This document shows positions 1 through 35,052 of a DNA stretch of 35,052 nt, piece after piece. Under the pieces are notes generated by a model. It saw only the letters and a program-made list of their open reading frames with translations. It ran no database searches and had not been told where the DNA came from. Source of the DNA: a virus; the IMG/VR virus record IMGVR_UViG_3300022918_000025, positions 1-35,052 of that record; one strand, given 5' to 3'. Positions within the stretch are counted from its first letter, which is position 1, and the number at the start of each line of letters is the position of its first letter. The position numbers and the translations under genes are program-made.

Positions 1-123
1 GTAATCTTTAAGCAATGGCAGGCAAGCCCATGCGCCACCCTCAGGATATGTGTTTCGAATGATTTCCAGGTCAGTCGTTTTAACATAACGGTAATCATGA
101 AGGTTTTGAGTTGTTTCTCTCAT
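1..123 (-). CDS. SANT/Myb-like HTH regulatory protein, N-terminal part (cut by window edge)
   Basis: Forty-one codons are visible from the ATG at 123 to the left edge, with no stop. Residues 14-41 contain the pattern V-K-T-T-D-L-E-x-I-R-N-x-Y-P-E-G-G-A-W-A-C-L-P. This is the first half of a small DNA-binding domain common in phage and accessory proteins ('xYPEGGxxACxPxLPGR'). The rest lies outside the window. It overlaps the end of the gene at 95-256 by 29 bases in another frame. Role is inferred as DNA binding; the target is unknown. Confidence 0.72.
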   Translation of the reverse strand, partial: MRETTQNLHDYRYVKTTDLEIIRNTYPEGGAWACLPLLKDY

Positions 124-256
124 TTTTTAATCTTTCTAGTATAAATTTAGCATCATTCAATTTTTCAGTAACGATTACTACATGTCTTCCTGTGGATAAC
201 TTTAATAAATCTTCTAAGTAATTAACTCTATTCTCAAACCAGTTTATTAATTCCAT
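95..256 (-). CDS. Hypothetical 53-aa protein
   Basis: The ORF runs ATG 256 to TGA 95. The product is charged and probably alpha-helical (M-E-L-I-N-W-F-E-N-R start, Leu/Lys/Glu-rich later), with no signal peptide or cysteine. An AAGGA lies about 13 bases upstream, further than ideal, so the start is uncertain. It sits just upstream of the SANT-like gene and overlaps it. I do not recognise the family. Confidence 0.45.
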   Translation of the reverse strand: MELINWFENRVNYLEDLLKLSTGRHVVIVTEKLNDAKFILERLKNERNNSKPS

Positions 257-373
257 TTACCATTACATTCCTTTGGACAATAGAAGTCTATATGAGGGGT
301 TTGGGTGTTAATACGCCATTACCTCAAGATTCCAGTATTTAAATATAGCTGCAATCAATATATTAATATCTCC

Positions 374-562
374 CTAGCCACTACCATTGTCTGTGATAGC
401 CGACAGAACCTTGCAGAGCAAGTAACACCTTTTAAGGCTAGGTACGCTCATTCGATCTATATCATCTTGTGAGCCGAGTCCCTCATTCTTACACTCGTAA
501 TATATTGCTATCTGTTTGTGGTGTGTGCTGACTAGCACTTGCTGAGTAACGCTGCTCTCCAC
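374..562 (-). CDS. Hypothetical 62-aa protein, GTG start
   Basis: Open from GTG 562 to TAG 374, with a later in-frame GTG as an alternative start. The central part (I-A-I-Y-Y-E-C-K-N-E-G-L-x-S-Q-x-D-I-D-R-M-S-x-P-S-L-K-R-C-Y) looks like a genuine compact helical protein, not random translation. No clear Shine-Dalgarno precedes either start. It lies beyond the terminator at 593-626, so it would need its own promoter or readthrough. Function unknown. Confidence 0.45.
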   Translation of the reverse strand: MESSVTQQVLVSTHHKQIAIYYECKNEGLGSQDDIDRMSVPSLKRCYLLCKVLSAITDNGSG

Positions 563-592
563 TCGCGGGTAGAGTTTTAGATAATGGGACGT

Positions 593-626
593 AAAAAAAG
601 CCCCGAATCAGAATGACCGGAGCTTT
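593..626 (-). terminator. Rho-independent terminator of the leftward cro-side operon and small RNA
   Basis: On the minus strand a 9-bp stem (AAAGCTCCG pairing with CGGGGCTTT, one G-U pair) with a 12-nt loop is followed by seven T. This is a textbook intrinsic terminator. It would end transcripts of the genes at 780-1839 and of the small transcript proposed at 593-749. Confidence 0.85.
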
Positions 627-749
627 AGTTGTAATTTCAGATAACAACAGCGGCTTGGTCATCACATGAATACTACAGAATCCTTGCGATGCTCTATGCT
701 TTCCATAAAGTCCGCTGTAGTGTTATCTAAGGTTTACCAGACCTTGATA
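593..749 (-). ncRNA. Candidate small RNA with long inverted repeat, ending at an intrinsic terminator
   Basis: Between the promoter-like pair at 756-783 and the terminator at 593-626 lies about 150 nt without a convincing gene. Its centre is bounded by a long inverted repeat: 639-653 pairs with 712-728 (AGATAACA-ACAGCGG, with a 2-nt bulge). The RNA could fold into one roughly 90-nt hairpin before the terminator. It contains only a 14-codon ORF starting near 704 with no evident ribosome site. It may instead be just the 3' untranslated region of the upstream operon. The call is from structure alone. Confidence 0.45.
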
Positions 750-755
750 AATGCT

Positions 756-783
756 AGTTTAATGAAACTACTCTATCTGTCAA
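756..783 (-). promoter_or_regulatory. Sigma70-like promoter reading left
   Basis: Minus strand: TTGACA (perfect -35, 778-783), 16 nt, TAAACT (756-761, 4 of 6 to TATAAT). Predicted start is near 749. The -35 overlaps the stop codon of the gene at 780-1049. It would transcribe only the structured stretch ending at the terminator 593-626. Confidence 0.45.
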
Positions 784-1049
784 CTACTTTCAAATATTTT
801 ACGCAATCCTTCAAATGCTTTTTGTGTATCAGGAATAGATTTATGCCATGCATCATGAATATTCTCATCCCACACCCGAGGATTTAGTATGTATTCCGCC
901 ATTTCTTTTTTTGCCGATTCAAAAGCCTTCCAACAAGCCCATCGATGCTGAATAGCTAATGAAACTTCTTTACTTACAGCATTTCCTTTTGCCCATATAT
1001 TATATTGTGATGGGAATTCATTTTTATACCATTCTTCAAATGTTTTCAT
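780..1049 (-). CDS. Hypothetical 89-aa protein (W/F/E-rich, phage accessory type)
   Basis: Starts M-K-T-F-E-E-W-Y-K and continues with spaced aromatic residues (W-A-C-W-K-A-F-E-S-A-K-K-E-M-A). This 'FEEW ... W.AF..A' pattern is frequent in small phage proteins of unknown function. An ATG 18 bases upstream (1067) gives six more residues and has AGGA at a slightly better distance, so either start is possible. It overlaps the preceding gene by 14 bases and is last in the cro-side operon before the terminator. Confidence 0.7.
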   Translation of the reverse strand: MKTFEEWYKNEFPSQYNIWAKGNAVSKEVSLAIQHRWACWKAFESAKKEMAEYILNPRVWDENIHDAWHKSIPDTQKAFEGLRKIFESS

Positions 1050-1305
1050 TATTAAATATTCCTGCATATTGCAATCCTGCTAATTGCTGATTAAGTACAT
1101 TAGCCAATGACATGAGCATTTTTTCTTTCTTATTATCTTTGCATTCAATGTGTATTACCCTGCTTCCGTCATCCATTATTCTGATAACAACCGCATTAAT
1201 TTGCGGCGTTATTTTTTGAATTGGTTTTAATAACAACTCATCCCTTTGCTTTATCATTAAATTTTTTAACTCTTCCAGCAAATCAATCTTTTCTTGATAG
1301 GTCAT
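1036..1305 (-). CDS. Hypothetical 89-aa protein
   Basis: The ATG at 1305 overlaps the TGA of the upstream gene (ATGA) and has AAGGAG in front, so it is preferred over an upstream ATG at 1338. The N-terminal half is a charged helix (K-I-D-L-L-E-E-L-K-N-L-M-I-K-Q-R-D-E-L-L). The second half has beta-like stretches (I-N-A-V-V-I-R-I-M-D-D-G-S-R-V-I-H-I). Family not recognised. Confidence 0.68.
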   Translation of the reverse strand: MTYQEKIDLLEELKNLMIKQRDELLLKPIQKITPQINAVVIRIMDDGSRVIHIECKDNKKEKMLMSLANVLNQQLAGLQYAGIFNNENI

Positions 1306-1475
1306 ACTATCTCCTTCACCGTATCGCCCATTACACACAATGGATTATTCCATGCGTTAGGTGCTTTTACTGGTTGAACATCAAATAACACACGATAGGC
1401 GAAACCCTGTGAGTAATTAGCCTCTATGGTTCCTGCCCCGTGTATCTCGTGGATAACTCTGTCGCCTGCTTTCAT
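1302..1475 (-). CDS. Small CarD/KOW-like beta-barrel protein, 57 aa
   Basis: Start ATG 1475 overlaps the upstream stop as ATGA, better supported than the ATG at 1508. The opening M-K-A-G-D-R-V-I-H-E-I-H-G-A-G-T-I resembles the SH3-like fold that begins CarD/TRCF-type RNA-polymerase-binding domains (GDxVVHxxHGxGxI), but only one small domain is present. It may bind RNA polymerase or nucleic acid; this is inferred from the motif. Confidence 0.68.
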   Translation of the reverse strand: MKAGDRVIHEIHGAGTIEANYSQGFAYRVLFDVQPVKAPNAWNNPLCVMGDTVKEIV

Positions 1476-1687
1476 GCAGGTGTCATGGAGTAACTCGCCA
1501 CTATGCATGACTCACCATACCTATTCTTTACTGCTGTACGGCTTGATTTAATATCATAGCCAAGCTTGCGCAGATCGAATATGCGAGCGCCGAGACGATA
1601 TATACCGAGTTCAGTCCATGCTCGTAGTGGGTCGATTGGCATACCAGCAGCTAAGTAACCTAACAGGCGTTCATTTTGTGTTTGCAT
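1472..1687 (-). CDS. Winged-helix/HTH phage protein, 71 aa
   Basis: Residues about 5-50 carry a winged-helix-type sequence (R-L-L-G-Y-L, I-D-P-L-R-A-W-T-E-L-G-I-Y-R-L-G-A-R-I-F-D-L-R-K-L-G-Y-D-I). It is typical of small phage helix-turn-helix proteins found next to cro. ATG 1687 is chosen because GGAGG ends five bases upstream; the adjacent GTG at 1690 is too close. Its start overlaps the cro stop by one base. Probably a DNA-binding early regulator; target unknown. Confidence 0.75.
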   Translation of the reverse strand: MQTQNERLLGYLAAGMPIDPLRAWTELGIYRLGARIFDLRKLGYDIKSSRTAVKNRYGESCIVASYSMTPA

Positions 1688-1839
1688 CACTTCCTCCGTT
1701 TCATCAAGTCTTTGATTTCATATTCACGCAATCTGGGCACATTTTCACCCCACTTATATATAGCCTGGACGGAAAGCTTTAACGCTTCTGCCAGCTTTCG
1801 TTTACTACCGAAGTAAATCTCTGCTTCTTGAGTTTTCAT
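1687..1839 (-). CDS. cro: Cro-like transcriptional repressor, 50 aa
   Basis: A compact Cro/YdaS-type protein: helix-turn-helix about residues 11-31 (G-S-K-R-K-L-A-E-A-L-K-L-S-V-Q-A-I-Y-K-W-G) followed by the usual V-P-x-L-R-x-Y and a basic tail. ATG 1839 is used because AAGGG lies at the right distance; an upstream frame extension runs into the promoter. It is first in a leftward operon and diverges from the early operon across 1840-1990, where two palindromes lie among the promoters. No cI-like gene sits on the other side, which is unusual for a Cro-type switch. Confidence 0.82.
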   Translation of the reverse strand: MKTQEAEIYFGSKRKLAEALKLSVQAIYKWGENVPRLREYEIKDLMKRRK

Positions 1840-1867
1840 AGATACCCTTTGTATTGACCACGGAAAC

Positions 1868-1896
1868 ATTATTGCATAGTTAAACTAAAGTTGCAA
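1868..1896 (-). promoter_or_regulatory. Promoter of the cro-side operon
   Basis: Minus strand: TTGCAA at 1891-1896 (4 of 6), 17 nt, AATAAT at 1868-1873 (5 of 6). Start expected near 1861, giving a leader of about 22 nt to the cro ATG at 1839. It is back to back with the early promoter at 1904-1931, and the palindrome 1877-1887 lies in its spacer. Confidence 0.5.
1877..1887. promoter_or_regulatory. Palindromic operator candidate 1
   Basis: TAGTT-A-AACTA is a perfect 11-bp inverted repeat inside the spacer of the cro promoter. Its place between the divergent promoters next to a Cro-like gene makes it a likely repressor site. Binding is inferred. Confidence 0.45.
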
Positions 1897-1899
1897 ATA

Positions 1900-1911
1900 G
1901 TTGTTGACAAC
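1900..1911. promoter_or_regulatory. Palindromic operator candidate 2
   Basis: GTTG-TTGA-CAAC is an inverted repeat covering the -35 box of the early promoter. With one flanking base difference the half sites extend to TAGTTG / CAACGTA, sharing TAGTT with candidate 1. Likely a Cro site that would block the rightward promoter. Confidence 0.45.
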
Positions 1912-1931
1912 GTAATATGCCTCGTTATAAA
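1904..1931 (+). promoter_or_regulatory. Early rightward promoter
   Basis: TTGACA (1904-1909), 16 nt, TATAAA (1926-1931): near-consensus sigma70 promoter, start expected near 1938. This places transcription start downstream of the possible ATG at 1917 and supports the later start at 1992 for the first gene. It would drive the early operon to about 10806. Confidence 0.8.
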
Positions 1932-1991
1932 CTTGTTTCCAGTCGCAACACAAACAGTTCAAACCGCCGAGAGTGGATAAGGAGATACGAG

Positions 1992-2231
1992 ATGACCCGT
2001 AGAGAAAAAATTAAAGCAATAAGAAAATTATGCGGCGTAACAACACACATTACATGGCCTCAGCTTTGCAAGTTTACTGAGTTTGATTCATTTGCCACCT
2101 GCTTTAGCTTTGGTTTTCAGTGGAATGAGCAATGCAAAGATGGTCGGCTTGTGACTATGCCGGATAGTTACTTGCATATGATTTTATTCAATGTAAGCCA
2201 GTTTCCAAAATTGGATAAAGAAGCAGCATAG
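1992..2231 (+). CDS. Hypothetical 79-aa early protein
   Basis: First gene after the early promoter. ATG 1992 follows AAGGAG with good spacing; the longer reading from 1917 would start inside the promoter. The product is basic at the N-terminus (M-T-R-R-E-K-I-K-A-I-R-K-L-C-G-V) and aromatic in the middle. Its position, first in the early operon opposite cro, suggests host takeover or regulation, but I do not recognise the family. Confidence 0.65.
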   Translation: MTRREKIKAIRKLCGVTTHITWPQLCKFTEFDSFATCFSFGFQWNEQCKDGRLVTMPDSYLHMILFNVSQFPKLDKEAA

Positions 2232-2240
2232 GAAACCATA

Positions 2241-2289
2241 TTGGGGCGAAATGAGGCAATAGGTCTTGACGTTGCTCTGATACATAACG
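2241..2289 (+). repeat. Intergenic boundary repeat A, copy 1
   Basis: This 49-bp stretch aligns without gaps to 3866-3914 with about 38 identities. Shared blocks are TTGGGGCGAAATGA, AGGTCTTGRCGTT and ATACATAACG, at identical spacing. Each copy ends just before a ribosome-binding site and a small gene. Confidence 0.75.
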
Positions 2290-2302
2290 AAGGAGATACG
2301 AG

Positions 2303-2554
2303 ATGAAGACACGTAGACATATAGCAAAGAGCAAATCTGGACACTGGACTGCTTCTCTTATGTGCAACGGAATAAAGCTGTTTAAAGCCACCAAAGTTGG
2401 AACGCTCAATGAGGTTAGGTTTTTACTGCGCGAAGTTGAACACCTGATAGCAACTACTGGCGATGTTGTTTTAGACATGCCTTACAACACTATGGTATGG
2501 CCAAACAATATTGAGATTTGTAGGCGTGACTGTGCGAGCAGCGCAAATGTATAA
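2303..2554 (+). CDS. Hypothetical 83-aa protein
   Basis: ATG 2303 is preceded by AAGGAGATACGAG, the same initiation sequence used by the first early gene. The start is basic (M-K-T-R-R-H-I-A-K-S-K-S-G-H-W-T-A-S-L); the middle resembles a small alpha/beta domain (L-F-K-A-T-K-V-G-T-L-N-E-V-R-F-L-L-R-E-V). No known family recognised. Confidence 0.65.
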   Translation: MKTRRHIAKSKSGHWTASLMCNGIKLFKATKVGTLNEVRFLLREVEHLIATTGDVVLDMPYNTMVWPNNIEICRRDCASSANV

Positions 2555-2696
2555 CCAATGGCAAACATGGTTTGCGTGGTATCCGGTGGATGTAGAAGGC
2601 AAAAAAGTGTGGCTAAAGACAGTGGAGCGAATGCTTGAAATTGACCTCATGCACTCGTCTGCATCGTGCGCTGAGATTGATTTGCAACTGCAATAA
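2547..2696 (+). CDS. Small W-rich phage protein, 49 aa
   Basis: Begins M-Y-N-Q-W-Q-T-W-F-A-W-Y-P-V and continues with K-K-V-W-L-K-T-V-E-R. The W-x-x-W-F-A-W-(Y/F)-P-V motif recurs in small phage proteins of unknown function. Start ATG 2547 overlaps the previous gene by 8 bases. The frame is open back to a TTG at 2511, but that adds no motif. The ribosome-binding site is weak, so translation is probably coupled. Confidence 0.65.
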   Translation: MYNQWQTWFAWYPVDVEGKKVWLKTVERMLEIDLMHSSASCAEIDLQLQ

Positions 2697-2750
2697 CAAA
2701 CCGGTAGCGCGTATCGAATATACGCTCCACCGAATTAACAAGATGGTTTT
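2693..2750 (+). repeat. Intergenic boundary repeat B, copy 1, with hairpin
   Basis: Shares ATAACAAACCG, a central hairpin, CCGAATNAACA and ATGGTTTT in the same order with 4075-4135. The hairpin here is GCGTAT-CGAAT-ATACGC, extending outward to GGT/ACC with two mismatches. Both copies follow directly on a stop codon. The trailing run of seven T is about 20 bases from the stem, too far for a standard terminator. Confidence 0.6.
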
Positions 2751-2753
2751 TTT

Positions 2754-2763
2754 AGTTACCAGA
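2754..2763 (+). repeat. Direct repeat flanking structured element, left copy
   Basis: AGTTACCAGA, identical to 2942-2951; preceded in both copies by TTTTT and one variable base. The two copies bracket the large inverted-repeat element 2764-2934, as a target duplication or recombination scar would. Confidence 0.65.
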
Positions 2764-2934
2764 GTTAGTTAGTAGCAAGAAGGTGAAGCCTGTAGTCAGG
2801 CAGCATGAAGGCTCTGTTGATAGTGGGGAAGCAGTTCGACACTGCTAGCCTGGCGGATCGTTACCGAGGGCGAGGGTTATCCAGACTATTGAGTTGGTAG
2901 TAACGCACCAGCCACCTTCTTACTACTAATTGAT
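2764..2934 (+). ncRNA. Structured, probably non-coding element of about 170 nt
   Basis: The ends (2764-2785 and 2913-2934) pair over 22 positions with one mismatch and three G-U pairs. The core is AGTAG.AAGAAGGTG against its complement. Inside are GCCTG-TAGT-CAGGC (2788-2801), AGCAG-TTCGACA-CTGCT (2830-2846, a T-loop-like heptaloop) and GTTGGT/ACCAGC (2893-2912) stacking on the long stem. Also, 2846-2853 can pair with 2881-2888. No good gene lies inside; a 31-codon ORF at 2805-2900 has a poor ribosome site. It may be a structured RNA or a MITE-like DNA insertion. It is not a tRNA: no matching acceptor or anticodon arm. Confidence 0.6.
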
Positions 2935-2941
2935 ATTTTTG

Positions 2942-2951
2942 AGTTACCAGA
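2942..2951 (+). repeat. Direct repeat flanking structured element, right copy
   Basis: Second AGTTACCAGA, identical to 2754-2763 and also preceded by TTTTT plus one base. It lies directly in front of the GGGAG of the next gene. Confidence 0.65.
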
Positions 2952-2964
2952 TAGGGAGATAGAG

Positions 2965-3135
2965 ATGGGAGTTGCAATTAGAACAATTTGTGCACTATTT
3001 GCATGTTTTCTATGCGGCGCCGGACTTGCAGTGCTTGGGGTGGTTTCCTCTCTTACAACAGCGGTAGTTGGAACGGTGCTTATACAACTGTCTGGAATCC
3101 TTATTGCCGCTGTTATTACAAAGAGATTCCCATGA
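2965..3135 (+). CDS. Small membrane protein, 56 aa
   Basis: ATG 2965 has GGGAG upstream and the stop overlaps the next start (ATGA at 3132). Two hydrophobic segments are visible, about residues 7-29 and 32-52 (many Ala, Val, Leu, Gly), with a short basic end (K-R-F-P). Likely a two-pass inner-membrane protein made early in infection. Function unknown. Confidence 0.65.
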   Translation: MGVAIRTICALFACFLCGAGLAVLGVVSSLTTAVVGTVLIQLSGILIAAVITKRFP

Positions 3136-3416
3136 ACAAACCTATTTCATTTCAAAACACTCCCTCATGGGAAATGCCTTCCATCATCTTTGACGAAGCA
3201 GAAGAGCTACTAGCTGCTGAGAGGCTAGATGACCTGCTACGTGATGAAGGATCGACTGTTATCTATGACTACATGGATGCAGAGGTTATGACAGCGCTTA
3301 TGTACTCGCTTAAACAAGCTGTGGACATGGGTGAGGATAGAAGCGTGATTGTGTTCGCTAAATCCTTGGTATCTGAGTATGTACGTGCAGGTGAGAAACG
3401 ATTGGAGGGAGTATGA
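3132..3416 (+). CDS. Hypothetical 94-aa acidic helical protein
   Basis: ATG 3132 is coupled to the preceding stop; the frame is open further upstream (to 2988), but that part is the shadow of the membrane gene. The product is acidic in its middle (F-D-E-A-E-E-L-L-A-A-E-R-L-D-D-L-L-R-D-E) and helical. It ends with ATGA overlap to the next gene. Family not recognised. Confidence 0.65.
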   Translation: MNKPISFQNTPSWEMPSIIFDEAEELLAAERLDDLLRDEGSTVIYDYMDAEVMTALMYSLKQAVDMGEDRSVIVFAKSLVSEYVRAGEKRLEGV

Positions 3417-3715
3417 AACATAAACACGCAGATGTAATTCACGCTTATGCAGATGGCGCAGAAATTCAATATAGAAATCTTCAATGCTCTACTCCGAATT
3501 GGACGGACATTACTGAGCCATCATTTTGTGAAGATGTTGAGTATCGAGTAAAGCCAAAGCCTGATGTTTATAAGAGCGTTAGTGCAGTTATTGACCTGAG
3601 ACACTTTGATTTGGCAATGATCCCGCTTGCTAATGAATATTTGCACACAGCAAATCTTGGCTTAACTTTTGACGGAGAAACCGGAAAGCTTAAATCAGCC
3701 GAGGTTATCTCATGA
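3413..3715 (+). CDS. Phage accessory protein with 'KHADVIxAxADGAEIQ' start, 100 aa
   Basis: The N-terminus M-K-H-K-H-A-D-V-I-H-A-Y-A-D-G-A-E-I-Q-Y and the later F-x-E-D-V-E-Y-R-V-K-P are a pattern seen in many phages: a small beta-rich domain of unknown function whose conserved sequence reads like 'ADGxxIQxR...WxDxxxPxFxxxxEYRIKP'. It is coupled on both sides by ATGA overlaps. Confidence 0.78.
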   Translation: MKHKHADVIHAYADGAEIQYRNLQCSTPNWTDITEPSFCEDVEYRVKPKPDVYKSVSAVIDLRHFDLAMIPLANEYLHTANLGLTFDGETGKLKSAEVIS

Positions 3716-3879
3716 AATCCTATCTCAATATTCCCCTATTAAGAGACTACAACCAGGAGAAAAGTTACCTCATGACTGAAGATAAAGCAGATGTGTGGTT
3801 GTGGGTAATAGCTTTCTGTGGTTGTGGGATATTTGTGTGGGGTGGTGATTATTTTTTACAAGCGTTTGGGGCGAAATGA
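3712..3879 (+). CDS. Small single-pass membrane protein, 55 aa
   Basis: ATG 3712 overlaps the previous stop (ATGA). A second in-frame ATG at 3772 with AGGAG upstream would give a 35-aa form. Residues about 28-52 form one hydrophobic, tryptophan-rich segment (V-W-L-W-V-I-A-F-C-G-C-G-I-F-V-W). The end runs into repeat A copy 2 (3866-3914). Confidence 0.55.
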   Translation: MKSYLNIPLLRDYNQEKSYLMTEDKADVWLWVIAFCGCGIFVWGGDYFLQAFGAK

Positions 3880-3914
3880 TGTTGAAGGTCTTGGCGTTAC
3901 GGGCATACATAACG
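3866..3914 (+). repeat. Intergenic boundary repeat A, copy 2
   Basis: Ungapped partner of 2241-2289 (about 38 of 49 identical). Here the first 14 bases also encode the C-terminus of the preceding membrane protein; in copy 1 they are non-coding. Confidence 0.75.
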
Positions 3915-3925
3915 GGAGTGCAGTG

Positions 3926-4069
3926 ATGGAAGATTTAATGACAGAGGAGTACGGAAAGTATTGCGACATGTGTGTTGCTAATGGATTAACGCATTCACAC
4001 ATTATGCCACGCATGCATTGGCAATATTGCTGGGATAGTCTCGAAATGCCGCCTTTGTGGAATCCATAG
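3926..4069 (+). CDS. Hypothetical 47-aa protein, Cys/His-containing
   Basis: ATG 3926 follows GGGAG at 8-9 bases. The frame is open upstream, but that part falls in the repeat and previous gene. It contains C-D-M-C, an H-S-H and a further H and C (Y-C-W-D), which could bind a metal ion. No match to a known zinc finger is claimed. It lies between repeat A copy 2 and repeat B copy 2. Confidence 0.55.
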   Translation: MEDLMTEEYGKYCDMCVANGLTHSHIMPRMHWQYCWDSLEMPPLWNP

Positions 4070-4074
4070 CTGAC

Positions 4075-4135
4075 ATAACAAACCGTATCAGTGCATCGAG
4101 TGACGCACAAACCGAATGAACATTAATGGTTTTAT
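4075..4135 (+). repeat. Intergenic boundary repeat B, copy 2, with hairpin
   Basis: Partner of 2693-2750. Its hairpin is GTGCATC-GAGT-GACGCAC (one mismatch). Conserved flanks are ATAACAAACCG, CCGAATNAACA and ATGGTTTT. The hairpin is kept in both copies while the stem sequence differs, suggesting that structure matters. Confidence 0.6.
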
Positions 4136-4170
4136 GTTCTTCCATCCTATTACATAAAGGGGTTTAAGCA

Positions 4171-4371
4171 ATGAAGTTCAATTTATCAGCAGAAGTAACA
4201 GTAAGTGCATATACCACAGTAGAGGCTGACTCATTGGAAGAGGCTATTGCGATATCAGAAACTAGAGGTGTCGTCTTAGGAGGCCCACAAAGCGGCGCTG
4301 ATGATGAAGAGGAATGGGTTGTTTATGGCCCAGATGGCGAACCTGAAAATATTATTGGAGTGGCAGCATGA
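4171..4371 (+). CDS. Hypothetical 66-aa acidic phage protein
   Basis: Starts M-K-F-N-L-S-A-E-V-T-V-S-A-Y-T-T-V-E-A-D-S-L-E-E-A. The 'beta strand, then A-x-S-x-E-E-A helix' design is common in small phage proteins. The C-terminal half is very acidic (D-D-E-E-E-W). AAAGGGG precedes the ATG. Function unknown. Confidence 0.7.
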   Translation: MKFNLSAEVTVSAYTTVEADSLEEAIAISETRGVVLGGPQSGADDEEEWVVYGPDGEPENIIGVAA

Positions 4372-4466
4372 ATCTTATTAACAAACTCTACAAAGCTCTA
4401 TTCCATAAGGGAGCAAATAGAAAGATAAGTCAGAGCCTGGAGTATATGGCTAGGCGTGGTAATTAA
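4368..4466 (+). CDS. Very small basic protein, 32 aa
   Basis: ATG 4368 overlaps the preceding TGA (ATGA), the usual coupling in this operon. It encodes a basic helical peptide (M-N-L-I-N-K-L-Y-K-A-L-F-H-K-G) and stops at 4466, five bases before the AGGAGG of the next gene. Supported by gene coupling only. Confidence 0.5.
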   Translation: MNLINKLYKALFHKGANRKISQSLEYMARRGN

Positions 4467-4482
4467 TTAAAGGAGGTATGTG

Positions 4483-4674
4483 ATGAGAGTGGTTAAAATC
4501 AAAGACTCACTTTGTTCATTTGTGAGCAGGTCTATCGGTGCACTGATACGCAGAGTGATTGCGGCTAAACCCAATGCAGAGAGTCGTGAGCAAGCGTTCT
4601 ATCGCATCCGACAATCCATTGCTGGCGACTTCAAGGATCGTGTAATGAGCGCTTGCATTATCCGCGAGCATTAG
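4483..4674 (+). CDS. Hypothetical basic 63-aa protein
   Basis: ATG 4483 follows a perfect AGGAGG at six bases; the GTG at 4480 is too close. The product is basic and helical (S-L-C-S-F-V-S-R-S-I-G-A-L-I-R-R-V-I-A, then R-E-Q-A-F-Y-R-I-R-Q-S-I-A). The stretch coding for S-F-x-x-R-S-I is repeated in degenerate form at 9816-9854. Confidence 0.65.
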   Translation: MRVVKIKDSLCSFVSRSIGALIRRVIAAKPNAESREQAFYRIRQSIAGDFKDRVMSACIIREH

Positions 4675-4686
4675 ATATAGTTTTAA

Positions 4687-4745
4687 TTGTAGGTCGCTGG
4701 AGAGCGGGCAAGTTTCTGTTGCTTGTACCAACGGAAAGCCTACAA
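4687..4745 (+). other. Three-way-junction-like inverted repeat upstream of homing endonuclease
   Basis: Outer stem TTGTAGG (4687-4693) with CCTACAA (4739-4745). It encloses CGCT-GGAG-AGCG (4695-4706) and GCAAG/CTTGT (4708-4726, one G-U). It fills most of the roughly 100-base gap before the HNH gene. Too small for a tRNA. It could be a 5' leader structure or a relic of the insertion. Confidence 0.4.
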
Positions 4746-4778
4746 CTACTCACTCACTATCGTACAAGGATAATTCAA

Positions 4779-5264
4779 ATGCTTACACAAGCCAGAATTA
4801 AAGAAGTATTACATTTTGATCCGCTTACCGGAATCTTTTCGTGGATAAAGTCATATGGTCGAGCAAAATCTGGATGTAAGGCTGGGTCAACAATTCATCG
4901 TGGATATATAGCAATAAATATTGATGGCAATAGGTATCTTGCGCACAGGCTTGCATGGCTTTATATGTACGGATATTTTCCTCATGTAACAGACCATATA
5001 AACGGCGACACTGGCGATAACAGCATAAGCAACTTACGAGAAGTAAGCCATTCTCAGAATAGCTGGAACTGTAAAAAATTAAGAGCAAATAATAACTCTG
5101 GTTTAAAGGGTGTTGGGTTTCATAAGGCTACTGGAAAATGGAGAGCAAGAGTAACGATAAATTATATTCAATATCATTTAGGTAGTTTTGACACTCCAGA
5201 GCTTGCCCATGAAGCATACACTAAAAAAGCAAAAGAATTGCATGGGGTGTTTTATCGTGGATGA
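4779..5264 (+). CDS. HNH homing endonuclease with AP2 DNA-binding domain (161 aa)
   Basis: HNH core: H-R-L-A-W at 56-60, D-H-I-N-G-D at 72-77, N-x-x-x-N-L-R at 81-87 and N94. The C-terminal AP2-like domain, about 107-155, has S-G-L-K-G-V-G-F, W-R-A-R-V and L-G-S-F-D-T-P-E-L-A-H-E-A-Y. ATG 4779 is chosen because AAGGA precedes it and the paralogue at 10270 starts at the same residue (M-L-T-Q); the frame is open back to 4653. Such genes are free-standing mobile endonucleases that cut DNA lacking the insertion. It sits just before the ERF gene. Confidence 0.9.
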   Translation: MLTQARIKEVLHFDPLTGIFSWIKSYGRAKSGCKAGSTIHRGYIAINIDGNRYLAHRLAWLYMYGYFPHVTDHINGDTGDNSISNLREVSHSQNSWNCKKLRANNNSGLKGVGFHKATGKWRARVTINYIQYHLGSFDTPELAHEAYTKKAKELHGVFYRG

Positions 5265-5317
5265 GGACGATGGGTTTTATTGGACGAATGAATTAAGACA
5301 ACTATGGGAGAAGGTAA

Positions 5318-5965
5318 ATGGACAAGATAGCGAAAGCATTAGTGAAAGCACAGAAAGAGTTTGCGCCAGCACTCAAGACAGCAACGAACCCACACTTCCG
5401 TTCTAAATACGTTGGGCTGGATGGATGTATCGAGGCGGTCATTGATGCTCTGAATAACAACGGATTGTTCCTGATGCAGAAGTCGCATGAGTGTGACGAT
5501 GGCGTAAAGGTAGAGACAATCTTTATCCACGAATCAGGCGAGACCATTACAGGCGGAATATTGCACGTTCCAGCCGCTAAACCAGATGCACAGGGGTATG
5601 GGTCAGCATTGACGTATGCAAGGCGCTACAGCCTCATGGCGGCGTGCGGAATAGCACCAGAGGACGATGACGGAAATAGCTCTGTCAAGGCTACTGCAAC
5701 ACAGGCTACAGAGAACACTCGTAAACAGTTGCAGGCGTTAACGCCAGAACAAGGTGCAGTTGAGTACACCAAATGGATGCAGGTTAAATCCTTGCTGGTT
5801 GATGAAGACGGCCATCCTGATAACGAGCGCGTTACAGATGAGTGGGGCAAGCTGGCAAGTAACGTCAGAACCGCCATTAAGAAGCACGGCGATAGCTTAA
5901 AAGCGGTCAACGAAATAGATAGTGCATCGCAAGAACACATGAACTCAATGACAAGGACTGAATAA
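5318..5965 (+). CDS. erf: ERF-family single-strand annealing protein (215 aa)
   Basis: Residues about 1-130 match the ERF recombinase fold: the start pattern [11 protein letters not shown], then F-R-S-K-Y-V-G-L-D, and the hallmark [20 protein letters not shown]. The C-terminal third is variable and probably helical. ERF proteins anneal complementary single strands and support phage recombination and genome circularisation, normally with SSB. SSB follows here with a TAATG overlap. GGAGAAGG precedes the ATG. Confidence 0.93.
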
Positions 5966-6399
5966 TGGCTTCCGTAAATAAAGTAATTCTAATTGGAAAC
6001 CTCACACGCGATCCGGAGCTGCGGTACATGCCAAACGGAGAGGCGGTAGCTAACTTCTCAATTGCTTGTAACGAAAGTTGGAAAGACAAGAATAATGTAA
6101 AACAGGAGCGTGCTGAGTTCGTCAATATCGTCATGTACAGAAAGGTAGCTGAGATTGCTGGCGAGTATTTGAAGAAAGGCTCTAGTGTTTACCTGGAAGG
6201 CCGATTACAAACTCGTAAATGGGAAAAGGATGGCGTAACTCGATACACCACGGAGGTTATCTGCGACCAGATGCAGATGTTAGGTGCAAAGCCAGCAGGC
6301 GGTGAATCCGTATCAGTGCAGAGCCAAGACCATAAACCTAATGAAGGAAAAAAGGTTTCAAGTGGTTTTGATGATTTTGAAGATGATATCCCATTTTAG
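5965..6399 (+). CDS. ssb: Single-stranded DNA-binding protein (144 aa)
   Basis: Bacterial-type SSB: N-terminal OB fold ([43 protein letters not shown]), a short linker and the acidic tip D-D-I-P-F that recruits replication and repair proteins. Length is near the lower end for this family. Coupled to ERF by TAATG, so the two are made together for annealing and replication. Confidence 0.96.
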
Positions 6400-6409
6400 G
6401 TGATAGTTT

Positions 6410-6430
6410 TTCTCAATCATTGCTTGAGAA
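6410..6430 (+). terminator. Weak hairpin after ssb, possible partial terminator
   Basis: TTCTCAA (6410-6416) pairs with TTGAGAA (6424-6430) over a 7-nt loop. A T-rich but interrupted stretch follows about 12 bases later. Stem is AT-rich and there is no direct T tract, so it may only be an mRNA-stabilising or processing hairpin between ssb and the next gene. Confidence 0.3.
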
Positions 6431-6503
6431 TCAATTAATTCTTTTCATTGGATTCCCTCTTTTCATATTGATAAAGTACTTAAAAGATTAAAGGAGCTAT
6501 GCG

Positions 6504-7115
6504 ATGGATGTTTTAATAGGTTGCGAGTACTCGGCAACCGTGCTTAATGAGTTTCTTGCGGCTGGACATAATGCATATTCAAATGACATTATTGACACAG
6601 AAGGCAATCCATCGAGACATTTAAAAATGGATATTATTGATGCTATAAAGTCTAAAAAATGGGATTTGATAATTATTCATATTCCATGCACAGCAATGGG
6701 AGTTTGTGGAAATGGCACTTATGGCAGAGGAAAGACTAAGCATCAGGAAAGGCTTGATGCAATTGAGTGGACATTGAGCGTATGGGATGCGGCAATAGAA
6801 AACTGTGGGAAGGTCGCAATGGAAAACCCTGTGAGTGTTCTTTTCCCGCATTTGAAGAAGCGGCGCAAAGCAAAAACTCAATACATACAGCCTTATATGT
6901 TCGGTCATACAGAGCAGAAAAAAACAGGACTGGCCTTACATGGACTGCCTAATCTGGTCGGCACTGATAATGTATTTGATGAAATGATGCTTCTGCCGAA
7001 AGCTGAACGAGAGCGTGTATTTTATATGTCTCCTGGGCCTAATCGCGGCAAAGAGAGGGCAAGGTTCTATCCAGGAATAGCTAAGGCAATGGCCGAACAA
7101 TGGAGCATATCATGA
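6504..7115 (+). CDS. DNA cytosine methyltransferase-like protein (203 aa)
   Basis: Shows a reduced C5-methyltransferase plan: D-V-L-I-G-C-E-Y-S at the N-terminus (SAM-binding position), I-P-C-T at 60-63 (place of the P-C-Q catalytic loop) and M-E-N-P at 106-109 (place of E-N-V). It is shorter than active DNA MTases (usually over 300 aa) and lacks an obvious target recognition domain. Related phage proteins are commonly called methyltransferase-like. Activity is uncertain; it may modify phage DNA or be degenerate. AAGGAG precedes the ATG. Confidence 0.7.
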   Translation: MDVLIGCEYSATVLNEFLAAGHNAYSNDIIDTEGNPSRHLKMDIIDAIKSKKWDLIIIHIPCTAMGVCGNGTYGRGKTKHQERLDAIEWTLSVWDAAIENCGKVAMENPVSVLFPHLKKRRKAKTQYIQPYMFGHTEQKKTGLALHGLPNLVGTDNVFDEMMLLPKAERERVFYMSPGPNRGKERARFYPGIAKAMAEQWSIS

Positions 7116-7345
7116 TACTACCCTCCTCTCCTGACACCATAGAAGTACTAAAGCAACCAATACAGGACTGCATAAGCGAACTAACCTCATTGGGAGGTAC
7201 GTTAGACTTTGCCATGCAGGCTGTGAGGAACCAGGCGCTACGGGAAGCTGCTGATATATGTAAATTCAAGTTTCCTAACGGCGCTATTGGAAGTTGGGGC
7301 GCTTACGAGTGTGCTGTAGATATTGAAAAGCTAATTAAGGAATAA
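7112..7345 (+). CDS. Hypothetical 77-aa protein
   Basis: ATG 7112 overlaps the methyltransferase-like gene stop (ATGA). The C-terminal part (A-L-R-E-A-A-D-I-C-K, G-A-Y-E-C-A-V-D-I-E-K-L-I) is a helical motif that recurs in phage accessory proteins, where it usually follows a variable region. Function unknown. Confidence 0.7.
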   Translation: MILPSSPDTIEVLKQPIQDCISELTSLGGTLDFAMQAVRNQALREAADICKFKFPNGAIGSWGAYECAVDIEKLIKE

Positions 7346-7347
7346 CC

Positions 7348-7719
7348 ATGTCTGATCCTAATGACTATGTAGTAATGCCGAAAGAGCCGACCAAAGAAAT
7401 GGTGCAAAGAGCATGTGATGACCATGGATATCCAAGTGGAGATAGCTCTAACTTTAGCCGAGGGTACAAATCCATGCTATCCGCATCCCCTCCTACAGAC
7501 CTTGTACTAATCACAAGTGAAGAATTGAGCCTGCTTCGTAAAGATGCTGAGAGGTTGGATTGGATTATAGGTGAAGGCTGCCTTGTGGCTACCGAGTGCA
7601 ATGGCAACTTCTCATTGTGGGAATGCGAAAGAAGCCATCCGCTTAACGGCGAATCCAAAGCAGCAGTTTTTAAGTCTGGACGTGAAGCCATTGACGCTGC
7701 ATTAACCAGCACTACCTAA
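7348..7719 (+). CDS. Modular phage accessory protein (123 aa)
   Basis: Contains two modules frequent in phage early regions: V-V-M-P-K-E-P-T-K-E-M-V-Q-R-A (residues 8-22) and L-L-R-K-D-A-E-R-L-D-W-I-I-G-E-G-C-L-V-A (about 62-81). Both are widespread with unknown biochemical role and are reshuffled between phages. It follows the previous stop by two bases. Confidence 0.78.
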   Translation: MSDPNDYVVMPKEPTKEMVQRACDDHGYPSGDSSNFSRGYKSMLSASPPTDLVLITSEELSLLRKDAERLDWIIGEGCLVATECNGNFSLWECERSHPLNGESKAAVFKSGREAIDAALTSTT

Positions 7720-7786
7720 CCCCATTTTGGGACATTCGGGTAGTGGTCTCAGGAATACGGAATTACATATAGGGAGAGTAGTGAAA

Positions 7787-7975
7787 ATGTACCCATTTAC
7801 AGAATTTTTATTGGCTTATACGGTTGAAATTTATATGCAAAAGGTGCCAAAGATAATTCGCTTTTTGTTGGTTCCTATTGCTTGGCCTATAGGCACTTTA
7901 TTGCTTTTTATATTCGGCATCGTATTCATTATCGAAGCGTTACTTTCAACATTATATGAAGCATTCGGGGATTAA
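7787..7975 (+). CDS. Membrane protein, 62 aa
   Basis: One long hydrophobic segment (about residues 24-55: I-I-R-F-L-L-V-P-I-A-W-P-I-G-T-L-L-L-F-I-F-G-I-V-F-I) that could be one or two passes. GGGAG lies 10 bases before ATG 7787 and 4 before GTG 7781; the true start is one of these. Early-expressed membrane protein of unknown role. Confidence 0.6.
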   Translation: MYPFTEFLLAYTVEIYMQKVPKIIRFLLVPIAWPIGTLLLFIFGIVFIIEALLSTLYEAFGD

Positions 7976-8011
7976 ATAGATAGTCTTTAGCAAACATTAG
8001 GGAGATATGAG

Positions 8012-8218
8012 ATGAGCGCATTAGATATTCAAGTGGCTGGGGATCATTACAAGACCTGCAAGATTCAGCCAGTGGAATACATACATGCTAATGGCATTGG
8101 GTATTTTGAAGGATGCGCGATTAAATATTTGACCAGATGGAAATCCAAAGGCGGGATTAGCGATTTAGAGAAGGCCAAGCATTACATTGAACTATTGATT
8201 GAGCTAGAACAAGCATAG
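8012..8218 (+). CDS. DUF3310 (SaV-like) protein, 68 aa
   Basis: Clear DUF3310 signature: V-A-G-D-H-Y-K, K-I-Q-P-V-E-Y-I, N-G-I-G-Y-F-E-G-C-A-I-K-Y-L-T-R-W-K-S-K-G-G, D-L-E-K-A-K-H-Y-I-E-L-L-I. The domain occurs in many phages, including T7 gp1.7, a nucleotide kinase; this short version is the domain alone. It may act in nucleotide metabolism. AGGGAGATATGAG precedes the ATG, the initiation sequence reused in this operon. Confidence 0.88.
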   Translation: MSALDIQVAGDHYKTCKIQPVEYIHANGIGYFEGCAIKYLTRWKSKGGISDLEKAKHYIELLIELEQA

Positions 8219-8318
8219 CCCCTTCTTACATCCGAGGGAAAAGAGAAAGAGCATTAAAGCAGTTGGGATATTCGGGCAGATAAAGTTTTCGATACATGGC
8301 GGCATTACGGGAGGTTTT

Positions 8319-8753
8319 ATGGGACGAGAAGTAAGAAAAGTTAAAGAAGGCTGGGAGCATCCAAAACGAGAAAACGGTAGGTATGAGCCTTTGATGAGTG
8401 GCTATGCAGAAGACTATACGCGCTTTATGGAAATCCTTAATAAGGATGGGTTGCAAGCTGCATTGGATGAAATGAGCGCCCCTGACATTAACAACTACAT
8501 GCCAGAGTGGACGGATGAAGAAAAGACCATGCTGATGATGTACGAAGATACCAGCGAAGGCACTCCTATCAGCCCTGCATTTAAAACGCCAGAGGAGCTT
8601 GCAAGATGGCTCGCTGATAACAACGCAAGTGCATTCGGAGATATGACGGCTACATACGAGCAATGGCTAAGTATGTGCAATCGAGGCTGGGCAATGTCTG
8701 CTGTATACGATACTACCAATGGAATGCAATCTGGTGTTGCTGCACTCACGTAA
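8319..8753 (+). CDS. Conserved phage protein of unknown function (144 aa)
   Basis: Carries the pattern V-x-E-G-W-E-H-P-K, D-I-N-N-Y-M-P-E-W, M-M-Y-E-D-T-S-E-G-T-P-I-S-P-A-F-K-T-P-E-E-L-A-R-W-L-A-D-N-N-A-S-A-F. This I recognise as a widely conserved phage early protein without known function. GGGAGG precedes the ATG. About 100 bases before it hold no gene, only the reading E-R-A-L-K-Q-L-G-Y-S-G-R without a start, perhaps a fragment. Confidence 0.85.
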   Translation: MGREVRKVKEGWEHPKRENGRYEPLMSGYAEDYTRFMEILNKDGLQAALDEMSAPDINNYMPEWTDEEKTMLMMYEDTSEGTPISPAFKTPEELARWLADNNASAFGDMTATYEQWLSMCNRGWAMSAVYDTTNGMQSGVAALT

Positions 8754-8836
8754 TGGCACGATGTAGAGCCAAGACCTACACACTAATGAACATAAATCTT
8801 TCAGGGTCTTATCCCTACATTGAGAAGGAATATTAG
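8753..8836 (+). CDS. Candidate 27-aa ORF filling an intergenic gap
   Basis: ATG 8753 shares a base with the preceding stop (TAATG). The frame stays open until TAG at 8836, two bases before the next ATG. The peptide reads M-A-R-C-R-A-K-T-Y and ends Y-P-Y-I-E-K-E-Y. The exact fit with start-stop coupling is the only support; no family recognised. Confidence 0.35.
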   Translation: MARCRAKTYTLMNINLSGSYPYIEKEY

Positions 8837-8838
8837 AT

Positions 8839-9105
8839 ATGAATATGGCAGAACAGTTGTCGGTAGAACTGACAATGCAGGCATGCGTAAAGACCATGAA
8901 CGACCAAGCCGCCACCATCCAATCACTTCAAGCGCAAGTAGAGGAGTTGCGGAATAGCATGAAGAAATTGAAGGCGCTGCCAAAAGAGTATGCGAATTTC
9001 ATTGAAAGTACTTCGCGTCATGGATGGGGAGTGCGCTGGATGGATGTGCAGGAACTATGTGACGCAGCCCTATCCGCTTGCCCTACAGGAGTAGAAAGTG
9101 ACTGA
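8839..9105 (+). CDS. Hypothetical protein with short coiled coil (88 aa)
   Basis: Residues about 18-45 form a heptad-like helix (D-Q-A-A-T-I-Q-S-L-Q-A-Q-V-E-E-L-R-N-S-M-K-K-L). A C-terminal D-V-Q-E-L-C-D-A-A-L-S-A-C follows, a type of ending common in phage accessory proteins. AAGGA lies about 10 bases before the ATG. Confidence 0.65.
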   Translation: MNMAEQLSVELTMQACVKTMNDQAATIQSLQAQVEELRNSMKKLKALPKEYANFIESTSRHGWGVRWMDVQELCDAALSACPTGVESD

Positions 9106-9253
9106 CTACATTTTACTTTACTTGTGCATCGGCATATTACTGTGCTGGCTTATGGAATGGTTTGCCAATGGAGGTTCACTGACATTAAAGCAGAACGCCA
9201 TTGTCACTCTAACATGGCCTGCATTCGTGCTGTTCGTGCTATTTGATTTGTAA
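9098..9253 (+). CDS. Small two-pass membrane protein, 51 aa, GTG start
   Basis: GTG 9098 follows AGGAG by six bases and overlaps the previous gene by eight. Two hydrophobic segments: residues 4-22 (Y-I-L-L-Y-L-C-I-G-I-L-L-C-W-L) and about 33-51 (A-I-V-T-L-T-W-P-A-F-V-L-F-V-L-F). Function unknown. Confidence 0.65.
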   Translation: MTDYILLYLCIGILLCWLMEWFANGGSLTLKQNAIVTLTWPAFVLFVLFDL

Positions 9254-9268
9254 CACAGGAGGCAAGTG

Positions 9269-9799
9269 ATGGACGATAAGCAGATTGCAATGAATGCACG
9301 CAAAGCATTTATGGTGCATGACTTGAGTGGCGGAAAAACCTCTCACTATGGAAGGGAATGTTTTGAGGCTGGCGCTGTATGGCAAGCTTCCCAAGCCATA
9401 GCATCGGCATCACAGCCAGAGAACTTTAATGCCGACGAATTAAGAGCGCTAGGCCATTTGGAAACACTGTGCCTGCCTGATGGGAATGGCAATCATGGAA
9501 AGAATACAGTACCGTGGAATCTTATTGAAGACATTAAAACCGCCGTCGCCAAGGTTGAAGCTCGTGCCCCTCTACCCGCAGGGCAAGCAGGAGATGAGCC
9601 TGTGCTGCCTTTCGGGTACCTAGTGGAATTACAAATGAAGAATGTTTCTGCCCGAGTTTTCCAGCCGGACTTCGAAAGCGCTGAAGAATACAGAAACTCA
9701 TTCTATGTAAATTGGCAGGAAAATGGAAAATTGGAAGTTGACAGAATAATCCCCTTATACACCCATCCTGTACGAGAAGTAGTAGAGGGAAAAGGCTAA
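9269..9799 (+). CDS. Modular phage early protein (176 aa)
   Basis: ATG 9269 follows AGGAGG at six bases. The N-terminal part has an A-x-x-A-F ... E-C-F-E-A-G-A-V-W-Q-A-S module. The C-terminal part has F-G-Y-L-V-E-L ... I-I-P-L-Y-T-H-P, the frequent ending of phage early accessory proteins. The two are separated by a variable A/P-rich linker (R-A-P-L-P-A-G-Q-A-G). Function unknown. Confidence 0.75.
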   Translation: MDDKQIAMNARKAFMVHDLSGGKTSHYGRECFEAGAVWQASQAIASASQPENFNADELRALGHLETLCLPDGNGNHGKNTVPWNLIEDIKTAVAKVEARAPLPAGQAGDEPVLPFGYLVELQMKNVSARVFQPDFESAEEYRNSFYVNWQENGKLEVDRIIPLYTHPVREVVEGKG

Positions 9800-9870
9800 A
9801 TGCAACACCTTATTATTGTTCATTCGCTCGCAGGTCTATCGATGCGGGCATACGGATTGGGAGGGCAGTT

Positions 9871-10071
9871 ATGATGGAATATGAATTTCAGTTAATTCAA
9901 GACGATATGGTAGTTGCAAGCGCTATATCAGCCGTCTATGGGGATGCTCTGAAGGAGATACTTCACTATGCATCTCAGTACGGACAAGATGGGCCAGTCA
10001 GCATAGTGGAGTTGAAACGGTTCCCAATAAGCTTGGAACTAGCTGAAGCACAAGTGAGGCTACATGAGTAA
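9871..10071 (+). CDS. Hypothetical 66-aa phage protein
   Basis: Two ATGs (9871, 9874) follow GGGAGGG; either may be used. Acidic alpha/beta small protein (Y-E-F-Q-L-I-Q-D-D-M-V-V-A-S-A, then D-A-L-K-E-I-L-H-Y-A-S-Q-Y). Its frame continues upstream without a start into a stretch resembling the gene at 4483-4674. Confidence 0.65.
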   Translation: MMEYEFQLIQDDMVVASAISAVYGDALKEILHYASQYGQDGPVSIVELKRFPISLELAEAQVRLHE

Positions 10072-10255
10072 GAAAGCCAACAAAGTAAGCCTGTACCACT
10101 ACGAGATACTAGACAGATGCCACGTCATTAATGAGCTTATTCATGAGAGCTTGATTACACACCCGGCGATGACAAAGACACAGCGCAGGAAGCTGGAGAA
10201 AGCGCAGGGATGGATCGGTGAAGTATATCAATGGGCTGGCAGTAAGTCACACTAG
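10064..10255 (+). CDS. Conserved small phage protein (63 aa)
   Basis: ATG 10064 overlaps the previous stop by 8 bases. The pattern Y-E-I-L-D-R-C-H-V-I-N-E-L-I-H-E-S-L-I-T-H-P, followed by a helix and G-E-V-Y-Q-W-A-G, is found in many phage early regions. Probably an all-helical two-helix protein. Function unknown. Confidence 0.72.
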   Translation: MSKKANKVSLYHYEILDRCHVINELIHESLITHPAMTKTQRRKLEKAQGWIGEVYQWAGSKSH

Positions 10256-10269
10256 GAGAGAGTAAATGA

Positions 10270-10806
10270 ATGTTAACTCAAGATAGACTCAAAGAATTAT
10301 TACATTACAATCCGCTTACTGGCACATTTACTTGGCTGCCAAGAGACATTAAGCATTTCATATGCAAAAGAACTTGGTCTACCTGGCATTCAAATTTCGC
10401 AAATAAAGTAGCAGGAAATACATCCCCAAAAGGTTATCGAACTATAAGGATAGCGCTGTATGGAGATAAGTCATATCTATCTCACAGGTTGGCTTGGCTC
10501 TACGTTTATGGAGAATGGCCTAAAGAGCATATTGATCACATAAACGGGAATCGATCTGATAATCGAATAATTAATCTACGCGATGTTGACAGGCTATGCA
10601 ATGCTCAAAACCAAAGAACAACGAAAAGGGAAAGCAAACTTCCGCTTGGTGTTTATTTCTACAAAAACAAGCCTGTCAGGCCATATAGCGCAAGTCTAAG
10701 AGTTGACTATAAAGTGAAGTTTTTGGGATATTTCGATACGCCAGAAGAAGCGCATGATGTTTATGTAAAAGCTAAAAGGCTTTATCACAAGGGGTGTACT
10801 ATTTAA
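10270..10806 (+). CDS. HNH homing endonuclease with AP2-like domain, paralogue (178 aa)
   Basis: Same design as 4779-5264: M-L-T-Q-x-R-x-K-E start, P-L-T-G-T-F-T-W, H-R-L-A-W at 72-76, D-H-I-N-G-N at 89-94, N-x-x-x-N-L-R and an AP2-like end (P-L-G-V-Y-F, L-G-Y-F-D-T-P-E-E-A-H-D-V-Y). It is last on the plus strand; its TAA overlaps the TAA of the converging late operon. A mobile endonuclease gene probably acquired separately or duplicated from the other copy. Confidence 0.9.
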   Translation: MLTQDRLKELLHYNPLTGTFTWLPRDIKHFICKRTWSTWHSNFANKVAGNTSPKGYRTIRIALYGDKSYLSHRLAWLYVYGEWPKEHIDHINGNRSDNRIINLRDVDRLCNAQNQRTTKRESKLPLGVYFYKNKPVRPYSASLRVDYKVKFLGYFDTPEEAHDVYVKAKRLYHKGCTI

Positions 10807-11075
10807 TGCTTGCTTGAGAATATGTATTGCTCGGTGCGCCCAATTCTTTCTGAGTTTTGGGCCTGCCCCGCTTCTAGGGATTGCCATCTTCTTTCGTTCT
10901 CACTTCTAGGCACTATCTCTTTTGCTTTCTCGTTAAGCTGGTTTATCTTTTCCGACTGAACAGATTGTTCTTTCTGCAAATCTACTAATGTCACTGCTAT
11001 CCAGAACAGGAACCCAAGCAATACCGCTACTACAATGTTATTAGCATTGCGCGATAATGCGGTTTCCGTAACCAT
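10803..11075 (-). CDS. Single-pass membrane protein with coiled coil, end of lysis module (90 aa)
   Basis: An N-terminal hydrophobic segment (residues 13-31: N-I-V-V-A-V-L-L-G-F-L-F-W-I-A-V-T-L-V) is followed by a charged helical region (D-L-Q-K-E-Q-S-V-Q-S-E-K-I-N-Q-L-N-E-K). It is the last late gene, one base after the Rz-like stop. Placement suggests a lysis role (holin-related or antiholin), but one pass plus coiled coil is not diagnostic. Confidence 0.65.
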   Translation of the reverse strand: MVTETALSRNANNIVVAVLLGFLFWIAVTLVDLQKEQSVQSEKINQLNEKAKEIVPRSENERRWQSLEAGQAQNSERIGRTEQYIFSSKH

Positions 11076-11076
11076 A

Positions 11077-11598
11077 TCATCTGCACTCTACTTCATTGCA
11101 ACCTGCTTCCCATGATCGATACATTTTTGTATACCATATTGTCACTTCGGCGCAGTCGCTCTCAAAGCTTCGTTCACCAGTGATTGAGTTGGGAGTGTCT
11201 CCGGCCTCGGAAACTCCTTCGGAATCTTTGGAAACGCTGGACAGTTCGCCGCTACTGGCACTGATTGACTGGCACACGCCGTTAACAGGAACATACTTAA
11301 CAGAAGGCTTCTTGTTTTCATAATACTTTTTAATCCTCGCTATTTCGTCTTTAGATTCTGATGCTATGGAGTTTACCGCTACAGATGCCTTTTCCTGCGA
11401 TTCTACAGCCTTTTTGTTCTGTGCCTCACCTGCTAGCTTGGTTTGTGCAATCGTGGCCTGTAGCGTTGCTATAGTAGCGTCCTTAACCTTTAATTCGTGA
11501 GTTTGGTACTTGCAAAACGTCCATATGGCTATAAAGCAGATTCCGACAATGAGATAAGGCCAGAACTTACGCAGAAAAGGTAATAGTACGGCAATCAT
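11077..11598 (-). CDS. Rz: Rz-like inner-membrane spanin subunit (173 aa)
   Basis: N-terminal signal anchor (residues 11-28: F-W-P-Y-L-I-V-G-I-C-F-I-A-I-W-T-F-C) followed by a long helical periplasmic part (A-T-I-A-T-L-Q-A-T-I-A-Q-T-K ... S-K-D-E-I-A-R-I-K-K-Y-Y). It follows the endolysin with ATGA overlap and contains an embedded lipoprotein gene in another frame, the classic Rz/Rz1 layout. It would pair with Rz1 to fuse inner and outer membranes at lysis. Confidence 0.85.
   Translation of the reverse strand: MIAVLLPFLRKFWPYLIVGICFIAIWTFCKYQTHELKVKDATIATLQATIAQTKLAGEAQNKKAVESQEKASVAVNSIASESKDEIARIKKYYENKKPSVKYVPVNGVCQSISASSGELSSVSKDSEGVSEAGDTPNSITGERSFESDCAEVTIWYTKMYRSWEAGCNEVECR
11142..11321 (-). 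CDS. Rz1: Rz1-like outer-membrane lipoprotein spanin, embedded in Rz (59 aa)
   Basis: Entirely inside the Rz-like gene in a different frame. M-K-T-R-S-L-L-L-S-M-F-L-L-T-A-C is a lipoprotein signal ending in the lipobox L-T-A-C (Cys16). The mature part is proline-rich (P-A-F-P-K-I-P-K-E-F-P-R-P), as in Rz1 proteins. GAGG lies about 13 bases upstream, so translation may be weak or coupled. The o-spanin partner of Rz. Confidence 0.88.
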   Translation of the reverse strand: MKTRSLLLSMFLLTACASQSVPVAANCPAFPKIPKEFPRPETLPTQSLVNEALRATAPK

Positions 11599-12080
11599 GA
11601 TTCATTGCTCGATGATAGTGCATTAGATTCGATCACTGGCAACGGATGCATGGTAAATGGATATCTGGATGGAAATCGGTAGCCTGCCACTCGTGAAGTC
11701 TCAAATGGCGTTATGCATACTTGATTGCCTTGATTGCCACCTAGCACGAGAATACGGCCGCTGCTGTCCTTGCCTACAACAAAGCCTACATGACCACCAC
11801 CAGTACGAGTAAACACCGCCACACAGCCAACCATAGGTTGTTGTAAGTGTTCGCCCCATGTCAGCCACTCCAAGGCACGGTAGTATTTAGCAGGATAAGC
11901 ATAACCAGCCTCTTGCATGCAGTGAGCGCAGAAAGTTCCACACCACGGGTCTTCGTCGGTGACTATCCATGACTTGAGCTTCTTGAGCCAGCCCATGATG
12001 ATAGAATTGTGTTTAGCCCCTGGTATCTCTTTAATGCCGATATCCTTACGGGCTATTTCTATCCATTTAGGTTCAGTCAT
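11595..12080 (-). CDS. Endolysin, CHAP/NlpC-P60-like amidase or endopeptidase (161 aa)
   Basis: Papain-like cell-wall hydrolase: D-P-W-C-G-T-F with nucleophile Cys47, G-G-G-H-V-G-F-V-V-G with His97, and G-G-N-Q-G-N with Asn116. The order and spacing match the TIGR02594/CHAP type. No signal peptide, so it needs a holin; several small membrane proteins lie just upstream. It cuts peptide cross-links or the amide bond of peptidoglycan; the exact bond cannot be told. Confidence 0.87.
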   Translation of the reverse strand: MTEPKWIEIARKDIGIKEIPGAKHNSIIMGWLKKLKSWIVTDEDPWCGTFCAHCMQEAGYAYPAKYYRALEWLTWGEHLQQPMVGCVAVFTRTGGGHVGFVVGKDSSGRILVLGGNQGNQVCITPFETSRVAGYRFPSRYPFTMHPLPVIESNALSSSNES

Positions 12081-12336
12081 AAGCAGCCTCTACATGTTCT
12101 TCCTTGCGTGTGCGTCTGCGATCTGTGAATATAATCGCAGTTATACCTGCCAGTAGTCCAACGACAGACAGGCTAGTCCCTGAGTAATATGTCCACATGG
12201 CTACACCAAGGATTGAAGCAAAGAACAAGATATAAGAGTAAACCCTCATACGCTTGGTTTCTTTCTCCATCTTTACCGCTTCATCAAGGCAATGCGCTAC
12301 TAATAAAAAGCATGTCAGGTAAACAATCCAACTCAT
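12073..12336 (-). CDS. Putative holin, three membrane segments (87 aa)
   Basis: Hydrophobic segments at about 2-17, 33-52 and 55-70 and a highly charged C-terminus (D-R-R-R-T-R-K-E-E-H) match class I holin layout. It directly precedes and overlaps the endolysin. ATGA overlap with the gene before. The neighbouring membrane proteins are alternatives for the holin. Confidence 0.65.
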   Translation of the reverse strand: MSWIVYLTCFLLVAHCLDEAVKMEKETKRMRVYSYILFFASILGVAMWTYYSGTSLSVVGLLAGITAIIFTDRRRTRKEEHVEAAYD

Positions 12337-12686
12337 GGCTTATTGCTCCATAGCCCCAGTAGTTTTTGCAGAAATGGGATTGGGCTTTTTTCAAACATAC
12401 CCGCTAATTTGTAGATTCCCGATACTAATTTGTAACCTATTAGTCCGAACAGCAAACCTAATATACCGACTATCCCGAATAGGTTTTCAAAGTTATTAAT
12501 TAAACCATACGCCAAAATTACTTTTGTTGCTATCAGCGTAGGCAGAAAGAAAGCAAAGCAGATTCCTACAAGGAATATGGCCCATGCTTCAGGTTTAGAT
12601 ACGTCCTTCTTGGCGATGATGGCAGCATATGCACCGACGCTCCCAGCAAGAGTACCGCCGATTTTTAATGCTATCCATTCGTTCAC
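12333..12686 (-). CDS. Membrane protein, possible second holin (117 aa)
   Basis: GTG start with AAGGA upstream. Three hydrophobic segments: about 8-25 (G-G-T-L-A-G-S-V-G-A-Y-A-A-I-I-A), 35-56 (A-I-F-L-V-G-I-C-F-A-F-F-L-P) and 67-91. The beginning resembles phage holin-type membrane proteins that lie before endolysins. Role in lysis is inferred from position. Confidence 0.6.
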   Translation of the reverse strand: MNEWIALKIGGTLAGSVGAYAAIIAKKDVSKPEAWAIFLVGICFAFFLPTLIATKVILAYGLINNFENLFGIVGILGLLFGLIGYKLVSGIYKLAGMFEKSPIPFLQKLLGLWSNKP

Positions 12687-12687
12687 G

Positions 12688-12918
12688 TTATTTCCTTATG
12701 TTGTCGTATTGGTCGTGTGCAAGTTGCGGCAACACTGGAAGAAACAATGATCTGCGGGTAAGCGCAAACCATAGAAGCGTTATGTACATGATGCGATTGC
12801 TGGTATCTACTCCAGTGCCTTTTGGTTCAGCCTTCAATACTAGGATGAGGACAAATAAGCCAAACATGAATATAGGGGTCATTAGTGCGATTATAACTAA
12901 CAGTAAAAAGTTAATCAT
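12688..12918 (-). CDS. Small membrane protein (76 aa)
   Basis: ATG 12918 overlaps the previous stop (ATGA); the in-frame TTG six bases upstream is less likely. First segment residues 2-29 is very hydrophobic (I-N-F-L-L-L-V-I-I-A-L-M-T-P-I-F-M-F-G-L-F-V-L-I), a second weaker one is at about 43-65. Part of the membrane-protein cluster next to the lysis genes. Confidence 0.6.
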   Translation of the reverse strand: MINFLLLVIIALMTPIFMFGLFVLILVLKAEPKGTGVDTSNRIMYITLLWFALTRRSLFLPVLPQLAHDQYDNIRK

Positions 12919-13223
12919 CGACAATGTCCAGGCAATATGTAGTTAAGCAAATCACAGAGCTTATTAGCCAGCTTCCCACGATATCCAGACTTAGACTTTA
13001 GGCGTTCGATTCGCTGGGTTAGGAGCCATTCATGCGGCCAGTCCCAGAATACTACGGTAGCCCACACGACATTAACTACCATGTCGATTACTGCACCTAT
13101 CATGGTCACTAGCCAGTAAGCTATCTTTGCTATTACATTAACGTTCTGGTGCGGGTATAGGTAAGCGTAGAGGATATAAATTAGAAACAAAGAAATAGGA
13201 TTGAAAATGAGCGCGAATGTCAT
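12915..13223 (-). CDS. Phage membrane protein of 'WPxEWLxxxR' type (102 aa)
   Basis: Two hydrophobic regions (residues 3-22 and about 30-59), then the pattern D-W-P-H-E-W-L-L-T-Q-R-I-E-R-L-K. This is conserved among phage membrane proteins encoded near tail and lysis genes. The C-terminal half is basic and has C-D-L-L-N. Function unknown. Confidence 0.68.
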   Translation of the reverse strand: MTFALIFNPISLFLIYILYAYLYPHQNVNVIAKIAYWLVTMIGAVIDMVVNVVWATVVFWDWPHEWLLTQRIERLKSKSGYRGKLANKLCDLLNYILPGHCR

Positions 13224-13552
13224 AACAGGTTTCTTATTTCTTCACGCTTGGCGGCAGCAATGGCATCAAGGTCTTTAAACCCTTTATAGGCTGGAAGCTG
13301 TGCTAACTGTTCAGGTGTATATCCGAGAGATGGGCGTAGGAACTCATAAAGCTTGATGAATGTTTCACGGATGGCGCGGAGAGAGGTTCCCCTACGCTCA
13401 AGAGCATCCAATTCAGCTTTAAGAAAGTTAACAATCTCCTCTATGGTTGGCTTTAGTTCATCGCTATCATCTTCCACCCATTCAGTAGCATATTCCTGTG
13501 GGTTTGAATAAGTGGCTACAATCTTCCCTCCTGACCGTTGTACGTATGGCAT
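13220..13552 (-). CDS. Tail-fibre-associated protein, possible assembly chaperone (110 aa)
   Basis: M-P-Y-V-Q-R-S-G-G-K-I-V-A-T-Y-S-N-P-Q is a common start of small proteins encoded directly after tail fibre genes. The rest is helical and acidic (E-E-I-V-N-F-L-K-A-E-L-D-A-L-E-R). Its ATG shares a base with the fibre stop (TAATG), so the two are translated together. A chaperone role is inferred. Confidence 0.6.
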   Translation of the reverse strand: MPYVQRSGGKIVATYSNPQEYATEWVEDDSDELKPTIEEIVNFLKAELDALERRGTSLRAIRETFIKLYEFLRPSLGYTPEQLAQLPAYKGFKDLDAIAAAKREEIRNLL

Positions 13553-15024
13553 TACAGGCTCCTTTCCCTCAAGTCAGTCCAGCCTAACGTCTGGATTTGC
13601 AAGGTATTTGTAGTGAGTTCGCGATGGCGGATCTGAGCGGATGTGTTTGTCCAGCAATTAACCTGGGCGTTGAGTATTAACTGTGCGGCGTTGCTGTTTG
13701 TTCCTCCGATACTAAGCAAAGGAGATACGGTTGCCACTGGAGCGACATCGGCATTATTGGGGTCGGAGAAATATGAGCCGGCTGCGGTACCTGCTGGAAT
13801 TAATTGGGAAGCATTAAGCCATGCTTTAACTTTCCGGCCTCTTGGTACATCGCAAACAAGTAACGCAGCAGCGGGCGATCCTGCGCCATTAAACGCCAAA
13901 GCTGGAGGTGTAGACCAGAAGAAGTCATCTCCGAACTGTGTAAAGCCAGTCCATTGGGACGATGCGTTGGTTAGCGCGCCGCCTATGTATCGGTATTGGG
14001 TGTAATTGGTAGGCAATGTCGGAGCAGAGGACGATAGGCTGAATATCACATCAACCACGCCAGTGTCAGGACGGCGAATCAAGAAGAAGTAATACCAGGT
14101 AGACACAGCGATTGTGCCTGTATCGATACCACCATTGCCAGACCCGACAGCCCATGCGGACGTTGTCTTTGAAATGGCGGATGCCAAGGTCAGCGCCACT
14201 AGGTTCGTACTATCCATCCCTATGCCGGCAGACACGCTCATCGTAGTTGATGCGCCAGCAGTGGACATGGTAAGCCCTGACAGATAACCACGAGGCACAA
14301 TGACGGCAGCGGTGATATCCGCTACAGTGGCGATTACCCCATCTTTGTCTGGTACCGTTAATGTTCTGGTAGTTCCGGTAGTCAGTCCGTCAACCTCAAG
14401 AGCTACTTTCTTGGTCTTGTCAGCGCTTCCCGATACTCTGAATACGTTATCAGGTAACACGGGGGCAGATGTATTATCTGGAGTGATGAGTCCAAGTTGT
14501 ACGGAGCTTAAGCCGGCATCCAGCACAGAAACGCCATCCATGGACAACGTAACCGTGGTCAAAGCAGTGAAGACTGCGCTAGCGATAGTTCCGTAAACTG
14601 TGCCGGCCGTAACAGTAGCTTTTACCCTTCGCCCCACAGTGAAATTACTTGTCTGGTCGCCAGGGACTGTGAATGACGTGGCGTTTATATAAGTAGGAGC
14701 AACCCCAGAGGATATCCACTGATCTAGAGATACTGTGTTGTCACCGATGCCGGTTACATTATCGAATTCTCTTATGAAATTGTTATTACTATCAAACAAC
14801 CTTAGCTTGTAACTCAATCCCTCGGTCAGCCAGATAGGGCTTGCAACCTCCGCTCTTGCGTTCAATACGATGGGATTGGCTTGCGCAGTCAATCCTGAAG
14901 AGCTTGTATATGTTGTCTGCGGAGTGACAGATCCTGCTGCATAGGTGTAAATTAGGCCACCAGATAGCAAATTTCCGCTAGAATCAAACTGTGTATCCTG
15001 GAATACGGGAGATAACTTTGCCAT
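13552..15024 (-). CDS. Tail fibre / receptor-binding protein (490 aa)
   Basis: N-terminus M-A-K-L-S-P-V-F-Q-D-T-Q-F-D-S-S-G-N-L-L-S-G-G and S-G-L-T-A-Q-A-N-P-I-V-L-N is a typical phage tail-protein attachment module (about residues 1-95). A beta-rich, Ser/Thr/Ala/Gly-rich shaft and a variable end follow (T-N-T-L-Q-I-Q-T-L-G-W). It lies next to the ejection proteins, where P22 has its tailspike. It probably binds the host surface; no enzyme motif is seen. Confidence 0.82.
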   Translation of the reverse strand: MAKLSPVFQDTQFDSSGNLLSGGLIYTYAAGSVTPQTTYTSSSGLTAQANPIVLNARAEVASPIWLTEGLSYKLRLFDSNNNFIREFDNVTGIGDNTVSLDQWISSGVAPTYINATSFTVPGDQTSNFTVGRRVKATVTAGTVYGTIASAVFTALTTVTLSMDGVSVLDAGLSSVQLGLITPDNTSAPVLPDNVFRVSGSADKTKKVALEVDGLTTGTTRTLTVPDKDGVIATVADITAAVIVPRGYLSGLTMSTAGASTTMSVSAGIGMDSTNLVALTLASAISKTTSAWAVGSGNGGIDTGTIAVSTWYYFFLIRRPDTGVVDVIFSLSSSAPTLPTNYTQYRYIGGALTNASSQWTGFTQFGDDFFWSTPPALAFNGAGSPAAALLVCDVPRGRKVKAWLNASQLIPAGTAAGSYFSDPNNADVAPVATVSPLLSIGGTNSNAAQLILNAQVNCWTNTSAQIRHRELTTNTLQIQTLGWTDLRERSL

Positions 15025-15048
15025 CTATGGCTCCAATGAGAGGTTTAT

Positions 15049-15123
15049 ATGAGTATCCAGCTTATATGTATCGCTATACTTGCTGTTGTAGTGCTGTATT
15101 GGTTCTTTCTTAATCGCGGTTGA
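15049..15123 (+). CDS. Candidate 24-aa membrane micropeptide on the opposite strand
   Basis: Plus-strand ORF in the only sizeable gap (85 bases) between late genes. GAGAGG stands five bases before ATG 15049. The peptide M-S-I-Q-L-I-C-I-A-I-L-A-V-V-V-L-Y-W-F-F-L-N-R-G is a nearly ideal single membrane helix with a basic end. Its last 14 bases overlap the 3' end of the ejection gene. P22 carries its oppositely regulated immI region (including sieA) between gene 16 and its tailspike gene, the same location. No clear promoter found; chance remains possible. Confidence 0.4.
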   Translation: MSIQLICIAILAVVVLYWFFLNRG

Positions 15124-16798
15124 TAGCAGCTGCAATTGCCCCAGCCGGAGTGGTATTCCTTATTGCATTGGATATCCCCCTGGAGCCTTGTCCTATCTTG
15201 TAAGCGGCCTCGCCAGCAAGTCTAGGGGACTGGACTGCTAAAGCCGCTAGTAAAGCAGGATTCGTCACTGATGCCAGTCCGGTTGCACCAGCAACAACCT
15301 TTCCCAGGCCGCGCGGAGCAACACTATTCAATGCCTGTCCTGATAGCGCAGGCATTATTTCTTTACCACCTTGGGCTTCCAAATCCTTAGCCAGCTTTAG
15401 CCTATTTCCATAATTCGTATTAGCATTATTACGAGTCAGGGACTGTAATTTCCGCATAGCTGTATCAGCAGACGCTTTATTACCGAGAGATAATGCCTTT
15501 TCGATCTCTTGTATCTGGTCAGCAGCTTCTGAATAATTTTTCATTACCTTGGCGTACTCAGGCGCTTGAGTAGATATCTCAGACTTGATGGAGTTGTAAA
15601 CTTTTCCGGCGGCCGTTCTGGCAGTCTTTTCCTCAAATGGGATTGATTCTTGTATTCCTGATATCTTCTTCTTGAGTGCGTCTAATCCTTCCGGCGTGTG
15701 AAACTCTTTAGGATCTAGTTTCTTCCAGTCGTCAATGGCTTCCTTAATGTCTTTAAGCGCATCGCCTGCCTTCTTGTTGATATTCTGTCCTTTATAGGAG
15801 CCTATTTGTGAAGCGTCCTGCAAAGCTTTATCTATGCCATTGAAGTCGAGAACAGTCTTATCCTTGGATACTTGCTGTATCCCATTACGGTATTCGGCTG
15901 ATTTAGCCTGCTGCATGACTTGCAGATTGCTTTTAGCGTCCGCTAGCACATCTTCTATAGGCACATTACCGCGCATATTATCAACGAATGATTTTGCATT
16001 TTTACCGCCTTGAGCGCCAGAACGCGCAGCAGTCTTTATACTTTCGCCTCCGGTATGTGTGCCTAACTCGCCTACGGCTTCAGCAACGCGATTCCCGGCT
16101 ATTCCTAGCCCTTTACCTGCAATCGGTATAGCTGCACCAACCCCTGCGCCTTCTGGCACGCTCTTGGGGTCTATCAGCAATGTAGATCCAGCACCTGCGG
16201 TTGCACCACCAGCCACTTTGTTAACTAATGTCCCCTTTGTGCCACTAGAGGCGATAGATTCAGCAAGGGCCAATGCTTTTGGTGTTTGTGAGGCTAACTT
16301 CAACGTTCCTCCGACTACAGGGCCTACTGCTGCAGTCCCAGCTAGGTTAGTGCCGAATCTTCCTACTTGGAAAGGAATGCTGTTTTTGTTCTCTTGGTTG
16401 AATCCTTCGAGACTTGCTTCTCGTTCATTGTTTGCTGCCTCAATCTCATTATCCTTACCCATTGCGGATGAGGCTAGTCCTGCTATCTTGCGTGGGACGT
16501 ACGTAGATGCATTAATTAACGTGTTGCCGATATCAGCAGCGCCTGCTAATGCTCCTTTGCCTAGTTGCGTCACCATGCCTGGCTCATCTTCTTGTGGCTG
16601 GGCGGTCTGTGCTGGAGCCGCTTGTGTTGCAGTTTTAGCTTTTAACCCTACGACATGATTCAATACCTTGATTTGCTCTGCTTCTGGCAATCCTTTGAAG
16701 TCATTATCGCCTTTGGCGAGATGCTCGACAACCTTTGAGCGCTCTATCTCTGGTAGGCCAAGATAATCATCGTTATTGGCTAAATCTGAAAACTTCAT
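15110..16798 (-). CDS. DNA ejection protein, P22 gp16-like position (562 aa)
   Basis: Last of three large virion-interior genes between gp10-like and the fibre. It starts M-K-F-S-D-L-A-N-N-D-D-Y-L-G-L-P with two short helical repeats (L-P-E-I-E-R-S-K-V-V-E-H-L and L-P-E-A-E-Q-I-K-V-L-N-H-V). Then come Ala/Gly-rich, weakly hydrophobic stretches (about 75-250) and a helical middle, ending Ala-rich. Such composition is usual for proteins expelled with the DNA. Homology to gp16 is inferred from position and composition. Confidence 0.7.
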   Translation of the reverse strand: MKFSDLANNDDYLGLPEIERSKVVEHLAKGDNDFKGLPEAEQIKVLNHVVGLKAKTATQAAPAQTAQPQEDEPGMVTQLGKGALAGAADIGNTLINASTYVPRKIAGLASSAMGKDNEIEAANNEREASLEGFNQENKNSIPFQVGRFGTNLAGTAAVGPVVGGTLKLASQTPKALALAESIASSGTKGTLVNKVAGGATAGAGSTLLIDPKSVPEGAGVGAAIPIAGKGLGIAGNRVAEAVGELGTHTGGESIKTAARSGAQGGKNAKSFVDNMRGNVPIEDVLADAKSNLQVMQQAKSAEYRNGIQQVSKDKTVLDFNGIDKALQDASQIGSYKGQNINKKAGDALKDIKEAIDDWKKLDPKEFHTPEGLDALKKKISGIQESIPFEEKTARTAAGKVYNSIKSEISTQAPEYAKVMKNYSEAADQIQEIEKALSLGNKASADTAMRKLQSLTRNNANTNYGNRLKLAKDLEAQGGKEIMPALSGQALNSVAPRGLGKVVAGATGLASVTNPALLAALAVQSPRLAGEAAYKIGQGSRGISNAIRNTTPAGAIAAAINRD

Positions 16799-18186
16799 AG
16801 TCCATTCGCCTTAATGAAGTCAGCAGCCGTTTTAACCTTCCCTGGCTTAGTATCCATGCGTGAGTTTTTAGGCAATATCTGCCCTCCACCTAATGCGCTT
16901 GGCTGACTTTCATAACCTTCCGTGTCTAAAGGCTCCTTTCCGTAGTTCGCACGAACGCTATCAACATTCATCTTACGAAGGTTTACAGCACGCTCATTTA
17001 TTCTCTGAATTTCAGCAAGACGTTGCTTAACTACTCCCTGGTCGCTTATGTTGTCGAATAGTTCATTCCATGCTCGTTGTGCGTCACCATCGGTCTGCAC
17101 GCCCTTATTGAGCCGTAAGGAGTCATTGCGTAACTTCTCAAGAGTGGTTTTGAAAGAAGCAAAGTTACGGCTTTTCTCATCCGACATCCCAGTTTTATTC
17201 TTAACAAGGTTGCCGAGGTTCTTCAATGGCCCGAATTCTAACTTTCCAGAGTCAATTTGAGCTTGTACTGCAGACAAATCTGAATTAATGGCGGAAGCAG
17301 TGCCGATAGCATCCAGGTCTTCTTGCTGCATCTTCAGAGCAGCAGGCGGCAATGGTTTGGTATTTCCACCCTCTTTTGGCCCGCCAGGAATAGGGGATAA
17401 AGATCCGTCAGCGTTAAACCGATATCCAGATGGCGCTTTTTCTGTGCCTTCACCTGATTTACGTATTCCAGCCACTTGAATGGCGTTATCTCGATTCTTC
17501 TGATTTTCTTCAACCATCCGCGTGTTAGTGGCGATATTATCAGGACTTTGTGTACGCTGAACCTCATTAACTGTTCTTACAGCGCCAGTTACTGGGCTAG
17601 TAGCAATAGTTCTCTCAGTGCCGCCAAGGTTTTGTGTAGAGAAAGATTCTAGTTGTTTAGCAGCCTCAAGCCCTTGCTGGAAGTTTCGTGTAGCCCATCC
17701 TGCGATACCTTGCGGGTCACTCTGCGCCTCCTGCAGCTTTTGCTGTGCTTGTTCTGGTGTGATGATCTGGTTCTCAATGAGAATCCCAAGCCCAGACTGT
17801 AGACTTTCTGGCGTAGGATTGTCTTTAACATTCCCCATGACCGAGGATATGGCATCGGTGTGCTGTTTAGCAATCTTGTACTTTTGCTCTTGCTGCTCCA
17901 GGTCACCTTTCGTCATCTTCTGTTTTCTATCATTCAGCGCCTGTTCAGTATCGTAGTAGCCGGCCGCACGCAGTACTGGGCCTGCCTCGTCTTCTCCAAA
18001 CTCCCCCATGATCCTACGGATGTTTGAATCCTTAGTTTTATTCAGGTTGTAGTCGTCAATCTTCATCTGATTGATTTGACGTGCCTGTATAGCGTCTGCG
18101 ATATTCGACTTCTTGGCCTGGATATCAAGAGGACTTGTTATTTTGGGCGCTTGAGACTGCAGAATGATGCTTGCCGAATCTTCCAT
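16795..18186 (-). CDS. DNA ejection protein, P22 gp20-like position (463 aa)
   Basis: Long, charged, helix-rich protein with high Gln/Asn/Lys content and no signal peptide. It sits between the other two ejection proteins and is coupled to both (TAATG before, ATGA after). A glycine/proline-rich segment (about 255-285) separates N- and C-terminal helical regions. Function inferred from gene order. Confidence 0.68.
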   Translation of the reverse strand: MEDSASIILQSQAPKITSPLDIQAKKSNIADAIQARQINQMKIDDYNLNKTKDSNIRRIMGEFGEDEAGPVLRAAGYYDTEQALNDRKQKMTKGDLEQQEQKYKIAKQHTDAISSVMGNVKDNPTPESLQSGLGILIENQIITPEQAQQKLQEAQSDPQGIAGWATRNFQQGLEAAKQLESFSTQNLGGTERTIATSPVTGAVRTVNEVQRTQSPDNIATNTRMVEENQKNRDNAIQVAGIRKSGEGTEKAPSGYRFNADGSLSPIPGGPKEGGNTKPLPPAALKMQQEDLDAIGTASAINSDLSAVQAQIDSGKLEFGPLKNLGNLVKNKTGMSDEKSRNFASFKTTLEKLRNDSLRLNKGVQTDGDAQRAWNELFDNISDQGVVKQRLAEIQRINERAVNLRKMNVDSVRANYGKEPLDTEGYESQPSALGGGQILPKNSRMDTKPGKVKTAADFIKANGL

Positions 18187-19103
18187 TAGAACATCCCTCC
18201 AATCGCTTCACCTACACCACCTAAAGCACCACTAATAGCATTCCCGCTACCTACCCTTGCGGCCGCATTGTTTTTTCCCATAGCCGAATTAGCGCCGGCC
18301 AATGCAGTGGCTAGATTTGCTCCTGTTGATGCATCTGTATTCACGGCGTTTTGTCCCACTCCAGTTGTTCCCATCAGCATATTATAAATGTTGGATTTCT
18401 CCGATGTATTTCTATCATACGCGCCGGCGGTTTTGGTCTCACCATAATCATTCGCATAGCGTATCGCAGCCTTAGTGGCAGCGCCAGAATCAAATCCACC
18501 TAACGCCCTTGCACGAGCGTCTATGTTGCTTAGTCCTGTATCTAGCCCGAATTTAAGGCCATTTTGGTACACCAGGTCGCTGTCAAGATCACTTTTATCG
18601 AACTTCTTCATTAAAGAACCGAATCCGGATTGCCCTTCATAATCAGCTTGGCGTTTTGCATTATAGTCAGTAAAGTCTACCGATTTAAGTAAATCCGCAT
18701 TGGTACCTTCAAGGTTGCTTCCTTTATTTATATTTGGCGTTGTTCCATATCTGGCCTGGTGAGCCGCCATTGCTGAATCATAAGCAGCCTTGAACTGTGG
18801 ATTAGTGGCATACAGTTCTGAGTTGGGCACAAAGTTTCCCTGTGCATCTGCGGTGACCAGGGAGCTGGTATCTACTGGCTGATACCCTATTCCCAATAGT
18901 GCAGCTAGCTTACTGGCAGATGCAGATCCTAGATTACGATAAGGCGCGGTGTCAGACCGCGTGCGATCCCCGATCTTCTTGATTTCACTGATTCCGTCAT
19001 CAATGCCTGCATTTGCATCCTTTGCTGCGCCTTTTGCAGCATTGCTCGCAATAGCACCACCAGCTATCGAAACACCCGCACTTACTACCGCTGCCCATGC
19101 CAT
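18186..19103 (-). CDS. DNA ejection protein, P22 gp7-like position (305 aa)
   Basis: N-terminal Ala/Gly hydrophobic stretch (M-A-W-A-A-V-V-S-A-G-V-S-I-A-G-G-A-I-A), then D-T-A-P-Y-R-N-L-G and a Gly/Ala/Asn-rich end. This is a known layout for small phage ejection or internal virion proteins ('xTAPYRxxG'). First of the ejection group, TAATG-coupled to the next. Confidence 0.75.
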   Translation of the reverse strand: MAWAAVVSAGVSIAGGAIASNAAKGAAKDANAGIDDGISEIKKIGDRTRSDTAPYRNLGSASASKLAALLGIGYQPVDTSSLVTADAQGNFVPNSELYATNPQFKAAYDSAMAAHQARYGTTPNINKGSNLEGTNADLLKSVDFTDYNAKRQADYEGQSGFGSLMKKFDKSDLDSDLVYQNGLKFGLDTGLSNIDARARALGGFDSGAATKAAIRYANDYGETKTAGAYDRNTSEKSNIYNMLMGTTGVGQNAVNTDASTGANLATALAGANSAMGKNNAAARVGSGNAISGALGGVGEAIGGMF

Positions 19104-19104
19104 A

Positions 19105-19527
19105 TTATTTATCCTCTATCTGTTTAGCGAACGCCAAGTATTCATCGTAGGAGTGCGCTACGAACTGCTCTTCTATCTTGTCCACATCCGTTTCATCCGT
19201 GCCATGTATCGTTGTCCAGGTGGTATCCTCATGCGCATATGCTAGCCGTTTCGTTCCTGGCGGCGAAACAACGGTATAAGGTGCTTTCACTCTAATCACG
19301 CCGTTTTCGGTTGATATTGATAAATCACCTTTTGACATGATGTTCAGATTCTCGTACTTGTGGATATGCCCGGTTAATACCGTGCCTTTAGGAATAATCA
19401 ATTCCCTGGCATAAACACCTTTTGAGAAATATTCATTTACTTCAAGTTCAACAGCTTCCGTTTCCGACTTCATAATCTGCTCGAAGTCTTCTATTGTCTT
19501 GATGTGGCTTTCTACCAGTTGATTCAT
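19105..19527 (-). CDS. Cupin-fold phage protein (140 aa)
   Basis: Shows L-I-I-P-K-G-T-V-L-T-G-H-I-H-K-Y-E-N-L-N-I-M-S-K-G-D-L and V-S-P-P-G-T-K-R-L-A-Y-A-H-E-D-T-T-W-T-T-I-H-G-T-D-E-T-D. This is a conserved single-domain cupin of tailed phages; His pairs at G-H-I-H and later H residues could hold a metal. It lies among virion genes but an enzyme or structural role is not established. Coupled to its neighbours. Confidence 0.82.
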   Translation of the reverse strand: MNQLVESHIKTIEDFEQIMKSETEAVELEVNEYFSKGVYARELIIPKGTVLTGHIHKYENLNIMSKGDLSISTENGVIRVKAPYTVVSPPGTKRLAYAHEDTTWTTIHGTDETDVDKIEEQFVAHSYDEYLAFAKQIEDK

Positions 19528-19772
19528 GCCACCACTCCATCAGCACGTTTCCATATGATTGGGTCAACACTGTCTACAATGATTAGTCTGTTTATCGTAA
19601 TGTCCCAGAACATGAACCCTGGCTCTATATACCTAGTAGGACGTTGCGCAGTCGTTCCCCGCTGGACTCTAGGATTGATGGCGCAATCTCGTAGATTCTT
19701 AAGGAAAGTGAGGAACGGGCGAGTTGGGAAGTTGTTCTCCGAGATGTCGCCAGATGGGACTTCAAAGTCCAT
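19524..19772 (-). CDS. Hypothetical small virion-region protein (82 aa)
   Basis: The C-terminal half has I-E-P-G-F-M-F-W-D-I-T-I-N-R-L-I-I-V, close to the 'GxxFWDTTxxxLIxW' beta motif found in many phage tail and neck proteins. ATGA and TAATG overlaps link it to the cupin and the gp10-like gene. Possibly a minor tail or neck component. Confidence 0.65.
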   Translation of the reverse strand: MDFEVPSGDISENNFPTRPFLTFLKNLRDCAINPRVQRGTTAQRPTRYIEPGFMFWDITINRLIIVDSVDPIIWKRADGVVA

Positions 19773-21178
19773 TATGTAGCCACATCCATGTAAGCCCCCA
19801 ATATGACGATCTTGACAGGGTCAGAAAAACTGAACCTGTATACATGATCTCTCGAAGAACCGATGCGATTCCAGTAAGCACGCGCTTTATATTCACCTAT
19901 CTTGCCAAATGAGCGCCATAATTGCTGGCCCCATGTATGTCCACCGTCTTTGGAGACTTCAAGCATGACTTGTGGATTAGATCCTTGCCCAGATATAAGT
20001 CCGACACCAGGTTCAATATCCAGGATAATGCGCCCTATGCCGATATATTCTTCACCAGCCACGTGTCTTGTCGTAATGGAACGTTGTATCTCCATGCCAT
20101 TCTCACTGTATACATCACCGTCCAGCTTGTAGATATTGCCGTTCTGGTAGTCTGTAACCAGGTAATTATTAAGATATAAACCGCCTATTTCCGCCCTATC
20201 CCTGTTCCCGGACGAGTTAACCTGGCTCCATGCGCCTGTAGAGCCATCGTATAACCATGAAGCATTTGCGGTGGGGAAGTTAATTTGATACATAGGATGC
20301 TCGTTTAGCATGTAGCTGAACGCTGTAGCGTCTTCTACGGCTGCATAACGATTGATTATGTAGCCAAGGTCTACGCCGGAGACGATCTGCGGTGTATATG
20401 CGTTTAATTGCACGACCTGCACCTGCCCCATCTTGTTTCTGGCAAGAAACATCAGTGAATCACGGAATTTAGTCACCGACCACCGTGCTGCAAGACCCCA
20501 TTCAATGGTAGCCGATCCTTGATAGGCTAAAGGGAAATCAGGCGTTCCGGAGTTCGTCCAGAATTCCGTTGTTTCTTGTCCAAAGAATATGGCTTCACCG
20601 TGATCCACGAATACCGCCACAATGTAATCAGGATTAGATTCAGCATTGGCAAAGTCAAGCGCATCATAGGTTGATCCATCGGTGGATATATCGAACCGTC
20701 CCCATTCTATTTTATTGGTTGAACCTCTACGGTCTTTAATGAAATACCCCTGCAGCCATGAATTGGTGAATCCAGGAACGAAGTCGGGATCTGTCACCTG
20801 TGCAAAGACATTGGTGGATATGTTGTAAGTATATCCGTACTGCCCATCGACTATCTGCAGTATATTGCCGTTGTCCTGCATGGATACTCGACCTGACGTA
20901 GTCAATAGCACTCCCAATACCGTCTTCACTGCTGCATTGTTGACGGAATACAAAGTTCCACGATGTACAACGTAGTTCAAGTCGCCGATTGACCGCATTC
21001 CTCGGATGGGAGTATCGCCGAACGACACGACAAAGACCTTGCCTGGCGTGTTATAGGCAACCATGACGGTCTTATCATTCTCTACCCTATTCTCAAGATA
21101 GAGATTTACCCTGTTTTGTGCAGTAGCGTTGGCTGATTTACCTTTAAGACCAGTTCCGAAAAGGGGGAAACGCGCCAT
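19772..21178 (-). CDS. Packaged-DNA stabilisation / tail hub protein, P22 gp10-like (468 aa)
   Basis: Length matches P22 gp10 (about 470). The start A-R-F-P-L-F-G-T-G-L-K-G-K-S, then R-V-N-L-Y-L-E-N, Y-N-T-P-G-K and R-G-M-R-S-I-G-D-L-N-Y-V-V-H-R-G-T-L-Y, follows the gp10 family. The protein is beta-rich. In P22, gp10 binds gp4 below the portal, plugs the DNA channel and carries the tail needle and spikes. It is preceded by the gp4-like gene. Confidence 0.85.
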   Translation of the reverse strand: MARFPLFGTGLKGKSANATAQNRVNLYLENRVENDKTVMVAYNTPGKVFVVSFGDTPIRGMRSIGDLNYVVHRGTLYSVNNAAVKTVLGVLLTTSGRVSMQDNGNILQIVDGQYGYTYNISTNVFAQVTDPDFVPGFTNSWLQGYFIKDRRGSTNKIEWGRFDISTDGSTYDALDFANAESNPDYIVAVFVDHGEAIFFGQETTEFWTNSGTPDFPLAYQGSATIEWGLAARWSVTKFRDSLMFLARNKMGQVQVVQLNAYTPQIVSGVDLGYIINRYAAVEDATAFSYMLNEHPMYQINFPTANASWLYDGSTGAWSQVNSSGNRDRAEIGGLYLNNYLVTDYQNGNIYKLDGDVYSENGMEIQRSITTRHVAGEEYIGIGRIILDIEPGVGLISGQGSNPQVMLEVSKDGGHTWGQQLWRSFGKIGEYKARAYWNRIGSSRDHVYRFSFSDPVKIVILGAYMDVAT

Positions 21179-21870
21179 TAGTCATCTACCGATACTTGAT
21201 TAACAGAATTAGCCGCCTCATGTTGAATCAACAAGTCACGTTCGTATACCCATTTAGCCTGTATGCCGGCCAGTTTCTGTGCGGGGATATCGAATTCGTA
21301 AGCCACTTCTACCCCTACGCCGTAAGGGATAGCCAGCATCCACGGAGAATCAAGGTCAATATTAGTTCCAGGTACGGTATCTAGCATCACTTGCTGGTAA
21401 TAAACGTTGATAACAGTAGCTTGTTGCTGTTTCGGCCATAAGTGTAAAACGTTGAAGTTATCGATATAGACAGTAAACGGACTACCTGTCGTATTCGTTC
21501 CTGAATTCGTCTTATTGACAATCCTGTTCCATTCCATTGTTGTAGCAGGAAAGAGGAATTGTTCATTGCCAGAGGCATCGATGTAACTCAATGACACCAG
21601 GTTATAGAAGTCGGCCGGCAGTGTCGCCGTTTGTACGCCTATAGCGAAATTAGCCGCATAACTACCTGATATTGTCTTGGGCCACTTGTACCCATGTACC
21701 GGAAGGTTCTTTAATACAGCTTCCAGCGCATCGGTGACGATCTGCATATCTTCTGCAGCAGGGGTTTCGCCAGCACCCAAGCGTCCAATCTTTTGCAGGG
21801 ATTTATACGCTAACTGTTCCCTGGTTAATGACCAGTTGATAGTGCCGCTTGGGTTGACGATTAAGCTCAT
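21178..21870 (-). CDS. Head-to-tail adaptor, P22 gp4-like (230 aa)
   Basis: Shows T-R-E-Q-L-A-Y-K-S-L-Q-K-I-G, L-P-V-H-G-Y-K-W-P, A-T-L-P-A-D-F-Y-N-L-V-S and A-I-P-Y-G-V-G-V-E-V-A-Y-E-F, the gp4 tail-accessory pattern, though longer than P22 gp4 (about 166 aa). It attaches to the portal and starts tail assembly. Start and stop overlaps with both neighbours. No lysozyme motif looked for beyond this pattern is obvious. Confidence 0.8.
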   Translation of the reverse strand: MSLIVNPSGTINWSLTREQLAYKSLQKIGRLGAGETPAAEDMQIVTDALEAVLKNLPVHGYKWPKTISGSYAANFAIGVQTATLPADFYNLVSLSYIDASGNEQFLFPATTMEWNRIVNKTNSGTNTTGSPFTVYIDNFNVLHLWPKQQQATVINVYYQQVMLDTVPGTNIDLDSPWMLAIPYGVGVEVAYEFDIPAQKLAGIQAKWVYERDLLIQHEAANSVNQVSVDD

Positions 21871-22325
21871 ACAGGGCTAGCTTGGTGCGGGTACTTTTGA
21901 ATCTGGCGAGCAGAGATGATGCCAGTGTCAGGGTCTTGCACATTGGTATAAATCACTGCGTCTTTCAGCATGTCGACAAAAGGCTTCATGACCTGAACTT
22001 CAACATTACGCTGAATCAGCAGGTTATGTCCATTGACCACCAGACTTACATCCGAGCTATCAGACTCACTGGAGTAAATGGTGAGGTTGTACATCGGCTC
22101 GTTGATCTTATTGCCTTGCAGGTCGTACAAACCACGTTCAGGAGGCAATGCGCCCTTCTCAGCAGGTTTAGCTACCTTCTTCTCAGCAGGTTCTGTGTAT
22201 TCACCAAGGATTTTATCGATCATTGTACCTTTGGTATCAAGAACCAAGACTTTAACGCCCTGCACTTCTGCGTATTCAGCCAGTTCAGCTTTGGTTAACT
22301 CTTCCAAATCGTCACGGGTCTTCAT
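21867..22325 (-). CDS. Hypothetical protein with N-terminal HeH/Rho-N-like motif (152 aa)
   Basis: ATG 22325 overlaps the previous stop (ATGA) and is preferred over the start four codons earlier. Residues 6-35 (L-E-E-L-T-K-A-E-L-A-E-Y-A-E-V-Q-G-V-K-V ... K-G-T-M-I-D-K-I-L) look like the helix-extended-helix motif common in small phage head proteins. A P/K/E-rich linker and a beta-rich C-terminal domain follow. Possibly a head-completion or minor virion protein. Confidence 0.6.
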   Translation of the reverse strand: MKTRDDLEELTKAELAEYAEVQGVKVLVLDTKGTMIDKILGEYTEPAEKKVAKPAEKGALPPERGLYDLQGNKINEPMYNLTIYSSESDSSDVSLVVNGHNLLIQRNVEVQVMKPFVDMLKDAVIYTNVQDPDTGIISARQIQKYPHQASPV

Positions 22326-22516
22326 ACTGTGAACCACTCTGCTTTCTTGTCTTCTGCTTTAGGCTTGTATGGCTCATAATCGCCATCGACTTCAACCTTA
22401 TGCACATATTCTGGCTTGCCACCGTCCAAGCCTGTGCCTGTAACGTGACCGTCAAATCCTTCGTAGGATACCAAGTAACCTATGTCTGCTAGTTTTAATG
22501 CTTCTTCGTAGTTCAT
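22322..22516 (-). CDS. Hypothetical 64-aa protein
   Basis: AAAGGA precedes ATG 22516. The start M-N-Y-E-E-A-L-K-L-A-D-I-G-Y-L-V-S-Y-E-G-F-D-G resembles small phage proteins with a helix followed by a beta pair. Acidic. It is coupled to the HeH-like gene by ATGA. Function unknown. Confidence 0.65.
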   Translation of the reverse strand: MNYEEALKLADIGYLVSYEGFDGHVTGTGLDGGKPEYVHKVEVDGDYEPYKPKAEDKKAEWFTV

Positions 22517-22544
22517 TTTTCAGTCCTTTATGGATAGTTGAAAG

Positions 22545-22570
22545 AACAAGGGCCGAAGCCCCTGCTTGTT
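22545..22570 (-). terminator. UUCG-capped hairpin after the capsid gene group
   Basis: Minus strand: AAGCAGGGGC-TTCG-GCCCTTGTT folds into a strong 9-bp stem (two G-U) with a UUCG tetraloop, directly at the stop of the 115-aa gene. TTGTTCTTTC follows, an imperfect U tract. Probably a leaky terminator or 3' processing hairpin that lowers expression of genes after the capsid group. Confidence 0.5.
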
Positions 22571-22916
22571 ACGGGGTAAATACTATGCGAGCATGGAGTA
22601 CGATATACACTTCTGTCGTCGGTGTGATACCGCCAGCAGATGCGTTCACGAACGTAATCGCCACTGTATTCTTCGCAGTTACCCGCGCCTGTACAGCACC
22701 CAGACCAGCCTGCAATGTTGGTTTAGTGACAGAAACCCAATCACCTACCTCTACACCATTCACAACCACGGTTTGTTCTGCTGTGGTTGCTGCACCTACC
22801 GATGTAAAGGCTTGTGATACTGATTGACGGATAACGGGCATTCCATACTGAAATGCACGGTATAAGTCTGGCTTCCCTGCGATGAGGTTTAGAACCTCGC
22901 CTTGTGCTTGTGGCAT
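22569..22916 (-). CDS. Small beta-rich virion-region protein (115 aa)
   Basis: AAGGAG precedes the ATG. The N-terminal helix (L-Y-R-A-F-Q-Y-G-M-P-V-I-R-Q-S-V-S-Q-A-F) is followed by beta-type sequence (V-V-V-N-G-V-E-V-G-D-W-V-S-V-T-K-P, V-Q-A-R-V-T-A-K-N-T-V-A-I-T-F-V-N). This suggests a decoration or minor head protein. Its strong ribosome site and place close to the capsid gene fit abundant synthesis. Confidence 0.6.
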   Translation of the reverse strand: MPQAQGEVLNLIAGKPDLYRAFQYGMPVIRQSVSQAFTSVGAATTAEQTVVVNGVEVGDWVSVTKPTLQAGLGAVQARVTAKNTVAITFVNASAGGITPTTEVYIVLHARIVFTP

Positions 22917-22943
22917 GTTAATCTCCTTGAGTTAGTGAATGAT

Positions 22944-23402
22944 TCATAAGTGTGCCCATACTGCATGTCGTTTAATGCGACTTACCTGAACTTGTGCTAT
23001 TCCATAGCTTGACGCAATCTCCACTTGAGTACGAACATCTTTTCTTATGGATATAACATCTTCCGGCGATAGCTTGCTGCTTCCTTGCTTCACGCCTTTA
23101 GCTTGCCTGTTTTTGCTTGTCATGTCCTGCATGTTGTCCTTATGTGTTCCCAAAAACAAATGCTTTGGGTTGACGCATACAGGATTGTCGCATTCATGAC
23201 AAACACTCAAACCTAATGGAATTTCACCGTTATGAAGAATCCAGCTAACACGATGAGCACCAGTAGATTTGCCATTGTATTTAATGGTGCCTCTACCGGT
23301 TCCATCTATAGCCGAAGTCCACAGCCAGCAAGTATCGGTTTTATCAACCGAGTTAAAGAACCTAGTTTCAATTGGCTCTCTTGCATATTGACCTTTAGGC
23401 AT
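22944..23402 (-). CDS. HNH endonuclease in the capsid gene group (152 aa)
   Basis: HNH_3-type core: C-W-L-W near residue 20, G-R-G-T-I-K-Y-N-G, A-H-R-V-S-W (H49), L-S-V-C-H-E-C-D-N-P-x-C-V-N-P-K-H-L-F-L-G-T-H-K-D-N. A C-terminal helix-turn-helix-like part follows (L-S-P-E-D-V-I-S-I-R-K ... I-A-S-S-Y-G-I-A-Q-V-Q-V-S-R-I). It has no homology to the other HNH genes here beyond the motif. Likely a mobile endonuclease inserted between two structural genes. Confidence 0.9.
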   Translation of the reverse strand: MPKGQYAREPIETRFFNSVDKTDTCWLWTSAIDGTGRGTIKYNGKSTGAHRVSWILHNGEIPLGLSVCHECDNPVCVNPKHLFLGTHKDNMQDMTSKNRQAKGVKQGSSKLSPEDVISIRKDVRTQVEIASSYGIAQVQVSRIKRHAVWAHL

Positions 23403-23410
23403 AATTTAAA

Positions 23411-23827
23411 TCACCCCCACGCTTGCCATCTGCACACCTTCGAGGCAAGGATAGCGCCTAGTGTCGCGTTCTGGGATACAGCGAATTGACCAGGCAACGG
23501 GATAGTGCCAGAGTTAGCACTAGTCAATGGTGCTGCTGCGTTAGGTACGATGATGCCACGATTGCCGCCTGTGACTTCTAGAGTGCGTGTACCTGCTGCT
23601 GCGGTTTTTAGGCAAGAATCTTGCGCCATGCCGTTATTCCACTCAATCATTACTCGGTCAGTGTCGTTAGACCACATTACTTTCAATGGAGTGAACCCCA
23701 CTGTAATTAATACATAGTCAGTTGCGGTAATGGCAGTAGCATCGAATGTTACTGAGCCAGTGCCATACTTAACGATACCATCGGGAAATGGCTGGGCGAT
23801 TGTTTGTCCTGCGGTATTAATAGCCAT
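23411..23827 (-). CDS. Structural protein downstream of capsid, possible decoration or head fibre (138 aa)
   Basis: ATG 23827 with AAGGA at nine bases is chosen; the frame opens 16 codons earlier, but that part overlaps the HNH gene. The protein begins M-A-I-N-T, like the major capsid protein (M-A-I-N-T-I-A-G). It is Ala/Thr/Gly-rich and beta-type. Without the HNH insertion it would directly follow the capsid gene. Confidence 0.65.
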   Translation of the reverse strand: MAINTAGQTIAQPFPDGIVKYGTGSVTFDATAITATDYVLITVGFTPLKVMWSNDTDRVMIEWNNGMAQDSCLKTAAAGTRTLEVTGGNRGIIVPNAAAPLTSANSGTIPLPGQFAVSQNATLGAILASKVCRWQAWG

Positions 23828-23840
23828 AAATAATGTTCCT

Positions 23841-24458
23841 TCATAAGTTATCCAGTTTTCGCTGGAGTGTTGCAATTTGTTTTCTCAGGAATTCCGCTTC
23901 TTTGTGGTGCAGTTTCATGTGTTCGCTCTGCGTCATGCACTCAAGATTGCTAATATCATTGTCTAGTTTGTTTTCGTTTTTGTGATGAACAATGATAACT
24001 GGGTCTAAATACAACTTACCGTCAACATATATGAGATATATAGAATCTGGCTTGTTTTCTCTTAACCATTCTTCCATCACTAACCGATGTTCAAATACGT
24101 AATTGTTTGCGGTCTTAAATGGATGATCGCCTACATTCACGTATTTATAGCCATCAGAGTGGATTGTTTCTCCACCCTTCCATGCTGGATTATCCTCACC
24201 GAACAATCCTCGCACTCGGTAAATACCGTGGCATTTCCTAGAGCAATACTTCCTTCTCGAGACATGGCTTGCATACTCTTTGAATTCTTTGCCGCAACCT
24301 AAACAATGCAAGGTTATGGTATTTTTTCCTTGAGTTCGCATCCATGCCGCTTTGCACTTGTATGAGCATGCTATTGCTGTCTTAGCTCTACAAGCTGGAA
24401 CTTTAAAAATTACACTACAAGTAACGCACTTCTTAACTTCACCTTTGAAAGTAGCCAT
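23841..24458 (-). CDS. HNH homing endonuclease with zinc ribbons (205 aa)
   Basis: Two N-terminal zinc-binding modules (C-V-T-C ... C-S-Y-K-C and C-L-G-C ... C-S-R-K-C-H), then an HNH core: E-H-R-L-V-M-E, V-I-I-V-H-H-K-N-E-N-K-L-D-N-D-I-S-N-L-E and H-M-K-L-H-H. It lies between the major capsid gene and the next structural gene. A GGAGG stands close to the ATG but inside a hairpin (24459-24486), with an extended -10 promoter just upstream, so its translation looks deliberately restricted. Confidence 0.93.
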   Translation of the reverse strand: MATFKGEVKKCVTCSVIFKVPACRAKTAIACSYKCKAAWMRTQGKNTITLHCLGCGKEFKEYASHVSRRKYCSRKCHGIYRVRGLFGEDNPAWKGGETIHSDGYKYVNVGDHPFKTANNYVFEHRLVMEEWLRENKPDSIYLIYVDGKLYLDPVIIVHHKNENKLDNDISNLECMTQSEHMKLHHKEAEFLRKQIATLQRKLDNL

Positions 24459-24493
24459 ATATCCTCCGAATTAAATCAGAGGATATTATACCA
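24459..24493 (-). promoter_or_regulatory. Internal extended -10 promoter overlapping a Shine-Dalgarno-sequestering hairpin
   Basis: Minus strand: TGG-TATAAT (24485-24493) is a perfect extended -10; the -35 is poor. Overlapping it, ATATCCTC (24479-24486) pairs perfectly with GAGGATAT (24459-24466) over a 12-nt loop. The second arm contains the GGAGG of the HNH gene and ends next to its ATG. Transcription from this promoter would start near 24478, after the first arm, giving an mRNA that cannot form the hairpin. Confidence 0.7.
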
Positions 24494-24519
24494 CTAACCA
24501 GATATAGTTAATCCTAAGT

Positions 24520-25542
24520 CTATGATAAAGCTATCAAATTGGTATGTTCAATTCTAATCAACCAGTTATTGTTAAGAATCTGTGTTGTAGTGATTGCTTT
24601 CCAGCCACTAGTAGCACGTTGATTCAATGGGTCAGCAGCACCAGCAGAGCCGATAGGCTTGATGATGTTCTGTAATGCCTGTCCAGCTAGAGGAACTACA
24701 CCGTAAGCATTGGCAGCGACGATCAGTGTTGCGTATACGTCGTTGTTAGTACCGCCAGTGGTGATCATGCCGTCTGTACCGATAGCAGCGCCTGCATTGA
24801 TGAATACCTTGGCATTTGTTGAACGGAAGAAACGGATGTTACGGTATGAACCGCACTCGTCATCTTCTGCCTTCATAGCATCAGAGTATTCAGTTACAGG
24901 AAGGTAGCCTGGGATGGATTCCAGTTGCGCTTCTGTATCTGGATGGATAAGACCGATATAGCTTGAACGGATGGCTTGTGTGCCTACGTTCTTATCGGCT
25001 GGCAGAATGTTACGCAGGTATTTGCCATTCTGGCGGCCAAGGAAACGAATCGCAGTACGCAAAGCAACACTTGAGATTACAGTGTTCAATGTGTTACGAG
25101 CCGAACCGTTAGTGTAGATGACGTTGGTACCAGCTACCAGTACATCACGGCGAATCTGGTCGATAGTAGTACCAGCTTGCTCACCCAATACCATGCCTGC
25201 TTCAGTCAATACTGGGTCTTGGTTGGTCAAATCCACCATGTCCGAGATATTTACATAGTCACCGTATTGAGCGAGTGTCGCTGTAACGTCTGTGGTTGTG
25301 ATAGAAGAGCCGGAAGGTGTTACGCCTTCAACTAAAGGTTGTGTTGCAGGTGTCAGAGACTCCCAACGGCGGAACTTGATCTGATTGCCTGAACGTGTTG
25401 CGATTGGACGTACCTGGCCGAAACGTCCGTGGATATCGGCAGGGACTGCACGATCCAGCAGATTACGGTCATAGTACACTTGCAGGGCGGGTTGAATCAC
25501 CCCTGGGGTGCCAGCAACGCCAGCGATTGTATTAATAGCCAT
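24520..25542 (-). CDS. Major capsid protein, N4-gp56 family (340 aa)
   Basis: Starts M-A-I-N-T-I-A-G-V-A-G-T-P. Then Y-Y-D-R-N-L-L-D-R-A-V-P, G-N-Q-I-K-F-R-R-W-E-S-L-T, L-A-Q-Y-G-D-Y-V-N-I-S-D and L-I-H-P-D-T-E follow the N4-gp56 family of HK97-fold capsid proteins. AGGAG precedes the ATG. It follows the scaffold gene, as usual. P22's own coat protein (430 aa) is of another type, so head and tail genes have different relatives. Confidence 0.92.
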   Translation of the reverse strand: MAINTIAGVAGTPGVIQPALQVYYDRNLLDRAVPADIHGRFGQVRPIATRSGNQIKFRRWESLTPATQPLVEGVTPSGSSITTTDVTATLAQYGDYVNISDMVDLTNQDPVLTEAGMVLGEQAGTTIDQIRRDVLVAGTNVIYTNGSARNTLNTVISSVALRTAIRFLGRQNGKYLRNILPADKNVGTQAIRSSYIGLIHPDTEAQLESIPGYLPVTEYSDAMKAEDDECGSYRNIRFFRSTNAKVFINAGAAIGTDGMITTGGTNNDVYATLIVAANAYGVVPLAGQALQNIIKPIGSAGAADPLNQRATSGWKAITTTQILNNNWLIRIEHTNLIALS

Positions 25543-25566
25543 CTTGTACTCCTAATTGATTAAAGT

Positions 25567-26289
25567 TTAAGTTGCATAGCCCAACGTTTTATTGCGCAAC
25601 CGTGCAAAGTCCGCATCGGACATTTCTCGCATGGCTTGCGCAGCATCAACCTCTGTACTCATTCCTTTGCCGCCACTTCCTCCAGGTACAGACATGGAGC
25701 CTAGTTTCTTCTTCTTGGCTTCAAAGTCTTTCTGTGCATTGGAAACAGCTTTGTCGCTCTGGTATTTCGTTTGTAGAGTGTTGATGTCGCGGATTGCCGA
25801 TAGTGGGTCATCCAGCCATGCATCTATTGAATCTTTGCGCAACTCGAAGAAGATGGTTTTGAACTCTTCTTCATCCAGTAATTTGTCCAGTTCAGGGAGC
25901 GCCTTTTCAAGCGTGCCGATCAGTTGGGCATTCTTGTCTGGCTCCTGCTGGTATACCGGAGTTGCTACATGCTTAATGGCTTCTTCAAGGCCAGGATTGT
26001 CGTCAAGTATGGCAGGACGTGATTGAGCGCGTTGCTCCTCTTCACGTTCGCGCTTCAAGGCGGCTAACTCGGTTGAGTTCTTATGCGCCCATCGCTGCGT
26101 GTCCTTTAGTGCTTTTTCATTCTTGGCTAACTGTTCCCTTAATGCCTCAAGTTCGTCTGGCTCCTGCTGTTCTTCTTGAACAACTTCTTCCTCTGGGGTA
26201 ATGGGTGAACCACCCGCCTCAAGACGTTCCATTTCCTTTGCATATTCTGCATCGTATTCACTTTGACTCATTGCTGTTACTTCACTCAT
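25567..26289 (-). CDS. Scaffolding protein (240 aa)
   Basis: Acidic, Glu/Gln-rich N-terminal half with coiled-coil character (E-Y-A-K-E-M-E-R-L-E ... E-L-E-A-L-R-E-Q-L-A-K-N-E-K-A-L-K). The C-terminus is basic then helical (K-D-F-E-A-K-K-K-K-L-G). It lies between portal and capsid, the standard place for the scaffold that directs capsid assembly and then leaves. AGGAG precedes the ATG. Confidence 0.83.
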   Translation of the reverse strand: MSEVTAMSQSEYDAEYAKEMERLEAGGSPITPEEEVVQEEQQEPDELEALREQLAKNEKALKDTQRWAHKNSTELAALKREREEEQRAQSRPAILDDNPGLEEAIKHVATPVYQQEPDKNAQLIGTLEKALPELDKLLDEEEFKTIFFELRKDSIDAWLDDPLSAIRDINTLQTKYQSDKAVSNAQKDFEAKKKKLGSMSVPGGSGGKGMSTEVDAAQAMREMSDADFARLRNKTLGYAT

Positions 26290-26331
26290 CGTCTTCTCCT
26301 ATGGGCCGTATTGCTACGGTAATCCTTACTG

Positions 26332-26562
26332 CTAAAACTGCTGTTTTAAATTAACTGCTTCACTTTGTAAATCTTCCGGCAACCTGATCAACTCATCAAG
26401 TTGCTTAATCTTTCCCCTTACCTCGTCGTCATTGCTAGATACCAGGCTCAATAAAAGGGACTGGCGCTTCCTCTGCAACTCCTGCACTATCACCTCCCAA
26501 TTGCTCAGGACTGATTGCAACATCATCACTTCCGCTAGCCTCTTCTCCTGTTCCTGATTCAT
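26332..26562 (-). CDS. Small helical protein overlapping the portal 3' end (76 aa)
   Basis: ATG 26562 has AGAGGA at proper distance although it lies inside the portal frame; 128 bases overlap. The product is a regular charged helix (E-Q-E-K-R-L-A-E-V-M-M-L-Q-S-V-L-S-N-W-E-V-I-V-Q-E-L-Q-R-K-R). The non-overlapping end (I-K-Q-L-D-E-L-I-R-L-P-E-D) is also protein-like. Coiled-coil character could suit a scaffold or portal partner; not known. Confidence 0.6.
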   Translation of the reverse strand: MNQEQEKRLAEVMMLQSVLSNWEVIVQELQRKRQSLLLSLVSSNDDEVRGKIKQLDELIRLPEDLQSEAVNLKQQF

Positions 26563-28630
26563 CTTTTTCCTCTACTTCTGCGGCTTGTGCGACCATTTCA
26601 GGTGTAGGCACGATGGCAGCTTCTTTAAGTAATTTAACGACTTCAGCCTGTGTTTTATCCACATTAGCAATCTTCTGCTCTAAATCGATGTAATGGTCAG
26701 AAGCTCCCTGCAATAACTCAACCGCTGTCCTGTGACGTTCGTCATCGGACTTTTCTTGCTCTAATTGAATTTTGGCGGTGTTATCACGAGATTTTGCAAT
26801 GGCGGCATCCAGCTTCTTGGTTAAATCATCTATCTTTTGTTGCGCTTCAGATTGAACCTGCTGAATCATCTGCTCAGCTTTTTGCGCGATTGGGTTATTC
26901 TGTTTATTCTGCAAGTCTTCTTCTGAGTAGATAGGGGACTCTTTACCTACCTGCATAACATCCCATACCTGTTCTAATAACTCGCGAACGTCTGTCATCT
27001 GCATCATCTGTTCATTACCCTGAACCAGTTGCAGGAATCCATTTAACTTATTAGCCAAGACCTCTTTTGCCATGAACGTCTGGGAGCCAGTGGCGAACCA
27101 GTCCATGAAGTTAGCTTTACCATAAGCCTTTATCTTGGCCCACATGTCACCCTTCTCTTTACCGAGTACCATCGATACAGTCTCAGGCTCAAGGAAGTCC
27201 ATGTCCCAATCGATCAAGGCTTCAATCTCTGCTTCCGTGGTCTGATCAAGATGTCCTATTACCTCTTTCAATGGAAGCGAAGAGGCATTCATGATCATGC
27301 TGATGCCAGTGGCAGTTTTATTCAGGTTCTGGCTATCGTTACCTTGGGTGTACTTAGTAATACCTGTGTCGTCATCAGAGAAGCCTTCGGACAGTTCAAT
27401 GACTTTTTCCCATCCATTGGTCACATCGGGAACGATATGCCATGTCATTGCATCCTTACGTTCGTCTGCTGTAAGTCCAGGACGAGTCTGGAAGCGCTTA
27501 CCAGGGAACAATTTGAAGTCTTCTGATACTTCGAACTTGCTACGGTCAGCCGAGAACATATTCAATTGACTAAACGCTTTGCCTTCAATGAACAACCTGA
27601 ACGCTGCATTAGTCACACGTTGATGCGGTTCGTTGTTCTCCGCAATCCCAACGCCCCACATCTCATGCTCTACTTTCTCATAGAGCGTTCTGTATGCCGG
27701 GCGGCGATCATCCTTATATTCGTTCTTCTCTGCTTTGATCACATGACCACCAGCCATAATGACAATAGCCTCTATCATGTCGTATTCATCTTCTGGGACT
27801 ACTTCACCACCGCCATCTGTGCGCCATTGGTTGAATTGTTTTACAGGAACAAGGCCAAAGTAACGGATGAACCAGATTCGCCCTTCCTTGGTGTATCTGT
27901 AGAGGTTCTGGCGTACTTCCTGCGTCCTGTCAGAGCCTTCACTGGTGTTGTTGGTGACTTTCTCGGTCAATGCACGCCTTATGGCCTCGTCGTTATATCC
28001 TTCCTGGCCTTTTAACTGCGATACGAAGTACGGGTCTTTGCGTGATGCCCAGAATATTCCTCGTCCTTCTTCCAGTGTTTCGGCTTCAGGGTCAGGATAA
28101 CAATCCATAGTCTGTGCGTTCTCAAAGTAAGGGCAAGCGTAGTCAAAGGTGATCTGTTCTATTCCACCATTCGCACTAGGCTGGACAGCGGTGTATGTCT
28201 TCTTCTTGACGAATGGGCCGAAGTTGAAACCTGTACCGTATACACATATCGAGTCTGTCAGTGATTCAGTTGTTTCCCTGAACTTAGCTTCTTCCAGTTG
28301 CCATTTCAGTATGTCTTCCATCGTATCGGCGAACTCTTTCAAGTCTTCCGATGTTGGAGTGGTGTCGAATGGCAATTGTCCTGTGCCGAACATCACATCT
28401 TTTATCTTGGCTCGTGCTGAACGTATCTTGGAGCGAGAGGAGCCGATGAATACACGTGACTTCTGGGCCTTGCTTATTCCAGTTCCGCGAGTGTCATCCT
28501 CACGACTAATACGCATGTTGTCTTCATAACAACGCAACATCACATCCTCTTGGGGTTTTCTACGCTCAAGCCAGTCTGTAAACTGCTCCTGCAGCGTAGC
28601 AGATAGCCCTGTTAACGGTATATTGTCCAT
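26435..28630 (-). CDS. Portal protein, P22 gp1-like (731 aa)
   Basis: Length close to P22 portal (725). Features include the N-terminal F-I-G-S-S-R-S-K-I-R-S-A-R-A-K-I-K-D-V-M-F, then D-S-I-C-V-Y-G-T-G-F, E-N-A-Q-T-M-D-C-Y-P-D-P and M-W-G-V-G-I-A-E-N. The helical C-terminal region about 590-690 (A-E-Q-M-I-Q-Q-V-Q-S-E-A-Q-Q-K-I-D-D-L) could form a barrel as in P22. The dodecameric portal is the DNA entry vertex and binds terminase. TAATG-coupled to terL. Confidence 0.9.
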   Translation of the reverse strand: MDNIPLTGLSATLQEQFTDWLERRKPQEDVMLRCYEDNMRISREDDTRGTGISKAQKSRVFIGSSRSKIRSARAKIKDVMFGTGQLPFDTTPTSEDLKEFADTMEDILKWQLEEAKFRETTESLTDSICVYGTGFNFGPFVKKKTYTAVQPSANGGIEQITFDYACPYFENAQTMDCYPDPEAETLEEGRGIFWASRKDPYFVSQLKGQEGYNDEAIRRALTEKVTNNTSEGSDRTQEVRQNLYRYTKEGRIWFIRYFGLVPVKQFNQWRTDGGGEVVPEDEYDMIEAIVIMAGGHVIKAEKNEYKDDRRPAYRTLYEKVEHEMWGVGIAENNEPHQRVTNAAFRLFIEGKAFSQLNMFSADRSKFEVSEDFKLFPGKRFQTRPGLTADERKDAMTWHIVPDVTNGWEKVIELSEGFSDDDTGITKYTQGNDSQNLNKTATGISMIMNASSLPLKEVIGHLDQTTEAEIEALIDWDMDFLEPETVSMVLGKEKGDMWAKIKAYGKANFMDWFATGSQTFMAKEVLANKLNGFLQLVQGNEQMMQMTDVRELLEQVWDVMQVGKESPIYSEEDLQNKQNNPIAQKAEQMIQQVQSEAQQKIDDLTKKLDAAIAKSRDNTAKIQLEQEKSDDERHRTAVELLQGASDHYIDLEQKIANVDKTQAEVVKLLKEAAIVPTPEMVAQAAEVEEKDESGTGEEASGSDDVAISPEQLGGDSAGVAEEAPVPFIEPGI

Positions 28631-30123
28631 TACAGTCCGAAGTATTCAGGTTCGTACTGTGGCAGCGGTTTAAGTGCATCCGATACCGGAGCAGCAAATG
28701 TCAAAGCCAGAGCGTCTCCCATGTCAGGTGAACGAATGCCGCGTTTCTTCATATCTTCCTTCTTCTCAAGTATTGTTCTGTTGTTACTATCGGTTTTATA
28801 GGACGGCCCTGAAAGGTCAGCATGTAACGAGTCTTCATCTGGTATCTGCACTCGTCCTTCTTCCAGCCAGTCCCTCATCAGGCACCACATCTCTATGCGT
28901 CTATTGTTGTATATCTCTGGGTTATTGGCGCGTGAGCCGAAGTTAACGCCCATGACATTCGTCCAGCCTAACTCTCGTAATCTATCGACAATCCCTACGC
29001 CACGCTCACCAACGTCTATGAACATGGCAGCAGGATTGGATAATTTAAGTATCTTGGAGCATATCGCCACCACTTCCATCGGTGACTTGCCTTGGAACGT
29101 GTCTATCTTTGTACACTTTCGGTTACGCCTATAGGCAATGGCTGTTCTGTCTTTACCCTCACCAGCAGGGTCAACACCAACTATCAATGGCCCGCTTGGG
29201 TCTTCGTACGACTTTCTGGCTCTTAGTATGAACTCTGACTTGATCAATGATTCTATTCCGGTAACTTGAAATGCCTCTGTCGCAGTCGCTGGGTATTCTT
29301 GCTTAAATAACGTATCTGACTTTAGCTCGATTATCTTGGCTCTGCGCCATGCCATCTGGTCGTTAGTTAACTGGTAAAAGTCTCTGTATGCAGCTTCTTC
29401 AGCCGTACACTTAAAGTCTCTGGAATCTCTCTTATATTCATCCTGCCAATACCAAGGCACGAATACAGGTAAGTAATCACTGATACCAGCTTCTGCATCC
29501 TGCCACATCGAGTGGAAGTAATTTCCTATTCCGTTAGCAGTAGATTCTAAGAAAACCTCTGTGCCTGGCATATCAGGTATCGACTGCATCACACCAGCAG
29601 CATGTTCTTCAGCATTAGGCCAGAATGCTACTTCGGAACCGTGGAAGAACTGAATCGTTCCGCCTCGACCTGTACCCTTGGTTCGTGCTGTTCCGACCTT
29701 GTAGTCGCTCTCCAGTAAGTCGAATTTCAATTCATTGGCATTAGCTGCGCCTGTGTGTGGTTTTACTAGAGGATTATTGTTCTCGTGGTATCTATTTGCC
29801 ATCTCGAACAGGTTCTTAGTAGCCTCTTCCTCGTGAGTGAGGATGAAAGCCCGAATGCCTCTGTTCCAGCTAGTCTTGTGGTAAGCCCTGCCCTCAACGT
29901 AAGTCGAGAAGCCTTGTTGCCTGCCCTTTAACCCTATTATGCGAACCTTGCCAGTTGCGGCTCGTTGTTCTTCTGCTTTCTTGTGAAGGTATAACTGAGC
30001 CTTGTTTAGTATCAATGGCTCAACTGAGCCTGATTTGGTGCGTATCTTTAAGCATTTAGCAGCGAAGTCTGGATAGCTGTCTTTCAATGCTTGCATAGTA
30101 ACAAGCAGTTCTTCTTTATTCAC
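28630..30123 (-). CDS. terL: Terminase large subunit, P22 gp2-like (497 aa)
   Basis: ATPase with Walker A-like G-R-Q-Q-G-F-S-T (67-74) and a nuclease domain with V-G-V-D-P-A-G-E-G, M-F-I-D-V-G-E-R-G and D-M-G-D-A-L-A-L. Length equals P22 gp2 (499). It cuts concatemers and drives packaging with TerS and portal. GTG start overlapping the terS stop (GTGA), an uncommon start that may limit its level. Confidence 0.95.
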   Translation of the reverse strand: MNKEELLVTMQALKDSYPDFAAKCLKIRTKSGSVEPLILNKAQLYLHKKAEEQRAATGKVRIIGLKGRQQGFSTYVEGRAYHKTSWNRGIRAFILTHEEEATKNLFEMANRYHENNNPLVKPHTGAANANELKFDLLESDYKVGTARTKGTGRGGTIQFFHGSEVAFWPNAEEHAAGVMQSIPDMPGTEVFLESTANGIGNYFHSMWQDAEAGISDYLPVFVPWYWQDEYKRDSRDFKCTAEEAAYRDFYQLTNDQMAWRRAKIIELKSDTLFKQEYPATATEAFQVTGIESLIKSEFILRARKSYEDPSGPLIVGVDPAGEGKDRTAIAYRRNRKCTKIDTFQGKSPMEVVAICSKILKLSNPAAMFIDVGERGVGIVDRLRELGWTNVMGVNFGSRANNPEIYNNRRIEMWCLMRDWLEEGRVQIPDEDSLHADLSGPSYKTDSNNRTILEKKEDMKKRGIRSPDMGDALALTFAAPVSDALKPLPQYEPEYFGL

Positions 30124-30539
30124 TTTAACTCTTTAAGCAATAACTCATAGTTCAATGTGCCAGTTACGCCAAGGTCTAGCTTGTCACCGTATTTCTTAGG
30201 CTTCAGTTTAGCTGCACCCCATTTACGAGCTTCAACTCTTAAACGTGAGCGCTGTACATTGTCATGATCTACACGAGGATTGCCATCAGCATCAAGATAA
30301 GTGTCATTTGAGCCATCATCTGCGATTGTGAGTATTTCATCGAACAATGTATCGGCTTGGTCTTCTCTCGCACGCGTGTACATGTTAAGAAACTCTGTGT
30401 CGTTCTTTAACCACGAGTAAACAGTAACAGTGCTTGGCTTGTCTTCTTCCTTACAGATAGTAGTAAGAGCTTTGCCTTCAGCTATCTTTGCACATATTTC
30501 TATAGCAAGTTCATCTGTGTAATCAGTAGGCCTAGCCAT
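30120..30539 (-). CDS. terS: Terminase small subunit (139 aa)
   Basis: N-terminal HTH-like M-A-R-P-T-D-Y-T-D-E-L-A-I-E-I-C-A-K-I-A-E-G-K-A-L-T-T-I-C (DNA recognition). Next come V-Y-S-W-L, the helical A-R-E-D-Q-A-D-T-L-F-D-E-I and R-L-R-V-E-A-R-K-W-G-A-A-K-L-K-P-K-K-Y-G-D-K. This is a standard phage terS sequence. It marks phage DNA for packaging. TAATG from the gene before. Confidence 0.92.
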   Translation of the reverse strand: MARPTDYTDELAIEICAKIAEGKALTTICKEEDKPSTVTVYSWLKNDTEFLNMYTRAREDQADTLFDEILTIADDGSNDTYLDADGNPRVDHDNVQRSRLRVEARKWGAAKLKPKKYGDKLDLGVTGTLNYELLLKELK

Positions 30540-30757
30540 TACTTTAGCTCTAGTGATTCTTGATAAGCAGATAAGTCTTCAGGCGATACATAATAGTCTA
30601 GCGCTGCCTGTCCTGGGGACATCGTGCGGCTAATCATAGGGTCTAATCTAGAAGCTTTCTCATATAACGCTCTGCGCATTTCTACATTGACTTGCCTTGC
30701 AGCCTCAAAGTATCGAAACCTTGGATATAATGGAAATTTGTCTTGAATGTTCTCCAC
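30539..30757 (-). CDS. Hypothetical 72-aa protein before terS, GTG start
   Basis: GTG 30757 lies two bases after the preceding stop; no clear Shine-Dalgarno, so coupled translation is likely. Helical with P-R-F-R-Y-F-E-A-A-R-Q-V-N-V-E-M-R-R-A-L-Y and an acidic end. Not recognised. Confidence 0.6.
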   Translation of the reverse strand: MENIQDKFPLYPRFRYFEAARQVNVEMRRALYEKASRLDPMISRTMSPGQAALDYYVSPEDLSAYQESLELK

Positions 30758-30759
30758 AA

Positions 30760-30909
30760 TTACACCGTCTTATCTAATACTTGCAGTTCAGGCACCAGAG
30801 GTATTCTTACTACACGCTCAGATGTGATCAGCACCAGGAACTCTTCATTGGCATAAGCCATGTGGTAAGTTTCTGATGGTTTCATTGCGTATAGTTCTAA
30901 TGTCTTCAT
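30760..30909 (-). CDS. Hypothetical 49-aa protein
   Basis: ATG 30909 with AGGAG at 7 bases, overlapping the upstream stop as ATGA. Reads M-K-T-L-E-L-Y-A-M-K-P-S-E-T-Y-H and ends with a beta-like stretch (F-L-V-L-I-T-S-E-R-V-V-R-I-P-L-V). Short, but coupling and ribosome site are good. Confidence 0.6.
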   Translation of the reverse strand: MKTLELYAMKPSETYHMAYANEEFLVLITSERVVRIPLVPELQVLDKTV

Positions 30910-31040
30910 GAAGCACTCCTGATATATTCGTACCAGGTTGCACCGATTGGCTTCTGATGTTTATCAGACATCTCTTTTGTATTGATTACTCCTGATCGGA
31001 TATAACCAATTGTTTGTCCTGCGTGTTGAATTGCTTCCAT
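30906..31040 (-). CDS. Hypothetical 44-aa protein
   Basis: ATG 31040 with AAAGGA upstream; stop overlaps the next ATG (ATGA). Reads M-E-A-I-Q-H-A-G-Q-T-I-G-Y-I-R-S-G with W-Y-E-Y-I near the end. No recognised domain; supported by gene packing. Confidence 0.55.
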   Translation of the reverse strand: MEAIQHAGQTIGYIRSGVINTKEMSDKHQKPIGATWYEYIRSAS

Positions 31041-31066
31041 TTGTCAGTCCTTTCGGGTAGTTGACG

Positions 31067-31225
31067 TTAATTAGGTTTAGTGCTGAATACTGCGCGTTTA
31101 TCTGTGTAACCTACAAATGTGTATCCGTTGTCTTTGGCGATCTGGTCAATATTGTCCTTGTCTGCTTCATAGTCATATTGAGATATGTCTACAGGTTGCG
31201 GATAGTATTGAGTGAATATGTCCAT
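31067..31225 (-). CDS. Hypothetical 52-aa protein
   Basis: ATG 31225 shares a base with the upstream stop (TAATG). Acidic small protein (Y-D-Y-E-A-D-K-D-N-I-D-Q-I-A-K-D-N-G-Y-T-F-V-G-Y). A 26-base gap follows before the next gene. Function unknown. Confidence 0.55.
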   Translation of the reverse strand: MDIFTQYYPQPVDISQYDYEADKDNIDQIAKDNGYTFVGYTDKRAVFSTKPN

Positions 31226-31425
31226 TAGCTTGCTATTATTTCTGATGCAATGCGGCGTATCGTTGTGTTGTTTATATTTACTTGGTCAGGATGTTCTTTG
31301 GCAAAACTAACGCGCTCTAATAGAGCATAAGGTTTATATGACATTCCCCATCTAGAATAAGCGGATGCTATTGGGTCATAACAACCGTTATCATCGTATA
31401 TTCCTTTGCCGATCATGTAGCCCAT
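31225..31425 (-). CDS. Hypothetical 66-aa protein
   Basis: ATG 31425 lies just after the preceding stop; the frame opens earlier (31500), but that part is the shadow of the previous gene. Starts M-G-Y-M-I-G-K-G-I-Y-D-D-N-G-C-Y-D-P and ends helical (I-R-R-I-A-S-E-I-I-A-S). Not recognised. Confidence 0.55.
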   Translation of the reverse strand: MGYMIGKGIYDDNGCYDPIASAYSRWGMSYKPYALLERVSFAKEHPDQVNINNTTIRRIASEIIAS

Positions 31426-31426
31426 G

Positions 31427-31777
31427 TTAGTTACCTTTACCACGTCCAAAATAAATAGTCGCAGATCCTGCTGCTGGTGCGATAGCATTGATTGTATCAC
31501 AAGCTTTAACAGTGAACACTTCAGTGGCTCCTACAGCTATGATAGTCCCTACGCCATTAGGCGGAGCAGGATAAACGACAGCGGTGCCGATTGCAGGGGT
31601 TGATTGTGCTGTCATGGCTCCATTACTCACTGTAACCGATACGATGTTAGGGCCAACGTTATACACTCGTAGCTGGTCTTGTGAACCGCCAGGTAAATAT
31701 GCACTTGCTGCTGCCGGTGTAACTGCCAGGAATCCGTGTGAGTTCTCTAGCGTTAGTGGTAATACTTCTGTACTCAT
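31427..31777 (-). CDS. Small beta-rich virion-like protein (116 aa)
   Basis: Composition (Ala, Gly, Val, Thr, Pro) and pattern (Q-L-R-V-Y-N-V-G-P-N-I-V-S-V-T-V-S-N-G, T-A-V-V-Y-P-A-P-P-N-G-V) suggest a beta-sandwich virion protein. It is ATGA-coupled to the fibre-like gene before it. It could be a decoration or adsorption protein. No homologue recognised. Confidence 0.55.
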   Translation of the reverse strand: MSTEVLPLTLENSHGFLAVTPAAASAYLPGGSQDQLRVYNVGPNIVSVTVSNGAMTAQSTPAIGTAVVYPAPPNGVGTIIAVGATEVFTVKACDTINAIAPAAGSATIYFGRGKGN

Positions 31778-32214
31778 GACAAGTCCTTTACAACAACCTT
31801 GATTGGCTGATTGTTTACGTTAGTTACTGCAAAGCTTAATAGATTAATGCCCAGTACAGTTAGTGATGCTCTTTGTTCGCATTTAACCGTAAACCCATTA
31901 ACTGTAGAACTTGCCAACCTGAACAGTAATGAAGAATCAAGATTAGGGCTTAATACTGGTGCAACGAATGGAACAACTGATTTAGGTGTCGCGTAAGTGA
32001 CTGTGTAATCACCACTGGCATTTGTTACTCCAGAATAATCAGTCCAAACATCGTAACTTGGCTTTCTCCACTGGGTTCCGTCTGACATCATAAAACAATT
32101 GTATGTTACATCATAGGCAAGCTTACGGGCATTGACAGTAGGGTCTGGCATAGTCGAAGGCGTGTAATTGCCTTGGATTATGTTTGATGTGTCTGCTACC
32201 GATCGAAGTCCCAT
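31774..32214 (-). CDS. Hypothetical virion protein, beta-rich (146 aa)
   Basis: AAGGA precedes ATG 32214. The region N-C-F-M-M-S-D-G-T-Q-W-R-K resembles the tail-protein motif 'xxxSDGTxW' that ends many fibre proteins. The second half is beta-type (G-D-Y-T-V-T-Y-A-T-P-K). Likely surface or adsorption related, by composition and by its neighbours. Confidence 0.55.
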   Translation of the reverse strand: MGLRSVADTSNIIQGNYTPSTMPDPTVNARKLAYDVTYNCFMMSDGTQWRKPSYDVWTDYSGVTNASGDYTVTYATPKSVVPFVAPVLSPNLDSSLLFRLASSTVNGFTVKCEQRASLTVLGINLLSFAVTNVNNQPIKVVVKDLS

Positions 32215-32226
32215 TATTATCCTTTT

Positions 32227-33006
32227 TTAAGCGAGATTAGGCGTACCATAATTAGTGTTTGCCCAAACAGCTATTTCCTCTAACTGCGCATTACTTAACT
32301 CTGTTGAATAAACCAGAACTCTGCACATAGACATGTTGGCATATGCTGTGAAAGCATTTGATGCTCTCGATGCTCCTATCAGGAAGTAATCCTGATTTAC
32401 TACAGAGTCAGCCGTTGCGCCACCTGTTGCGGGCGTGATGCCATCTAGCGAGATAACTGTACCCGCAGCTGCCTGCTTACTAACCCCTGTTATACAGTGA
32501 AGATTAGCATTTGCTGTCGTAGAGTTAGCAAAAGACGAGCTAGCGGCATTGCATTTCTGCGACCTGAAAACTGTAGGCACTAGAAGCAGCATATCGCGGT
32601 CAAAACTAACTGCGCTTGCACCAGCGCTTTTTTCTAGTATCCTCTGTGTACCGGAAACGTTTGTCATCTTTACGATTACACAAAATGACCAGCCTGGCGC
32701 TTGCGTTAAACCATTCGAAAATAAAAATTGCTGCGTTGCTGAACTAAATGAAGCTGCCTGGAAATTCTCCGAGGTAACCGTTAATGCTGGACGATTTGTT
32801 CCGGTATTTCCTAAAGCCATTAGTGTCCCATCGGAACCTGCAATGGAGTCTATCAATACACCAGTCTTCGATATCTTACTGTTATCAGCAAAATCCCAGG
32901 AATATAATAATGTCGGGCTTCCTGTTATTGTGGGGGCCTCTACTGGATTAGCAACAGGGGCAGACCCCCCTGATATAAAGCTCCTTCTTCGGCGAGTAAT
33001 GAACAC
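32227..33006 (-). CDS. LamG/concanavalin-like domain protein (259 aa)
   Basis: After a basic start (M-F-I-T-R-R-R-R-S-F-I-S-G-G) the sequence follows a LamG-like jelly roll: L-L-Y-S-W-D-F-A-D-N, W-S-F-C-V-I-V-K-M, I-T-G-V-S-K-Q and the ending C-R-V-L-V-Y-S-T-E-L-S-N-A-Q-L-E-E-I. Such domains bind sugars, so it may be a virion adsorption protein. GTG start, with AAGGG ten bases upstream. Unusual position, upstream of terminase. Confidence 0.75.
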   Translation of the reverse strand: MFITRRRRSFISGGSAPVANPVEAPTITGSPTLLYSWDFADNSKISKTGVLIDSIAGSDGTLMALGNTGTNRPALTVTSENFQAASFSSATQQFLFSNGLTQAPGWSFCVIVKMTNVSGTQRILEKSAGASAVSFDRDMLLLVPTVFRSQKCNAASSSFANSTTANANLHCITGVSKQAAAGTVISLDGITPATGGATADSVVNQDYFLIGASRASNAFTAYANMSMCRVLVYSTELSNAQLEEIAVWANTNYGTPNLA

Positions 33007-33012
33007 AAAGGA

Positions 33013-33252
33013 TTAGCCCTTCATTTTTGTCATACGTGGCGCTTCGTTAGCAGTACGATAACCGTCATCGCCAGCCATTTCGATCAGTTGGTCAGTACGC
33101 CAGTCACGTTTATGAAGCTCTGGGGCATTCATGTTGGTGGACAAGTCTTCTGATTGGCTCACGTTAGAAAAACCTTGTGTAGGAGGTGTATCTGTTACGG
33201 AAATACGTTTTGAGCTTGCTGCACCGTTAGGTGACATGTCTGTAATCTTCAT
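33013..33252 (-). CDS. Hypothetical 79-aa polar protein
   Basis: Ser/Thr/Asn/Asp-rich, low-complexity start (T-D-M-S-P-N-G-A-A-S-S-K-R-I-S-V-T-D-T-P-P), then H-K-R-D-W-R-T-D-Q-L-I-E-M-A. It is probably partly disordered. ATGA-coupled to the gene before. Function unknown. Confidence 0.55.
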   Translation of the reverse strand: MKITDMSPNGAASSKRISVTDTPPTQGFSNVSQSEDLSTNMNAPELHKRDWRTDQLIEMAGDDGYRTANEAPRMTKMKG

Positions 33253-33431
33253 TTTGATTCCTTAATTGAGTGAAATGTGTGACCGATAACACGGTTTGCT
33301 TGGGCATGAATAGCGGCTTTCTTGCCGGAACTCATCTTACCGGCCGCATGTGACTGTGTTGCGCGGCCTTTATCAGCACCAGCCTTTACGGAGTCTGGCA
33401 TTGAAATCTTGTCTTCCATCTGTACTTTCAT
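33249..33431 (-). CDS. Hypothetical 60-aa basic protein
   Basis: ATG 33431 overlaps the upstream stop (ATGA) and has GGAGAGG in front; the ATG at 33446 has none. Basic, Ala/Lys/Ser-rich (A-G-A-D-K-G-R-A-T-Q-S-H-A-A-G-K-M-S-S-G-K-K-A-A), possibly disordered or nucleic-acid binding. Not recognised. Confidence 0.55.
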   Translation of the reverse strand: MKVQMEDKISMPDSVKAGADKGRATQSHAAGKMSSGKKAAIHAQANRVIGHTFHSIKESK

Positions 33432-33679
33432 GTATGACCTCTCCATGCTATGAGGAAGTTAGTCTTATATTCGTTCCAATATTGTCTAGTGAATATCGTT
33501 CGATTGCACAAGGATAAAAACATTCGCGGCATATTCGATAACGGATAGCCCACGATCACTAGCGGCTTTCTTAACCAACTCGGCTTGTCTTTTAATGCCC
33601 ACGTAGCCAATGACAGGGACACCATGGCTAAGATGATCAAGAAGCTCATCTTCCACGCAAAGATAACTATCCATGACAT
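33428..33679 (-). CDS. Membrane protein, first gene after the late terminator (83 aa)
   Basis: ATG 33679 has GGAG five bases upstream. One hydrophobic segment (about 2-27: S-W-I-V-I-F-A-W-K-M-S-F-L-I-I-L-A-M-V-S-L-S-L-A), then a basic, aromatic C-terminus. A different frame (33674-33486) is also open for 62 codons; this frame is preferred for better ribosome spacing and ATGA coupling to the next gene. Confidence 0.55.
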   Translation of the reverse strand: MSWIVIFAWKMSFLIILAMVSLSLATWALKDKPSWLRKPLVIVGYPLSNMPRMFLSLCNRTIFTRQYWNEYKTNFLIAWRGHT

Positions 33680-33693
33680 ATGCGCTCCGTGAA

Positions 33694-33721
33694 CAAAAAA
33701 AGACCGCCTATGGAGCGGTCT
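33694..33721 (-). terminator. Rho-independent terminator upstream of the late operon
   Basis: Minus strand: AGACCGC-TCCATAG-GCGGTCT, a perfect 7-bp stem, followed by seven T. It lies between the Q-like gene and the first late gene, so the late operon is silent unless polymerase reads through. Confidence 0.88.
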
Positions 33722-33778
33722 AGGGATGTGCCGGGGAGCACTTTGTGTAAGTTTCGGGGACGCGAAGTCCAACCGCGA
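33694..33778 (-). ncRNA. Candidate late leader RNA (lambda 6S-like)
   Basis: The promoter at 33783-33812 would start a transcript near 33776 that ends at the terminator, about 80-85 nt without a gene. It contains GGAC-TTCGC-GTCC and GTGC-TCCCCG-GCAC hairpins before the terminator stem. At DNA level GTTTCG / CGAAAC (33751-33756 and 33776-33781) encloses the first hairpin. Comparable to the 6S RNA made from lambda pR' in the absence of Q. Confidence 0.55.
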
Positions 33779-33782
33779 AACA

Positions 33783-33812
33783 ATGATATGTCAGAATAAT
33801 CTTACGTGTCAA
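33783..33812 (-). promoter_or_regulatory. Candidate late promoter (pR'-like)
   Basis: Minus strand: TTGACA (33807-33812, perfect), 18 nt, TATCAT (33783-33788, 5 of 6). It lies directly after the Q-like gene and about 60 nt before the terminator stem. Confidence 0.7.
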
Positions 33813-33822
33813 TACCTAATGA

Positions 33823-34143
33823 TTACAAAACCCAAGAAAGTTTTCGAAGCTCTGTGTAAATCTTTCTATACGCAGATTCAAGCGATTCCGATAGGTTGCG
33901 CCCAGTGAATCTTTCTTCCAGCCATTTGTGCTTAACGGCACTAGATTGCTCAGTAGGCAAATCATCTACGATCCTGTCAACGGCTTTAAACGCTACGTGA
34001 TCGGCCTCGTCTGCAAGATCATCTGTGGAGTTATGCCCGCTTGACTGGAATCCAACAGACTGACGGCCATATCCAGCAACCCCACCTCCCCTGCGCTTGA
34101 TAGATTGCCATATCACCATGTAATACGCTATTTTTGCTTCCAT
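33823..34143 (-). CDS. Putative late-gene regulator / antiterminator, Q-like (106 aa)
   Basis: The C-terminal half (A-V-D-R-I-V-D-D-L-P-T-E-Q-S-S-A-V-K-H-K-W-L-E-E-R-F-T-G-R-N-L-S-E-S-L-E-S-A-Y-R-K-I) resembles the sigma-region-4-like HTH of small phage Q/RinA-type regulators: 'VDxAVxxLP', an aromatic-rich helix, then a recognition helix. The strongest support is position: promoter plus terminator directly downstream and ahead of the late operon. GAGG precedes the ATG. Family assignment is tentative. Confidence 0.5.
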   Translation of the reverse strand: MEAKIAYYMVIWQSIKRRGGGVAGYGRQSVGFQSSGHNSTDDLADEADHVAFKAVDRIVDDLPTEQSSAVKHKWLEERFTGRNLSESLESAYRKIYTELRKLSWVL

Positions 34144-34323
34144 CTACCACCTCAACCCATGATTGCCAGGTAACAGGCCGATAAGGTAGATAACAAGGAT
34201 TAGGATTAATACGACTTGGATGATAGTGCTGAATGGAGCGGGGATTGGAAGTAAAGATATCGCCCACCAGATGAGGCCGAATATGAGCGCTACTACTAGG
34301 ATCGTGATTAGCAATGAAACCAT
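34144..34323 (-). CDS. Small two-pass membrane protein, Thivi_2564-like (59 aa)
   Basis: GGAG precedes ATG 34323; the frame is open earlier without a good site. Two hydrophobic segments (V-S-L-L-I-T-I-L-V-V-A-L-I-F-G-L-I-W-W-A-I-S and F-S-T-I-I-Q-V-V-L-I-L-I-L-V-I-Y-L-I) joined by L-P-I-P-A-P, a design known from small bacterial and phage membrane proteins. Function unknown. Confidence 0.68.
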   Translation of the reverse strand: MVSLLITILVVALIFGLIWWAISLLPIPAPFSTIIQVVLILILVIYLIGLLPGNHGLRW

Positions 34324-34324
34324 T

Positions 34325-34660
34325 TTATTCTCCGATGTAGGAAGGTTGGGCAAACTGGTTATTGACACTATACGGAGAAAGATTGCTTCCATACTTTCCG
34401 AGGGGATTGGAAATTGAATTTGGATCTAGCTGATTAGAGTTTACATTGCCACGGTACTGGCCTTGTGGTGTATAAAGTTTTAGACTGTTGTAATCATTGC
34501 GCACGTCGTTAGGCTCAGGAGTGCACTTAACTTGCCCCCTTACTGTGAAGCAAGCTGCATGTGCCGAACCAGAGAAGCACGCCAGGATGAATATGCCGAT
34601 GATCATGATGAATGTCATGATCCAGATGTAACGTGTTTCGCTTTTGTCTTCGTTGTTCAT
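34325..34660 (-). CDS. Exported protein with 'SNPxGKYGSxxSPxSxNN' repeats (111 aa)
   Basis: GAGGAG precedes ATG 34660. The N-terminal hydrophobic stretch (about 11-30) ends in A-H-A before A-C (signal-peptidase-like site near 35). The mature part ends D-P-N-S-I-S-N-P-L-G-K-Y-G-S-N-L-S-P-Y-S-V-N-N. This repeat is familiar from bacterial periplasmic or surface proteins of unknown function. It suggests capture of a host gene (moron). Two or three Cys (37, 46) may form a disulphide. Confidence 0.72.
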   Translation of the reverse strand: MNNEDKSETRYIWIMTFIMIIGIFILACFSGSAHAACFTVRGQVKCTPEPNDVRNDYNSLKLYTPQGQYRGNVNSNQLDPNSISNPLGKYGSNLSPYSVNNQFAQPSYIGE

Positions 34661-34662
34661 GA

Positions 34663-34770
34663 TTAGCTCCTCAAGGTTAACCAGTACATTATCCCGCTTC
34701 CCCACATAGCCAAAGATGCGATAATTACAATGAATATGCCGTAAGCGTTAATTAGTTGTTCGTCAGTCAT
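34663..34770 (-). CDS. Single-pass membrane peptide (35 aa)
   Basis: ATG 34770 has GGGAG seven bases upstream and overlaps the previous stop (ATGA). Residues about 10-32 are hydrophobic (G-I-F-I-V-I-I-A-S-L-A-M-W-G-S-G-I-M-Y-W). The next ATG follows two bases after its stop. Function unknown. Confidence 0.62.
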   Translation of the reverse strand: MTDEQLINAYGIFIVIIASLAMWGSGIMYWLTLRS

Positions 34771-34934
34771 TTCGTACTCCCACAGTTAGGGCATCGCCCA
34801 TTCTCAAATATGCTGAACTTTCCTTGCCATTTGCATTTTCCTTTGCATGTCTTCAATGGTTGTGGCTGCAATTGCTCGGCCTTCAATTCAGTAGGATAAG
34901 CCTTGATGTAGTCTCGTACCGTTACCCGAATCAT
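34767..34934 (-). CDS. Zinc-ribbon protein (55 aa)
   Basis: Cys30-x3-Cys34 and Cys48-P-N-Cys51 form a likely single zinc ribbon (C-K-G-K-C-K-W ... C-P-N-C-G). ATG 34934 overlaps the stop of the nuclease gene (ATGA). Small zinc ribbons beside phage nucleases or regulators are common. Target not known. Confidence 0.68.
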   Translation of the reverse strand: MIRVTVRDYIKAYPTELKAEQLQPQPLKTCKGKCKWQGKFSIFENGRCPNCGSTK

Positions 34935-35052
34935 ATAAGCACCACGTCTATATCATGAACCTGCTTCATAAGGCGATATTTAATCTTGAAAACGTCTGTC
35001 TTGATGCCTTTAACGTCCTCGACGATCTGGACACCTTTATCTTTATACACAA
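34931..35052 (-). CDS. DUF1064 (predicted nuclease) protein, C-terminal part (cut by window edge)
   Basis: The last 39 codons are visible: V-Q-I-V-E-D-V-K-G-I-K-T-D-V-F-K-I-K-Y-R-L-M. This fits the end of DUF1064 proteins, a restriction-endonuclease-like family of phages (motif E-D-V-K-G). The E and K of E-D-V-K-G fit a PD-(D/E)xK-like active site. It may cut branched DNA, as RusA-type enzymes do in this genome position. The N-terminus lies outside. Confidence 0.78.
   Translation of the reverse strand, partial: VYKDKGVQIVEDVKGIKTDVFKIKYRLMKQVHDIDVVLI

What the first reader, a model, noticed from the sequence alone, without database searches (positions are those of the whole stretch)
2754..2951. 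A 170-nt highly structured element with long terminal stem, bracketed by 10-bp direct repeats
The element's ends pair over 22 positions (one mismatch, three G-U). Inside are at least three further stems, one with a tRNA-like T-loop. Identical AGTTACCAGA copies flank it, each preceded by TTTTT plus one base. No convincing gene is inside. Two readings fit: an early-operon structured RNA with a regulatory or antihost function, or a MITE-like insertion with terminal inverted repeats and a target duplication. I know no phage RNA or MITE family with this layout.
Basis: seen in the sequence. Interest (0 to 1): 0.78.

Follow-up and report, generated by a model that had tools for sequence, protein, structure and literature searches.

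The report
Divergent member of unnamed phage RNA family
A 172-base folded RNA in this phage's early genes is probably a distant member of a widespread family of phage RNAs, absent from the Rfam library, that close on themselves with a long end-to-end stem, keep two small hairpins constant, and vary freely in between; its job is unknown.

Summary
In detail: 2764-2785 pairs with 2913-2934 (22 positions, one mismatch, three G-U), the element folds far better than shuffles, and a 16-nt direct repeat (15/16) abuts it on both sides. Rfam, phage and plasmid searches find no sequence homologue. Screening related phage contigs for the same topology led to a family of phage/prophage RNAs that Rfam 15 does not match: terminal stem P1, hairpin P2 just inside it, a variable middle, and a last hairpin P5 flush against the closing strand of P1. 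One 19-base signature of it occurs in at least 120 IMG/VR stretches, and its helices covary strongly (112 double-change cells; 0 of 500 shuffles). The window element has the same P1-P2-P5 layout on the + strand; its P5 is 15/20 identical to that of one member, with a compensatory change. Shuffled interiors reach that combination about 1 time in 10,000. It lacks two near-invariant features (GCGG/CCGC at the inner end of P1, GGAWGGA in the P2 loop), so membership is probable (about 0.75), not proven. Best reading: a non-coding RNA, not a classical MITE. Function is unknown; a trans-acting RNA with constant clamp and variable head is my guess. The flanking repeat may mark an insertion.

The parts
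2764..2785 (+). P1, 5' strand of the 22-position terminal stem (one mismatch, three G-U)
2788..2801 (+). P2 hairpin GCCUG-UAGU-CAGGC, two nt inside P1 (family position kept; family loop GGAWGGA not present)
   Evidence: MFE; aligned to P2 of the family by models R2 and R3
2809..2892 (+). variable middle. Two competing pairings by eye, AGGCU 2809-2813/AGCCU 2847-2851 and UUGAUAGU 2817-2824/ACUAUUGA 2885-2892, cross and could form a pseudoknot; includes the T-loop-like hairpin 2831-2845
   Evidence: read from sequence; the second pairing is in the MFE; the pseudoknot is inference
2893..2912 (+). P5 hairpin GUUGGUAGUAACGCACCAGC, flush against the 3' strand of P1
   Evidence: MFE (same fold as the P5 of L373 10901-11042); 15/20 identity
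2913..2934 (+). P1, 3' strand
2748..2763 (+). left direct repeat TTTTTTAGTTACCAGA, abutting P1
2936..2951 (+). right direct repeat TTTTTGAGTTACCAGA, one base after P1 ends

Best explanation
The element is a non-coding RNA read from the + strand, a divergent member of a phage/prophage RNA family not matched by Rfam 15. Shown: the RNA closes with a terminal stem (P1); the family keeps two short hairpins at its base (P2 just inside the 5' strand, P5 flush against the 3' strand) with near-invariant loops, and lets the middle vary in sequence and length. Inferred: P1, P2 and P5 form a compact clamp that is recognised by a partner common to many bacteria, the variable middle is presented by the clamp and sets specificity, and the RNA acts in trans. 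In this phage it lies between small early genes and would be cut out of, or made alongside, the early transcript. Which partner and which target are not known.
For: Window element: fold z -4.36; stem strongest in window; no coding inside. Family: topology search in related phage contigs led to L069, L281/L282 and L279; a P1 pattern gave 18 IMG/VR contigs, a P5 pattern at least 120 stretches; covariation 14 of 26 pairs with double changes in 11 sequences and 112 double-change cells in 44 sequences, both 0 of 500 shuffles. Link window-family: model R2, built without the window, scores the element 11.0 bits on + and 0.4 on -, with P1, P2 and P5 in register; model R3 puts its best match in the same register; P5 15/20 identical to L373 10901-11042, reached by 0.04% of real 20-nt hairpins of phage DNA; P2 plus flush P5 plus that similarity in 1e-4 of shuffled interiors; the inner P1 keeps GAAG/CTTC of the same member, with double changes at the two differing pairs. 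Stand-alone gene: neighbours of any kind and strand; in a subset a -10 element ends 6 nt before P1; unannotated and intergenic in five named phages. tRNA genes within 600 nt of 15 of 116 members, 13 on the same strand; about 5 expected from tRNA density, my arithmetic.
Against: The window element lacks the GCGG/CCGC inner end of P1 (kept in 43-44 of 44) and the GGAWGGA loop of P2. R2 gives E about 0.17 for the whole window and no hit with default filters; R3 alone is not significant (E 0.19 in 501 nt). Blastn between the element and any member is not significant. The family was reached by looking for the element's own topology, so the shared layout is partly selected for; the P5 similarity was not used in that search. 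No expression data. The clamp/variable-head mechanism is not tested at all.
Confidence: 0.62

Rival explanations
1. An orphan structured RNA of this phage lineage (cis-acting leader or processing element of the early operon) with no relation to the family; the shared layout is convergence.
For: Missing invariant bases; no significant sequence similarity to members; weak model scores; it lies in a run of + strand early genes ahead of a small putative membrane protein gene at 2965.
Against: P5 15/20 identity in the exact structural place; strand-specific in-register match of R2.
Confidence: 0.2
2. An inserted element (MITE-like or moved by another route) that happens to fold because of its terminal inverted repeat; the 16-nt direct repeat is the target duplication.
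For: Direct repeats abut both ends, 15/16 (11); L441 shows a 12-nt direct repeat abutting its module; family members sit in many different genomic places.
Against: Terminal stems are free in sequence and covary, unlike transposase-bound repeats; single copy in the window and mostly one or two per phage; no excess of flanking repeats among 116 members against shuffled pairs, L441 apart; no transposase shared by the loci.
Confidence: 0.12
3. A processive antitermination element of the early operon (nut/put-like).
For: The Cro-like gene at 1687-1869 and Erf/SSB genes downstream fit a P22-like left operon; the homologous module in L069 follows operator-like palindromes and a near-perfect boxA GGTCTTTAACAA (59, 81); a boxA-like TTAACAA lies upstream of the window element.
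Against: In the window it is about 800 nt downstream of the likely promoter; other members stand on either strand relative to neighbours and not at operon starts; boxA in front of other members was not found.
Confidence: 0.06

Closest known systems
ROOL and GOLLD RNAs
   Same: Phage/prophage-borne structured RNAs of unknown function, with multiple pseudoknots in ROOL, often near tRNA genes (PMC12286853; tRNA neighbourhood here).
   Different: Those are about 660 nt and over 800 nt; this is 100-270 nt with one terminal stem. No Rfam match to either in any locus tested.
Bacterial Y RNA, YrlA (RF02553)
   Same: Terminal stem closed by 5' and 3' ends, with a structured head (from general knowledge).
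   Different: No RF02553 match even at E 10 (36); no Ro/Rsr (TROVE, PF05731) gene in the window or in 12 other phage records, while the control rang in Deinobacterium.
HK022 put and lambda/P22 nut antitermination RNAs
   Same: Structured RNA in the early left operon; boxA before the L069 module.
   Different: put is much shorter and sits at the transcript start (general knowledge); the family is not tied to operon starts.
MITEs and other small insertion elements
   Same: Terminal inverted repeat, abutting direct repeats.
   Different: Ends not conserved in sequence, pairing conserved instead; not multi-copy.

Membership tests
P1-P2-P5 phage RNA family (defined here) | terminal stem P1 of at least 7 bp closed by both ends | tested here: met
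   22 positions
P1-P2-P5 phage RNA family (defined here) | P2 hairpin of about 5 bp within 3 nt of the 5' strand of P1 | tested here: met
   2788-2801
P1-P2-P5 phage RNA family (defined here) | P5 hairpin of 5-6 bp, about 8-nt loop, flush against the 3' strand of P1, similar to members | tested here: met
   2893-2912; 15/20 to L373 10901-11042
P1-P2-P5 phage RNA family (defined here) | inner end of P1 is GCGG/CCGC | tested here: not met
   window has GGUG/CACC; 43-44 of 44 members have GCGG/CCGC (130)
P1-P2-P5 phage RNA family (defined here) | P2 loop GGAWGGA | tested here: not met
   window loop is UAGU; L069 and L373 10901-11042 also lack it
P1-P2-P5 phage RNA family (defined here) | significant score with a covariance model built without the element | tested here: inconclusive
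   R2 11.0 bits, E 0.0024 in 501 nt, about 0.17 per window; R3 6.9 bits, E 0.19 in 501 nt (132)
ROOL / GOLLD | match to the Rfam model | tested here: not met
   window; relatives
YrlA (bacterial Y RNA) | match to RF02553 and an Rsr gene in the same genome | tested here: not met
MITE | terminal inverted repeat conserved in sequence between copies | tested here: not met
   P1 outer pairs show all four pair types in 44 members
MITE | target-site duplication | tested here: inconclusive
   16-nt direct repeat abuts, but no empty site found and no excess in the family (127)
tRNA / tmRNA | ARAGORN or Rfam match | tested here: not met
retron msr-msd RNA | reverse transcriptase gene next to the RNA | not tested
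   no RT model was run; none appeared among the PHROG/Pfam matches of the neighbours scanned

The most novel reading that the evidence does not exclude
A large, unrecognised class of phage RNA genes: a constant clamp (P1 + P2 + P5) read by a conserved bacterial partner, carrying a hypervariable structured head that diversifies under host-phage conflict, and moving between phages as a single small RNA gene; the window element is an early-diverged member that still carries the footprint of its insertion.
Probability: 0.35. Interest if true: 0.88.

Novelty: new variant of a known kind. Interest (0 to 1): 0.72.

Why it matters
If right, one orphan hairpin leads to an RNA family carried by phages of many proteobacterial hosts (at least 120 IMG/VR stretches, unannotated in phages such as phiKX1, phiKX2, DMCA and QDWS595), with strong covariation and no Rfam entry. 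Cultured carriers such as Komagataeibacter phages phiKX1/phiKX2 and Caulobacter phage DMCA make deletion, RNA-seq and pull-down tests direct. The mix of an invariant clamp and a hypervariable head is an unusual pattern for a phage RNA and points to a shared bacterial partner that could be identified.

Tried and rejected
Rfam at gathering and permissive thresholds: nothing. Blastn in phages and plasmids: the 26-nt match to Klebsiella phage Miami and the 32-nt match to L079 lie antisense in protein genes: chance. Model R1 from the element alone over 160 related loci, 9 records and 393 genomes of the host-related family: only a false hit inside a GGDEF/EAL gene. Exact P1-base pattern in IMG/VR: 55 chance hits, none with the complementary strand. 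Proteins 1917-2231 and 2965-3135 have no IMG/VR relatives, so no close relative of the early region and no empty site could be found; terminase relatives at 91% identity are fragments without the early region. Y RNA idea dropped. boxA-plus-stem screen found only L069. Motif pair GCGAGGG...CAGAC, first noticed in three elements, proved not to be a family feature and was dropped. L144 and L155 stems are coding or repeats. P1 stem L360 5139-5262 shares only the flush hairpin and I do not count it as a member. MAFFT alignment A4 misplaced P5 of several members and was not used for a model.

Full report
What is in the sequence. The window is a 35,052-bp virus record with phage gene order: a P22 Cro-like gene on the minus strand at 1687-1869, then a run of + strand genes from about 1917 with Erf and SSB at 5318-6399, and late genes on the minus strand including the large terminase at 28630-30123. 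The element lies between a small ORF ending at 2696 and one starting at 2965. A 16-nt direct repeat, 15/16, abuts it on both sides. No ORF of 40 aa lies inside.

No direct homologue. Rfam 15 gives nothing at gathering or permissive thresholds, ARAGORN nothing, blastn in phages and plasmids only chance matches. A covariance model from the element alone (R1) found nothing credible in 160 related loci or 393 genomes. Close relatives of the early region are not available: the flanking small proteins have no IMG/VR relatives and the best terminase relatives are fragments that do not reach this region.

How the family was found. I screened phage loci fetched through the Erf, 3413-3715 and terminase proteins for long-range stems, for stems with a low fold z-score, and for the element's topology, i.e. 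a terminal stem with a hairpin just inside its 5' strand and another flush against its 3' strand. This led to L069 (fold z -5.06), L281/L282 and L279. L282 and L279 share sequence at the ends and differ by compensatory changes in the stem. An exact pattern from their closing strand gave 18 IMG/VR contigs, among them L369, whose middle is a clear sequence homologue of the L069 module (local alignment z 12.7; 69% over 139 nt). Model R2 also finds members in 9 of 399 genomes of the host-related order and, strongly, in 3 of 398 genomes of the phylum.

What the family is. Each module has P1 (7 to 21 bp, outer pairs free in sequence, inner end GCGG/CCGC), P2 (typically GGCGUG-GAWGGA-CACGC), a middle of variable length and sequence, and P5 (typically GCCGGUAUCAAGCCCGGC) flush against P1. 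On 44 sequences 97.2% of cells pair, 112 cells have both sides changed, and the covariation score 0.409 is not reached by any of 500 shuffles or by any slid version; P5 was part of the search pattern for most of these rows, so the informative helices are P1 and P2. An independent 11-sequence set gives the same picture. Rfam finds only tRNAs and one Burkholderiales-2 RNA in these loci. In five named phages (Komagataeibacter phiKX1 and phiKX2, Caulobacter DMCA, Alcaligenes QDWS595, Pseudanabaena Pan3) the site is intergenic and carries no annotation, and model R3 confirms each. Neighbouring genes are of many kinds (portal, endolysin, amidase, exonuclease, methyltransferase, terminase) and lie on the same or opposite strand about equally. 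In a subset a -10-like hexamer ends about 6 nt before P1; downstream terminators show no clear excess (9 of 114 against 11 of 313). tRNA genes lie within 600 nt of 15 of 116 members, 13 on the same strand; from the tRNA density I would expect about 5.

Is the window element a member? For: R2, built without it, scores it 11.0 bits on the + strand against 0.4 on the minus strand, with P1, P2 and P5 in register. R3 places its best match in the same register. Its P5, GUUGGUAGUAACGCACCAGC, is 15/20 identical to the P5 of the second module of L373 (GCCGGUAGUUGCGCACCGGC), with a compensatory C-G to U-A change and the same predicted fold; 0.04% of real 20-nt hairpins in phage DNA come as close to any member. 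With P1 held, shuffled interiors give P2 and flush P5 in 1.7% and these plus the P5 similarity in 0.01%. The inner P1 shares GAAG/CTTC with that same L373 module, and the two pairs that differ are changed on both sides. Against: GCGG/CCGC and the GGAWGGA loop are absent; the R2 E-value for the whole window is about 0.17 and the default-filter search is empty; R3 alone is not significant. The layout was the search criterion, so its presence in both is partly by construction; the P5 likeness was not. I put membership at about 0.75.

Mechanism. Shown: a covarying closed RNA with two near-invariant hairpin loops at its base and a variable middle; gene-like placement independent of operons. Inferred: the invariant base is a binding platform for a partner shared by many bacteria and the variable middle gives specificity, so the RNA acts in trans. 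I cannot name the partner. In the window, release from the early transcript by double-strand cleavage of P1 is plausible but untested. Two crossing pairings in the middle (2809-2813/2847-2851 and 2817-2824/2885-2892) could form a pseudoknot; this is by eye.

The repeat. A 16-nt repeat with one mismatch that abuts both ends is hard to dismiss as chance. One other member, L441, has a 12-nt repeat abutting within 2 nt, but 116 members together show no excess over shuffled pairs. I read this as possible insertion footprints that decay, not as a defining feature. A classical MITE is unlikely because the terminal stem is conserved in pairing and not in sequence.

Known families. ROOL and GOLLD are the nearest in kind: phage/prophage RNAs of unknown function, often near tRNA islands (PMC12286853). 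They are far larger and no Rfam match links them. Bacterial Y RNAs were tested and rejected. The literature search covers only openly licensed papers, so an earlier description elsewhere cannot be excluded.

Noticed in passing
L069 1530-1660 and 2243-2274: The homologous module in L069 follows two operator-like palindromes (TACCGATnTCGGTA) and a near-perfect rrn-type boxA (GGTCTTTAACAA), and the gene-free stretch ends in a terminator-like hairpin with a T run: looks like an antiterminated stable-RNA transcript of about 680 nt.
   Followed up: partly
L373 10300-11500; L370 1500-2250; L282 2300-3250: Several modules follow one another in gene-free stretches of about 1 kb in large phages, with conserved UGGUGAAUGCGC after P1 and further structured segments; possibly a larger RNA built of modules.
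   Followed up: partly
L046 about 4235-4355, L073 about 4193-4316, L083/L084 2026-2145 (minus strand of each): A different conserved hairpin of 120-124 nt (CTGTGGTCTTGGCTCT...CAAGACCACACAG) ending in a T run, about 1.7 kb upstream of Erf in L046 and L073, with base changes that keep pairing; no Rfam match in L046, L073 or L083.
   Followed up: no
window 2704-2741: Upstream of the element: hairpin GCGTAT-CGAAT-ATACGC and then GAATTAACAAG, a weak boxA-like order as in rrn leaders.
   Followed up: partly
window 2241-2289 and 3866-3914: 49-nt direct repeat, 78% identical, upstream of start codons of two small early ORFs.
   Followed up: no
window 4653-5264 and 10270-10806: Two HNH endonuclease genes of the same PHROG family (phrog_99), one directly upstream of Erf: likely homing endonucleases.
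   Followed up: no
L441 4025-4185: Family module flanked by a 12-nt direct repeat (CGATCTTTTACA) abutting P1 within 2 nt on each side, like the repeat in the window.
   Followed up: partly
L280 207-347: Noncoding 141-nt near-perfect long hairpin (TTAGCATTACA...TGTAATGCTAA), fold z -8.7: MITE-like.
   Followed up: no

Follow-up and report, generated by a model that had tools for sequence, protein, structure and literature searches.

A putative sigma70-type promoter inside a ribosome-site-hiding hairpin in the leader of a phage HNH endonuclease gene

In the phage DNA analyzed here (the window, a whole IMG/VR record of 35,052 bases), the gene of an HNH endonuclease, HNH1, is preceded by a hairpin that covers its ribosome site, and a perfect extended -10 promoter element overlaps the upstream arm of that hairpin. 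This combination was confirmed and exceeds what chance produces. We consider it reasonably likely that the leader works as an RNA switch, in which a promoter of the HNH1 cassette starts transcription inside the hairpin that hides the Shine-Dalgarno (SD) sequence.

The record encodes a terminase, a portal protein, a major capsid protein, a P22-Cro-like protein and an ERF-family protein. HNH1 is located between the capsid gene and a gene without an assigned function, termed gene B, and a second HNH cassette, HNH2, follows between gene B and gene C.

24520..25542, minus strand: major capsid protein gene (PHROG 1357, 1.6e-63), upstream of HNH1 on the same strand
23828..24519, minus strand: mobile cassette of leader and HNH1, 692 bp from the capsid stop codon to the gene B ATG
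23841..24458, minus strand: HNH1, intact gene of a 205-aa HNH_3 endonuclease (Pfam HNH_3, 1.5e-9)
23411..23827, minus strand: gene B, 138 aa, no assigned function, downstream neighbor of HNH1
22944-23402, minus strand: HNH2, second HNH cassette, just downstream of gene B

The capsid gene is the proposed source of read-through RNA that would enter HNH1, and a terminator scan found no terminator-like site between the two genes. The hairpin itself was considered as a terminator and rejected, as it has no U-tract and was not called as one. An Rfam search of the window gave zero matches. A host-type promoter is found elsewhere in the phage, beside the P22-Cro-like gene (TTGACA-16-TATAAA, 1904-1931). 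HNH2 lacks an SD-hiding leader of the HNH1 type, as judged by leader inspection in the window. At the HNH2 site, the relatives L019 and L020 contain ∼50 bp with a terminator-like CCCGCTTCGGCGGGTTCTT stem, which is missing from the window there.

HNH1 matches PHROG 1271/20891 (1.4e-18) and the structure of I-HmuI (PDB 1u3e; E 7.7e-5). Its N-terminus carries two CxxC zinc-ribbon-like motifs, and the alignment retains H158, H159, N167 and H180/H184, so that the HNH domain and its catalytic residues are present. The predicted structure has a mean pLDDT of 84.5 and a pTM of 0.51, and its best Foldseek match is I-HmuI, at an E value of only 0.09. HNH1 would be expected to cut DNA. Its closest relative (35% identity over the full length; L001:3112-3990) shares its reading frame with a C-terminal portion that resembles dUTPase; in crAssphage, an HNH gene is likewise found at the dUTPase. 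No leader common to HNH1 relatives was seen, the best of them being this protein of 35% identity. In L036 (3950-4620) and L038 (1390-2100), an HNH gene lies between tRNA halves together with group I intron-like sequence. The tRNA, probably tRNA-Arg UCU, is split in the anticodon loop, and Rfam and ARAGORN do not recognize the split tRNA and intron-like sequence.

The leader of HNH1 reads ...TGGTATAATATCCTCTGATTTAATTCGGAGGATATATGG... on the minus strand and is composed of the following elements.

24496..24511, minus strand: TTAACTATATCTGGTT, weak candidate operator or duplication, 14/16 match to the capsid 3' end (24575-24560)
24485..24493, minus strand: extended -10 TGGTATAAT, sigma70-type; hexamer 24490-24485, predicted RNA start 24479-24477
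24476..24486, minus strand: 5' stem arm ATATCCTCTGA, overlapping the last two -10 bases and the discriminator
24470..24475, minus strand: hairpin loop TTTAAT
24459..24469, minus strand: 3' stem arm TCGGAGGATAT, containing the SD GGAGG (24467-24463) and adjoining the ATG

An earlier note on this DNA had described a perfect 8-bp inverted repeat, and the two arms, ATATCCTC (24486-24479) and GAGGATAT (24466-24459), are exactly where it placed them, as is the HNH1 ATG at 24458. In the RNA, the stem is longer and comprises 11 bp (24486-24476 with 24469-24459), including one U-G pair, around a 6-nt loop. The note had also located the GGAGG within the second arm; the motif does lie within the 11-bp stem, but its first base falls just beyond the 8-bp arm. 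The 34-nt hairpin has a folding energy of -15.9 kcal/mol and ranks third in stability for its size on the minus strand. Folding of the 101-nt region yields a z of -4.57, and none of 200 shuffles is equally stable. When the leader is shuffled with its dinucleotides preserved, 0 of 3,000 shuffles hide the SD and AUG equally (17.8 kcal/mol), and two reach 15. Of 33 further leaders that were examined in the window, none buries its SD comparably.

The perfect extended -10 claimed to overlap the first arm is present as TGGTATAAT at 24493-24485, and TGNTATAAT occurs only once in the 35-kb window, both strands included. A good -35 is absent (by eye, the best is TTAACT, 4/6, at a spacing of 15), and the predicted promoter therefore rests on the extended -10. 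Transcription from a sigma70-type promoter is expected to start ∼7 nt past the -10, which corresponds to 24478. A T4-type late promoter (TATAAATA) is absent at HNH1, and the element is of the sigma70 type.

The long and short transcripts were folded separately, and the predictions bear out the claim that the long RNA hides the ribosome site and the short RNA frees it. In the long RNA, the SD has a p_unpaired of 0.000 and a predicted opening cost of ∼18 kcal/mol. For RNAs starting at 24700, 24560 or 24520, opening of the SD and AUG is predicted to cost 18-21 kcal/mol. The predicted cost is 14.3 kcal/mol for a start at 24484, 6.2 kcal/mol at 24480 and 2.9 kcal/mol at both 24478 and 24477. Because the cost collapses between 24484 and 24478, the predicted RNA start coincides with the point at which the switch flips, and a shift of the promoter by a few bases is predicted to abolish the switch. 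The capsid stop codon lies 33 nt from the stem, which is probably too distant for a terminating ribosome to unfold it. The sequence, the stem, its energetics and the insertion of the cassette were established computationally.

In the proposed mechanism, a free-standing HNH cassette between the capsid gene and gene B would bring its own sigma70-type extended -10 promoter. Read-through RNA of the capsid operon would contain both arms, bury the SD and leave the endonuclease untranslated. RNA initiated at the internal promoter (24479-24477) would lack the 5' arm, expose the SD and permit translation. The yield of endonuclease would thus be decoupled from the abundant late capsid transcript. If the promoter is active, a host-type RNA polymerase could use it from the onset of infection, which would generate an early-on, late-off program. 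This order, the reverse of that of I-TevI, is probable because a host-type internal element is combined here with a late structural gene upstream.

In six relatives with capsid proteins 80-89% identical, the site is empty, and the distance from the capsid stop codon to gene B is 13-26 bp versus 692 bp in the window. Such presence/absence polymorphism at a fixed site fits a free-standing homing endonuclease. Because the six HNH-less relatives are also devoid of the leader, the predicted promoter, the hairpin and HNH1 arrived jointly as a mobile cassette. The same comparison bears on the origin of the stem. Hairpins are generally common 3' of capsid genes, and the stem could be a chance hairpin, or a processing or terminator structure of the capsid mRNA, that was co-opted by the HNH gene; however, the structure is missing after the capsid gene in 6/6 HNH-less relatives, and we regard this origin as very improbable. 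The searches turned up no cassette-bearing relative for a comparison of covariation in the arms. The exact leader pattern gave zero matches in IMG/VR, and no DNA match was found in phage records. The 14/16 repeat between the leader and the capsid gene is marginal (p about 0.01-0.06), and the capsid ends of the HNH-less relatives do not match it.

The inverted repeat can also be read at the DNA level. The dyad over the -10 and RNA start could be bound by a repressor dimer, for example a Cro-like protein of the phage, a regulator of the host or the endonuclease, and the RNA hairpin would then be a by-product of the palindrome. A DNA operator is a serious rival, as the window contains no better 28-bp dyad than this site, which has 12/14 symmetric pairs and partial symmetry through the loop. 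Moreover, its location from the -10 to the start codon is classical for repression, and a P22-Cro-like protein is encoded in the window. Nevertheless, no second site with up to three mismatches exists in the window, including the Cro region. The single arm mismatch (T/G) breaks the DNA symmetry but preserves an RNA U-G pair, and the second arm holds the SD and stops exactly at the start codon, like the T4 cases. We judge the operator unlikely at HNH1. A wider pattern scan returned 29 stretches, none of them directly before an HNH gene. Among these, only the stretches in L086 and L091 combine a comparable stem with a correctly placed start codon; they precede a ribbon-helix-helix regulator gene that is followed by an HNH gene. 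There, TGGTATAATATCCTCC with a perfect 32-bp palindrome shares the TGGTATAATATCCTC core, nearly the same as in the window leader, and this likeness also favors the operator. The palindrome overlaps TGGTATAAT and the SD (L091, minus strand near 9811-9844; L086, 536-569). For L086/L091, it is simpler to regard the palindrome as a DNA operator, despite the same RNA energetics.

To place the RNA switch proposed for HNH1 among other leaders, the same opening-cost calculation was run on 1,219 leaders with an SD. T4 I-TevI, I-TevII, e and 49, published cases of hairpin and late-promoter control (PMC3014915, PMC2988022), were all recovered as positive controls with their late promoters. The window leader ranks 12th of the 1,219. 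This rank also bears on the possibility that the element is only a promoter, serving the cassette or the downstream structural genes, and that the stem plays no part in regulation. In favor of this possibility, the extended -10 is perfect, and T4 endonuclease cassettes frequently bring promoters for their neighbors (PMC2988022). However, a stem of this strength in register with the SD, ATG and -10 is rare, both among the shuffles (0/3,000) and among the leaders, and a promoter with an idle stem seems improbable.

A strict test for a sigma70-type start in the hairpin, applied to 1,133 non-T4 leaders, was passed by 1/107 HNH leaders (the window) versus 1/1026 others. With one HNH leader and one non-HNH leader passing, the arrangement is not a general HNH feature. 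A looser threshold chosen post hoc gave 5/107 HNH leaders versus 4/1026 others (p 0.0006, with the window counted), and a small second set contained no promoter-in-hairpin leader (0/25 HNH, 0/39 other); because of the post hoc threshold and the empty second set, HNH enrichment is not established. The strict pattern is found in 5/83 other T4 genes versus 2/1133 non-T4 leaders. The T4 early genes nrdC.8, regB, denV, alc and 30.8 (L097:28885-, 37740- and 40355-; L098:11278- and 5253-) have a sigma70-type start inside an SD-hiding hairpin, and the sigma70 version thus exists in T4 outside endonucleases.

Two further HNH genes, CB7_50 (L100:40327, minus strand) and one at L189:3989 (plus strand), have leaders with a hidden SD that would be partly exposed in RNA from a sigma70-like promoter. 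These leaders are weaker, at ∼8 kcal/mol to open. Together with the window, they are candidates for a broader and rather doubtful proposition, that a host-sigma version of the T4 switch, early-on and late-off, has evolved several times over in free-standing HNH cassettes of unrelated phages, wherever these cassettes landed.

The earlier note had named T4 I-TevI as the precedent. The geometry does match, but I-TevI is one of several precedents, and the timing is probably opposite, as a sigma70-type promoter should act early. The same arrangement is found in I-TevII, I-TevIII, segB and mobE, the last of which is a free-standing HNH gene (PMC2988022). In the known T4 cases, a T4 late promoter serves as the internal promoter, so that the endonuclease is silent early in infection and made late (PMC2988022). 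I-TevI, I-TevII and I-TevIII share with HNH1 a -10-type element in the 5' arm, an SD in the 3' arm and an ATG at the stem base. They differ in being intron-encoded and in their late promoter and early-off/late-on order; I-TevI and I-TevII are GIY-YIG enzymes, and I-TevI has proven autorepression, a further difference from the window system. The 14/16 repeat, of marginal significance, recalls the I-TevI operator, which is homing-site-like and lies over the promoter. Aeh1 mobE, in the ribonucleotide reductase region, and T4 segB are likewise free-standing endonuclease genes, with a hairpin over the ribosome site and a promoter RNA that lacks the 5' arm, according to the published descriptions (PMC2988022, PMC3014915). 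Unlike HNH1, they use a T4-type late promoter that needs phage factors and reside in T4-like myoviruses beside other host genes. T4 e and 49 (late) and the five early genes also place a promoter start within an SD-hiding hairpin, but none of them is a mobile endonuclease, and the five early genes, unlike the window, have the 5' arm between the -35 and -10. I-HmuI, whose HNH domain is related to HNH1, is itself intron-encoded in a Bacillus phage.

No sequence relation was found between the window switch and the T4 I-TevI system. Judged from sequence, evolution independent of T4 is plausible, with an HNH rather than a GIY-YIG enzyme and a sigma70-type rather than a T4 late promoter. Going by the sequence, the HNH1 leader would work like the mobE/I-TevI control, but it is a variant rather than a strict member of that group, because it lacks the late promoter. 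The layout of a hairpin with an internal promoter is already known; what is new is the sigma70-type extended -10, the unrelated phage and the capsid-operon site. If the switch operates as proposed, ribosome-site hiding of the T4 type has arisen anew, this time around a host-type promoter of the ordinary kind, and this would account for the presence of a cutter in the phage's most transcribed operon without overproduction. A switch in which the promoter start flips translation would also be a portable genetic device.
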